Assembly (NCBI RefSeq): GCF_910592395.1
Contig: NC_088322.1
Span: forward strand, 12,893,431 to 12,957,430
From: Lineus longissimus
Taxonomy: Eukaryota; Nemertea; Pilidiophora; Heteronemertea; Lineidae
DNA length: 64,000 nt
Reading direction: 5' to 3'
Positions 1 through 64,000 of this stretch are shown piece by piece (position 1 is the first letter of the stretch; each line of letters begins with the position of its first letter). Both the position numbers and the translations under genes were made by a program. The notes under the pieces were generated by a model. That model was not told the origin of the DNA. It worked only from the letters and a program-made list of their open reading frames with translations, and made no database searches.

Positions 1-2622
1 TTTTCAAATACATTGGCATTATGATGCTGCCAGCGTTTCTCCTGCGTTGCGCACGATTCACTCTCAGATTACAATATGGCGGATTTCGATTTTGACGGCT
101 TGAATTTGATGTTCGCACGGAGATTGGACTTTATTAGTGCTTCTCAAGGAACAAAAAACCTACTGAAAGATTGTGATAATGAGTCATTTATGTGTTACTG
201 AAAGACCCCCCCCCAAAAAATACTGAAAAAGTGACAAATTCAGGGGGAAAATACTGAAAGGGGTATTTAGGGGTTGGCAGCTTTGAGATAGGGTCATCCC
301 TCTGTCAGGATACTGATGTTTTACCCAATCCCAATAAAACCATCAAGATGTTGATGTTTATCGATCATTCACTGGCAGACGATAAAAACTCTTGTTTAAA
401 AAGACAGAATTGATATTTATTCTGTTGACAATCTACGTCATACAATTACATACAATATAAAGTACAATTTACAATAATTTAATGATATCATTTTGAATAT
501 TTTGTACATTTATTTGTAATATATAAATATGTTGGTTAATTCTTTATAAAATAGTACAGATTGCAACAACTGGTATTAAAGTACGACATATGTCTGCTTA
601 ACTGTCTTTCGTTGAAGTCAACCCAAAGCAAATTCGTACACCCAAGCCAAATACGCAGTTCATGGATTTCAGTTTTATGTAACACTATTGAATTTTCATC
701 GGAGGTATGGATTACATATAGAGTGGTTTCACGTGACGTCATCACTTGCTATGATGTAGGGACAGACACAGGAAAGCAGGCCCAATTGACCGAGGCCAGC
801 ATTTTATTCTGAGTGACAGAACACAAAGATCCACGGCTTTTAATCTCATCTGACCCTCGAATACTCATACGTTGTGTTGTGCAGTTGTAGTTGCTTGAAA
901 ACCACGCCGCTTTATCCTGACATACATTCCTGTTTTTTTGCCTCACGATCGCACTTGTCCCCTAACGCATGGTGATGAAACCTGTTTCTTTAAATACTCA
1001 TTGACAAGCATGATGAGCGAGGTGGCGAGAAAGCAAAATAAATATGACCACTCTGTGCCCGCAGTCTTGTACAATAGGTCTCGTCCAAGTTACTTGTGTA
1101 CGGCGTTTGTGTTCACGTAAAATATTGATGCTTACAACACCAACAGAACGCTGATACAACACTTAGCTATTACACAGATAACGAATAGACCGCCGTTGAT
1201 GAAGTTGGCTTGCATCTTATGTGAAACGCAGAAATTGACGAAGATTAGTCAGATAGTCCAAGAAAGTCGTGCACAACACCACAGTCCGAACAGCCAAACG
1301 ATAGTCCAAAATATGTCATGCAGGTACCTTCACTAAACTGCGCTCCGAAAAGCTGAATGAAAGTTAAGTTTTCTAAACCTTTATCAGATGGCAATACTGC
1401 ATTCCCATTCTCCATCTAGCTTTTGGCCAGACAAGTGGATGCTCATGATAGGCATGTTTCCCTGATGGGTTCTAAAACAAGAAACACGAATGAAGGACGT
1501 TAATGAGTTAACCTGGATCCTTACAATAGCGACCTGCCAAGGTTCTCGTTTTCCTCAAGTTAAAGGTAAACTTGAACGATACACAAGGAACTCAGGTAGT
1601 TCGTAAACAGATATGTAAACAGAGGTGTTACGGCCGTACACGTGTTCTAGGAAGGTCGCCATTGTAGGGGTCCGAGTCCGCTCAATAACAGCCATTGATT
1701 CGTGTTTCTTGTGTTATTGTGTATACCACATCAAAAAAAGGAGCCCATAACACAATACCTACACACACAGGCTTGAGCATTCATAACCCCTCGCACCTCT
1801 GACAAATCACGTCTGCTGCCACAGCGGGAGCGCTAAGAACTATGTACACTCAGAAGCATTGCACTTGCTCTAGCGACTTAGTCGCATACTATCCTTCGAC
1901 TTTTACTGAAGACAAATCCTATTTCATATCGTAGTTGGGTGAGAGATGGAACGTCTCATGCCCGGTCCCCTTTACAGTAAATACATAACCTGGTATCCAG
2001 CATTATCACACCAAAGTTTACTTAGTAACTCGGTTTATACCCGATCTACTCAGTATAAGATGGCAGGACGAAAAAAGTAGATCGATCGTGGTATACATCT
2101 AACTCCTCTAGACCATGTCGACTACCATTGTCCCTTTTTTGTCTTGCGAGGTGCATGCAGGCATGCATGTTTTGTCCCAAACTAGCTGATGTATTCTCTG
2201 GTACGAATCCGCTATGGTTCTTTGCTCCGCATACGTTAATACGAACCGTAATTATGATTTTCAACAATGGGATAGGCGTTCGCATTCGAGTTTCGGGTGC
2301 TCTGCGATATATTTTATTACGTTTACAGCCTTTTGGAGCAGTACGAATTGTCAAGATGTTATCTTACAATCCTCAGATAAGCAACATTAATCAGTTGTGT
2401 GATCGTCCAGTCACGAAAGAAAAAAAGAGTACAACATTTTGCTGAGATGCTTTTGGAAACTAAACAGTTCGCCTACATAATGTATTTTTCTAATCAGCTT
2501 AAAATTGACTGAAAAATGACGAGTTTATAACTTTTTAGTTTGACCATTGTTAGTCATATCGCACGCTCTTGTCCGCCCATTGTCCGAGAGCTGATACCCC
2601 ATTGTAATGCTCGACTATCTGT
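1..2622. other. Unannotated DNA downstream of the receptor
   Basis: No recognised gene. A 41-codon ORF on the plus strand (76-201, starting MADFDFDGL) has a good start context, but runs into a degenerate stretch where ATACTGAAA-like units recur around C and A runs (about 195-265), so it looks like an old repeat. ORFs on both strands at 2046-2445 overlap each other and match nothing. Confidence 0.5.
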
Positions 2623-2770
2623 TCAGGGATTAGGCTCACGGAACAATAGGCCCAATCTTGGGAACACCTGAATTGTTCGAATTTGGTGCTCGGGGCTTGT
2701 ACACGTGATTTTCCTTATCGACAATTGAAGTGGACCGACCTGAGCCGGCCTTATTAATTCCTGGTGAGAA
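2623..2770 (-). CDS. Candidate shared C-terminal exon of the receptor (tentative)
   Basis: The acceptor AATGCTTTCAG (AG at 2771-2772) is followed by one base and then 48 open codons to TGA, the phase needed after either AG| of exon A or AT| of exon B. The peptide begins SHQELIRPAQ and ends LLFREPNP. A second frame over the same DNA is also open and looks more like a soluble tail (RSTSIVDKENHVYK), but would need phase 0 from this acceptor. A possible polyadenylation signal (AATAAA on the minus strand) lies near 2312. It is one of several weak acceptors in the region and has no family match. Confidence 0.2.
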
Positions 2771-3329
2771 CTGAAAGCATTGGTTTGGCGGGAACCATGG
2801 CACCAGTAACCGGCGTTTACTCGACACAAGACGGCTTCAGGCTACGACAGTCATTCCATGAGGGTCCTCTCGAAAGTAGATCTCATGTCTGCTCATTCCA
2901 GCCCAAACACAGAATCCTCTAGATCCTCCAAGTTCGTGCAAATTGTGAAGTGCTGACCTGATACATCCTTCTAACCTTATGATTCTGAAATAATGGCAGA
3001 TACCATGACGACCTAACGAAATCTCGCCATCATTGTCTCTTACACTGTAGCATAAAATGCATTATCCACGAACAGGCGTTTTGTTAAAATTGCGTCTGTG
3101 TGCTCATGGGCCCATCCTAAGAGAAAGAAAAGAAGACGATTTATATCATACCAACAGGCCAAGAAAATATACAAAAGCAACAGTATTTCTTTCCATTAAG
3201 TATAAGGCTACGGTTCAAAACCGTCAGCACTCTTCGAATTGGGTAAAAGCCATACCGTCATAGAAAAGGTCAGAAAACTACTTTGGAAAATGAATAAAAA
3301 ATAAGACTCACGCTATTCGAGAGCTGCAC

Positions 3330-3646
3330 TTACATTTCACCGTTGTCTGTTGCCTTCGAGTATTTCTGGTTCATGTTCTTCATAGGTATAGAGTTCGTAT
3401 ACTGAGTACGGTCTCGGGGACTGGAGTCGTTCAGTGTCGCTGTGTCGGGGTGGGCGACAGACGCGCCAATCTTAGTGGACGAGGTACGGTACTCGGAGGT
3501 GAAGTAACTTGCACTGGCAGTGGTCGGGCTGGGCCTGTAGCGTGCTTTCACCTGCTGGCAGATGTTATCGTTGAACAGTAGAAAAATCCAGGGATTTGTC
3601 ATACTGTTTAGGCTGGCCAATAACACAGTTATGGTCATGAAGTCGG
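3330..3646 (-). CDS. Receptor alternative TM7 exon B (long tail)
   Basis: It begins CC GAC TTC ATG after a good acceptor, again completing an alanine codon in phase 1. TM7 reads FMTITVLLASLNSMTNPWIF, 19 of 24 residues identical to exon A. It is followed by FNDNICQQVKARY, which looks like a normal helix 8 with a Cys that could be palmitoylated, then a Ser/Thr-rich tail (TTASASYFTS, TSSTK, NDSSPRD) suited to kinase and arrestin regulation. Read to TAA (3332-3330) the receptor is 447 residues, ordinary for this family. The end is GAA AT|GTAAGTG, a strong phase-2 donor that contains the stop, so this exon too may be internal. Which isoform is the main form cannot be told from sequence; B has the more typical tail. 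Confidence 0.9.
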
Positions 3647-4258
3647 CTGCAATGGGAAAGGATTGGAGAATGCATTTAATAAAAATGACAATTGTCCATG
3701 GACCATAAAAAAGAGCTTTTTCACATGGGGAAATGATATAACTATGGTTTCTTTGCATTTCTTTGAAAGGGGAGTGATGTTTCGATCATCGCTATAAAGT
3801 AAGTGTGATGCTGTCTGTAAAAACATTCTGCCGGTCGTGATTCCCATGGCAGTCTGGTGCGGTCCTCGTTATGAGGAAGTTGGTCTCGAGATTAGGGTGA
3901 TCACAGGCCTTTTGGAAGCCCTGGGGTAAATCTTAAGAGTGTGGATTAGGGACTAGCAGTAACCAACAAGCATAACAAGGAAGGGGTGGGTGAGGGGTCA
4001 ACTTATCAAAAAGGTAAACACATCAAGTATATACAAGAATTTCTTTAATCTGAAACAAAACAAATTAGTGTTAGTGCGGCAGGCAAGATACTCAGTAAAG
4101 AATTCAACAGTTAGATAAATATCTTGACAGAAGGCTCCGGTGCATTCTTACATACATAACGGGAGTCATATAACCTCTAGTGAAGACATCGAAAGTTAGT
4201 GACAGACCTGGATATAGAAAATGCATTTCTGGACATGCGCAAACATAACCTAGATTAC
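3647..4258 (-). other. Spacer intron between TM7 exons A and B
   Basis: About 612 bp lie between the possible donor of exon A and the acceptor of exon B (CCTTTCCCATTGCAG, AG at 3647-3648). It has no room for another TM1-6 exon, so exon B must share the same upstream exon as exon A. Joining A to B directly would shift the frame: B would be read out of phase and stop after 27 codons. Confidence 0.75.
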
Positions 4259-4415
4259 CTTTTCTGGTCTATATGGTGCATATTGCCGCAAGTAGTTGAG
4301 AAAATGTTTGGGGATGACGGTTTTCTTGTTGATGTCTTAGCAAATGCTAGGAATATCCACGGGTTTGTGCAGCTATTAAGACTTCCCAAGAGTACGGAGA
4401 TGGTCATAAAATAGG
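4255..4415 (-). CDS. Receptor alternative TM7 exon A (short tail)
   Basis: After the acceptor TTTCTTTCTTCTTGCACAG the exon begins CC TAT TTT ATG. The G left by the previous exon plus CC makes an alanine codon, so the frame continues. It encodes TM7 with FMTISVLLGSLNSCTNPWIF, matching the family LLGSLNSCCNPWIY signature with NPxxF in place of NPxxY. The tail is short, with KTSTRKPSSP and one Cys (TTCGN), and has no clear amphipathic helix 8. Read through to TAA (4257-4255), the receptor would be 395 residues. The end reads CAG AAA AG|GTAATC, so the TAA may be part of a phase-2 donor (GT at 4258-4257) and the exon internal. No AATAAA is evident just downstream. It is the proximal of two TM7 exons; exon B lies about 0.6 kb further along. 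Confidence 0.85.
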
Positions 4416-7053
4416 CTGTGCAAGAAGAAAGAAAGAGAGAACTTGTCAAATGATAGATTTGTTAGTCATTTTGTAAATTTACATTGTAACGTTTGGACTT
4501 TTGGTGCAAGTTGATGAAGGTATGCGATGCGACAGAAATCTTCAACAACTGTTTCTGGACACATTTGGTTAATATCTATATTGCCCTCTACAGACTGAGG
4601 AACCCGACAGCTGTTCTTATTACGAGACTGTCTGTCCCTCCATGATCTATGTATCATTGCGTGCATGTGTGCATTGTCTTGTTAATGTTTTGACCATTGT
4701 TCTGGTTAGGATAGTGAAAAAACGCAGGGAAACATGAAGATGCCCACTCCAGATACTTTGTATTTTCTTGAGGATACTACTGAGTAGTAGCTGAGGTACT
4801 ATCAAATGTGAAGTCATGATCTAACTGTAGCTGGCAACATTTATCAAATTTTGTTGCAAAACGACGCCCGTGTGAAGTGTGAATTGGTCATGCAATGGTG
4901 AAGCATCGGTAGATTTACTCAGGCACAAGCAGAGCCTGGAACCGAAGAGGTTATGGTCAGTCTGGGTGATACACTGCATCAATCAGGTTCAGAATAGGTA
5001 CAGTTGAGGCAATGTTAAACAAAGAACAAAGAATATCGAAGAACATTACTGGTGACGACCAGTTCAGAACTATATACTAGGTACTCGTGAGACCAAGATT
5101 TAACTCTTTACAGCTCAAAAGGCTCGACATACATGAATTGCACCTGAATCGATTCAACATTGCTGCAAGCTTCTCGGGTTGGTTATCGTAAAGTCGAATA
5201 TGGACGCACGTTAAAGTCACCCCAGTTTATAATTAATGCTATCATGCTTAGTAGGTATCATCATGTGTGAGTGTGTTCCACTGCATTGTGGCGATTCTGA
5301 TAGAGGAGGGGAATAAGGCAGAAACTGCCTTGCATATTGCTTCAGATATAAAAGTAAAAAATAACCCAAGACCAAGGAATGGATACCGACCGACTGTGAA
5401 TAATAAAAGACGCATCCCAAGGACTGAAAAGAGTCTATATCCCCGGTACCCAATATCAAGTGAGTTTGACTTCCGGTTCTTCTGCAAGCTTATGCAAGTA
5501 GCTCTAATTGTATGACATTTATGCACAATTTGCCAAATCTACTCTCAGGGGTCGATTCTTGTATTATAGTATTCGATACAAACATTATCTATTCACAAAA
5601 TAAAAACATCGATTAAATTAACACATCTTGGACAAGTGTATACTCATGAAAGTCAATCTTAATAATCGACATGCACTCCATAGTCTGATTAGAGAGTATT
5701 AATTGGAACAGGTTGGCAAGGCCGTGTTACTGCCGAGAAGAAAAGAGTGGATGATTGTGAGTAATAATGTGGAAAGTACAAAATGCATTAGGGTGGCAAA
5801 TAAGATGCATCTTCCTCTTAATACGAGCCGTGAAAATCAGTATCTGGAACAAATTCCGTGGAATGAATATTGAAAGAAGGCGGAACATAATCACAAAATA
5901 AGAATGACCCACTCCCAAATTCATCATGCCCACCCATGCTAAATTCGGTAAACAATTATAAACCGTTTTCATGAACGTGCTACTTTGTCAGCAATAGAAT
6001 GAGATGCCCGAGAGGTTTAAGACAGCTTATTTACAACCCCTAAACTATACCTGCTATACTTGTGTTGTTTTGGCTTAATTGATGACCCGAGTCATCTGTG
6101 GAAGATGTGCTTTCGCCTGAGGAAAGTAACATGATATTGTTGGAGGGAAGGAGAGTGACTACAAAGGAGGTTGTGATTACACATGGCGAAGATTGCTCAT
6201 GTCGGCCATTTTGGACATCTCGTAACCAATCAGCGAAGTGTGCATGCGTGCACGTTGCGAAAGGTTGAAAGAATATCAACAATGTTAGGGAAAAACAAAG
6301 GCTACTATAACCATAAAAAAAGGCATAACTTAATCATAGTTTGCAGACTGAGTATGATATGTATCATTTTTGTCTGATACATAATTAATGTTCGGTGTGG
6401 TTTTTTTTCCGTGTATGATATTATCAAGATGGCGTAAAAGTACATATTGGTTTAGGATTGGCACGATAAAGATAAGGTTAGCTAGCATGTTAGGGTACGT
6501 TCTTTATGATAGTCCTAGCATGGCAAAAAATATTTTATCGTAGTGGTCATTGTTTTAGTCTTGTTACATATTGTGCCGTCAGTTCAAGGTGTCACGTTTG
6601 CTGTAAACACTGTAAGTTGTATAAAAAGTTCTTGCATATTTATGAACAAGTGACACCAGTGGTAACTTCATGTGCTCTTTCAAGACATGTGATGGAGGGA
6701 GAAGTGGTACCTAGGCATATGCAACGTAATCCAGTTCACAAACGGACATCGATTTCAAATACATGATTCCATTATAAAGTGTGTTCATCCGCTGCGGTCA
6801 GCGAAATATACTCGATATTAGCGGTTAATCATTTGGTTGAAAGGTAATGCTGGTGCATCCCGGGTGCTTTCTATAAACCGTCTGCTTTCCAACAATAGCC
6901 TCGGTGGGCAATTTGAGTTGGCAATTACATGCTTGCGCCAATTGCAATTTTCCTGCTTTGGCGACCGCAGCGCCAAATCAACCAATTGGAATTAGGTCAA
7001 AAATATCAAAACTAAAATATAATGAATGGTGTCGGTTTTCTTCTTATACTTAC
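4416..7053 (-). other. Receptor intron between the TM1-6 exon and TM7 exon A
   Basis: The intron starts with a consensus donor (GTAAGTATAAG, GT at 7052-7053) and ends with a long pyrimidine tract and CACAG, AG at 4416-4417. It is about 2.6 kb. I looked for a further TM7 copy by searching for the NPW codons on the minus strand and saw none. The ORFs inside it look random on both strands. Confidence 0.8.
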
Positions 7054-8080
7054 CGCTATATAGAGGGGCGGGGTCCCAGGCCCAATACATCTGTGATACA
7101 AAGAAGGGAGACCAGCATATTTGGTAACACAGAATGACGGCCATTGTAAGTTTAATCGTCTTCATTTTAGCGTTAGAGATGCCCCGGCTATGGGCCCGGG
7201 GAGCTGATTCGTTCTTCCTCAGGAGTTTCTCCTCATACTGCATGGTTAGTCCCTTCGTGGCCTCCTTACTCAGAATGTGTGGCGTATTGGGCCGTGCGGA
7301 AGGGCTAGGCGTTTCCCGGGCTCCCATACTGTGCCACACGATACAACATATCCGTCCATAGCTGAATATAAGTACTAAAAGCGGTAAGAAATAGACCAGC
7401 ATGAGAAAAACAGTTACATATGCCTGTATGTAGTCAGGATCGTGTTCATCCATCCAACAGTCGTACACAGGGCACGTCATATTGGCTTTAACTTCTTGTA
7501 TTGAGAACATTATTGGCTGAGGTACAGAGAATACTAAGGATAGGAGCCAAGCTGCCCCAACCATTAGGGCTATCCGTCGCTGCGACCACGTGTGTGTGGT
7601 GAGTGGGTACACAATTGCCGTATAACGGTCCAGCGCCGTCGCAACCAGGACGTAACTAGAAGCGTACATCGCGACGACCTGTACATACTTGACAAACCTA
7701 CAGAGGAAGTCTCCACCCTGAAATCTGTAGGTCACATCCCAAGCCATTTGAGGCAGAACGTTAAAGAAAGCTACAAACAAGTCTGCTAAGCTAAGGTGCA
7801 TTATAAACATATGCATTCTCGATAACTTCTTTTTCCGCAGTGCTAACACGAGTAAAACGATCGAGTTCCCGGCGAATGCCAAAATGAATATTATCGCTGT
7901 GACACTAATCTCGATTTTTACCAAGTTTTCGTCTCTGGGATACGGTTCTTTGCATGTTCCATTCCCATCCAAGGCATCCTCCGATGTGTTCACTGATATG
8001 TTAAGAGGCAGATTAGAGTCCACATACCTAATGTGTGTATCCATAGGTATGGGAAACGGTGTTGGGCGAACAGTCACCAT
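7054..8080 (-). CDS. Vasopressin/oxytocin-type GPCR, exon encoding N-terminus and TM1-TM6
   Basis: This exon encodes residues 1-342 of a class A plasma-membrane receptor for a vasotocin-like neuropeptide. The N-terminus carries NxS/T glycosylation sites at N27, N31 and N40, and N200 lies in extracellular loop 2. Visible landmarks are GNSIVLL in TM1 (about 71), LSLADLF in TM2 with D100, the family stretch LPQMAWDVTYRF (109-120), C127 at the top of TM3, DRY at 151-153, W178 in TM4, DCW (207-209) in loop 2, P233 in TM5 and CWSPFF (322-327) in TM6, then WDP (335-337). Loop 3 is about 50 residues. The ATG is the first Met after an in-frame TAA 16 codons upstream. The exon ends AGC G|GTAAGT, phase 1, at the TM6/TM7 intron position known in vertebrate V1a and oxytocin receptor genes. 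Some segments (YASSYVLV, AIVYPL, the TM5 region) also resemble neuropeptide S/CCAP receptors, a sister group. The TM2-loop 1 stretch and WDP favour the vasopressin/oxytocin side. Confidence 0.93.
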
Positions 8081-8260
8081 AATTAATCCACTTATTACGA
8101 TATGATTAATTTTAAAACAAACTAATTATAATCCGTTCTGTAAAAGTTACAGTCGAATCACTCAAATCATTTTTATTCATTTAGCCACAATTTCTTAATG
8201 ACGACACTATCAATTCGTAATCCATGTTCTGTTTCGCCTTCGTTGGACACCCCGAAATAT
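8081..8260 (-). other. Probable 5' leader of the receptor exon, with an upstream 3' splice site
   Basis: Just upstream of the leader the minus strand reads TTCTGTTTGTCTTTACAG, a strong acceptor with AG at 8261-8262, so an untranslated first exon probably lies further upstream. A second, weaker acceptor (AACTTTTACAG) sits closer to the start codon. If the longer leader is used it contains a short upstream ORF, ATG GAT TAC through TAA, of 14 codons, which could dampen translation. The splice use is inference from motifs only. Confidence 0.5.
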
Positions 8261-8261
8261 C

Positions 8262-9470
8262 TGTAAAGACAAACAGAAGAAAATGTTAAGATATTTCACT
8301 GGTTAAATAGTTAGTTATTCTCATCCTAATGTACTTAAAAACATACAAACAATTACAATGAATAAGCGCTTTAATGAGAAACAGTGCATCTCTGAAAAAG
8401 GAGTATTATGTCTGCAGTGGGCGATCAAAATGGTGGGCATGCCTATCTGTTGAAAGCATATCCTAAATGGTTCCTCTTCTGAACAAGTGGGGAAATTGCT
8501 TTTACTCTAGACTGACTAATAATTTCTGGTTTGTGGCATGTCTGTTCAGACTTGGAGCGTCGAGCCTTCATCGGTGGTCACTGATAAGTCACAGTTGAAC
8601 ATAATATTGACCTTTCTGGGCAAGTAGGTGAAGTTACGTGACTTGCACTGATCTAGCAGATAAGGTTATAAGTAAAGATCACAGTACAATATTCCAATTT
8701 TTATAATTAAACGCATCAAACTTTTATTACGCTACGCAACTGGTATGTCTGATGTGTCTACAAACACACGTTGACGCTATCATAATGTATGTTTTTTTAT
8801 TGAATTATTCTGTTCATCCAATGATATAGCGAGAATTGTTGAGATGCCAATAGTCTCAGTCGGCTACTCCGGTGTACAAAAGAATACAAAATCTCAAACA
8901 GGCACAAGACAGCTCTCTCAAGCGAGAGAGTAGAAATGAGAAATCAATTTGAGACTTCGGAGGCGTGAAGATTCCGACACCGATTGATGTTTGTAACAAA
9001 TGTATCTCTTCGTAGCAGAATATGACTGTTGAACACTGGGGCTAGACCCGTCTCTTTTTCTCCATGACTGACTGGAACCGACACAATCAAGTCAGATTTG
9101 CACACAATCAACCGTCTAATTTCTGTCCTTGCCGATGTTCCTCTCAACCAACATCGAAACGATGTCGAATGCATGTCCCAGATTGTGGTATCAAGTCTGA
9201 TTCTTGATATTAAATTGAGACTCTACACAGTGAGTAGGCATGTGCGCATTATAGCTTACTACTGTGAAAATAAAGACCTTCTATCGCCACTTGCCAGATC
9301 AAATATACTGGATGCTTGACCTTCCCCCATCTGTTTTTGTGTCAACGGAGGAAGTCCAAAGTCAACAATTACTCTTTCTCCGATTGTGATTTATTTCCGA
9401 AGAGCAACTTTGGTCATTGGTCATGACTAAAGAGTAGCAACTTTCACGTTCATGCACTAGTTTAAGTCCA
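8262..9470. other. Unannotated DNA upstream of the receptor
   Basis: It probably contains the receptor's first untranslated exon and promoter, given the acceptor at 8261-8262, but I could not place either. ORFs near 8944-9319 overlap antisense to one another and show no family features. Confidence 0.4.
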
Positions 9471-9566
9471 CTAGTTAATTAATCAGGAAACGGTCCGGGT
9501 GCTGTCGCATTAACTTATCTCACGCACACTAGACACGGATCATGGCTCTCGGGGTGGGAATATCAC
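9471..9566 (+). repeat. Direct repeat, copy 1 (period 320 bp)
   Basis: Starts CTAGTTAATT and includes CGGTCCG, a TCGCATTAACT block, CTCACG.ACACT and GGGA.TATCAC. It pairs with 9791-9890 in the same order with substitutions and small indels. Probably a diverged dispersed or tandem repeat. Confidence 0.7.
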
Positions 9567-9790
9567 ATATGCATGGGATTTATTCCCAAAGAAATGACTC
9601 ATTTTGTCATTAAAAGCCAGTTGTCAACTCCCCATCGTTTCTGATAAAAGCTACTAAATGCAAAACGCTATAATGCAGCCATATTCATTCTTGAATATGG
9701 GCGGTATGGTCCATGTTTCGCCAAACGCGGACACCTAGCAAACATTCATCAGATATGTACAGAAAAGAGCATGATGACAATTTGGGGCTT

Positions 9791-9890
9791 CTAGTTAATT
9801 CATTGGGACACGGTCCGCTGGTACTATCGCATTAACTAATAATCTCACGGACACTGGACACGAGTCATGTCTCGAGGAAGGGGAGTATCA
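9791..9890 (+). repeat. Direct repeat, copy 2
   Basis: Second copy of the unit at 9471-9566, in the same orientation, about 75-80 percent alike by eye. Confidence 0.7.
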
Positions 9891-10196
9891 CCTGCGATAT
9901 CTAGTGTTTCTAACCCGTAAAGAAACATGCATGTTGCCGGCAGGTGATGGATTTTGGTGAATTCAAGTGGTGATGGGTTTGGCGATGGATTTTGCTGATC
10001 AGCCGGACAAACTCGTTGCCTTTAGATGACTGATAAAGTAGCTTGTAAAGTAGGGCCCGTTTGGCCGGCTGAAATAGTTCTTTACCCAAACGAAATTAGT
10101 GGTAATTTGCTCTGATAAAGAAGTGACACCTATCGATGACTTCGGGAATGTGGCTTACTTGACCTGAGGACTTCCATTAAATTGCAACTGGCCCCC

Positions 10197-10246
<50 letters not shown>
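10197..10246 (+). repeat. (TCA)n microsatellite
   Basis: About 16 perfect TCA units. It creates a run of serines in one plus-strand frame, which is an artefact, not a protein. Confidence 0.97.
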
Positions 10247-13200
10247 TAAGGCTCATAATTGCAAGGCAATTTTTTATCGATGGGCAGTATTGAGAACGAT
10301 ATTGGCGAAGCATAATCACGTCCGCAACAACATCACCAGTTTTATTTCAACATTAATCAAGGGTCAACCCGAGGGTACATTGATAATCTTGTGTCGTATT
10401 AATTGCTGAACATCTTTCCTACGTTTTCATAACTAGAAGACTAGTCCACCCGGACTGAAACATGATCCAATCATACAGCACTGTCTGAAGAATATTGGTC
10501 AAATGATCCCTGACGACACCACTGAGGTTCCCGGGTGTCCGGAAATAGGATATAACCCCGATGGCACTGGGCAGCAAGCCATCTATATCCCGTGAGCAAC
10601 AAATGTATCAATTGCAGTAAGAAGATGACGAAAATTGTTCAGTGGATATGCTATTACAGACTAGATTATTCTGTGTCCCTTCATTAATCATGTTAGCTAT
10701 AAACCGACCAACAACATAGGTATCGGAGGAATTTGACCGGGTACACAAGTGTTCACTGCTTATACGTTTGTAACACAGACTGGCGTGTGTAGCCATTGAT
10801 TGGTGCCGACTCGACGTTGGGCCTCTACTACAGCAGGGTGGCTGAGGAGAATGTAATGGCAGTAAGATTGGCCATCAAATGCTTTCGCACGCCACTATAA
10901 ACATAATTTTTCAGGCCCCTCATCTATTTATCTGAAAGAGTCGTTCAATACTCACAAGTACAACATACGTTTATTAAATTACTCTTCCAGCCTGTTATCA
11001 ATCTTTATAACGCTGTCTAACCATACATGACAGAGCAGCTAAAATGGCAGGCTGGCTAAATATCCCTTTGAAAATTAGGCGGCATGTGCGCCGTATGTTG
11101 ACTTACTTATCAGCTTTCTCAGAAGCCACTGAACGAATGCTACTTTCTGTATCATCTGTCAGCGTCTCAAGGCCATCAACCCAGCTGTTGACGCCGTACA
11201 AATGTGACAGCTGCTTCCGAACCCGGGGAGAGGCAATTTCCATAAATCGCTAGACGGTCTCGCATCACACATTTTAGACAGCAATCCTGTCAAAATCTTC
11301 AATTGACCCTTATGTATCACCTTATCATATGCGTCGTAGTTGTATAGGGGCGTCTGCTGAAACAAGGTATTAATAAATAACGATGACATATATGTTTCAA
11401 GACATGTGCAAATGTGCTTACTATCGTTTTATCTTCGGTCTGCGTGTTATTTTTCTTAACCGCTTCAGCGGCGAAAGCTGGAAAGTGCAGCTTTCCCATG
11501 CAGTAGTCGTTTAATTTCGATATATGTTATTGGCTTGGCATTGCGAACTCTCCAAAAGGTTGTATAAGCGGTAAAACCAAGACGGTAAGCTGCTTTTCAA
11601 AGATGACCAATTGGCGTGTGGCCTGGTTTATACTCTCCCATATAAAAAAACTCTGGACTAACAAATATTATTTTGGGCGAAAAAGTCCGAGGCACAGCAG
11701 CTGCTCGCGGCGTGACTTTGAGAATGCTGAACAACTGTCAGCCCTGGTAAGATCTCGTGATGATCGCCAAGACTAAATGATGGCGGAAGGGAAGTCATTT
11801 CTGCGTAATTATGCTCTTGACAATGTCTGAGGAGCGGATAACTCAGTAGAATTTTTATGAGTTAATGACTTTCCTGGTAACGTCCTGATCTTGGTAATCA
11901 CTCTTCGAACAATGGCAGAGTAGTCATCTGTTAACCATTTTCTCGAGGAAAGAACAATCGGGGAGAGGTTGCGCACCCTCCGATTCCAATCCGACCTTTT
12001 CTCATTCATTGTTTTATCGGCTGGCGCATATTTTCTTTTCTGAACTGTTAGCTACTTTTAAGATTGTGTTATCATTCCTGTAAATTCCAAATTCGACACG
12101 TGTGTAAGACGGATATGATAAAGTCGTTATCGAAGGCGTAGGCTATTGCCACGACTTGGAATACGACTTACATTATTTTTTGCCTTATTCACAACTGGAC
12201 CGAATTGGAAACCAAAATACTATTGTGCAGGTACACAGTTTTTCAATTGGAAAACCTGGGTTAGTTTAGTTAAATCGACGTTGTCACTAGACCACTCTGT
12301 GATCACTGCCAAAGTTTGACGGACTGCCGTAGACATGTACAGTCGGTTCCCCTTGCCCTACGTATCTTTGTAAAACCTTTATCACACTGACAACATGGTG
12401 TCCGCCTCGTGTCTGGGATTGGTCAACAACTATAAAACGTATTTGAATTCGGTTGACGCTCGCTGAACCAGCTCACCGTGGTCAAGCGGATGTGACAGAT
12501 TTCCCCACAAATAGCAAAGCGAATTACGAACATTATTTTAAAGCCAACGCCAGTTTCCTTTAAACTTGCCCAACCAACAGCGGTATTTATACAACAATCT
12601 GAGACCACCAATGATTAAACTGTCATATTGACAATGCGCTACAGTGTGACTGTGGCAAACATGTTACAGGTTTCCATGAGACGATAAATGTAGACCCCTC
12701 AATTCTTGGCTGTTTCTGTTGCGCAGTCAGTCATGCATTGCATTTTTCTTAAGTGACAGCATTGCTATCGTGCCATTTCAACTTATGGCGTTTTCTAATC
12801 AAACTATTGGTGATTTTGTAACCGTTTATAAGCCTATATATTCATGTATTAACGTTGCTGCGGCGACCAATATGAGACTATCTCAAAGTTCAGTGCCACA
12901 GAAAACTAAAATGTTAAGTCTGGGGGCGGGGTTCGAGAGTTTCATTTTGCTCTTTACCTCTTACTAACACATTTTGGTATCATAAAGATAGCTACATAAG
13001 GCCGTTGGACGTCCTTGTTTAACCCCTTGGGAGGAGGGGGTACTTCTTTATGAGGATGTCCATGAATATTTAGCGGCTGGTTCGGTCCAGAAATCATACA
13101 TCCAGTGCAAACTGACCTTCAACACCTTGAAAAGAAGAATGGAGTATTGGAGTTCAAGACGTAGCCAAACTGGCTGTCCTTTCTATCATCTATACTGATA

Positions 13201-14496
13201 GCATTGTATTATAATAAACGCCCTTCGACCGATATTAGCAGTCTTTAGTTAGCGGTAATGTGTTTTAATCGTGTTCATTGCGCTTTGCTGATATATGTGT
13301 TTTGCTATTATGTAGTGGCCAATGCAAACCATTATAGGCGACTAGCACTTGGTTGACACCTAGAAGTATTTTGCTCATCCAGGATTCGACACATTATAAC
13401 CCATGATGTCGTTACTTTTTGCAGTGAGATCATCTGCTCTCTAATCCCGAGGGATGAGTTTGTCCCGAGATCACCAAGCTAAAGTAGTGAAGACTAGGCC
13501 ATTACTCTCACCATCAGTGCAGTGTCAATATTGACTACCTATGATCACTCCGAGGGCAGATTCACACGGAGTCACGCACAAATATGCGATACCGTACTCG
13601 CACTTTCATTTGCGAAGCCAAGCTTAAATCGGACATTGGATCGTGTCTGACAGAGTAGGGAAATCGTTTGGGGGGTCATTCAGAACATTTCATTGTTCGC
13701 CTGAAAAAACTTCACAGATATGATCGACGAGAGAAAAGCGGTCGATTTCGATAAGTCTACTGTGTCATCATAATTTTCTCAACTGGTCGCCAGGAAACCT
13801 TCAGTAGAAAATGTTGAACTCCCCGCGGATCGGCGTCACTTTCACGTCGATCTGGCAGGAGGGTTACAGGGTTCTTGGATAATGGGATGGAAATGAACTT
13901 TTGGAACCTTTCCTGATTACTGAATTCAGTTGTTCATTATCCAACCAACCAGATACACTTTCCCAAAACTAAACATGTAAAGAGACCGTTATTTTTGTGA
14001 ACAACCGAATGTTACTGTTTTAACCATTTTTGATAATATCATCGTTGTTAATTCAAGACTTCGAACCCAACATGGCATGTTCTACTAAAGCGTACAATCA
14101 CCCGATTTATTTCTATCATTTGAAATATCTCCAACCAACCTCGGACAATCCGTTGTTTTTCGTCCTCCAACTGGTCTGCCAGAGAACAGTTCACCTTCCG
14201 ATCGATTTTGCCTACATTTTGTTGATATCTCTTGGCTGCAAACATAAGCATAAGATTAAACAATCTCGGGGCGGAACTACTGTTTTTCAATCGGAATTTA
14301 TCGTAACCAAGTTAGTTTGAACAGTTGGCGCTTAATCGCCTTTGCTTTGACTTACTTTTTGGAAGAAGATTCATCATACTTTTTTTGACTTTGAAATATT
14401 CAAGATTATGCTTGCTTTGGTTCTAAGTTTGTCGATGGGCAATTTGCAACCGAGGCATGTAAACTGTATTCACTCTTCGTCAAAGTTATAGTTGGA
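10247..14496. other. Unannotated DNA
   Basis: No recognised gene, RNA gene or transposon end. ORFs are short, mostly on both strands at once, and match nothing. Confidence 0.4.
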
Positions 14497-14698
14497 CTCA
14501 TCAACATTAGGAATGAAAAGTTTATTGGAAATCGTGTTAAAAATAGGACATCTCGAAGGGAAATGCCTCGGATGAATAACGGTTACTCAATTGTTTATTC
14601 AGATTCCTTAACATAACGAACGAGAACAAGATTTAATATTGTGTAAAATAACATGGCGTCTCAAAGGAAAATGCTGCGGATAGATAATGATTCTCCTA
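14497..14698 (+). repeat. Diverged tandem duplication, period about 108 bp
   Basis: The block ending GACATCTCGAAGGGAAATGC (14547-14566) is repeated as GGCGTCTCAAAGGAAAATGC (14655-14674), with matching flanks on both sides (GTGTTAAAAATA / GTGTAAAATAAC and CGGATGAATAA / CGGATAGATAA). Confidence 0.65.
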
Positions 14699-15869
14699 GC
14701 CAGGGAATATGACCAAGTCGCCTTACCCCCTACCAGAGCCTAACCAATGTAACTACGGTTACATGCACAGATATTTGCTGCCACGCAATCAGGTCGGCCA
14801 GTTCCATCAAACCTAATCTCATCAATATGATACAATATCAGAATGTAAATTGCATCGACAGTTCACTGGCCCTGTGTTGTTAAAACACTTGGTTGTTGTT
14901 TTTCGTACACGGTTACCCAGTCTGTGCGTTTTGGCGTCGTTACAGAAACAACACGACTTCTTGACTTTAGGGCTCACCCCATGTTCAGTTTGTGGCAACA
15001 AAAATAAGTCACATAGTGAACACTTCATCCAGCAATCTGCAAAAATGGCCAGGAAAATCCAAATAATGGTGTGAGAGAGATTAGTCTTATCAAATGCTAT
15101 CCCCCCCCCAATTACTTGATTTATGGCTGAAACATGTCCCAGCTGTATGATTATTTCTATTTGGTAATATTTTGTTTGCCAGCCTCGTAAAGAGTATTTT
15201 CTCGAGCCACACTGTAAATATCATTTATTTGCTCTCACACAATTCTACGATGTGACATTTGCCGTGAATAAGTGTTGCTGGAGTATGTTGGGAAATGGCT
15301 CAGTTCGTACTTCTCAAGATGAAAGCCGCTGGTTGGCCTCTGATATTTTCGTACTGACAAGGAAATTGGGTTTCCTTTGATGAAGGAGGTGATTCTCCTT
15401 TATTTAAAAGTGCCAAGAAGCATTTTTATTGTGTATGTAAGGTACTTTACTGTGCTGTGTTTAGACGGGTTGTTTGATGTGGGACAGACGATTTTTATGC
15501 TATCGTCTAAGTGAGTGAAACGATGGAGGTTCATAGCCAGTTAGTAATGGTTCGTTTCCACTGCCCCTCCTTGCCATCTGCCCCCCCCCCCCCCACCATT
15601 CTACCCCTGACACTTCTGTGTCTCTGATGATACCATGATTCAGACAAAATGCCAAACGTAGAGCTGGTTTTATGATTTGATGAACATACCCTCACTTATA
15701 TCCAAATCAATGTAATAAGAGAAAACCATTTCGGAAAGAATATCATGTTGAAGCTTCGCGGCAACAACGGTTTCAGTAGCTCTGACTATACGATATTTAG
15801 CCATTTGTCATGTTTATAAATATAATGTAGAGGCCTCAAATCGGCGACCAGGGAGGGATGTTATGCAAC

Positions 15870-15946
15870 CGATAATCAAATCCACGACCTCTGGGGCCGG
15901 GTAGCCCTGGGGCACAGATATTAGCCACTCTACCCATGTTAACCAA
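15870..15946 (-). mobile_element. tRNA-derived SINE-like head (degraded)
   Basis: On the minus strand an A-box-like GGGTAGAGTGGCTAA (+ 15921-15935) is followed about 40 bp later by a B-box-like GGTCGTGGATTTGATTAT (+ 15872-15889). Spacing and order suit a pol III promoter of tRNA origin, but the fold is too degraded for a working tRNA. Confidence 0.5.
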
Positions 15947-18900
15947 TCCAATATATATACATGTTATTACCCCTGCTCCTGCCGAGAGATTGTCTGGGTA
16001 GTTGCTTTTTTCAAATCATTTTTTCTACATGCAAGTTGATGGTGAGTATAGCAAAATTGCGTCGGTTCTGAACACAATATTCTAGCCAAGTTCTATAGCT
16101 GTATCAGCGTCAGAAGTGACACATATTGCTCGAATGAGTACAACTATACACGAAGGTATAGCTGTTGCTCTGTGGCTGATATAATAAGTGAAAGTTGAGT
16201 GGCACAAATGGTCATTCAACGGCCATTTCAAAGAAGCCTTGATCCAGATAACCTCGTAACAATTTCCATTTCTCGGCTGTGAGAAGTATCGGTTTGTTTC
16301 ATGAAGTACCGCGGAGTCAATTAACCGCAGTCATGTCTTGAATAGGATCAATAATTGGTATCAGTTAGTTCATCAGCGAGGGAGACACCAGTAAGTTTGG
16401 TGATTGTTGAAAAATTATGTATTCTCACTCCATTATTTCTCCCGGCCGATTTGACAATATCATCTCACCTAAGTTTGTGAAGTATAATCCAATCGTCTTG
16501 GAACTCACTCACTGATCCCGTTAAAGCGAGCAGTACTTGAACTGCTAGTCCAGCTATCCAAGAGTGTATTTGCTGACCTGACTATGCAAGTTGCGATACT
16601 GACAGAGGTGTCAGTACAACAGTGATTTAACGGAAGGAAAATAATCCTAAATATAACTGAGACTATGACCGTCGAAGGAGACTCTCGTGGTTGACCACCA
16701 CCCTTGAATATTATCATTGTAACTTAAGATTGTTCCTGACTCCGAGGCGGTTCCCTTTCGTCATCAGTTTCACTGTGGGGTCCACGTTTCAAGTCATCAT
16801 GTGTGCCTTGGTAAGTCATCAGGGCAGAAGAAACTTGCGGATTTTCAAGTCGGAGTGTTTTCAGAGTTTGATTTACTGGCCTTTCCCACCACGGAACTGT
16901 CAAAATATCTGAAATGTTGCGATATCCAAAGCTGACTCAGCCCCACCCTCGTTCTCCCGGGGCGACCTTAGGATCCCGGTTACTGGATCAACGGCGGAAG
17001 AAGCTTCTTTCCAAAGTCGAGGAATCATTGGGTGGGCGTATAAAAGTGGCAGTAGTTGTGAAGTTCTTTGTTACAGACTCTAATAGATAAAGATGATTCA
17101 CCATTAAGAGTGTCATACCACAAACCCGTAGATTTCGGAGGGGTAGCAAGATACAAATGTATCAATAAATCAAATAACTGAATATTCATGGGACATGTGG
17201 GAAGGCACTTTAAAGATTCATGTGGCCTGTTCGTGACGCTCTGGGTTTTGCCCATCATGAGATGAACTTTGCTTGGTTGACTCTCGTACATGTATGTTGT
17301 TTCATCGTGATGAGCTTAAAGACTATGATAACTTTTGTCGTTTGTTATAATATCTGTACGTATTCATTTCTATCGTAGACCATATAGCTAATCGCCGGTC
17401 ATACCTTTGTGGGAATGATGACGAGCTGGGCAAAGTTGTGGCTGTTGGTTATCTCTCCATTCTCTTCCATTAGACAATTACGTAATGGATGAATGGGCTG
17501 AGCGTACTCTCGGACGGTTCCTCTGTGCAAACCTTGTGAAAAAGCAAGAATGATGAAATTGCTCTTTGTAAACCGCATTAGTCAAAATAGTACTGGCGAC
17601 TATCAGTCTTTCCCCCGTTCATGGCAATTGATACGAAGAGGAATGTGCATAAAGTTCCTTGCATCTTGCTTTCAAATACTGTTGACACGCTAATACGAAA
17701 AAAGTGCGGCCTCAATGTGTTAATAGATATCAAAGCTGATGGTTCCATTCTTAATCAAGGGAGGAAGCATCAACGCCAACGTTGACTGATCAGCAAGCAA
17801 TTGTATGGCTTTTCTGTAAATAAAATTACATTTATAGAATGGACCTTTAGGCGAAGAAGTGACCTTTTTGGCGGCGGGGTATTCTAATAATCCAAATTAG
17901 ATTTGACCTTATTATTGCTACTGAAAGTGACTGAGCTTGATGTGAGTATGGGAACTACTTTAATGTAAATCTAAGCAAACCTGTCATTCTGATCTATGGG
18001 AGGTAGGTTTGGACATTGGTTGTGAATGTCAGGTTTCATCCCGATCTTGTGTTTTGAAAAAATCATTGACTGCATTAAGCAATTATCTTGTTTGGAAAAG
18101 TCACGGTCCTGCTAGAAGCCATTTTGAATAAAAACTAAATATATCTCACGCCTAAGTTGTCCCTTTAACTACATATTTTCCAGCGAGTTAAAATCCATTT
18201 AAGTCGCACTGATAACTTATCATCACTTGAACAGATTATCGCCTTTCTGCTGATACTCTGCAACCGGCAGCAGCACAGTACGAGTTGGGAATTCACAGAT
18301 CCCTTATCTCACTCCTACAGTCCTTTTGAACTGTTCTGCATCATATGTTGCGAAAAGGTAAGGCACAGCAGCGGCTGAACAAAAAGTTTGATTAGCCTCT
18401 GCACTGAGAAGAAGCTAGCCAGATCTAGATTCAGGCAAATAGAACAACTTGTCTTGCCTTACCACAACGTGAGTTGGGATGCTCAGTGATTTACAACCAA
18501 AAGTAAGATTGATAGCACGCACTGACACTGGCTATTTACCTTAAGCCTCAGAGATAATAAGATCGTATGGGTCAAGTCAACACTGATCCCCAGATCATTA
18601 CAAACCAATTTCAGCAAATATCACATAAGACGATTGTTGGAGGAGGTGGGAGCACTCAGTCGATGACAATGGCAAATACAATTTTAGATATAGTTCTGTC
18701 CTGGGTCGGATGATGATGTGATCAAAGTAAAGCACTGGATGAACCGGGTTACTTATTTCTATTATGGGCGTGGTCGTCAATGTCCCATAGATGTAGGATT
18801 ATTCATTTTATCAGGACAATTAAGTCAACGTGCGACCCGCCCAGTTTTCATACTATTGTAGTAAACACAAGTTTTATATTTTCCATGTTCTTGTTATGAT

Positions 18901-18991
18901 TATTGGCATTGACTTGGCGAAGAAATTAAATTAATCCAAGCATTTTCTGTCATTTGTAATCAATGTTTCCAAGTTCTTAGTCAAGCTTCGC

Positions 18992-19016
18992 TTTGTTCAA
19001 CGGTGCTTTGAACAAA
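18992..19016. repeat. Short perfect hairpin
   Basis: TTTGTTCAA, a 7-base loop CGGTGCT, then TTGAACAAA. The stem is 9 bp and perfect. It is isolated and has no following T-run, so no function is assigned. Confidence 0.6.
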
Positions 19017-21356
19017 TTTGTGCAGGCACTAAAACAAATTAAGATTCTAAGAGAAGGCACTTGAACCGGCACTTGTCAGTATGAATTAAGAGAAATGGCA
19101 AGAAAATTGTTAGATAAGTCAGTAAGCAATAGATTGTTACAGCAAAAAAAGAAGCGCATAGTATATATAGCCACACTAAAATCGTCCATGTGTTATCGCT
19201 AGACTCTACTGAACAGGAGCTGAGATCCTAAGATGGCCGAAGGAAAAAGGTAAACTCCAGGAACATCAAGTATCCTGAAAAGGCCCGTGCTAGAGGATTC
19301 TCCGATCAAATACTCTTATTGAAGAGTGCAATCAGTACTGTGATGTTGTTGCGTAACCATCGAGCCAGTTAATGTTAATCTACGGTCCCAATATTTTCAA
19401 CAAATATATTGACTTTATTGACTTCGGTTGGTTTGTTTCATAACATAGCACCCTCTTCCCTCGTTTGATGAATGCATCCTTTCAGGCACAACTGAATTAT
19501 GCGGCAGTTTCCAACCAAGAAGATGATAGAGTGAAGAATAGTTATCCTAAACTTCTTGCTACTTCCAACCTAAGAATATCTAAGCCACGTTTACGCTCTG
19601 CACTGCTGTTCAGCAAAGGACACTCAAATCGAGGGTGAAATATTCCATCAGAAATGAATCACCAAGGAAGGGTTGAACAATTCCCATGTGTCAATACAGT
19701 TTAATTAAATAATGCTTTATGACCCCTACTTCTTTAATGCAATTGAGCTGAATTTTCTATACGTTTCTATAGTACATGTATTCAAACCGAACACTATGTG
19801 CATGTCATTACCTACTTATAAGTGATAGGGCTTTCTTTCCTTTTTGAAATATTATCCTATGGTGAGTGAACCCGATTCGAGGAATGCTTCGACTTACAAA
19901 ACAGCTACTTCAAAAGCAATTATATAAACGCTAATATCTACTTTAAAAAGATATATTATGTAAACTAAGGGTAAAATGAAAATCTTAAAACCAAAGTATT
20001 TCATTGTAAACTCGCGAAATCCTACTAAATAAGAAGTAGCTTTAAATGCAATAGCCATCAGCGTCACAGCAGAAAAGTTGCGCTTCATTATAGGCGGAAA
20101 AACCTGAAATTATTTTTAAAGTGGTTTTTGCTTCTGAGCTCTACAGGTGAAATAGCTTATCAAATTAAGCACATCTGCCCCTTGGTTTACTTGAATTCGG
20201 CCTTGAAAGACAATGCAGCTACGAGTCCGAGGCTCGAACAAACGATTGATCCTTTGATCTACACCACTGTCGGCGCAACATAATAGATCGACCAGTACAC
20301 TTCCCGGACGACGTTCCCTATCACAGGTGGTCGTCTGCAACCTATAATCGAGTCAATCCGGTAATCACTTGCGACAGGAATGGCTTTGGCAGTAATGTTT
20401 TCAGTAATAAGTGACGGCAAACAGTTAATGGCCAGATTGACGGTGATGAAACATGCCATCGATGAAAATGGTACTGAAATTGAATCAGTTGTGTATTCCA
20501 GGGTAGGCACTAATGCACTTGACCTTCTGCAGCTGTGGAAATCATGCTAAGGTGAAGCGCTTTGAGCGACCGAAACCTGCTGATTACCATGTTTTATCCA
20601 TAATATTGAAACTAATACATTACCAGTGTCGTACACTAAATACGCTTAATCGACAAACAAGGATGATATGCATTGCTGGGACAAGTGCGAAGTTAAGCAA
20701 ACCGATCCGAAAGCCCAATAAAGCTCAGATAATCTAGTCAATGTTGTATTGATCAGACAATGTTTCGCAGACTTTGCCTCAAGGCTCCACATAAATCTTC
20801 AAAGAAATTGGCCAAAATGGGGGGACGGTAAATTAATGCGTCCGAGGGGACAATTTAACGCCCGATAGATAATCAGAAACGAAGTTGAGCTGAACACATG
20901 GTCTCTATTAAAGGAGAATCATGCTGGCTCTTCTGGTTCGTACTCAATTTTGAAGGAGTGGAAACTGGTCACAATATCTACTTTACTCCATCTTGACTCA
21001 ACTTTTCAGTGAAATTTAAATGTAAGTGATGTTAACAGATGGATCCCAGAGCGAAAACGAAGTGATTTTTTTTATCTAGTAGTTTTTTGTATTATTGTTT
21101 TTAAGGTATGCCGAACATTGAATACACTCTGTTTCACATGCATTTCTGACAACATGCCACGTGATAGCCGTTGTCAAATTCCACCTCGCCTTCGTTCAAA
21201 ATATGATTCTTTTTCAAGAGGCCTTATACCAGGTGACACAAACAAGATTGTATACATTTGCTTTTGACTAATTCCGAAAATATTGGTCATTGATTTGTCA
21301 AACTTCGGTGTTTTGTATGTTTGGCAGAAATTGTTTTTAAACACGTGCACTTTTAA

Positions 21357-21846
21357 AGGTCACATGCAAAACTTTTTAACTTAGAGAAAAAATAATAGGG
21401 CATAAGATAACAAACACAATGGTGAAAACCGCATAAATATCGAACTACCCATCTTCAAGTTATGGCAGCTATAAAGTTCAAACACTCCAGGTGGTGCAGG
21501 AAGAACAAACTGATGATGTACATTGTGCTGTACTGAAATAAAGTTTTTTATAGTTTCATGCCTATATTCTAAAATTGGACCTTAACATGTTCACTAAAAG
21601 CTCATACCTGTGACAAGGTATTTAAGATAAAGCATGAAACTATCAAAACTTTATTTCAGTACAGCACAATGTACATCATCAATTTGTTCTTCCTGCACCA
21701 CCTGGAATGTTTGAATTACAAACTACTATTTAAATTTAAGACGAGTAGTTTGATTTTTATGTGGTTTTCACACTTGCGTTTCTTATGTTATGCCCTATAA
21801 TTTATAACCCAAGTTAAAATTTTAATAAAAGCATTTCAGGTCACCT
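21357..21846. mobile_element. Foldback MITE with TTAA target-site duplication
   Basis: The two arms, about 21357-21561 and 21632-21846, are long imperfect inverted repeats around a 70-bp loop. The outer ends are AGGTCAC and GTCACCT, and each end is flanked by TTAA (21353-21356 and 21847-21850). Inner arm segments such as ACTGAAATAAAG and GCAGGAAGAACAAA are nearly exact inverse copies. There is no ORF, so the element is non-autonomous. TTAA duplications are typical of the piggyBac and Kolobok superfamilies; I cannot choose between them. Confidence 0.88.
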
Positions 21847-23076
21847 TTAAGAGAATTTCAAATCAATTTGAGTTGACACCCGGCGAAACATATAGTACGT
21901 ATCGATCGTACAAAGTATCTTAATGTGTCGAGATTGCATTCATGAATATCTAAGGAAAAGAAAGAAACAATAGCATGCTACGTACGAGTGACCTGATCAG
22001 GTTTTATTGGCACCATACCTTACTTATATATCATTGCACAACAAACACATACAATATTTGGTATATGATAGGATAATCCAAAGCTAAACTAAATATTTAT
22101 TGAGTCCACAAAGAATGAAAAAAAAGCTATCAATTCAATAGTACTTAAAAGGCCATGGATATACGGATATATACTTTCCCCTCCAAAGTAAAACAAAGAC
22201 ACCCAGGCACCGCATTGATGAAAGTGTGCACCGAAAGCAGTTTCGATGAACGACAGCGAATTCAAGATTATTCCAAAATAAACTAGATACGCATTTTCCA
22301 AAACGACACATTATTTGACTCGTCATCAGCTGGGTAAATCACAGAGACGAGATTCGATTCTTTTACTGATAGTGTGTTTGTGCGCTTTCTATACATCAGA
22401 ATAGGTACCGAAAAAGACAGGTTGTTGCCGGCTATCAGCGTACGTTAGCAAGTGTGACAGACGTAAATGTTGCAAAACAAGAAAGTGTAATATCATAGCT
22501 TTTACTCTACCTGTTAAACGCCTCAATACGAAACACTCCTGGCGCTTCCACTGACTCGCGATCGAGAAGTCCGCGTCAGGATATAAAACTTAGCATCGCT
22601 GAAGGACATGCTGTTGATAGACCCAACCGAACCAGCTTGCGATACTTCACTGTCGATCATTTAACCCTGGTTGAAAGTGATGGCGGCCATGTTTGAACTG
22701 TGCATTACGTCAGTAAAATATTGCTGCTCAGTAAAGAATATTGTAAACAGCCTGGCAAACAGACACGCAAAATAAGGTCAATAGTGGCATAAGTCAATTT
22801 GACATAACTTGATCATTGCCTTGGGAAAGTTTGAAGAAAAAAGTTGTACATGATAGAATAGATTTAAAGCTGTGACACCACAAAAAAAGCGTGATACAAG
22901 TAATTGAGTTGATTACAGAAAGTAACATGAGCATCATTTGGCGTCTAATCAATTTGCATATGCATTTTTTCATCAAATCATTTTACTAATTTCGAGAGTA
23001 AGACAGTTGCAATTAACGTTTTCGACAATAATAAACTGTTAACTAAACCCAAAGCCATATTTCCAAGTATTAATTA
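21847..23076. other. Unannotated DNA between two transposons
   Basis: No recognised gene. Two overlapping minus-strand ORFs near 22089-22326 are hydrophobic and in different frames over the same DNA, as expected of AT-rich non-coding sequence. Confidence 0.4.
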
Positions 23077-24146
23077 CAGTGGAACCCCGGTTGGCGACCA
23101 TCCCGGTAACGCGACCACCCCGCTAACGCGACCACGATTCTCCGGTCCCGAATGGTTTCCTCTCTAATTACCATTAAGAGACCCCCGCTAAGACGACCAC
23201 CCCGGTACCCCGACCGCGACCACTGGCTTGGCCGGTCCCAAACTGAAAATCAACCCCGCTAACCCGACCACCAGGCCTAATTGCCGTAATCGGTCGCGAC
23301 CGCGGCATAGTAATTAACACCTCGCTGCCAAGCTTTGTTGAGGCGGGGACAATGGCCATGGGAATACATATGAAAACAAAAAATACAATGTGATTTTGCA
23401 GGTATGATCAATTGTATAAGTGTAAATGAATAAATAAACTTTCCTTTTCTAACGTTTTCATGGTTTGTTTTAATTACTGAGCCAGTTCAGTACCAGACAT
23501 GCGCACTCAGCAGCAGCAAAATCATGTGATTTGCGTGATTTGCATATGAACTTATAATAAACGGCGGGTAGTTTGAAGACCACACTTATGACAATAACAA
23601 GCTTGCGAGACGTTTGGATGTTTTATGATATGGAGAACTTGGTTGATTTACTACAGTATAATTTTATATTTCTTTAAATATTTTGACTGAAAATAGATTT
23701 GATTAAAATTGTAGCATTACTCAACTCATCATTCACGTGGAATCATACGACAAGTTTACTTCAATCGTCACAAACAGTCGGGTACATGGAGGATGATTCA
23801 CCAAATTGCCCGCAAATGCGTCACGTCGGGCAGATAATGAAACTTTGTGGATAAAATGAGTTACAAAATTACCTTTTCTAACTCATTCTGAGAATGTAAG
23901 ATGTAATTTTATCGACGAACTGTTCTTGCGAGGCATGATAACAAAACTTTGGAGCGTGCATCATCTCAATCAGGCAGCGTTGCTATGGTAGTACAGCGTA
24001 CACACGCCATGCAGTCGGCAATTTTGGCGGGAAAAATAATCATGTATTTCGTCTGGGGATTCCCAACCTCGCTAACACGACCACCCCGGTAACACGACCA
24101 CTCCGACCACGGTCCCGTGAGTGGTCGTGTTACCGGGGTTCCACTG
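23077..24146. mobile_element. Non-autonomous pogo/Tigger-like (Tc1/mariner) element
   Basis: The ends are CAGTGGAACCCCGGT and its exact inverse ACCGGGGTTCCACTG, each flanked by TA (23075-23076 and 24147-24148). CAGTGGAACC is the hallmark terminus of pogo/Tigger elements, and TA is their target site. Inside each end, a motif of the form CCCGGTAAC.CGACCAC is repeated several times in direct and inverted order, which explains the GC-rich ends in an AT-rich surround. The 1070-bp body has no transposase ORF, so movement would have needed an enzyme supplied elsewhere. Confidence 0.92.
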
Positions 24147-24148
24147 TA

Positions 24149-27100
24149 TATGAGTAACCGGACCAAAAAGTACACGTCTAGTCACTTGAAGGCGTCCAGA
24201 GTTTCATAGGCATCAACAGTTGACGGGTATAGATTTGAAAAAAGTTATTGTCATCTAATCTACCCGTCATCTAAATGTCATACTCACGACCAAACTCAGC
24301 GAGTGATATAGGAACGAGTTGACCGGATTATCTTAAGATAAGACTGTTAGCTAATCCCTTTCCTGTCTGATACTGTATTACTGGACTGCAGGGACCTTAA
24401 AAAAGTGATGATGAATCAATCTGTTTGCATGGACAGTGACCATGGAAGTTGTATCCTTGCAATTACAAAAGAGTTTCTGACGTTGTCTGATGCACCACTG
24501 GCGTGGTCCTTACATTGCAAAGTGTCCTGAAGTGAAACAGTCAATTATCTACCAAAAAAGTAGTTAATAGAATGGTATGAAAATCCATCTTTCTAGATGA
24601 GCGCCCCTAGTGGTGCAGCATGAGTTGTTGGGGAAACAAAATGGCCGACCTAATGTTTCGGACATTGTGTCAGTCATGATCTTAAAAAGTAACCAGGGAA
24701 GATCCCCTGACTCGCAAAAATCGGCAACCCCACCGCAAGAGGTGCTGAAAAGAGGTTATTTCTTGGTTATGACTTTGCTGAATTTAACCATGAATTTAGC
24801 GATGAAGCCGTTTCAAACAATTTTTCAACGAAAGCTTTTACTCAAATGATTCCACGAAATGACAGCTCGGCTGAAATTACCATGGACATAAATCATTGAT
24901 CAATGTAGTCCACGACCGTGTCGAGGTAATAAATTCTTGAATGTGGAACGCTATCCGGGGAATATTCTGAGACTTTTAGCGTCCTCGCAGGAATTGCGGT
25001 GAGAGTTCCGCATCATCATTTATAGAAAGACCCATTACATAAATTGCACTAGTTACTTTTGAATGACTTTCAATTTGTCTGTTACCCTCTTAGTCATTTG
25101 AGCCTGACTACGATGTCGTTTGAGGCGTCGCTAGGATGCGAAATCACAGTCTTTTGGCGGCAATGTATCTTTTAATTCTATCCCACGACGCCCGCGCGCG
25201 TGTGGGGACAGTCCTTTGATGTTCGATACTGCAAGAGACGTTGTTATGGTAACTTTAGTTAGAATTTTCTGCTGCCGTGTCTGATGACTTCTTTATTTAT
25301 CAGGCCAACATTGTCCTCGACGCTTCACGGGTTTTTTTTCTTCAAATATATGATGCGGAAGTTAATTGACTACCTAAGCGAATATATGTACATGTATTCT
25401 CTATTCTCTAAAAGTTTATATAAAAGTTGAAACTAAAAAAATTGAAATTCTGCAATACTCTCGGCATTAAAAATATCTCCCCTCACCTCTCACGGCCTTG
25501 GTTTTAGTACCACTTATCCATTACAACCCAGCTCGAATCTTAACCAATGACTTTACACGAATCTCGTTCAGATGAACATATTCAGATCTTTTTCAGTTTC
25601 GTGTACATGAAGTGAGAATCGTATGAGAATCATATCTGGATTTTCGACGATTTGGGTCAGTCACTGTACAAACGTCCATAAAAGGTGATATTTTGTCACC
25701 TCGCATGTCCGTTCCATTTCGTGGGCTTAATCTTGGACACGACAGAACTTCAAGTCCATGCCTCAAGCCGCCTCAATCGAACATTGACAATAAGTTCATC
25801 GCAACGTTTGCCGTAAGAAGCTATTGACATTGAAGCCGAGTGTCACGCCATGTCTCTTGAGACTTGGTCGCCAGGCCGCCCAAGCAAGCAAAATGCCGGA
25901 AGCAGAAGCGGAGATAAATTAGATTATAATGATGAAAGAAAGCGACAATCCCCTGATTATGCAGCCATTTTGATTTTTGAGTACAGTCAGAACAAATATC
26001 CTTTGTTTCTTCTACAATTTTTACCATGATTATATTGTAAGATTCTGTGGTGATATCAGCATAATGTTTTAAACGAGATCACAAGAAAACTGAGGAAGAT
26101 CTTATAGTAAAATATACTATGAGTCTCAACGGAAATTTCGTCTCGGTACCATGCCGATGCTTGAGCCCTGGTGATTAAATGACCTGACCTGACACTTTAA
26201 CTCTGTTATAGTGCCGATTGAGACAGCAGTTTTCAAAGCTGATCAGAAAGCATTGTTTTCTTAACCTTCCTCTAATCTTTGTGGGTTTCGGGTTCAGATA
26301 ATAAGGAGATGCCACAATTACGAGTCAACAAATCGTCGATAACCACTCTAAGGTTAACGAAGTCAACAAGTACTCTCGAACAGTGATGTCGGGAACGTGA
26401 TCTTAGTATCTTTCTAGATGTAATCAGTGACATTATGGAAAACCAGACGACGCAAGCAAGAGCGTAAGGGATAATAATAACAGCTGTATAACCGAGTTGG
26501 CGTTTTCATTAGACAGTAAACAAGCCTCCTCTTCTCAAGCCTCTCTTTTTAACTGGCTCGATAAATCCAATTGTGTTCTACTGCATGACCAGACACTCAG
26601 AGAATAAGTGAAACAGTAGAAGGATGATCCTGAAAATTGTCCCTTTATGGGATCAAGAACAGACAGTGAGCTTGATCATGAGCATGTGATTACCAAACCA
26701 TAGTGTTTCTGTCATTCAGGCTGGCAAATGGATGTCGCAATACATACTTGACAACGATTTATGAGTGGCCTGTCCAAGAAAGGCAGCATGTTGTTTAATT
26801 TTGACCTAGAGTAGGGTTACTCTAAGATTTGGATGAAGCTTTGTGATATTCTAAAAACACCCAGTCATCACGGAGTGAAGACTATACCGCAGCCTCCTCT
26901 TCCACGTCTAGGACCGGGATAACCTGACTCGCCTTTTTCCCTATATGCTGTATCTGATCCAACGTGTGCTGTTGCTAAGATTTGAGCAGATCAGATTTAT
27001 CTCATTATAGTTGAAACCATAATCAGCGTAATTTCTTCACGCTTCCCCTACAACTAGTAATAATGGCAATTAATTAAAGGAAATTACACCAATAATTAGT

Positions 27101-27179
27101 CTGTGGCACATTCTATCCGACACGAAAAGTCATTTCACGGATCATTGGCCGGGCAAAACTTTCCTGTCACTATCTTGGA
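24149..27179. other. Unannotated DNA
   Basis: No recognised gene or repeat family. The ORFs present (for example 24610-24849 plus and 25821-26027 minus) lack family motifs and good splice context. Confidence 0.4.
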
Positions 27180-27600
27180 AGATATAAGGCCATGGTATGT
27201 AATGGATAGCTTTTGTTTCCTGATTACCATTTTCTTTAATGATACTGGATCGTTTGTGAATGGATGAACGAACCTCAACATGATTTATAATTCAAACACC
27301 AGTCTGAGAATTTACATATAAAAATACCGTAATTTAAAGAGAGTTGATAAAGTTGCCGTTTAATGGAACGTTAAACGAAACCATTGGATCATATAATACC
27401 ATTGTAGTAAATGATAGATTTCGATACTCGTTTTTTTTCCAATTTTTGTTCAAGGGGACTTTATTGTTCGTGGATGGATGAACGAACATTTCCACGATTT
27501 ATTTTTATTATTGATGACTTATTGATTAAATACCCCAATCATTTACATACAGTTGTTTTTATAGAATTCAACAGCGTAAATATTAGAAAATGTCTTGATA
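27180..27600 (+). repeat. Diverged tandem duplication, period about 214 bp
   Basis: TGGATGAACGAAC occurs at 27261-27273 and 27475-27487. The sequence on both sides aligns too: ATATAA..CCAT upstream in each copy, a T-rich stretch, then ACGATTTAT-type sequence and a TTTACATA block downstream. AT-rich and without a gene. Confidence 0.6.
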
Positions 27601-30600
27601 TGTACCGTGTTTACAAATGACCACGTAACCTGTATATGTAAACCAACCCTAACCTCGAATTACTCGTGTCAGTTTTAATCGTTCGTAACTCCCCATCAAA
27701 CAGTCACCGTGTTATAACTTAGATTTAATTACAAGAAGCGATAAACTGAAGTTTATCGAGTCAATTACTTCTTAATCAACTGTCAGTGTGATTGACTGCA
27801 TATCCATTACCTGGGCTATTGAAACGATTTATTGATTTAACTTCCATTAAACTGCGTAAAAGAGACAGTTTATGCGTTTCTCTCAGGTCTCATTATATTG
27901 TCAGTGGAGTGTGAATTACCTCTCCATATCTCAAACAGCGTATCTTTTGATGTTATGGGATTTTGTCATTGATTTAGTGAATTGGCTTTGGAACTAGGAA
28001 TGTTTTACGATTTCTTGTAGGTTGTGGCTTTAATTCATCTATTGATTACGGTTAAGTTTAATGAATAGCTCTGGTGGATTCATTGCCAGATAGTATCGAT
28101 GCATTGGTACATGACTTTATACTGCAGTCACCGCCTTCACTATATGCGTCATTGTGTATCACTGCGGTTTACAAAATAGACACAGTGATGATCTATTTAT
28201 CGGCTGATTCACTATGATGGACTGAGCAGCAGTAGTCTTTGACTGAGAGTGGATCAAATCACCGGAATCTGCAAACAAGCTCCCTGCAATTTGTGACAGA
28301 GAATCCAACATGAAATAGCGCAGAACAATCATGGGCAGAAACCATCCGTACGTACACCTAACATCCATTTTAAGAATTTAAAGTTCTACTACATCCAGCG
28401 AAAAGGGCTGCAGTCAGCGTGCTTTAGCCGCCGCACATTCCAAAAACGTCATCTGTTAATGAAAACGTGGAACGTAGATGGGCAATTCATTCGATTGGCA
28501 GAGTATGCTATTTACTAGTAGCTTATTTTTACAGGGTCTGCAAAGCTATATATAATCGCAATCATATTATTGTGATTCATTTGGCGTATGAGCTGTCCAT
28601 CCAGGGCCATAACTAGATGGTCGAGACAAATTAGGTGTTTTGCCTCCAAAAGTCACGGTCGGGCCTCATGCCGTGCCGTCGCACATGATGAAACGAGTGT
28701 AGAAGCCAAGTTAAAATACGAAGAGTTTGGTTGGATGGGTCAAGCAGACCCGGTTCACTTGAGACCAGAGATTAATCAGCTGAGCGCGCCTTAATGATTT
28801 TTTACGTGTCCATGCATGCTATGATGCTAATAACGCCAAAGCTACAACCGGTCTTGTGGAAAATCACATAAGGGGAAGTATCCATTGCAAATATATTGTT
28901 TCATTCCTGTAGCTGGTGGTGGTCGGTGTCATTTATCAAGGATCTTTGTCTTCGGGAATTGGCCGAGCCGGGAAGTGTCAATTGCGTCGGGTAGAGTGAA
29001 CTATTAATGATTTGCTTATTTAAACGGAGCTTTGGCAGAGTCAGTCAAATTTAATCATTCTCGGGGGGTGGGGGGGGGGGGGGGGTCACAAGACTACACT
29101 CCGGCTTCCAGCGGTACCACGGTCTTTCGATGCAACTGACAACAAACCGTAAATCTGAATAACTCTCCAGTAGTATTTGCAGAATTCCCTTAATAAAGTG
29201 TGAATGGCCCAAGGTTATACGTTATCAAATAAGGTCCTTTGGAAGCCAATCCAATAGAATGGTGATTTATTGCTTTTGCTATCGGGGGTAGACATTCTCA
29301 CGGGAGAATACTTCTGTCACTAGTCCAGTAACTATATTTGAGCATTGATTAATATATACTTCCAAGATAAATTAAATTGGTTTCTTCGAGAACTGACCGC
29401 GGCTTACTTGTAAGAATAGAACGTTAGGTACACATATAAACATCAAGAACGCCAAGCCCTAACCTTGAAGAGAATGAGGCCTTGATTATTCAATAAATGT
29501 AGTGCCAGACACCTACTGTCTTATCTCTAAAAAATAATGAGTAAGCATTTCATCAGATTAAGTATGACGATATCCCAACAAGTACGAAAAACCTCACGCC
29601 TTCAAGGGAAACTGATATTGATATTGGTAAAATATCTTCAAGGAGCTTATATCGAGTACATCAACCCCTCTGATGCGAACTCAAAGTTAAAAAGGCGGAT
29701 ATCTCCTTGACTAAACGTCCAATCCGCTTGATGTTTATCATTTTCTTTAATAAAACAGGCCGAGTTAGTTGCGTCTCAGCTTGTCTACACTTCGAAGCTA
29801 GCTTATGGATAGCCTGTCTTCTACGATCCCTGACCAGGGGCGGATTGATGAAGGAAAGCCAAGCTACCTTTCTTTTTTATCATGAAGCCTGACCCAAATG
29901 GAATAAAAAATATCGTCTGTATTGTGATTTTAGGCGACCTTCCTGAGTCTAAGGGTTTGACCCCATTGGCATCGTTAAAGCGAGAAACCGTCGCGGTGTC
30001 CCATATACCACAGGCTTTGCGATCGAAAGTAACCCACGGCCTGTTAAAACCGTTCGATTTACTGCGTTTTCCAACGGTCACTGATTTAGCCATATCATCC
30101 ATAAAACTGTCGAACCAGCCTTCGCAAGAATTTCATTAATCATTCAATGGTTTCCCTGAAAATATCCATGGTGCCGTGTTCAAGTTGCCGATCGATTACT
30201 CGCAAACTGGCCTACCACGACCTTGCTACTATTCGAAAACGAAGTCAGCAGTGCAGAATAGGCCACTTAAAGCCCGCAGACAATGTTATTGAACCGCTCT
30301 GATATGATACACTGACAACAACATCGAAGAAATCTTGTTTCCATTTCTCATGAAACTATATATCGATTGTCAATTTATTCGCCCAATGAATTGTGCCACA
30401 AAGGGCGAAAGGCTGGCGCAGGAATAAGGTCGATGTCGCAGTTATATATTTGACAGCTTGTCCGATCCTTTATGTTTTCTCTCTCTTACATAACAAATGA
30501 CGCGTAACTTGCACGTTACGAAAGCATGAAAAACTAAATAAAACTATTTGATGGACTTTTATTTCGGAGTGGTCTGGGATAGATTGGCCAAAACGGACAG

Positions 30601-31998
30601 GTGGCACCATCATCAAAACTGCGATGTACTTTAAACCAGGTTTTGAACGAAACCAAGTTTTTAAATTAATAAATCGGCAGGGCGTTCGGACGTTCGGGCG
30701 TTCGGTTCAACGACGTCCTCCCATATACTCGAAAAAAGCTCTGAACATGCTGGACATAAACCCACAAAGTATGATTGGGACAAACGTGAGTCGCGAGTCT
30801 TATGTTTAAATCCATTTTATTTCTTCAAACATCAAGTCAATTACTATTGAGTGTGAAATAAACTATCGTCAAAACCAGGAACAAGGTACTTCACGTGAAG
30901 ATGGGGTACAACTTCTCTCGTCTCAGGGAGCACTCGACATGTCTGTACATCTGGTTTTTAAAGCAGTGAAGGACACTTGTTTTTACGAAGCAAATTGCCG
31001 TTCGTTTTCACAAAGCTTACAATGACACGCGAAAACACTTCTTGAAAATCGGTCACTTCCGTAAAGCAAGACGGAGTAGCCTATCCCATTTCCTGTGTCT
31101 CTCCGCATACGTTTTAAAACTGATTTAATTGGACTCACAAACACCCCGCAAAATTAAATAGGACATCTACATGAGTTCAAGAGCTGAGGCAAGTAGTCCG
31201 ACATTTAACTAAAAATGCAGATGGGGTTTGTAAAGTATTGGTGGTTGGCGCTGAGTTTTGAAGTGACAGAGTATCCGTACCCTCTATTTTGTGACACTTG
31301 TAAGGAGACTGTGATTGGCTGGGAAAACAAATCACTTGCTGATAGAGAAAGACACTCGATCGCAGCAGAGAAATGAACGAGCAATCACACTGATCGACCT
31401 CGTACATGTACTATCATTTTGCGAGCCTTAAGGTGATGTACTCGAGTTACTCTAAAAACGTTCCCATTTCAATACCTTTTATCGCAGATGTAGGTGGAAC
31501 TGTCTTAAACTCTGATCATTATTTGGGATATAAAATGTATTGTACATTCTGCTTGTAAAGTTAAGAAATGTATACAGTAGTGCAAACCTGTAAATTAAGC
31601 GATGATAATGATAGGCCATGATCACACCAGACCGAATTGATCTAAATAGCACAAATTACTGGTGTTATAAAATTGCATATTTGACAATCATATCCTAACA
31701 TATATCCGTTCCATCTATCCATGTAATTGAAAATTGAAAAATAAGGTAAATTACATATTATTGTGAGATTGCTGCATGAAACATATCGGCAAAAAATCAT
31801 GTTCATTCAAAATCAAATGTGACCCCAAACTACAGTACACTGCTTGCTTTTGATATTGTTCGTACTTACCGTGTTATAATCAAGTATTGAGTCAAGAGTA
31901 CGAACGATAACTGTGCTCAGTATATGCACTTAAGACAACAGTTGCGGGAGTTCGTCCAGAGGAGGCCTGCAACCTGAAAGAGAGCTACGCTGTCGAAA
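27601..31998. other. Unannotated DNA
   Basis: No recognised gene. An overlapping antisense ORF pair sits at 29821-30139. A plus-strand ORF at 30624-30809 contains a possible GTGAGT donor near its end. A short octamer repeat of CGTTCGG lies at about 30682-30705. None is enough to call a gene. Confidence 0.4.
29063..29085 (+). repeat. Poly-G tract
   Basis: Six G, one T, then sixteen G. A simple homopolymer that may form a quadruplex. A second G14 run is at 50701-50714. Confidence 0.9.
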
Positions 31999-32434
31999 AT
32001 GGTAGCCTCTTTTTCACCTCCGATTGAGTACATGTATATACCGGGACCGATCGGGAATGGAACCTGCAACCCCATGACAGGCGACGATGCTATCATTGGG
32101 CCACCCCATCAGCCCTACTTATGTTTTAGGCACGCGTCCAAGGATCAAAACAAGCCTCTACTCCAGCCCTTAGGAATAGGCATTATGTTCAAGCCGATGT
32201 TTAAAATACCAAAATTATATAGCATCGCTTTTAAGCCCGAGAAATTTGACATCGCAACATGTCCTGAGATTCTTACGCTCATGAAGGGACATATGGTTTC
32301 AAATAGTCAAGGTGTTGCAGTTCCTCCATCCTGTCTCATGGGGTCAAGGCTCAACCTTGACTGCAACATGTTCTTATTCCGTTTTGGGGTCAATTCTCAA
32401 CGGGTTCAGTTGAACAACAAGTTCAGTTCTATCC
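31999..32434 (+). CDS. Possible first coding exon of an unrecognised protein
   Basis: The ATG has a good context (GAAAATGG) and is the first after an in-frame TGA eight codons upstream. The frame stays open for 145 codons to a strong donor, ATCC|GTGAGT (GT at 32435-32436), phase 1. Six codons beyond the donor the unspliced frame reaches a stop, as expected of an intron. The peptide starts MVASFSPPIEYMYIPGP, has several Cys and many Pro, and no signal peptide or membrane segment. Base composition is more balanced than its surroundings. I recognise no family. It could also be a chance ORF in old repeat DNA, and no second exon was identified. Confidence 0.33.
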
Positions 32435-32440
32435 GTGAGT

Positions 32441-33842
32441 ACTGTATTGTCTGATTCCATTTGGAAACCATTCCCAAGAGTATCGCAGGATTAGGGATAA
32501 CCATTCATTCAATAATATTTTGACTGAAATTCTATTTGTCTCTTGAGCATTAGAACGAGGCATGCTTGGAGGCCTGTTCTGAAGATAACACCATTTCTAA
32601 TCTGCGGAGAAAGATAGCAAGATTCCGGGTTCATATGACGGTGCCATAGCAGAATAGACAATATATGAGAGGAAGAATAATAACGATTTGGGTTGTCAGG
32701 TGATCACAGTAATAACGCTCAAGTTGCTCGATTGAATAACTTCTCAAATTGATTCATGGGATATCTGGGGTTTTCTTTCGAAACCGGCTCGATTGGAAAA
32801 TTGTTAGGCAAGATATTGATAATCACTGAATTTGCGAAACGGGGAGATTCGTAGGCAGAAGGAAGAATGAAGAAGAATTACGATTCATGATGGTCTTGTC
32901 ATGAGGACTAATGGCGTGACATTTTGTTCCTATGCTCTACTTTAAAAAGCTGTAGAGGAGAACACAACGCATTACGCATTACGCATCACAAGCTGTAACA
33001 GGATAGATATATTCTCTCATACAGATAAAAAATAGAGCGACTGAAATTACATTCCTGGTACATTTACCCCGATAGCATCACTGATTCCTTAGAATGATGT
33101 TCCTTCATCATTGAGTTAATGTGCCTGCCATTAACATATACGACCTTCCATTAAATTTGTGTTTTTTCCATTCCATGGATTACAAAATCTCTGGATAATG
33201 GGTGATTGCTTCTTTCGTGAAGATCGTCATCACAACGAAAGCACGTCACTCTTCCGGCTTGGCTCGAAAGGATCAACAAATTCAAATATAATTGTCCGAG
33301 GTGTAAAGTAGTCTTCCACAGGGATAGAGTAACTAGTTGTGGAAACAAGCAGACAATGTACCGGACCGACAAATCTTATTCCTAAGATCATGATCGAATT
33401 AAGAAATCCAACAATCTAATTACTAGCCTATCGGCAAGAAGTCTAATATTCATGCATGTCCGTGGTAGTTATCGCGAACACAATACAAGGTTTGGCTCAG
33501 AGGTCGCATGATTTGATGTGGAGGCACTTCTCAAAAGTCTTGGTATCTTTTCGTAGTCAAAATCAATAGTTGAGCGATGAACTTAATTTACAACTCCTTT
33601 ACCGTTATGAAACTCATAAACATAAACACGTTTAGTGGCATTATTCAAACTTATGGAAAATGAAAATAAATTGGCCAAGTTTACCCGTATTTTATCATAG
33701 AATCTATGATGGCCCATCAAAGATTCTGTAACGGATTCCATCAACTATCCACTGATGGCCCATGGACCAACGGTGTGGATGAGGGGGTCACCTTACTTTT
33801 TAATCATTAGCGTCGCTGCCTTGGAAAAGAGACAGCATTGTC
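32441..33842. other. Unannotated DNA
   Basis: No firm gene. On the minus strand about 33230-33395 two frames are open over the same DNA. One starts at an ATG near 33391 (MILGIRF) and runs 53 codons; the other could be entered from a TAG acceptor near 33333 in the phase left by the exon at 34627-34727. A short GCATTAC triplication lies near 32970. None is called. Confidence 0.35.
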
Positions 33843-34135
33843 GCCTGAATGATATGAGAGAAGAGGGTGATGTCACAATCAAGTAAGTGACCACATTGCA
33901 GCCTGATCGATATAGAGAAGAGGTTGATGTAAGAGATGGCATCATACCTGATGTCACAATCAAGTAAGCCTTCGTTGTAGTCTGATTGATATCAAAGAAG
34001 AGGGTGATGCAAGAGACGGCATTATGCCTCATGTCGCAATCAAGTAAGAGACCCAGTGTAGCCTGATTGATATGAGAGTAGAGGGTGATGTAAGAGACGG
34101 CATCATGCCTCATGTCACAATCAAGATACTGCATT
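33843..34135 (+). repeat. Minisatellite, about 80-bp unit, four copies
   Basis: Units start at 33843, 33901, 33980 and 34061 with GCCTGATTGATAT and continue GAGGGTGATGTAAGAGA, then ATGTCACAATCAAGTAAG. The first unit is short (58 bp) through an internal deletion. One minus-strand frame stays open across most of the array and gives a repetitive 113-codon ORF with LDCDMRH units; this is a by-product of the repeat. Confidence 0.88.
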
Positions 34136-34626
34136 GTAGTCTTATGGGAGGGAATAGGGCAACTTCTTCATTAACTGCAGTTCAAATAAAACCTTCACAA
34201 CTGTCATCCACCCTAGGGGCCAAATTCATAAAGGGCGTTTAAGGTTTAGACGTGTGTAACTTCTCCCTCATTAGTTTCAGGGCCTATTCATATTTTGTGA
34301 AGATTTACATGAAGGACCTGAATCTGTCTATTTAGTAGTTGTATTAAGCTAAATGCCCTTCATGAATTTGGTCCATTGCATTCCATTCGTAATACGGACA
34401 ATGCCGTGGTTTGGTAGCCAACGTGTCCAATGGTGTTGGCACCAACAATTTAAAGCACTAAAACTTGGTCTCACTAAAGGTCGAAGTCATCCAGGTCTGG
34501 GTGCTCAAAATGGAATAATAACATAATAATGTGTCTTCGCGCATTTGAGTCGGAGTACAATCACGGTGATGCACGGTTACCACCAACGCAGTAATTGATA
34601 AATAATGGATAGTCCTACCTTATTAC
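34136..34626. other. Unannotated DNA
   Basis: Nothing recognised between the minisatellite and the small exon. Confidence 0.4.
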
Positions 34627-34727
34627 CTGCGATTTCCATCAAAATTGTCCCCTTCCTGTGTGATCCGTATCCGGGTGGATTACCAACAAAGCTAACAATG
34701 GTTTGGTCGTTTATACCAACTGTTCTT
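34627..34727 (-). CDS. Small internal coding exon of an unrecognised gene
   Basis: On the minus strand a consensus acceptor (TTTATTTTTTTCAG, AG at 34728-34729) and a good donor (ATCGCAG|GTAATAAGG, GT at 34626-34625) bound 101 bp. Only one frame is open, entered in phase 2 and left in phase 1. It encodes 33 whole codons reading RTVGIND...VGNPPGYGSHRKGT...MEIA, which looks protein-like, but I cannot place the family. Neighbouring exons were not identified: a longer minus-strand ORF at 34868-35230 lies upstream, but its visible donor is in the wrong phase. Confidence 0.35.
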
Positions 34728-34729
34728 CT

Positions 34730-37700
34730 GAAAAAAATAAAACAGAAGGTCAAATGTAATAGCTACTCCAGTCTTTTTCATTTATTTTGTTTCGCGTTCC
34801 CAGATGGTTCGTTCGAGCTTTGAAAGAGTTTGACGACCGTAGTTTTTCTTCCATGGCAAAATCCGTTTCACTTTAATCGTCTTAAAAAAAAAAGATTGAA
34901 TTCACAGTTGGAGTTGGTTGTTTTGTGTACTTTTTTCAAATTGCTTGAAACTGAACTTTTACACACGTCAGCAACTAATGGAGAAAAAAGTATGGTACTG
35001 TCTGGAGGGAAAGTACCTGAATGCATGCGCAGACCCTTAAGACTATCACCTTCAGGACACGCAATAATAAACTCCCAAGAAGAAGAAGGCGCTTTAATTT
35101 GAAGTTTTTTATGCAAGTCATAAGAGTAATCAACCTTGACAACCTCGATTTGCAACCTCGCCTTGACAACCTCTGTTTTCTTAGTATGTACCTTGTACTT
35201 CCTGTATCCGAAAAGCAACTGTCCCTTCAAAATATTGGTTCAATACAGGTTCGTGCTGCATGTGATTAACGCACCGACTTTTATGACCAGTTGTTTCCTA
35301 GATCACTTTTAATCGGTTGAGAGAAGCCAAACAAACTCCATCCTTAAAAGTCAGCCAACATATTGTAATGAACCAGCAAATGTCAGAATGGTCAGTCCTT
35401 TCAGCGAGACCAACCATCTGATAGCACAGTATCGTGTCCAGTTCGCTGCTGTAATGAGCGAGATAAAACGCGAAACGGACGGGAATGCATGTAATTTCTG
35501 CCTCACCGTTTGCTTGGTCAAGTGTCATAGGATTGGCAATGTCGGTTGAGAGCGGAATATTCCAATTTAACGTTATTTGTTGTCATTTGCTCTTGCAACA
35601 GCTGATATTATTACATCGATGATTAATGGTACTAACCATGTCATGTCTGTCAGAAATCACGTGGGACAAATTACAAAACATGCTGTCCTATAATGGTGAC
35701 TTTTTTCAAACAATACCACTGACATTATACCAAAATAACGTATGGATTTTTTTTTAAAATAGTTTTAAAATTTTCAACTTCGACGACCACTTTATATCTA
35801 GTCCCCACATACAGCCCTAAAAATCACATTGGACCATACAGTCATGAAATGTGATATGTTGAATTAATATGTCAGTGTATTTGCTGTAAGTGATTTCAAG
35901 TGTCTTGCGATCCTCTTTCTATTATTGAATAATAATAGTTGTGAGTGAGCAGAATCGGAAAATAAATATAGTTTTTTTTCAGGCATTTTGCTATGTCTGG
36001 TTGTTTTTATTGGCACAGGGGTAATTGGACAAGAGAAATCTTCAAAATTGCACTTCTAATTGATGAGCATTTTCTAGATGTATGCAAAATTATTTTCTGA
36101 TTAGCTACACCTCACATGGTTTTTGGTCCTCGTGGTTCTATAAGTTTTCATTGGGTCATCACTCGATAAAAGTAAACAATGAGGAGCCTACTAATTGTTT
36201 GAATTACACAGGCACGCAAAGTGAAGCAATATTTAAGATAATTGGCTCTAATTAGTTCAGCATTTCATGAAAAAGAATTAGGTCATCCAATTCGTTTAAT
36301 GGTGATACGGCTATATCATACAATGACTTTGGCTTTTTACACATTGTCAGGATATTGTCCTCTGCAATGTTCATTATATTGTGAATTCGTTCATTAAGGT
36401 CAACAACACAATATCGACTGTTACGAGTTTACGATTCAGTTTTTTGTACACCATAAGTATTGTATCGGAAGCCATAACATCTTCAGGCCGGTTTACTTTT
36501 GCAACTTGCGACAATTCCCCAAAAATAAAAACATCCACGATTTTTATTTTCGCGGGACATGCAAATTTCTTTTGGTCTTCCAAATAAAAAACAGTGATTT
36601 TTCTTTATTAGATAAAGAAATTAAATCTTCTGTTTTGCTTTTGCCTGTCACTGGAGGCCTACACCCCTGTGATTTGACCGCCAGCTACATAGCTGATTTA
36701 ATTCTTGTGTCGTGTTCTATGAAATCAATGACCGATTGATACCACGAAAAGATGGATTAATTGTAGTTCAATGCAAACTTGTCAAAATATTTTATTAGTC
36801 CTTATCCTCAGACCAATGCTAACCTCTCCATAATCATGATGATTGGCTTCGTTGTCAAACCGGTACCAGTCGTATCATTAGGTCGTGCCCTTAAATGTGA
36901 TTCCTTCAGAGCCTCTCGCAAACTCTAAACAAAACCATCAACAAGGTTATTCTGTGGTCAACTGCTCTATAAACATAATTGTCTTTCATGTTATTGGATG
37001 TCTGAACAAAATAAGATGTAGATCAACTACTTTTCTGGGTGTGTCAATAAAAACATAATTACTATGAAGTCTATAGATCTGCGTCGTTATAAACCTAGAT
37101 ATTCGACATTTACACACCATTTTATTGGGTCTGCGATTGTGTAGCCCCAAAATGATGCAGTGTATTCAGTCACGATTTCAACACAGCCCCGACCCCCGCT
37201 CCCGCCGCCGCCCCCACACCCCTAAAATATCCTATAGCATCGATTGCCTTCCACGGCACTACTAGTCGTAACGAAATCTTGTCAATATTGGGCCGGCACT
37301 TCATGAAAAATATCTATCAATGACGTTTTATGTAATAACACATGTCTCGAGAGATAATACTAATCACTACAGAAACAATCATATGGTACACCACATAAAT
37401 ACCATAGGATATCACATGTCTGAATAATAGCCATCATTCTTTTGGATTCAGCCCATTAGCTTTGCACTATCACTGTTAAAAGCCTTTACCCAAGTCGGCT
37501 ATAAAATGAAGGAAATGCGAGTATGATGATGGCGTGCTTGATTATATACTTTTGATGTTTGTTATCCGCAGTCTGGTTTCTAGCAAATATTATGCTGCTC
37601 GATCTTGTATATCGATGACGATATTTCACGGCGATGTGACTAGTGTGTTGCAGATATTTGTTCATGATATGGCTTTTTGCGCGGTTTATCACTCGATAAT

Positions 37701-40700
37701 GCGCAGTGTTTATTGAATTCTCATAGTCTTGTTTCAGGAGGGTGTATCTGTTTGTTCAGGATACCTGTTTACATCGCGTTGGCGTTGGCAAACTATTTGG
37801 TCAACTCCCAGGTGGAAAATCCAAATTAAGTTCCTAATACATTCAATTCGAGATTATCGTAAGATTCATCGTTATATCTCATTGGTGACTGCATGTGCAG
37901 TTCCGGCTGTAACCGACAGGAACTTCAAAGTATCATATTTTGAACATAAACATAAAGTCATTCCTTCCATGACTTAGTGCAGTGCTTAACTGACAATGAC
38001 GGAAAGTCCTTCAATGTGAACTGCTGCGTTGTTTTGCCCCTGGGATCAAATGTCCAAGTGGCAACTAAGACATACAGCCATTCTAACTAACCTCCCATTT
38101 CACTCCCCTCTGGCTAACTAAATAACTTCCTTTTCACAGCATGGTTGAGACTAATTTCTTCCTTGACACTTTCTTAACAACCCGTCTCCGGATGCAAATC
38201 AAGTCAACTGAGGAGTCAGGGGGTGCTCCCGGACTAAGTAGATTTCACGCCATATCCTCGGCAAGTACCCTCCAGCGGAGAGTGGGCCTCAATGAGATTC
38301 CAACACAGCGTGTTTGCTTTCTCCTTCAAGAGCATCATACTTGAATATTGCGCCAGATTGTGAAGGGCTAATATGGCGTAAAGGAAATGGGTTACTTGGG
38401 GCCTTGTTTGTTCCGTTGTCTAAGTATAAACAGGCTACTTCAGATAAGGTGAAAGAATCGTACCGGCACTTTCACCGTTCGCACTTCCCAGTTGAGGTGA
38501 AATGACGCTGGCTGTAGCTCCAGTTATCCTCCTTTGACAAGCCTTTGCAATATATCTTTTGTTAAGACACGCTCTCCGTCCAGTTTCTATCTGCAATATC
38601 ACAACCGCTGTCACTCAATCTTCTGCCATTTCATCGGCACGGTCGTCTTTCGATCAATCTCTCAGTGATGAGGACCCGCGCTGCGTGTTCTTAGCCTTCT
38701 CTATGACAAATGGTAGTCGATCTCTGCATTTGCGTCTTCTGGTGTTTGGACAATCTCACTAAACACTCACTGCACCTGCCAGTTCAGCTGCCTTCAAAAT
38801 GTACAACGGTATGATATTCATCACATTGCTAATACCCGAATCAAAGTAAAATTTCGTTACCTGGGTTTTTTCGGAGAAAATCCCTACAAACCAACAGAAA
38901 CGATTACTGAACAACTTTATCAATTATGATTCTTGTGATGTTCACAATGATTTAATAATATCGAAATGTCGGATTACATATCTTATGCCTTAGGCAATTT
39001 CAGGGTTATTAATTTAAACAAAGCCTAATTGGTTCGAACAATCATTAATTATCGCAATAGAGGAAAAAGTATATCAGTAATATAGCCTTAAGCATAATAT
39101 TATCGTCTATGTTATTATGAACATTTAAGACCATATTTTCAAAGTTGTCGAATATACTTTGAAATCCGATATTATGGGCAATTCGATGGTGTCAGTTCCT
39201 AAAAAGATTGAATAAGGAGCATGTCACCCCATATCTAGATTGGATTATTTTCTGTTAGGGGTGTTATTCGAGCTTGTAATGGGGATGGTTGCATTTGGAT
39301 GTGGTTTTAACCTTCGACTGGTTTCGAAATTATACTGTCAAGAGCCATTTTGCATTAATCGTGGTTGGAACGTCACTGTGCCTGTTGCGATATTTGAGTG
39401 CATTAGATTTTTGAAGAAAAAAATAAATCTGTCGCTTAGTATATAAGTGCACTCTGTCCCTTGGAAGTTTCTTGAATCCTCTGGATATGAAACTATTGTT
39501 TTTGTAAGGTGCATGGCAAAAGAAACTAAAAACCTCACTCATCTATCCCATATGTTAACTACAATCTTTGAAGAGAAGTTATTCCATTCCCTCTAGGGGT
39601 TTAAGACCTGTTTCACACCGCCACTGTAGAGTGAGTCTCAAGAAGATCTGCCAGTTTGGTGTTTTATATTCGTTCAAATTGAAGAAATTCCCCAGAGATG
39701 CCAAGTGCTCTCTTAATCTGAACGGCAGACATACATCGAGTTGTTCACAAGTTTAGAGACTTTGCGACTTTCATTTTATGTTTTGACCATTACACTGGTG
39801 GGGTGAACGCGAAGGTGTTTTAACATCATTGATATCTTACTTAGAAATAGACGAAATTACAGTTTTTCAAAAACTTAAACCAAAATCGTCGCGACTCACA
39901 CTTTTTACCAAAATGATTACGTACTGTGGATTCAATTTAAATAAGTGTTACCAAGTCTCCAGTGTCTGCATGGCCATACGTTGTTTGTATTTTCTTGTTG
40001 ATTTCTTCGCGTTCAAAACAGTCGGGAGAATAACATGCTGTTTTCAGTTTTCTAATAAAGTGTAAGTAGTTAGTATCGACAAAAACAAGGTGGTAATTCG
40101 CACCCTCAGTTTTAAACCACAAGGTTTTTAATTGATCATGTTTTGGCATATGACAAACAAAGTCATCACCACAACTGAAGTACGTTTCCAGTGTAGTTAT
40201 GTATTGCACACAATTGTGGACGCATGAGAGTTGATAACGTCGAAGATTAAACGTCATATAAAACAAACAATTTTGCACCATAATATCATTAATTCCATCG
40301 TGACAAACAAAAAGCCCAACTGTCTCAAATGCAAGCTTCTTACACAGCACAGCGTTTAGAAAAAAACACTGGTGTCGAGGAATCAGCGTTTGATAAACAT
40401 CCTAATTTCATGTGACCTTCAAATGGGCTATTTTCCTGCCATTTCATCCAAGCTGGGACAAAATTGGTAGACTGGAGATAACAGGATTGCAACACAGGGC
40501 GTTTTAGGTAAGGCTAAAATCGTTTTTTTTGTGAAAGTGGATAGATTAATTGGTATAAGAAGTTGGATTACATATCCAGTTGGTTGGTTCACTCTATATA
40601 ATATTCTTGACAACATATTGTGGAAGTTAAAGTGTGATTCCGTCGTGTATCTTGTTGATGTGGTCTGCTGGTAATCATAAATATAGCATTAGTTCAGCAA

Positions 40701-43700
40701 CTAAACGCGTCGGCGTGAAAAATACTTGGCATGCAAAGTGCTTTTCGTTGTACATGACACAGAGAATAAAACATGTCTCCTCCGCACCACAAGTACGTGA
40801 TAAGTAAGGCAGGAACAAATTGTTCTCCGGCGGAAGTATTTGTCCGCCGAGAAAAAAACTAGACAAGATTGCAAGAAATAATGGTAGGAAATTGCTGTCC
40901 ATCTAGCTTCATCGTTTCTCTTCCGGCATTTGTCCTGGCACCTGGCGAGATTTTTTTATTTTCATACGAACTACCTATCTTATCGTGCACTCGGTCATCA
41001 AGTGTTTCGTTTGATGGCCGTGTTCGAAGTTTATCGAGCTGTAAGGCGCGGTCATATATATTTTTTACACAATTCGTGTTCCACAGCGTCCAACAGAAAT
41101 ATTTTAGATCGCACCAGGGTACATGCCTAAACACGAGGTTAACTGCCATGAGTCCATGTATTTGCTCACAAAAGTAAATTATGTTTATGTTTTTGCATTG
41201 GTTAGTATTCACCTAATCTGGATCTGGCCGTATACGAAAGATAGTTAACAACTCCGTCTGTCAACAAAGTGCAAGTCGTGGAACGGGTAAAACACCATCA
41301 GCTGCCACCACCTGCCAGTTTGTAAAAAATAGAAAATTCAATCGTGATTTTTCTTACGTGCGATCATAAAAAAAACCTACAATTGGCAAAAAACAACACC
41401 ATCAGACTAAGTGTGGCTAAGATGGTCCATTTCCCCTGCATTTTGACGCCGCTACGCGATATTTGTACTTGCGAGAAAACGTCTCAATTAATTTATCAAA
41501 AGACGTAGGATGGCTTTTATAACGGCATACGAAATGACAGGTTGAGCCTATTCGTTTTTTTTCCGCCATATACAGGTAAATGGGGAAAACAAACCTGTCA
41601 GATTACCGCCAATTTATTCTTTACCAGGTCTTTCGAGTATTTTAAAGCTGGTTGTTTGTTTTTTGCTTATGTTTTTTTGCATTTGAGTCGTCTTATCAGG
41701 TTTTAAAACGGCGAGGGGTTTGCGTATAGGATAATTGGGGAACCAAACTCAGTGTGCTTTTGATCAGTTCTGTAGACACTTTATTCATAAACCTCTAAAC
41801 TGCAAAAAAGTGCTGTCGATAACACATTATACCATTATATTGGCCTTTTTTCAAATAAAACGATGGTCCCAACGTGATTTGCAGTATAAATCAGTAATCC
41901 AGAGCGAATCAATCATATGTCTCGGCATCTCTCAATGGAGTCGCCCATGTCAGAAATTCAAAATTTAACACAGGACTAGTATCCAGGGATCAATTCGGAT
42001 TGATGAGTAACACTTGTGCTTTCTTGATTTACTTCACAGTGCTTGAAATGTTGGAAAAAAATGTTTTCCAAAAACGTTTTTTCATGTTTTCCAAAAATTT
42101 GAACTTAATCACTTAACGGTCATCCTGCGTGTGAAATTTCGGTCCTCGGTCACATAATTACCGATCGACCTCCCCTTGACTCCCATCTCACTGTGCCAAG
42201 TTCCACTATATCTTAATCTCTTAGTCTTAGGCTGGCTTTATAGGATTCACATTGCCACTTTCGGTTTAGGTGGATATACGCAAAATAGAAACTGGGGCAC
42301 TGCAAAAAATCTTTTAACCCAAGGGATCCTTCACTCTAACCAATGCCATACAGGTTTTTTGGCCGGCGTAACCACTCGGGGAGCTCGTTCGTGACGGCCT
42401 TTAGTATAGGAAAATAAAACAGTTTTTGACAAAAGCCAACATGACACATGCTGCAGCGGTCATAGATTAAGTGAGAAAACGCAAACCATTGAGACTGAAT
42501 GGCTTCGACCCCAGGGAATATCCACGAAAAACACATCTGGTTATAACAGAAGCAACGAGGAGCGCACAGCAGGTTAAACAAGATACAATGGTTTTTCATG
42601 AAGGAACATTTAGGCATCTTGTGACATGTTTGCCTACAAAGGAGATTTAGAATACGAACATCCATTTATGGCAATCACCTACAATGTACGTGATAGGCAC
42701 TTTGAAAGTCTATTGAAAACTCCCACACAGGAGCTGCAGCCTTGGACAGGGAACCTCCGGTCCACTGACTGCTAATAATTATATATGTGAACTATTATTG
42801 GCCTACGTGGCAAATGGAACTAGTGAGATGTTTGATATATAGGACCAAGAACGATACAATTGCCTGATGTTTGCAAGGAACTTGATCACCCTCATCAGTT
42901 TCAATATCAGTTTCAGCCCCTACTCAGTCATTGAGTACTGTTTACTAAAAGGACGCTTGGGCTAAGGTACTTTGAGTGATATGACTCTTGGAACGGAATA
43001 CTTATCAGTAATATATTGTCTTTGTGACCAAAGAATGTCACGCCAGAGTCTGCTGGGACGTGGAAAACATACGCAATTCCGATCTCCTGATGTCGAATTA
43101 ACCACGTGTTCACGTCGTTGTGATTCACTTGTCTCTTGTCACAGGCATGCTGTTTAATGCCATGTATGTGAAAAGTCACATCACGAATCCCATGAAGCCC
43201 AATCTTTGGAAATTTCTAGCTCGTTCTTAAGAGATACATTGAAAGTTGACTAAGTGAACACTATGTAACCGATGCCTTCAAGCCATACCGGTATATAACA
43301 GGCGATGACCGAATTATGTCTATTTCATATCACAATAATCGAGTGATAGTGGTGTCCCTATTTCTACTAAACTTGTTTCGAATAAACGTAGAATGTGATT
43401 ACTTCCGTTATAGGGTTTGAAACCATTACAACGATAGATCGGGTGCTAATCGCAGCTTTCCGTAGTTACAATTCACTAGACCCTTGCGGGCATTCGTGAT
43501 ATAGTGCGGGCAGCAATGATGGTGTAAATAGGAATAGTCGCCGTATATTACTTTTCCTGGACGGTTTTGAATGGTCGGACATTACTGTCGCTTTTGTGGA
43601 AAAATTGTCAAAGCATGGCAACATCCTGCAGAGATTCCCTCCCGACTGGTACCGATAGTAATGTCCAAACCTTGACATCCGAAGAAACTGTTCTAAAGCC

Positions 43701-46700
43701 TACATGTAACATAATTGAATCAACGAATATCATTGAAACTAATCGAATGTGAATGGTAGTTAAACATCTAACAAGGCACACTCCTAACAGAGAATAATAT
43801 TTTGGTGATCCAAGCTTTTCTACTAGCATGACGCTAATTCGTTTTGGTGGCTTGAAACGACGTGATGCATTATTTGCTTATTTTCGTAAAAAACACTTTG
43901 ATGTGTGCGCATCACAGTACAAACATGAGTTTGTTGGCTGCTTGTTGTATTCAACACAAGATCAAGAACCCCTGAAACAGATCGCCGAAGGCCGTTCTCA
44001 TCACTCGAGCGGGCTATGACAAATCTTTATGCTGGAGTTACTTAATTTATTCAAGCACCAAAAAGTAATGTGCTACTCCACATTGCTTAACCCTTTTGCC
44101 AATCTTAGATATGATATTACTTTTTCAAACGGAGTGCCTGCTGACTAAATATTACCTCCTGGTAACATATGCAACAAACCATTTTGTGGTTTGTTGCACA
44201 TTGGTCCTGGTATGCATCGGGGTGAATGCGGCAGTTAAGGAGCGAAATAGAGATTCATCTCTTCAAACCGGATACACCAAGCACCATTACATCTGAATAC
44301 CAATACGTCTGTGGAATATATGCATTTCGATATGAGATCGGTGAGATACCTATCAAAGTGATGAATTAAAGAACCGACCACTGACACTTCGCCCCGAGGC
44401 TCTTTGACTTATGTGTCATTTACCACAGGACATGCAACTGCTTAACGACGCGTGAAGTTGACCACCGCACTGGGGGAATATTTAGGTCTGATACACGAGG
44501 TGGGAAATGACATTGGAGATAAATCACATGTTGGTATTGCCAACATGGATATAAAAAACAACTCATCCATCCGATCTGTCTTCATAAGACAACGCTGATA
44601 AACTTCCATCGCACGTTCGTCAATGTCAAAATGTTTGCAGCATCATGCCGGATAGATTTTGATGACTAGCTCGAGCCAGCTCAAAATTATCAACAACATT
44701 TAAAATACACGGCCAAAAATTTCTTTCACCATGTTTGATATTGTTTCATAGTGTAAACGTCAGAAGCAAATGAAGCGGTGTTTGGTGATATTTGCGCACA
44801 ATGCTTGGAGAAGTTTGCTAATAGACCATTTTTGTTGGTCGGTTTGCAATTAGCCTTGCTAGAGTTTTTGACCGTTAGTGGGTATCGCATGTCTTAATAC
44901 ATGTACATGGTTTCATGCAAAGGTGTATTGGTCTTGACAATTTTATAAAGCCACATATACCTCCCAATAACACAAAACACGTTTTCTACCATGCATCTGA
45001 CAGGTAAATAAAGACAAGTCATGCCTTTGTGTAAGTTAACAAAGATTGATGGACAAATAATTAATTGTAATGCAAATAACCACTTATTCTAGCACTTGGC
45101 GGAATCAGAATTGATGATCTCGTACATTTCGCTTCAGGGCCGAGACTGTGCACAGCGTCGGGGATAACGACCTTGCGTCTTAACTCGGAGGATAGGATAG
45201 TGTTTGAAGAGCAAAATTAATATAGAAAAACCAATCAATTTCCGTAATTGCACTACTTTCGGGTTTTAGATACTTCGTTACGTAATGCCTGTTGAAAGTA
45301 ACGCGTGAAGCAATTTGGTGCATTTTCGTTTTTTAGTGCCATCCTATTCGGAAAATCGCTCATCTTCTCTACACTAATAAATGCGCCAGCCGGTATCAAA
45401 AGCTATATTCCGCCCTACTAGAACACACTATGTACTACATCAAACAAAAGAAGTCAAAGGTTGGGACTAACAATGATCATCGCATGATAATTCTCTGATA
45501 AATTGATTATTTTTAAGCAAAGGCCTTGATTTTTGAATGCTCCTTTCCGCCAAAAGCATGACAATGGAGCTACCTTAAACATATGCGTTACCAGCACATT
45601 TCTTGTTCTTACAAAATGTACTTGTATTGCAGCAATTAAGGCTCAACACTCATAACAGCTGTCAGTTACCTCAATGTTCTCCCTAACGCTACAGTATTTC
45701 TGTAATGATTTCAGCAGCTGTGTCGGCAGACCAGCGCGCCAATGTATTTCCGCCAAGGGCACCAATGAAAAGTCTTGGTTAACGTTCTTCGCATGCGCAT
45801 GGTTATTTCCATACTATACTAATGAATGAATCTATTTTAACAAAAAAAGAACACGGTGTCTTGAAATTACATTTTCGTGTAAGTCAGATAAACTGACCAT
45901 ATCATGATACATTGGGACCCCTGGCTAACATGTTCTGAACAGCCCAAGCCAGTACAATATGTAGCGGTAGAACACTACTCTATACTAGTGTCACATAGCG
46001 TCGTGATGTAAAAGTATAGTTCCTTTAACAGTGATTGAATCCCAAACATTACCCATTCAAACGTTATTCTTATTTTTTGTAAATTAAAACGCAGCTGGCA
46101 ATTTTCTTCTGGGAAGATGCAATGAATTGTAAGGTTTCTTCCGATCAGCATGTCAAAGCTTTCACCCGTTCAGAGAGTGGCGCAATGCCTGCGCAACGGA
46201 CATAATTTCATCATTAAATAATCACAGACTGGTGTTGAGAGAACAGACGGTGATATAACGACGATGAGAGAGAAATAGCGACCAAACCAAATATGACTGA
46301 GAACTGCCGAAATTTTGCGCCACTTTAGATTTGCAATTTCCGAACATTTCTAGGATTCTTACTTTGGCGGGTTTGGAAATATCTTGCGTTTTTCAAATAA
46401 AAATTTCGCGATCTTATTTTCGGGGAAAAAAAGAAAAAAACTGATGAATATGCCATTGCCAATTCGGCAGTACATTGTTCGCGTTGGTGCATCATATTAG
46501 CAAAAAATTCGAAGATGATGACTCGGAGCTTAAAGCATCTCGATTTTTTTCAAAACCTTTTATGGTTAGGATACAAGTATAAGAATTATTACTAATGGCA
46601 CTAATGGCATGCCTTAATCTGTCATCGAGTGCATTACTCTTGCTGTTGTTTTCAATTCTAAGTAAAAGTTTTCTGTTATGCCAAAAAGAATATAGCGAGC

Positions 46701-47871
46701 GAAGCCGGATTGTATTTTTAACCCACACGCACTTCTGTGTACCCTTGCACTTAATTTCCTCGTACACACTCAAGCTTTTCTCGAAATCCGATCTTTCCAG
46801 GGAAAAGACGGACAATGTCGAACGTTTGTGGGATTAATCAGGAAAAAGCTAGAGAAATCGTTAAGAAGTCGGACAAAGTTAAACTGTTAAGCCGGCCTTA
46901 GCTAGAACAACACCTTGTTAGAGACACAGATACTAATGTCACAGGATTTCACGATAAAAATTTCGAAAATCAGATACTAATCCTCACCTCTACTACCTCC
47001 ATGGTAATTCTCATTCGAATGGCGCTGATGTCAGCGCAGTCAGGTACCCCGCTCTCAGTGCGCTCCCGCTCTGATACCACCACGTCCCGAAACGCTGATA
47101 ACGGTAATTGGTCATGGCATCAGTGGCTTAATTAAGTAGTGCCCTCTGGCTTGTGCAGCTTTGTTGTAATGGCCGTTACATCCGTTTGATGCTCAATTAG
47201 TATAACGGGCAGGTAAGGGGTGTATCAAAAATTGTTGCAGCTAACGTTCGAGCAGCAGTAAATGTCCACTTGTTGGGTTGGATACTTTTCCTAGAAGATC
47301 ACACAAACCATAATTTTAACAAACTGATACGTAGTGTCAATACTCCCTTTTCACTCTGAACATTTGATGAGGGCGAAATACACGCACGGAAGTGGGACAT
47401 ATGTATCCTGGAGCCTCTTTCATGTCTTTCCTCATGTATATCCTGCTTGCACATGAGTGTTGACGACCTTGGGCGAAATCGGAGTGAAAGAAATCCTTTC
47501 GAAGACAGGAATATCTTTGATGCAGGAAATTAAAAAAACAACATATTCAGCAAAGTCGAATACTGCTTTTATGTCACTTTAGTCGTCTTTGAAGCTACGG
47601 AAACCTATTGTGTGGCGCTCTGTCAATATCATGATAGTTATGTTAGTCAGTTCTTTAGTAAGAACTTGGTACACGGACTGATACGTTGATGTATATGTTA
47701 ATCCCAGAATAGGAACATTCTCATAAACTCTGAAAATAACTGACCTTTATTTTTTATATTAAAAGATAAAATTAATGTTTAGTCAGTTATTGTTAGCATG
47801 ATGGTCGTTGTGAAGGAGAAGAGGTTACATTTAAATGACACTCGGGGCCTGATTTCAAAAGGGCACCTTAC
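34730..47871. other. Long unannotated stretch
   Basis: No recognised gene. Longer ORFs occur at 34868-35230, 36374-36583, 39937-40350, 40859-41212 and 46492-46815 on the minus strand and 38314-38505 on the plus strand. They lack family motifs, and most overlap an open frame on the other strand. The DNA at 36500-36570 and 46390-46430 shares a CGCG.TTTTATTTTCG-type motif suggestive of an old dispersed repeat. A pyrimidine-rich, C-rich patch (CCCCGACCCCCGCTCCCGCC) lies at 37186-37223. Confidence 0.4.
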
Positions 47872-48097
47872 CTCCGTGATGACGACTGTCGGGAGACGCC
47901 CTCCGGTAAATAAAAGTCACCGGCTCGTGCGTATGCATATTGGACAAATTGACTAACTTAAATGTATATTTACAGTGCCTCTTCCTGAGTCTTTGGTCCG
48001 TGAGTCCACAGTATGTACAGATATGTTGCCAAGGAGTATTGACAACGAGGAAGAAAACTACAACAGCAAACATGACCAGATTTCGGGAGGTTTCCAT
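47872..48097 (-). CDS. First coding exon of a probable secreted protein
   Basis: The ORF starts METSRNLVMFAVVVFFLVV, a textbook signal peptide (about residues 1-23), followed by a basic, Cys-containing stretch (HICTYCGL, RLRKRHCKYTFKLV) with Cys at 27, 30 and 42 and a dibasic YRR near 64-66. After 75 codons it reaches a strong donor, CGGAG|GTAAGGT (GT at 47871-47870), phase 1. A phase-1 intron soon after the signal peptide is common in genes for secreted and extracellular proteins. The product would leave the cell or line its surface. I do not recognise the family. The next exon, expected at lower coordinates, was not found, and the hydrophobic N-terminus could still be chance. Confidence 0.42.
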
Positions 48098-49008
48098 TAG
48101 CCGCGGTGAATAAATACTCTGACACTTTCGTCTGAGTGCCGCAACATTTTGTTGGCACTTTTTTCATCACATCACACCTTAAAGTGAATAACTATGAGGC
48201 AACGTGCCTCGCCTTTGTCTGGTGAGTCAACATCTGGGTCTCCCTCATACGATTTCATCTCATTCTAATTTCGAGGAGAGTTTTGTTTGGCTAGCACTTT
48301 AAAAGGTGTGCCTACACATTCCGCTCCAGCCATGCAGTCCCTTGTTACTGACTGCTACTACGAGACGATGGATGACATCTTTGAATTGATCCTTTCCTAG
48401 AAAGAAAGGTCACAGCTCTCATGCTGTTCAGACATAAAAAAATATATGTCTCAATGATTTCGTTGCTGATCTACACCATTCTTGCAAAACAAAACCGGAA
48501 ACTTGGTTTAGAACTTCACGAACGCTGCAACGTAACTCGAAGGCAAATGTAACATGGTGGTCTTTGCTCGTGGCTTAGTAAACAATGAAAAATACTTGGC
48601 AATTATAGCAAGGTATAGTAAGCAATTGTCCATTCATGTTCCATTGTCTTCTCATATTGTTGTGACATTGGCGCGGGCATGGTTTTGATAATGGATGTGA
48701 CAGGTTTTATCAACAGTTAAAGAAAGAGCAGTGATGCAACCCATCCTGTCAATTACACAGACAGCCCAGGGATATTCTCCCATACATTTCTTTCTTACCT
48801 TGATTATGAGAAACAGGAAAATATTTAAGCTGCAGTTTCATTGCCATGCACCTCAGAGAAACCAGTCTGGTTACTCTCAACAAGCACAGAACTCATTTGC
48901 CACACGTACATTTCATTTTTTTGTCTGCGATTGCTTGAGTGTGTTTGTAATATAAGTTATGCCATTCCATCCACTTATTAATAACATGAAAGCAGCATAC
49001 AGGATACC

Positions 49009-49040
49009 ACACCCCGTGCTGATATTCTGAGGCGGGGTGT
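49009..49040. repeat. GC-rich hairpin
   Basis: ACACCCCG (49009-49016) pairs with CGGGGTGT (49033-49040) around a 16-base loop. Function unknown. Confidence 0.55.
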
Positions 49041-49657
49041 TTTGAAAACCCCTATAGTATATGAGAATGAACCATGACGAACAACGGAGCCATCATCAAC
49101 TGACGAGGGCAGAGAATATCACTATGTATTTTTCTGGACAATATTAACACCTATTTTTTTTACGCATAATTTACTGAAGTCACTTTTCGGTTGGCATTGA
49201 TGTCCTCTATCCGATACAATTCATTAGTGATTCTAATTACATTACTCCTTGTTTAAGGCATAATTTTCGACCTGTAAGGTCATTGCATCGGACACCTCGC
49301 ACCTGAAACTTATTATCTGCTTTATTCAACTGATGTCAAGTGTAGGACGTCGAACTACATCTGTGCCATTGGCAATCTATTGCGAAATGTGATTTTGCCA
49401 TTATTCAGTTTCCATTCTTGAATCGTTTTGATACGGCAGCCTGACATAGATTTCACAAGGTTCAAGTCTTCTGAAGAAGGTTATTAGACCACTTCAAACA
49501 TTACAAAGTTATTAAATCGTCGCTTGACTCGTCTTTGATACCATACCAATAAATCTGTCAGTTTCTGTGACACTTCAATATCCTTATGTAGTTCTGTCAA
49601 CATCAACAAATGAATTTCGTCTAAAAGGCATTCATTCAGATTCGTATTCATCTTCGA

Positions 49658-49722
49658 CGGGCTACGGGATTCGAATTAAAGATCCCAAGCGTGAATTTTA
49701 CAATGGCAGAGCTAAGGACCAG
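49658..49722 (-). mobile_element. tRNA-derived SINE-like head
   Basis: Minus strand: A-box-like CTTAGCTCTGCCATTG (+ 49701-49716) and B-box-like AATTCGAATCCCG (+ 49665-49677), correctly ordered and spaced. The 5' half does not form a convincing cloverleaf, so a SINE or tRNA relic is likelier than a tRNA gene. Confidence 0.55.
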
Positions 49723-51647
49723 CGATGTTAGAAATTGATAGGACTTCAATATATTCAAAATTTCTATGATTTCTTCCAGTTTCATGAACATGTCTTAATT
49801 TTTGACGTCTTGAATTTGCTGGTCGAACGTATAATAAGGAAATGTTTAAAGGGTATTCGGTCAATTGATGATTAAAACCAAGGGGTACTTCGGCCACATG
49901 TTTAAAGATCTATTGGTGACCTTTTACACTTTAGATTATGCTTTGTCATAATGTGGTGGTTTTATCAGACAGTGAATATGCCAAAAGGCACCTTGCAAAG
50001 ACATGAGGAAATGAAAAATGCAAGTGTCACTCTCTTAAATTTCTGATCCTTAGATAGTTTTCGTTGAGGCCACACTTCAAATGGTGTGTCTGAGTCTGAT
50101 CAGAGCCATGCTTAATGTCTGAATAAAAACATGCCCTGTCTACAAATAATGTTTGGTACGTGATGATGGTAGACGGGCTTGCGTCAAATAGATAAATCCA
50201 CCCTAAAAGTGCATAATACTCTGCAAAGTGCCTCCCAAACTTCTGCGGGCGCATTTGTTACTTTTATTAGGTTTGAATATGACGAGCTACTACAATACAC
50301 TGATTACCATACTCTATATGATATATTCGACACGCGTCGCTTTGATAGCGCTTCTATTGAACATGTCAACTACTTCTCGGAAGTGCAGAAGCATAAGAAA
50401 TTTATGTTTCAAAGGACAAATCAACACGATACAGGAAACTATTTACTCGTTGAGAATTAATCTTTTTGATGGACATAATGTATATTGCAGATATGAATAT
50501 CGCAATCGAATCGAAATGACTTTGATGATAGTTAATTTCTTATTCTTATTCTTATTATGTTCTTACTTACTTCATCACATTATCATTAAGTGTCCTAAAA
50601 TAGTTCTGTGCAGTACTGAGATCGAAGTGTTGGTACATTTACTTGAAGCCAACACAACCGGTGTGTTATTTAGGTGGCATTGCCATGACCGAATTTTCAA
50701 GGGGGGGGGGGGGGAGGAGCCGCATAGAACTTTAATGATTATTTCTGCCTCAGGGCTTATTAGTTATTTAGCAGCGCAGTGACATTTGCACCGAAGAAAG
50801 AAACGCTTTATCTTTTGGTCGAAGTCAGAAAAAAGCTTGGCAGATTTTAACGCCTTATCAGAATAGTGCTGCCACAGTCTTTTGCGGTGCTTCTATCTTT
50901 TTAAAAAGCCCGAAGTCAACGGTTTTGAAAGATAAACAGTATGTAAAAGCTAATGAACCTGTTGCTAGACGCAATCAATCACATCTTGTCCCGTTCGGAG
51001 ACTTGCACTACACTGACTGGGGTTTCGAATAACATCTTATTTGCAAGCTGATCTAAGATATTAATCTCGAATGCCAAAAAAGCTGATGATCTTTGGAGTT
51101 AAATAGCGACCAGCTGACTTCCAATCAAAACAATGCATGAGAAATCTATTGATAATCAAAAACATCACACTTCCGATTAATCAAGGATGATTAAAGTCAA
51201 TATTTGATTGTGATTTCGTGCTGAAGTTATCAATGTTTGAAATTTTCTGAATGACTGCGGCCGGATTAGAATTACATATTGCAACCCAAAAATTGGTAAG
51301 CCATCGATGTATATTGGACCTTTTGCGTCATGTTGGCATACATAATCGCCCCGAAGAATACGCTTGTGTTGACAGCTTGGCATATTATTGGCGGGACGAG
51401 ACATGAGGACGTCGCTTAGTATTAGATGTCATGAACATGTCAGTTGTCATGAGTATCGTACGCCTGATCATGGAATAATATTACAGCAATTTCTTCGCGA
51501 CGTCAAAGAGTAGGCTATGAAACTATGTGTAGGAAGCGCTGAGATTGTCAAACCTCGTGCAAATCAGAAATATTTTTCGCTTACCATAATCGAAGAATGC
51601 CAGTAGTCGGACCAGACTATTCATGACATTTTACTGGTATTCAAAGG

Positions 51648-51720
51648 GCGGCATAGCCTGTGGTTATGGTGTTTGATTCGTAATCACCACAGCATGACAT
51701 CGATACCCAACGCTGGCATA
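51648..51720 (+). mobile_element. tRNA-derived SINE-like head
   Basis: Plus strand: A-box-like TAGCCTGTGGTTATGG (51654-51669), a GATTCGTAATC anticodon-arm-like segment, then a B-box-like ATCGATACCC (51699-51708). It resembles a decayed tRNA with a deletion before the T arm. Confidence 0.5.
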
Positions 51721-54700
51721 TTGATTCTGACCATAGCCGAATCCTCTTACTTCTTTTGCCACTTTCAAATGATACGGGCAGCATCCGAAATCCCTATTTT
51801 CAATGAACGGTGATGCCAGTTTAGCATATCCTAATCATAACGGGTGACAAGTCTGTAGAAAACGTCTCCACAAATAGAATGACAACTGACGATGGACCTG
51901 AATTCCAGATCGTTGCTATCACTGATGGGTAAACTGGTTCCCAGATGGGGGATGTATCCCACAAATTGTACTGGCAGCATAATCGCCAACGTAAATAGGC
52001 TGCATGTAAGTTGATCAAAATACAAGTACACCAGTTAAACTCACTATCCAATTTAGAAAATTCCTGAGCATCCGCAAATGTAATTCGGGAACTTGCCGTG
52101 TCGTAAACAGATATTGTTATTCAAAGCACCTGAAGTTACCTTCAATCGGGGTGGAGTTTTTCATGTATCGCCTCATCAGAAATACCAGTTCTGCCAATTT
52201 TACACATTGATGATTTTAATCAGAAAAACGGGTGGTTTCCTGAGGGGGAGCTTTTAATGGGTCTCTAAGCTACTGGAGATATACGTAATTGGACCACGCG
52301 CCAATTATCATTCCTCAAATTTGATTGAGATAAGTCACCTATCCAGAAAATGATATCTCTTTCGGGATTACGTGAGGGAGGGTCGTGTGTTACTTGGCTG
52401 AAACCTCATTTCGGATGAGATAAGTTTGTTCGATCAGGGGATTGGTCAAATACAGTAATTTAACGACCCATTTACCAGTATTATCTCTCAAACTTTTTAC
52501 AACCAGTTAGCAGAAGGAGACTTTCATAACTGTTTTTTCTTTGACATGCTTTTTCGTGACTGATTTTAGCCTTTCTTACCAACTAAACGTTGGAATTCGT
52601 CGTTGTTGCTGGACTTGTTCCTAACTTACTTAATAATAACTAATAGCAAGGATGTGTCGGTACTTTATCATATTTATTCAATAATCTGCTGACAATTATA
52701 TAGGAGAGAGGTTTCATTACATTCGTGCTAGTCTTGCAAGAGCAACCATTGCAAACAAGATCAGATGCAACCAGCAAGCACTATGCGATTTACAACGAAA
52801 CGTATTTTGTGGTTGAGATGTTAGTGTGATAACACACACATTGTACCTACATTTGCGTCGTACATGTACCCGTATTTCAGAAATTAGGTGAAATGGTAAC
52901 AACCCGAAATAAAAAAAATGAAACCGTGTAGATTCCGAAAATTAAAAAATTTCTCAACACTTTTGTGTTGCAGTATTGTGTCGAAGTTGTATTGAGATTT
53001 TCACGTTGAATTGTGTTGATATTTTTCAGCGGAAAACAGGCTACGCGTCACTTGTCATCAGGCGTTTGACCAATCTCTGCCTCAGTGAACTGTCCATGGG
53101 AGCGATACTTGTCGAATCACATGCTATCGCCTGACTGGCGCTAATCTATGGCGATTTTCGCACCAACTTTCTTCTTCGACAAGAATTATTATAAAGATTC
53201 GTGGATTTCGTCAGCTGGAATTGCATACATTTTTATCACTACCGGTCATACTCGGTCAAAGAAGTCGAAACAAAAACGTTCGGAAGTGCCGCTGTCCTCC
53301 AGTAATGTCCGTAGGATATAAGGTGCATCAATTGACCAAATGAAAAGTTTCTACAACCTGGCGGTATGTGGACTAGTAGATTTGCAATAACCTACCGCGA
53401 TTTATGGACTGAAATAATTTCTATAAACTGGCCTCGATAGATAAGTAGACGATCTATAATCTGATTCGATAAATAGAATTGTCTAAAATCTGCCTCGATG
53501 ATTAAGGATTGTCTGTAAACATCGATGCGTTTTATAATCTTAAGCATTTTACTACCTTAACGTGTTAGTAGGTTTAAACCGGATAAACTTCAAACGGTTT
53601 CAGTTGACAAGATTGTTTCCTGGGGATATCAACTGTATGAAACATCAAACAGAGACATCAATAGTGTAAGATGGACATGGCCCAAAATAACCCTGATTAA
53701 CTTAGTATATTACGTTCCGGTGTACCTGCTTAGCATAATCCTCTGTGGAGATGAGGGGCTTTTACTTGCAGCTTGGCGATACACGTAGCCAGATGATCAG
53801 GAACGCCACTTCTGCGGAATACAATGGCATTTTGGACGTGCAGTTGGATGGATAAAAGGGGCGTCTGTACCGCGCCAATATGAAAATGCACCAATGCGCA
53901 CGGAATATCTCCCATGTGGGACTATTACCATGCGACCAAGAGACCATTCAATGATTCTCTGTAATTTATGTAATTACAGTACTCTTCTATCAGTATGCGT
54001 TCATTTTGAACCTTTTTTCGGTATGCAAGAAAGCTAAGTTACCTCGAGAATTGTAAATGGGATAGCCTCATCATACCTTGATAGATCTTCTCGATCAAAG
54101 ACCATCTAATCTGTTGGGAAAGATAGCTTTCTTGTTGTACTATGTCACAAAAAATCGTCAAGATGTTCTTTGCGATGCTATTACTTTGCGCTCATCACTT
54201 CCTCGCAGAAAACTGATAGGCAGGTTTCGTAATTCCTACAAAGCGTTATACGAATGACGAAGTACGAATGTTCTTTTTATTGACGACGGTTTTTGAAATG
54301 TTCCTTGATTCCTGGTGCGTATGAAAGCTGATATATGAGTGTCCGGGACATTATTTCGCGCAGACCTTGATGACTCCAAATATCTTCGTACTTCATTCGT
54401 AAGGGTTGCAATGACATCCAGCTTCATACACATTCAATCAGTAATTGTATAATGCTTCGATCAAATGACAAGTCAGAATCTGTACGAGGTTTCACGACAG
54501 TTCTCTATACTCTATTATGTACATGTACGTCACTCCGAAATGCAATGGTTGAGGGTACCCAGTGCGCACTACGGGGAAGTGCATTATAATTCCGTGGCAA
54601 TCTTTCCATGTCAGCCGTCCTACCCTCGTGTGCGTACAACACAGTTCTCATTGAAGCCGAGCTACAGACAACTGAGCTAGCATTTGCCCTGCAACATTTA

Positions 54701-56500
54701 GAAGTGTTTACCTCAATTCAACCTTTTTTTTCTTCTTTAAATCGACGACCTACCAGTCTGAACAACCAGACATCAACTAATATTCTTGTCTGAGGATTGA
54801 TCTCATCGAGCCTTCCCCATGTTCGATACCTGTTATCGGAATAAATCATTATGCGCATTATCTTCATCGAACTTTACCAATACCAGCTGTAGAAGAGTAT
54901 CTAACTAGATTTTATCTAGTTTATCGATAGATACAATGCAAAACGCCCTGAGGCAAGTTGGTGGGTTCTTAAGTGTGGCTGGTCAGACTGTACCACTATC
55001 AGCCACAACATAAGCATCCAAGTTAATTGATTAAAGAACATCTTGTATTAGGTAGTCTAATTATCAAAATCTATTACCATGGTCGAGTGTATTGTCCACT
55101 ATAGAGACCCCCTAATGTTGTTTATATGTAAGTGTTCTAAGTGCTTCTTGACTTTCTCGTTATTTCTGTCTGGATAGAAAAAAAAGAAACATATGATGAT
55201 AAAGCACTATTGTGGAGCCATCTTATCAAATCAATATGTTTTGACATGTATCATTCGTAAGCCACGCATTTCCGGGAACACTTTAATAAACGTTTTTACC
55301 AGAAAAAGTGAGTGTGTGTACGTAGCATGGTGCAACATAGCCAATATCATTTAGTTAAAGAAAAGACAGGAGCGTCATACCTCTTCCAAACATGCAGTAA
55401 AACCGGTTAATAGTCGTCTAAAAGTATCCATTGGATCGGAAGACGAGTCTTCAAAAAAGTGGCACGATATCCTGTTTCTTGTCACACTCGAACGACGTGA
55501 GAAGTGAACAAAAAATTCATTATCGCGTGTTGCTAGGCTTTTCGACTCATGCTTGGCTAGTTCTCTGCAATCCTTTAGTGACCTACGTACCACTTCATAT
55601 TCTCGACTGGTTGACCGTGATAACTTATGTTCCGTGTAGTGTTTGCTCAACGGTAATACTTTTTTACAACTACGGTTCGCTTTTAATGTACATGATATGA
55701 CTTGTAGATACTCGCTGGCTTAAGAAGTTAGAAATGTGGACCTTCTCAGTCAGCTGAAACAGATTATCTGAGAATCAACAAATTGAAGGGATGTCCAGAA
55801 TCCTTCCTTTAAGGCACAATGAAATTGTGCGTGTAAGGGTGTTGGGTGCTTCCAGCTCTTAGTGAAATTACCTAAATCCAATCAAACATATTGCCCAATG
55901 ACTTCACCTCGAAGTTCTAGCGATGATACCTATCATCCAGATACTCGGTACCTTCACTCATCACAAGTAATTGTGTATCTTTAAAAGGCGCGATTTTTGT
56001 ATTTTCCAGTGATATGTAACATGAATTCATCTTTTTAAAAGTGTGCATTTTAAATGGTGGTCACCAGCCATTGACCTAATCCGTTGACGTTGGGCACATA
56101 CTCGAATAACTGACTGTCTCTTGGCACCTGCCGGAACGCCTTAAGGGAATCCAATAAATGTATTCTCAGAACCGTCAATTGTCAACCACCTTGTCGTCTC
56201 TTTGTGTGTGACAAATACGGCAGAAGATTCATCGCTTTTGGTATTGACTGTATACCTTTGCTTAAATGACTTTATTGGCTTTTCTAATCTGAATGAAGTG
56301 TTCTCCGTGGCTTCTTGAAATAGCCAATAGGGAGAAGACATACCCACAAACAGGGACTCATCTGAGTGCCATTGAGTGATATTGAAATAGACAATACAGA
56401 ATGTGGACAAGAATGCTTCACCCGGTCTCCGCAGAAATCAATCAGGGGTTTCAAGGAGCATCCAGAAGGCGCTCACTTGAACTCGACCCGTAGGGGAACT

Positions 56501-56581
56501 GGTGACTCGGCCGGGAGTCGAACCCACAACCTCCCTCCTGATCATGCGGCCGACTTTCTTCCATTGCGCTACCGCTGCCCC
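56501..56581 (-). mobile_element. tRNA-derived SINE head, best preserved in the window
   Basis: Minus strand: A box in GGCAGCGGTAGCGCAATGG (+ 56561-56579) and a perfect B box GGTTCGACTCC (+ 56514-56524), followed by CGGCCGAGTCACC. The region between has CATGATCAGGAGG, typical of tRNA-derived SINE heads. The stems do not pair like a functional tRNA. Confidence 0.7.
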
Positions 56582-59500
56582 ATCGACACAATCCTGAATA
56601 GACTATGGCCTGAATGCTTCACTTCCAAGAAAAAAACAACCTCGATGCTATTGTATTGGTAAAACGCTACCTCCCTGTCACTCAATTTGTCAGTCGATTA
56701 GAAGTATATCCGAGCATTTCTATAACCCATACTCAATGTCATCTGCGGAAATTGCTTGATCACGTGTAGAGATAGTGAACGTGTCTTGCGTACGCTGCGA
56801 TGCAAATGGTTCATTAGACCTTGGAAGCGCCATAGCACAGATGAGACTTCGCGCCAAATTAGCAAAGCTTGTGACTTTATTATTTCATCTGTTGTTGTTC
56901 GTGATGATGGCCTGGTCTTCTCTCTTTTATCGTTCAATGTGACACTGGGGAATTAGTTCGACTATCCATCTACGAACGGGTGTGATTCTGTGTTGATTGA
57001 GTCGACAATGATTTGTGAATGCAGTACTCAGGATTCATGATGCCAAAGATAACTTTCACCCTACCCCGGTGGTTTCTTTTATTGCATGATCGGAGTGGAG
57101 AATGTAAACACCTTTCACTTCTGTAAGATATCTAATTTTCATTTTAATCGAGTTGTTCTTAGTCATCAGATGCAATCATGGCATTATCGTTTTTATAACA
57201 GGGAATATTAAAAGAAAAACGGTTTGGACAAAATTGAAATGTTGAACGTACATGTACATCAACACAAACCTTCTCGAAAACAATGTCGGTTCCATGCAAA
57301 AGTTGAAATATCAAAAGCTGCTGAAATATTGTTATTCAAATGCGATCAATTCGACACACGAGAATACCATTGAGGATACTATTCAATGTAACAGTTGTAA
57401 ACCTTTCCGAATAATATATTTTGTGGTGTAGGTACAAATTGCATGAATTATTCAAGGAACCTTCCCAGACTTTTGCAGGCTCAACATCCACTGTTTACGG
57501 CGCTATTTACACTCTGTAAGCAGGATATGTGTGTGTTGTACCAAAACGGATGCCCTGAACTATTGACTGGAGTCGGATGCTTCTTGAAATTGCGTCATAT
57601 CAAACTCCAAAGACCACAAAGTGTCATCCAAACTGCCAGCAAACCCGGGAAGTTGCCGAAAAGTAAATGTTCTTGCCTGGATTTGGTAAGGGATTTGGTG
57701 TCTCTTTGGACTGACTGAAAAAAAGTTTATTTGAAAGAGGCAATGAAATATTTTGAAGAGCATTCCAGTTTTTATTGAAAATACTGCAAAGCTTTGATTC
57801 ATCTTTGTGACCTGAAGTAATTACTTTTCTGACCCTTTCCGAATTCACGACGGCGACAGTTTCCGACCTTATGGCTGTAAGAACTTCAAGCCAGTATGTT
57901 GCGGACATGAAAGTAGACTAGCCCGTGGCAATTTCCATCGCTGACTTATACGAACATTGTATTTGCCATCTAAAACACCTCTGCCTCTTCCAGTTAGCCC
58001 TGGCTGTAATAAATCGGTCACGACAGTTGATCAAGGGAGGACCTGCCGGGAGGGACAAGGGATTTTAGCGGTCATAATGCAATTGTGAGAAATAGACACG
58101 GTTAGTAATGGAATTAGTCATTGTTTATTAAGCACTCTCCTAATTGCTTTTGGCACCGATTTGTTGAAGGAGAGTTCTGAAATGTATGTTGGGCGATGTG
58201 TAGAATAACTCGACAATATTTTGTCGAAACAAAATTAAGCCTCAATTTAAACTCGTTGGAAAGTTCATTCCATTATTCCCCGCGTATAAAAAACTGCAGT
58301 AGGGTATCCCACACCATCGATTTTCGAAAATGGAAAAATATCGATGACACAATTTCTCATTAGTACTGCCTTATTCTGCGAATTAAGATACGCGCAGGAT
58401 CAAGAGTTTTTTTCAACATCTTGTCTTTTTCTTCAAGTCGCAGACCAAGTTACTGTGTCGAAACCCGGGAGACTAGTAGACGTCCACTTACAGGGTTATA
58501 TGTATTCATATCTTGAATCAAGCATCACACAACAGCTCTTCTTTCTCTATTATTGCTATTATTGAGTAGCTTTGAGGAGAAACGAGTATTCTGTAACGCA
58601 CTCTCATATCGTGCGTATTAATTGCAGTTGGCAAAACTATTTTTGAAGACCAATGCATACTTGTTGTCTGCAAGCTACTGATTTACTGTTCTAGGTAGCT
58701 CAATAGCATTACGGCGATGCTGAATGCATTAGCAGGCCATTTGTTTACTGTTATTGACCATTAGGGAGTATTAGTCTACAGAAGAACCACTTGGGAATCG
58801 ACTTCGTGACCCAATCCTTTCAACGCAAATGGCCAACACTGTCAATAGATGAACGTCTTATAGTTAAGAGCCAGGTCCTCTTGCTGAAAATCTTAAAGTT
58901 GAAAATGAATTTGAATTTGAATTTTCCAATATTGTGTCAACATTTTAATCAACATCGCGTTATGCACGCTCATATCATTTGTAGGTCAATTTTCATCACG
59001 TTTGCGTGACTAGTTACTGCTCTGCTGTTGTTTCTATTCTGCCGTAAAAGGTTTGATGTTTGAAGTTTGAAAAATATGAGTGTGATCATAAAGCAACGAG
59101 GTGCAAACAGGAAGAATATGATGCTGTTTTACATTGAAACATTTTGTTTCCTTTACAGTTCGTTTGGTTATTCTCCAGAGTATCGTAAAACAGTAGACCT
59201 GGGAATCGGCCTCCTGCTGCTAACACATGGTGGATTTTAAAAAATTGGAATAGAAAATTCGTTGCAATTAAAGGCAAACAAACAAATTCATTAGAAATCC
59301 TCAATATTTTCCCAATGGTAAATGCAATTTGCCATCATTAACCTTGAAGGAAAAAATTCCTCGACCATCCAAGTAGTTAATTGGAACATCGTCAATATTG
59401 AATTCCAATGGCTCTTCACGTGTTCAAGTGTACCTTTCAAGCTACTGCGTAATGACTGGAGTAGATTTTTCGTAAAATGGCAGCAGCGTTTAGCTGCGTG

Positions 59501-60150
59501 CCATCGAAATGTTACCCACTCAACGATCATCAAATGTGAAAAAAAACGTAAAATACAAATAAAACGAAGTTTAATTTCTCGCGAAAGGATGCAAACCAGC
59601 AGGTTCAAGCATGGTGACATCGTTTCTGAAATCATAGTGGTGAACGAATGTGATTGGAAAGGTTGCAAACTTTGAAAGATGGAATTCCCGTGGATCTGTT
59701 GAGAATGAACAATTAACTGATTCTTATTGATATTAATTTGATTTTTACGATTTACTAAATTTACGAGTTTTTTTTTCGGCCAGTGAATTTCGTACGATCA
59801 CTTTACAATAAATAGCTAGAGTAACGCGTGCCACGAAATCACATAGAGCTAATTATTTTCGTTATTTCACTGGTGTGTAGTATTGGCTTGAATTTTTGAT
59901 CTGAAAACAGGATGAGGTAATCATGGCACGGTTAATGTGCTACACTACAGTTGGCTTTAGATATATTATTGATTAAATGTGAGAACGTGAGAATGTTATT
60001 TTGTTAGAAAAAAAAACGTTTTATAGTTATAACGTGGGTGCAAACTGAATTTTATATTGTAAACCTGAAATCAGTATGCACCTTCGCGTGCCTTGTGTCG
60101 TATTTTTAGTGCTTCAATTGCAATTCAATACTGTATCAAGAGGGTTCTTC

Positions 60151-60178
60151 GTCTCGAGCAGATCATTTTGAAAGCGGC
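60151..60178 (+). repeat. Short direct repeat, copy 1
   Basis: A 28-bp block, GTCTCGAGCAG..TTTGAAAGCGGC, matching 60812-60839 at 25 of 28 positions. Looser similarity (ACAGATGTG) follows both copies. Confidence 0.6.
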
Positions 60179-60811
60179 TAGAGTTCTAACAGATGTGTCA
60201 CAAAGAGATGTTGGTCACCGTTAGTGGTAAATTCAACCGCCTTGCATTGCCAATTCCATTAAAAGCCAGAGGTACCTCGGGCTAATTCATAACCATGGCA
60301 CTTTATGACATGTTACATTCATAGCATCACCCCTATTCTGCTCTTTCATCCAATAATGATAGTGGGGCTTAAGGGTACTTTTATGGTATGAAAATATTGT
60401 TGTAGATCGGAAGTAATATAAATATAGCGGCGAATTTACTTCCGATGACCTAAGGAAATCTTACCAGTGCCATTAGTAATATCGTATATGCACTTTTCAC
60501 AACACAAGAACGGATCAGTTGGCACCAAACTCGAAAGTGAAACATTCTCTGTCAGACGATGCAAATCTAATCTGCTATATACATGAATATGTCAACTGCG
60601 GGGAAGAGAAGAATATAGGCCATGATGAATTAGGTGATATCGCAGCATAATAAAAACTTTCCCTCAAAAATAGCTGCACGATGACCAGATTTACAAATCA
60701 CGAAAATATTCAATGCAATCATCAGTCATTTTTTTTCATTTTATTTTTTGGCGAAATACCGGCAAAAGACATAATGCATGTTTTCCGATATGGCATCGTC
60801 TTTGAGGGATA

Positions 60812-60839
60812 GTCTCGAGCAGTTCGCTTTGAAAGCGGC
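60812..60839 (+). repeat. Short direct repeat, copy 2
   Basis: Second copy of the 60151-60178 block, 661 bp away, same orientation. Confidence 0.6.
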
Positions 60840-63800
60840 AACTATTGTGTTATTACAGATGTGGAGACGTGTCGGAAGTATCGCAAAAGGCTAACTCCAC
60901 CGCGATCGAAGGGCGGAAACAACTGTTTTCTCATCAAAATACATAAAAACATGAATTGCAGCACATACAGATTCCGTTCTCATTATGCGAGGGCCAAGCT
61001 TTTTCTGCCCCCTACATTTTCCGAGCAAGGCTATATACAAAAACAAAACTAATGAGTATGCGTGCTGTACATCTCGATGTGGTAATTACTTCTGAAGAAC
61101 TGTTTGCGTGGTAGGGGGATAGAACATGACATTTCCCTCAGCCGTGCCAAATCAAGCTTTATTAAAAAGGATCCCGGGGTAGTTGCGTGGGGTGGGGATG
61201 GTGAGTGTGATAGAGTAGTGTACTTGCACTTAACGTAACTTGGATAATCTTGTTAAAAAAACCCAGAAGAAGCCAAAATGAATACATGCATATGCATTGA
61301 TAGAGAAAAATGAAAGTAGTATCATAAAAATGATAATAACTAGTAGACTTACATGTACATAGTGCTAAATCCAACTGGTTTCATTCACCCAAAGCCCTTC
61401 ACATTATTCCCCCTTGCATTTAGCCTATACGTCATGATTCAAGCTCCATTCTCTTGACAGGACTGGTCCGAGCCGTAGCTATACAGCACTCAGGACTAAC
61501 ACTCATATTTTGCAATGTCTACCAGACCTAGATTTGTGTATGATGGTAAACCTAACAAACCCTGCTAAGTAAATGCCCACTCTCATTTGCTTATCATTCA
61601 GTGTGGCCGTCACCAGGTTTTATGTCAAACTGTATAGTCCTATCAGCTGACAGTCATACAGTGCTATTGATGCTGTCACCGAGATATACTTGGATCTGGC
61701 ATGGAACTGTATTATTTCACTCGATCAATGTAGAAATATATCATCGTCTACATGTCGGTTCCAAATTAAACTTTTGTGGTCAATTTATTTTGCATCTTCA
61801 CTGTATACATTTTGTGTTTACATTACACACCGGTACTGTATTGCACTCTGCAATGTACTAACATATCACCTCTGCAAATGATAAATGATAGGAGTGGGCC
61901 TGGGGATGTATCTATAGTAAACTTCGTGAGGAGATGCTTCTGCCGGGTAGTGTTAAGTTCACCTTGTTTCACAGCTAACAAACCGCACGTAAGTGATGAA
62001 TGATGTCTTCGTTGTCAGTATATACAATACCTGTTTTGCAATGCATGCATTTACGCAGGCTATGGACTCGTTTTAGAAGTCAACTGCTTCATATAAGATG
62101 AAAACGGGAAAAGACGGTGGTTAAATACATCTTTAAAGCATAATGTCAACAGAATGCAACATATTCAAACATTTTATTTGGTCAACATTTTACAATTTTA
62201 CAGACACTTGTACATTTACTGGTAGTTATTTCACGTTTACCTACGCCAACTCAGTGTCAAAGCATACACGGAGGTTCATTACACGTTGAAGGAAACTGGT
62301 GACAATTGGTAACAAAGTAAATGCTTCGATAAAATGTGGACAGCGGGGGTGCACGAACACGAACACGACGCCTTGTGTTGATTTTTTATATTTATATACA
62401 CATAATGGACTCATTTTCGCTGATGGAAAGTCACATTGTTCGAGTCACCTAGTACAACAGGAATAGAAAAAAAATGTCAGCTGCTATATGTAAATAATAA
62501 GGCCCGAAACCTGTATGAGAACGGGCCCTAAAGCTGTGCATTTGTAAACGAACTCTATTGTAATGCCTATGCGTAGAATAATGGATAAATAGGCTTGATG
62601 AAACAAGCGTTACACCCAATAAACCCAATAAACCTAGAGATGGAAGCTTTTTGAAAACATCTCTGACCACCGGTTTAAAAAAGCACCATGAGTCTAACGC
62701 ATTGTGACAGGGGAAGATGATAATTCAAACACTGATCGCCTTTGCCGCAATCTCAGTCGTGGGGGATCAAAAAGTCGAGCATGTTGATGACCCTCGATCC
62801 ATCTCGATGTGCCTAAATCCCTTCGGCAATAATGTGTAATTGGCTTCTCAATGCAGACGAAAAGAATATAATTGACCATTCGTTGCTTTAGGGTGGTTAA
62901 ACAAAACCGCTGTGTCACGCCATATTTTTCAATTCTGATGCGGTATGTGTGAGTATGGCTCATCGAGGCCGCTTGAAGTTCAAATTTACTGAACTGGAAT
63001 CAGTAGTCACACAATGTGAAGCGTCGAATGCAAATGACCTTTGGCGTATCACCTTTTAAACCGAGTTTGATCGTTTAACTTTAGTTCCTTTTCGGTTTTT
63101 TCAATTTCTCCTATTCTTCACACAACTAACTTGGTATGACGAATCTCGCGAAAATGTTTCAGGCATTTTAATGCTTTACCCTTATATTGAAATGTTCAGT
63201 GCACAGTCATGCAAAATCGCACTTCTCTGTGACAAAGGCGCCATCGAGTGATTAGTCTGTCTCTCCTCAATCCTCTGGCCGTGACTTCCGGCTGGTTTCA
63301 ACCGATCTCGATGACTCGTTGATTCTGCTCGACCGCCCTGCTGCAGACTTGGTCGATTATCTTTCCTTCGACGAGTGCGAAGTGATTGATTCCAGCCATA
63401 CCGATTCAACACAAAAATATTTTGTAAAGGCAACTGACAGACGAGCAGTCTATATCACCCATTGCGTAGTCTCAGAACCTGTCCCACATTATATCAGCAT
63501 CATCCGTGCAACGCGGACGCGGGTCGAAACTAAGACGCTGCTAAATAGCCTATACCGAGCAAACGTTTTTGGGTCGACTTTCAACCAATCCTTATTGTGA
63601 TGACAAAAGCAACACTGGCCTTGAAATTATTCTGCTGTTGATAAGGTTTGTCGTATGCAGTCGTTACTATTAACAATGATGGAAGCAGTGTCAAAAGCAC
63701 CAGTGTAAATCACTCTATTCTGCGTCGGAAAGGTATTTTTGACACACCCTAAAATAATTACAGCTACTGGCAGCTTAAAAACCGTAGAATCATAAATCAT

Positions 63801-64000
63801 TAAAAGTTTATTTTTTGAAAACAAATTTTATTAAACTATTCGGACTGATCGAGAATTATCCTAATGAGTATGTTATCCATACAAATTAAAATAAAACACC
63901 GACAGCCCATAAAAAAGTTGCCCACCTAATCGGCAGCTGGTTCTCATCAACTTACTGACAATTCAAATTTCGCAGTCGGTCAATTAAAATACAAGAATTG

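Follow-up and report, generated by a model that had tools for sequence, protein, structure and literature searches.

The window analysed in this study is a stretch of 64,000 nucleotides of the genome of the heteronemertean Lineus longissimus (391 Mb in 30 contigs), namely C15:12893431-12957430, and it carries on its minus strand a gene that codes for a vasopressin/oxytocin-type receptor (Table 1). The best protein match to this gene is the NCBI model 'cephalotocin receptor 1-like isoform X2 [Lineus longissimus]' (here P0001), which is coded in the window letter for letter by exon 1, a small cassette exon and exon B up to the TAA at 3330. Exon 1 corresponds to residues 1-342 of this model, and the joins between exon 1, the cassette and B are present in it. 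The form of the receptor carrying B found its best PDB matches in the V1a (2.3e-74) and oxytocin receptors (9.1e-68), then in the V2 receptor, with the next family, CCK-A, following at 1.3e-29; the form carrying exon A matches 'cephalotocin receptor 1-like isoform X2' (Lineus longissimus) at 93% over 93%. Furthermore, the LNSCxNPW signature of TM7 is complete in A and is present in B with Met in place of Cys, NPWIF being found in both. Judged by its sequence, the receptor is thus of the vasopressin/oxytocin type, closest to the V1a, V2 and oxytocin receptors, in agreement with the original prediction, which had been made from the letters of the window alone.

Table 1. Features of the receptor gene in the window, and the paired TM7 exons of a second receptor gene on the same contig (window positions unless C15 or L023 is given).
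Feature	Position	Strand	Description
Exon 1 (coding)	8080-7054	minus	from the N-terminus through TM6 to the beginning of the third extracellular loop; 1027 nt, leaving in phase 1; basis: ORF, translation
Cassette exon	6116-6051	minus	66 nt, phase 1-1; acceptor in top 0.77% of 3491, donor in top 6.0% of 3758
Exon A	4415-4259	minus	TM7 with Gly7.42 and the family Cys7.47, short tail; 157 nt, phase 1 to 2
ATTAAA	4049-4044	minus	206 nt past the stop of A; possible poly(A) signal for a terminal A
Exon B	3646-3334	minus	TM7 with Ala7.42 and Met7.47, long tail; 313 nt, phase 1 to 2
Predicted common last exon	3116-2300 (3' end approximate)	minus	phase-2 acceptor, ...MGP and stop, 3' UTR; AATAAA at 2318
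C1, TM7 exon of the 11.26 Mb gene	C15:11261617 downwards (L023 7318-7000)	minus	TTTCAG acceptor, phase 1
C2, TM7 exon of the 11.26 Mb gene	C15:11259209 downwards (L023 4910-4350)	minus	TTTCAG acceptor, phase 1

Splice sites were scored with generic base frequencies rather than with a trained model, and are given as ranks among the 3758 GT and 3491 AG sites of the strand. Exon 1 ends in ...TATAGC G/gtaagt, a donor within the top 0.16% of the GT sites. The cassette, which did not figure in the earlier description of the gene, is used in isoform X2 (P0001) and lengthens the third extracellular loop by 22 Ser/Thr/Asn-rich residues, among them an Asn-Asn-Thr sequon; being of phase 1-1, it combines in frame with either A or B. 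Exon A is preceded by ...CTTGCACAG, its acceptor lying in the top 0.14% of the 3491 AG sites, and exon B by ...CATTGCAG, with an acceptor in the top 3.92%. The CC at the start of A and of B completes the split Ala codon, GCC, and both exons are entered in phase 1. This agrees with the earlier statement that the two exons begin after acceptors with the same split codon in the same phase, and likewise with the claim that they have their upstream exon in common. A protein containing A would be marked by the peptide ...AYFMTISVLLGSLNSCTNPWIFLAF.

The original prediction had placed the ends of A and B at 4255 and 3330, respectively. While in-frame stops do end at these positions, each of them overlaps a plausible donor, and the exons thus probably end at 4259 and 3334. 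In the case of A, the TAA (4257-4255) overlaps the donor AAG/GTAATC at 4259 (score 7.68, top 1.25% of 3758 GT sites), and in the case of B the TAA (3332-3330) overlaps AAT/GTAAGT at 3334 (score 9.24, top 0.29%); of the 3492 stop codons on the strand, 39 lie inside a donor scoring at least 7.6. With the end of A at 4259, the intron between A and B measures 612 nt, which fits the gap of about 0.6 kb given previously. Downstream of both exons, the acceptor at 3116 ranks in the top 0.06% of the 3491 AG sites, and joining either A or B to it maintains the frame, the two products (398 residues with A and 450 with B) ending in the same ...MGP followed by a stop. On the strength of these signals, A and B are more plausibly internal exons, both continuing into one last exon at 3116, than alternative ends of the gene, while the junction between B and 3116 stays a predicted one because P0001 reads B through to its TAA.

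If A and B were instead alternative last exons, A would be terminal, with its own TAA (4255) and a poly(A) site, and the choice between the two would be made by polyadenylation, both receptors still being produced. An in-frame stop does close A, the ATTAAA at 4049 is followed by U/GU-rich sequence, and further signals lie between A and B (an ATTAAA at 3680 and the weaker AAGAAA at 4045, 3763 and 3753), but a search for AATAAA between the two exons found none. Additionally, isoform X2 runs B to its own TAA, and in an insect ETHR the later helices are supplied by a separate, isoform-specific exon (PMC7736071), while it counts against a terminal A that its stop overlaps a donor in the phase that fits the common last exon, such stops being those 39 of 3492. 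We consider alternative last exons to be unlikely, albeit worth retaining.

As a separate observation, isoform X2 crosses the strong donor AAT/GTAAGT to reach its stop despite the strong acceptor at 3116 (window 3333-3117, minus strand). The gene may have two B-type ends.

With phase 1 at the start of both A and B and phase 2 at their end, exactly one of them must be used for the internal-exon arrangement to yield a full receptor. In their sequence, the two exons show the features and the frame logic usual for a mutually exclusive pair, being adjacent, homologous and of equal phase, and their lengths of 157 and 313 nt, given the predicted donors, are not multiples of three. Computed with these donors, inclusion of A together with B shifts the frame so that a stop arises 231 nt upstream of the last junction, and this double product would be expected to be lost to NMD, while skipping both exons leaves a 367-residue protein with six helices; the proposal that joining A to B or omitting both breaks the frame is thereby borne out. 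Mutually exclusive use of A and B is consequently likely as far as the sequence can tell. In our view it is probable that a single gene encodes a vasopressin/oxytocin-type receptor in which TM7, helix 8 and the tail are picked by splicing. Exon 1, bearing TM1-6, would be joined, with or without the 22-residue loop cassette, to A or to B, and then to the common last exon. This arrangement implies that exon A would be spliced into mRNA, that the exon at 3116 would be used and that the choice between A and B would be regulated. A search for docking sites in this one species identified two weak inverted repeats in 3100-7060, of 19 and 16 nt (79% and 81%, respectively).

The TM7 segments of A and B are identical at 19 of 24 residues (split Ala excluded). 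Among these identical residues, 17 have degenerate codons, and at 13 of the 17 the codon differs between A and B, a recount that reproduces the figures first reported. Of the 24 codons, 5 differ at the first position, 3 at the second and 18 at the third (Fisher p = 3e-6). In a neutral simulation with the same 26 base differences, none of 20,000 runs kept 19 residues (mean 8.75, maximum 15). The best DNA match between the A and B regions covers the part coding for TM7 (71 nt, 69%), and of the 85 bases upstream of the acceptors 25 agree. Third positions are almost saturated, which makes the duplication an old one, and selection has acted on each copy for the greater part of the time that followed. 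The tandem TM7 duplication under purifying selection, as originally put forward, is thereby upheld: the A/B pair is genuine, long-standing and preserved in both its members.

The same differences bear on whether A and B might stem from different gene copies that were misplaced together, as an assembly artefact or a collapsed paralogue. No point in favour of this was found: differences at 18 of 24 third positions are too many for alleles, and among the best candidates of a search of the worm's own genome with P0001, a near-identical TM1-6 exon occurs at one place, the next being 41% identical. We give an artefact practically no credence.

The residues of the two TM7 segments were then set against those of other receptors. 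The protein search returned 210 relatives, of which 120 were listed; TM7 could be read by pattern in 52 of those listed, including P0001, the other 68 being uncounted, and the counts below refer to the 51 readable relatives other than P0001, with TM7 numbered from Pro as 7.50. Position 7.47, the Cys of LNSCxNPW, is Cys in 51/51 and in A but Met in B (0/51), and at 7.55 A carries Ala (37/51) and B carries Leu (0/51). Conversely, at 7.42 it is B that has the more common residue, Ala (38/51), and A has Gly (7/51), while at 7.33 A has Tyr (0/51) and B has Asp (3/51). Both exons read NPWIF and not NPWIY (window 4342-4415 and 3573-3646), which is a change in the NPxxY switch; Phe7.53 is present in 4/51, and its presence in both A and B is as expected if the duplication happened within this lineage. 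The idea that A is a decaying copy of B was rejected, because A resembles the family more closely than B does at both 7.47 and 7.55.

This nearness also speaks against exon A being a relic, that is, an exon formerly used and under selection for most of its life that is now unspliced, leaving the B receptor as the one product. Its frame, acceptor (top 0.14%), donor and invariant TM7 residues are all intact, where a long-dead exon should have lost some of these, although Tyr7.33 has no counterpart among the 51 readable relatives and the tail is short, unlike that of B or of the Tubulanus receptor P0002, an amphipathic helix 8 not being obvious in it by eye. A relic is further favoured by the fact that the protein and fragment searches did not find an A-containing protein, with the proviso that the fragment search also missed B. 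The protein search for A yielded two candidates, of which P0001 alone matched, and the 120 listed of the 210 relatives include no separate A-containing entry. The short-fragment search with the A and B exon peptides yielded three candidates, none at E <= 10, and as it missed B as well it says nothing about A. The NCBI cluster of P0001 comprises five members on one contig, the sequence of P0001 alone being in the comparison; together with the name 'isoform X2', this suggests that several isoforms were annotated by NCBI, which may or may not include A. Taken with the intact signals of the exon, we regard a relic as improbable.

The kink, the NPxxY switch and the beginning of helix 8 all lie in TM7. 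After TM7, the A form has 31 residues with 8 Ser/Thr and the B form 83 with 21, the share of Ser/Thr being equal. In the oxytocin and V2 receptors, helix VII is described as partly unfolding on activation (PMC9293896). The same source gives 7.42 as the sole residue of the TM7 kink that varies in the human receptors, being Ala in OTR and V2R and Gly in V1A and V1B, and reports that the OTR A7.42G mutation, or swapping of 7.42, changed affinity and potency/activity only slightly (PMC9293896). Given this slight effect, the tails are expected to matter more than 7.42, whose influence on ligand response should be mild; on the same ground, 7.42 by itself was rejected as a basis for claiming ligand selectivity. 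The A and B forms would accordingly be anticipated to differ in function, most of all in desensitisation/trafficking, since their tails offer different numbers of Ser/Thr sites, with a smaller difference in ligand potency.

The search of the worm's own genome with P0001 also revealed two further loci on C15, well clear of all other matches, at 41% (E 2e-57) and 35% identity (E 2e-51), the next match lying at 1e-23; both paralogues have oxytocin and V1a receptors as their best PDB matches. A tree of 33 rows was built from 29 of the 120 listed relatives, the window gene, the two paralogues and one outgroup. In it the two paralogues pair (100/99) apart from the window gene; both have long branches, and according to a warning of the program this pairing could be spurious. 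The window gene groups with Tubulanus P0002, at a support of 94/89 that falls short of what the program counts as firm.

The paralogue at 11.26 Mb likewise carries two TM7 exons, C1 and C2 (Table 1), a second such pair of which the original prediction made no mention. C1 and C2 are identical at 17 of 24 TM7 residues and at 22 of 42 when helix 8 is included; over these 42 codons they differ by codon position at 16, 12 and 29 (Fisher p = 2.6e-4), and none of 5000 neutral runs kept 22 residues. Five alignment columns set the A/B pair apart from the C1/C2 pair, and no column supports either other pairing, so that the A/B and C1/C2 duplications look independent, unless gene conversion hid an older one. 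A single ancient duplication before the genes split was rejected on these columns (5 versus 0), a pattern that gene conversion could mimic. The gene at 13.38 Mb has one TM7 exon within the 20 kb looked at.

As a control, a pattern scan was applied to the 6 kb downstream of six other GPCR genes in which the TM1-6 match stops before TM7. One hit each was obtained in four of the six, of which three were judged to be TM7 and one (L030) was judged not to be; a second TM7 exon was found in none of these genes within the 6 kb (three informative), which are too few for a rate. The same scan recovers A, B, C1, C2 and the single TM7 of the 13.38-Mb gene, and since it finds all five known TM7 exons it is able to see such pairs; a stricter run of it missed C1.

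Exchange of late helices by splicing has some precedent. In Drosophila OAMB (K3/AS), alternative 3' exons replace part of the bundle and the tail; OAMB is an aminergic receptor, unlike the Lineus peptide receptor. Within the receptor family of the Lineus gene, splicing of the human V2 receptor variant V2b at the TM6/TM7 junction alters TM7. V2b is described as a truncated six-helix form that is retained in the ER and dominant negative (PMC3477067), whereas A and B both code for a full TM7. The closest precedent is that of the insect ETH receptors, ETHR-A and ETHR-B, in which one neuropeptide GPCR gene has shared early-helix exons and two related alternative exons for the later helices and tail (PMC7736071, PMC8291126). 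The two forms are reported to differ in expression and ligand affinity in Drosophila and in sensitivity in the mosquito (PMC7736071, PMC8291126), where they are 43.4% identical overall and the sensitivity of ETHR-B to the two ETH peptides exceeds that of ETHR-A 28-fold and 320-fold (PMC8291126). ETHR belongs to a different receptor family and its bearers to a different phylum. Moreover, in the beetle Leptinotarsa the exons for the first four helices are shared and an isoform-specific exon supplies the last three (PMC7736071), while the Lineus gene would swap TM7 and the tail only, with a predicted common last exon. The earlier remark that few cases of this kind are known therefore stands as regards their number, with the correction that some do exist, for instance the insect ETH receptors (PMC7736071).

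The cephalotocin, annetocin and vasotocin receptors of other lophotrochozoans (Tubulanus P0002 and Platynereis P0003) are of the same family and have a similar TM7, with one TM7 per database protein; they were compared as proteins, and a second genomic exon is possible in each. In the open-licence PMC literature, no report was found for mutually exclusive exons combined with neuropeptide receptors, or with oxytocin/vasopressin. For the seventh transmembrane part, the matches there concerned gustatory receptor genes, and a looser query of the same literature gave no such peptide receptor by title among the matches listed. What appears to be new here is a TM7-only exon pair in a vasopressin/oxytocin-type receptor, alternative late-helix exons being already known from insect ETHR.

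A vasotocin-type peptide is the candidate ligand of the Lineus receptor. Two vasotocin-related precursors are shown for L. longissimus, and in hetero- and hoplonemerteans one vasotocin-related precursor yields a peptide without the two cysteines (PMC8557429), which is presumably linear. Duplicated receptors are also described there for several heteronemerteans and for Nipponemertes, and section 12 of that paper does not mention TM7 exons (PMC8557429). The presence of a pair in a second gene suggests that the intron between TM6 and TM7 makes this region easy to duplicate and useful to vary. Tentatively, this worm may have diversified its receptor family not only through additional genes but also through additional exons, with a second TM7 exon gained independently in two of the three genes found, each pair being used one at a time, and with products that might divide between them the two vasotocin-type peptides or more and less arrestin-controlled signalling. 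A swap of TM7 would constitute a natural experiment on the share of ligand potency, G-protein coupling and arrestin control that resides in the helix and tail of oxytocin/vasopressin-type receptors, and the cysteine-free second peptide of heteronemerteans allows splice form to be compared directly with ligand.

Elsewhere, a scan of bacterial and archaeal genomes identified no relative, and a tRNA gene search of the window found none. At 33870-34125 the window contains a tandem repeat with an 81-base unit, present in 3.2 copies with an 81% match.
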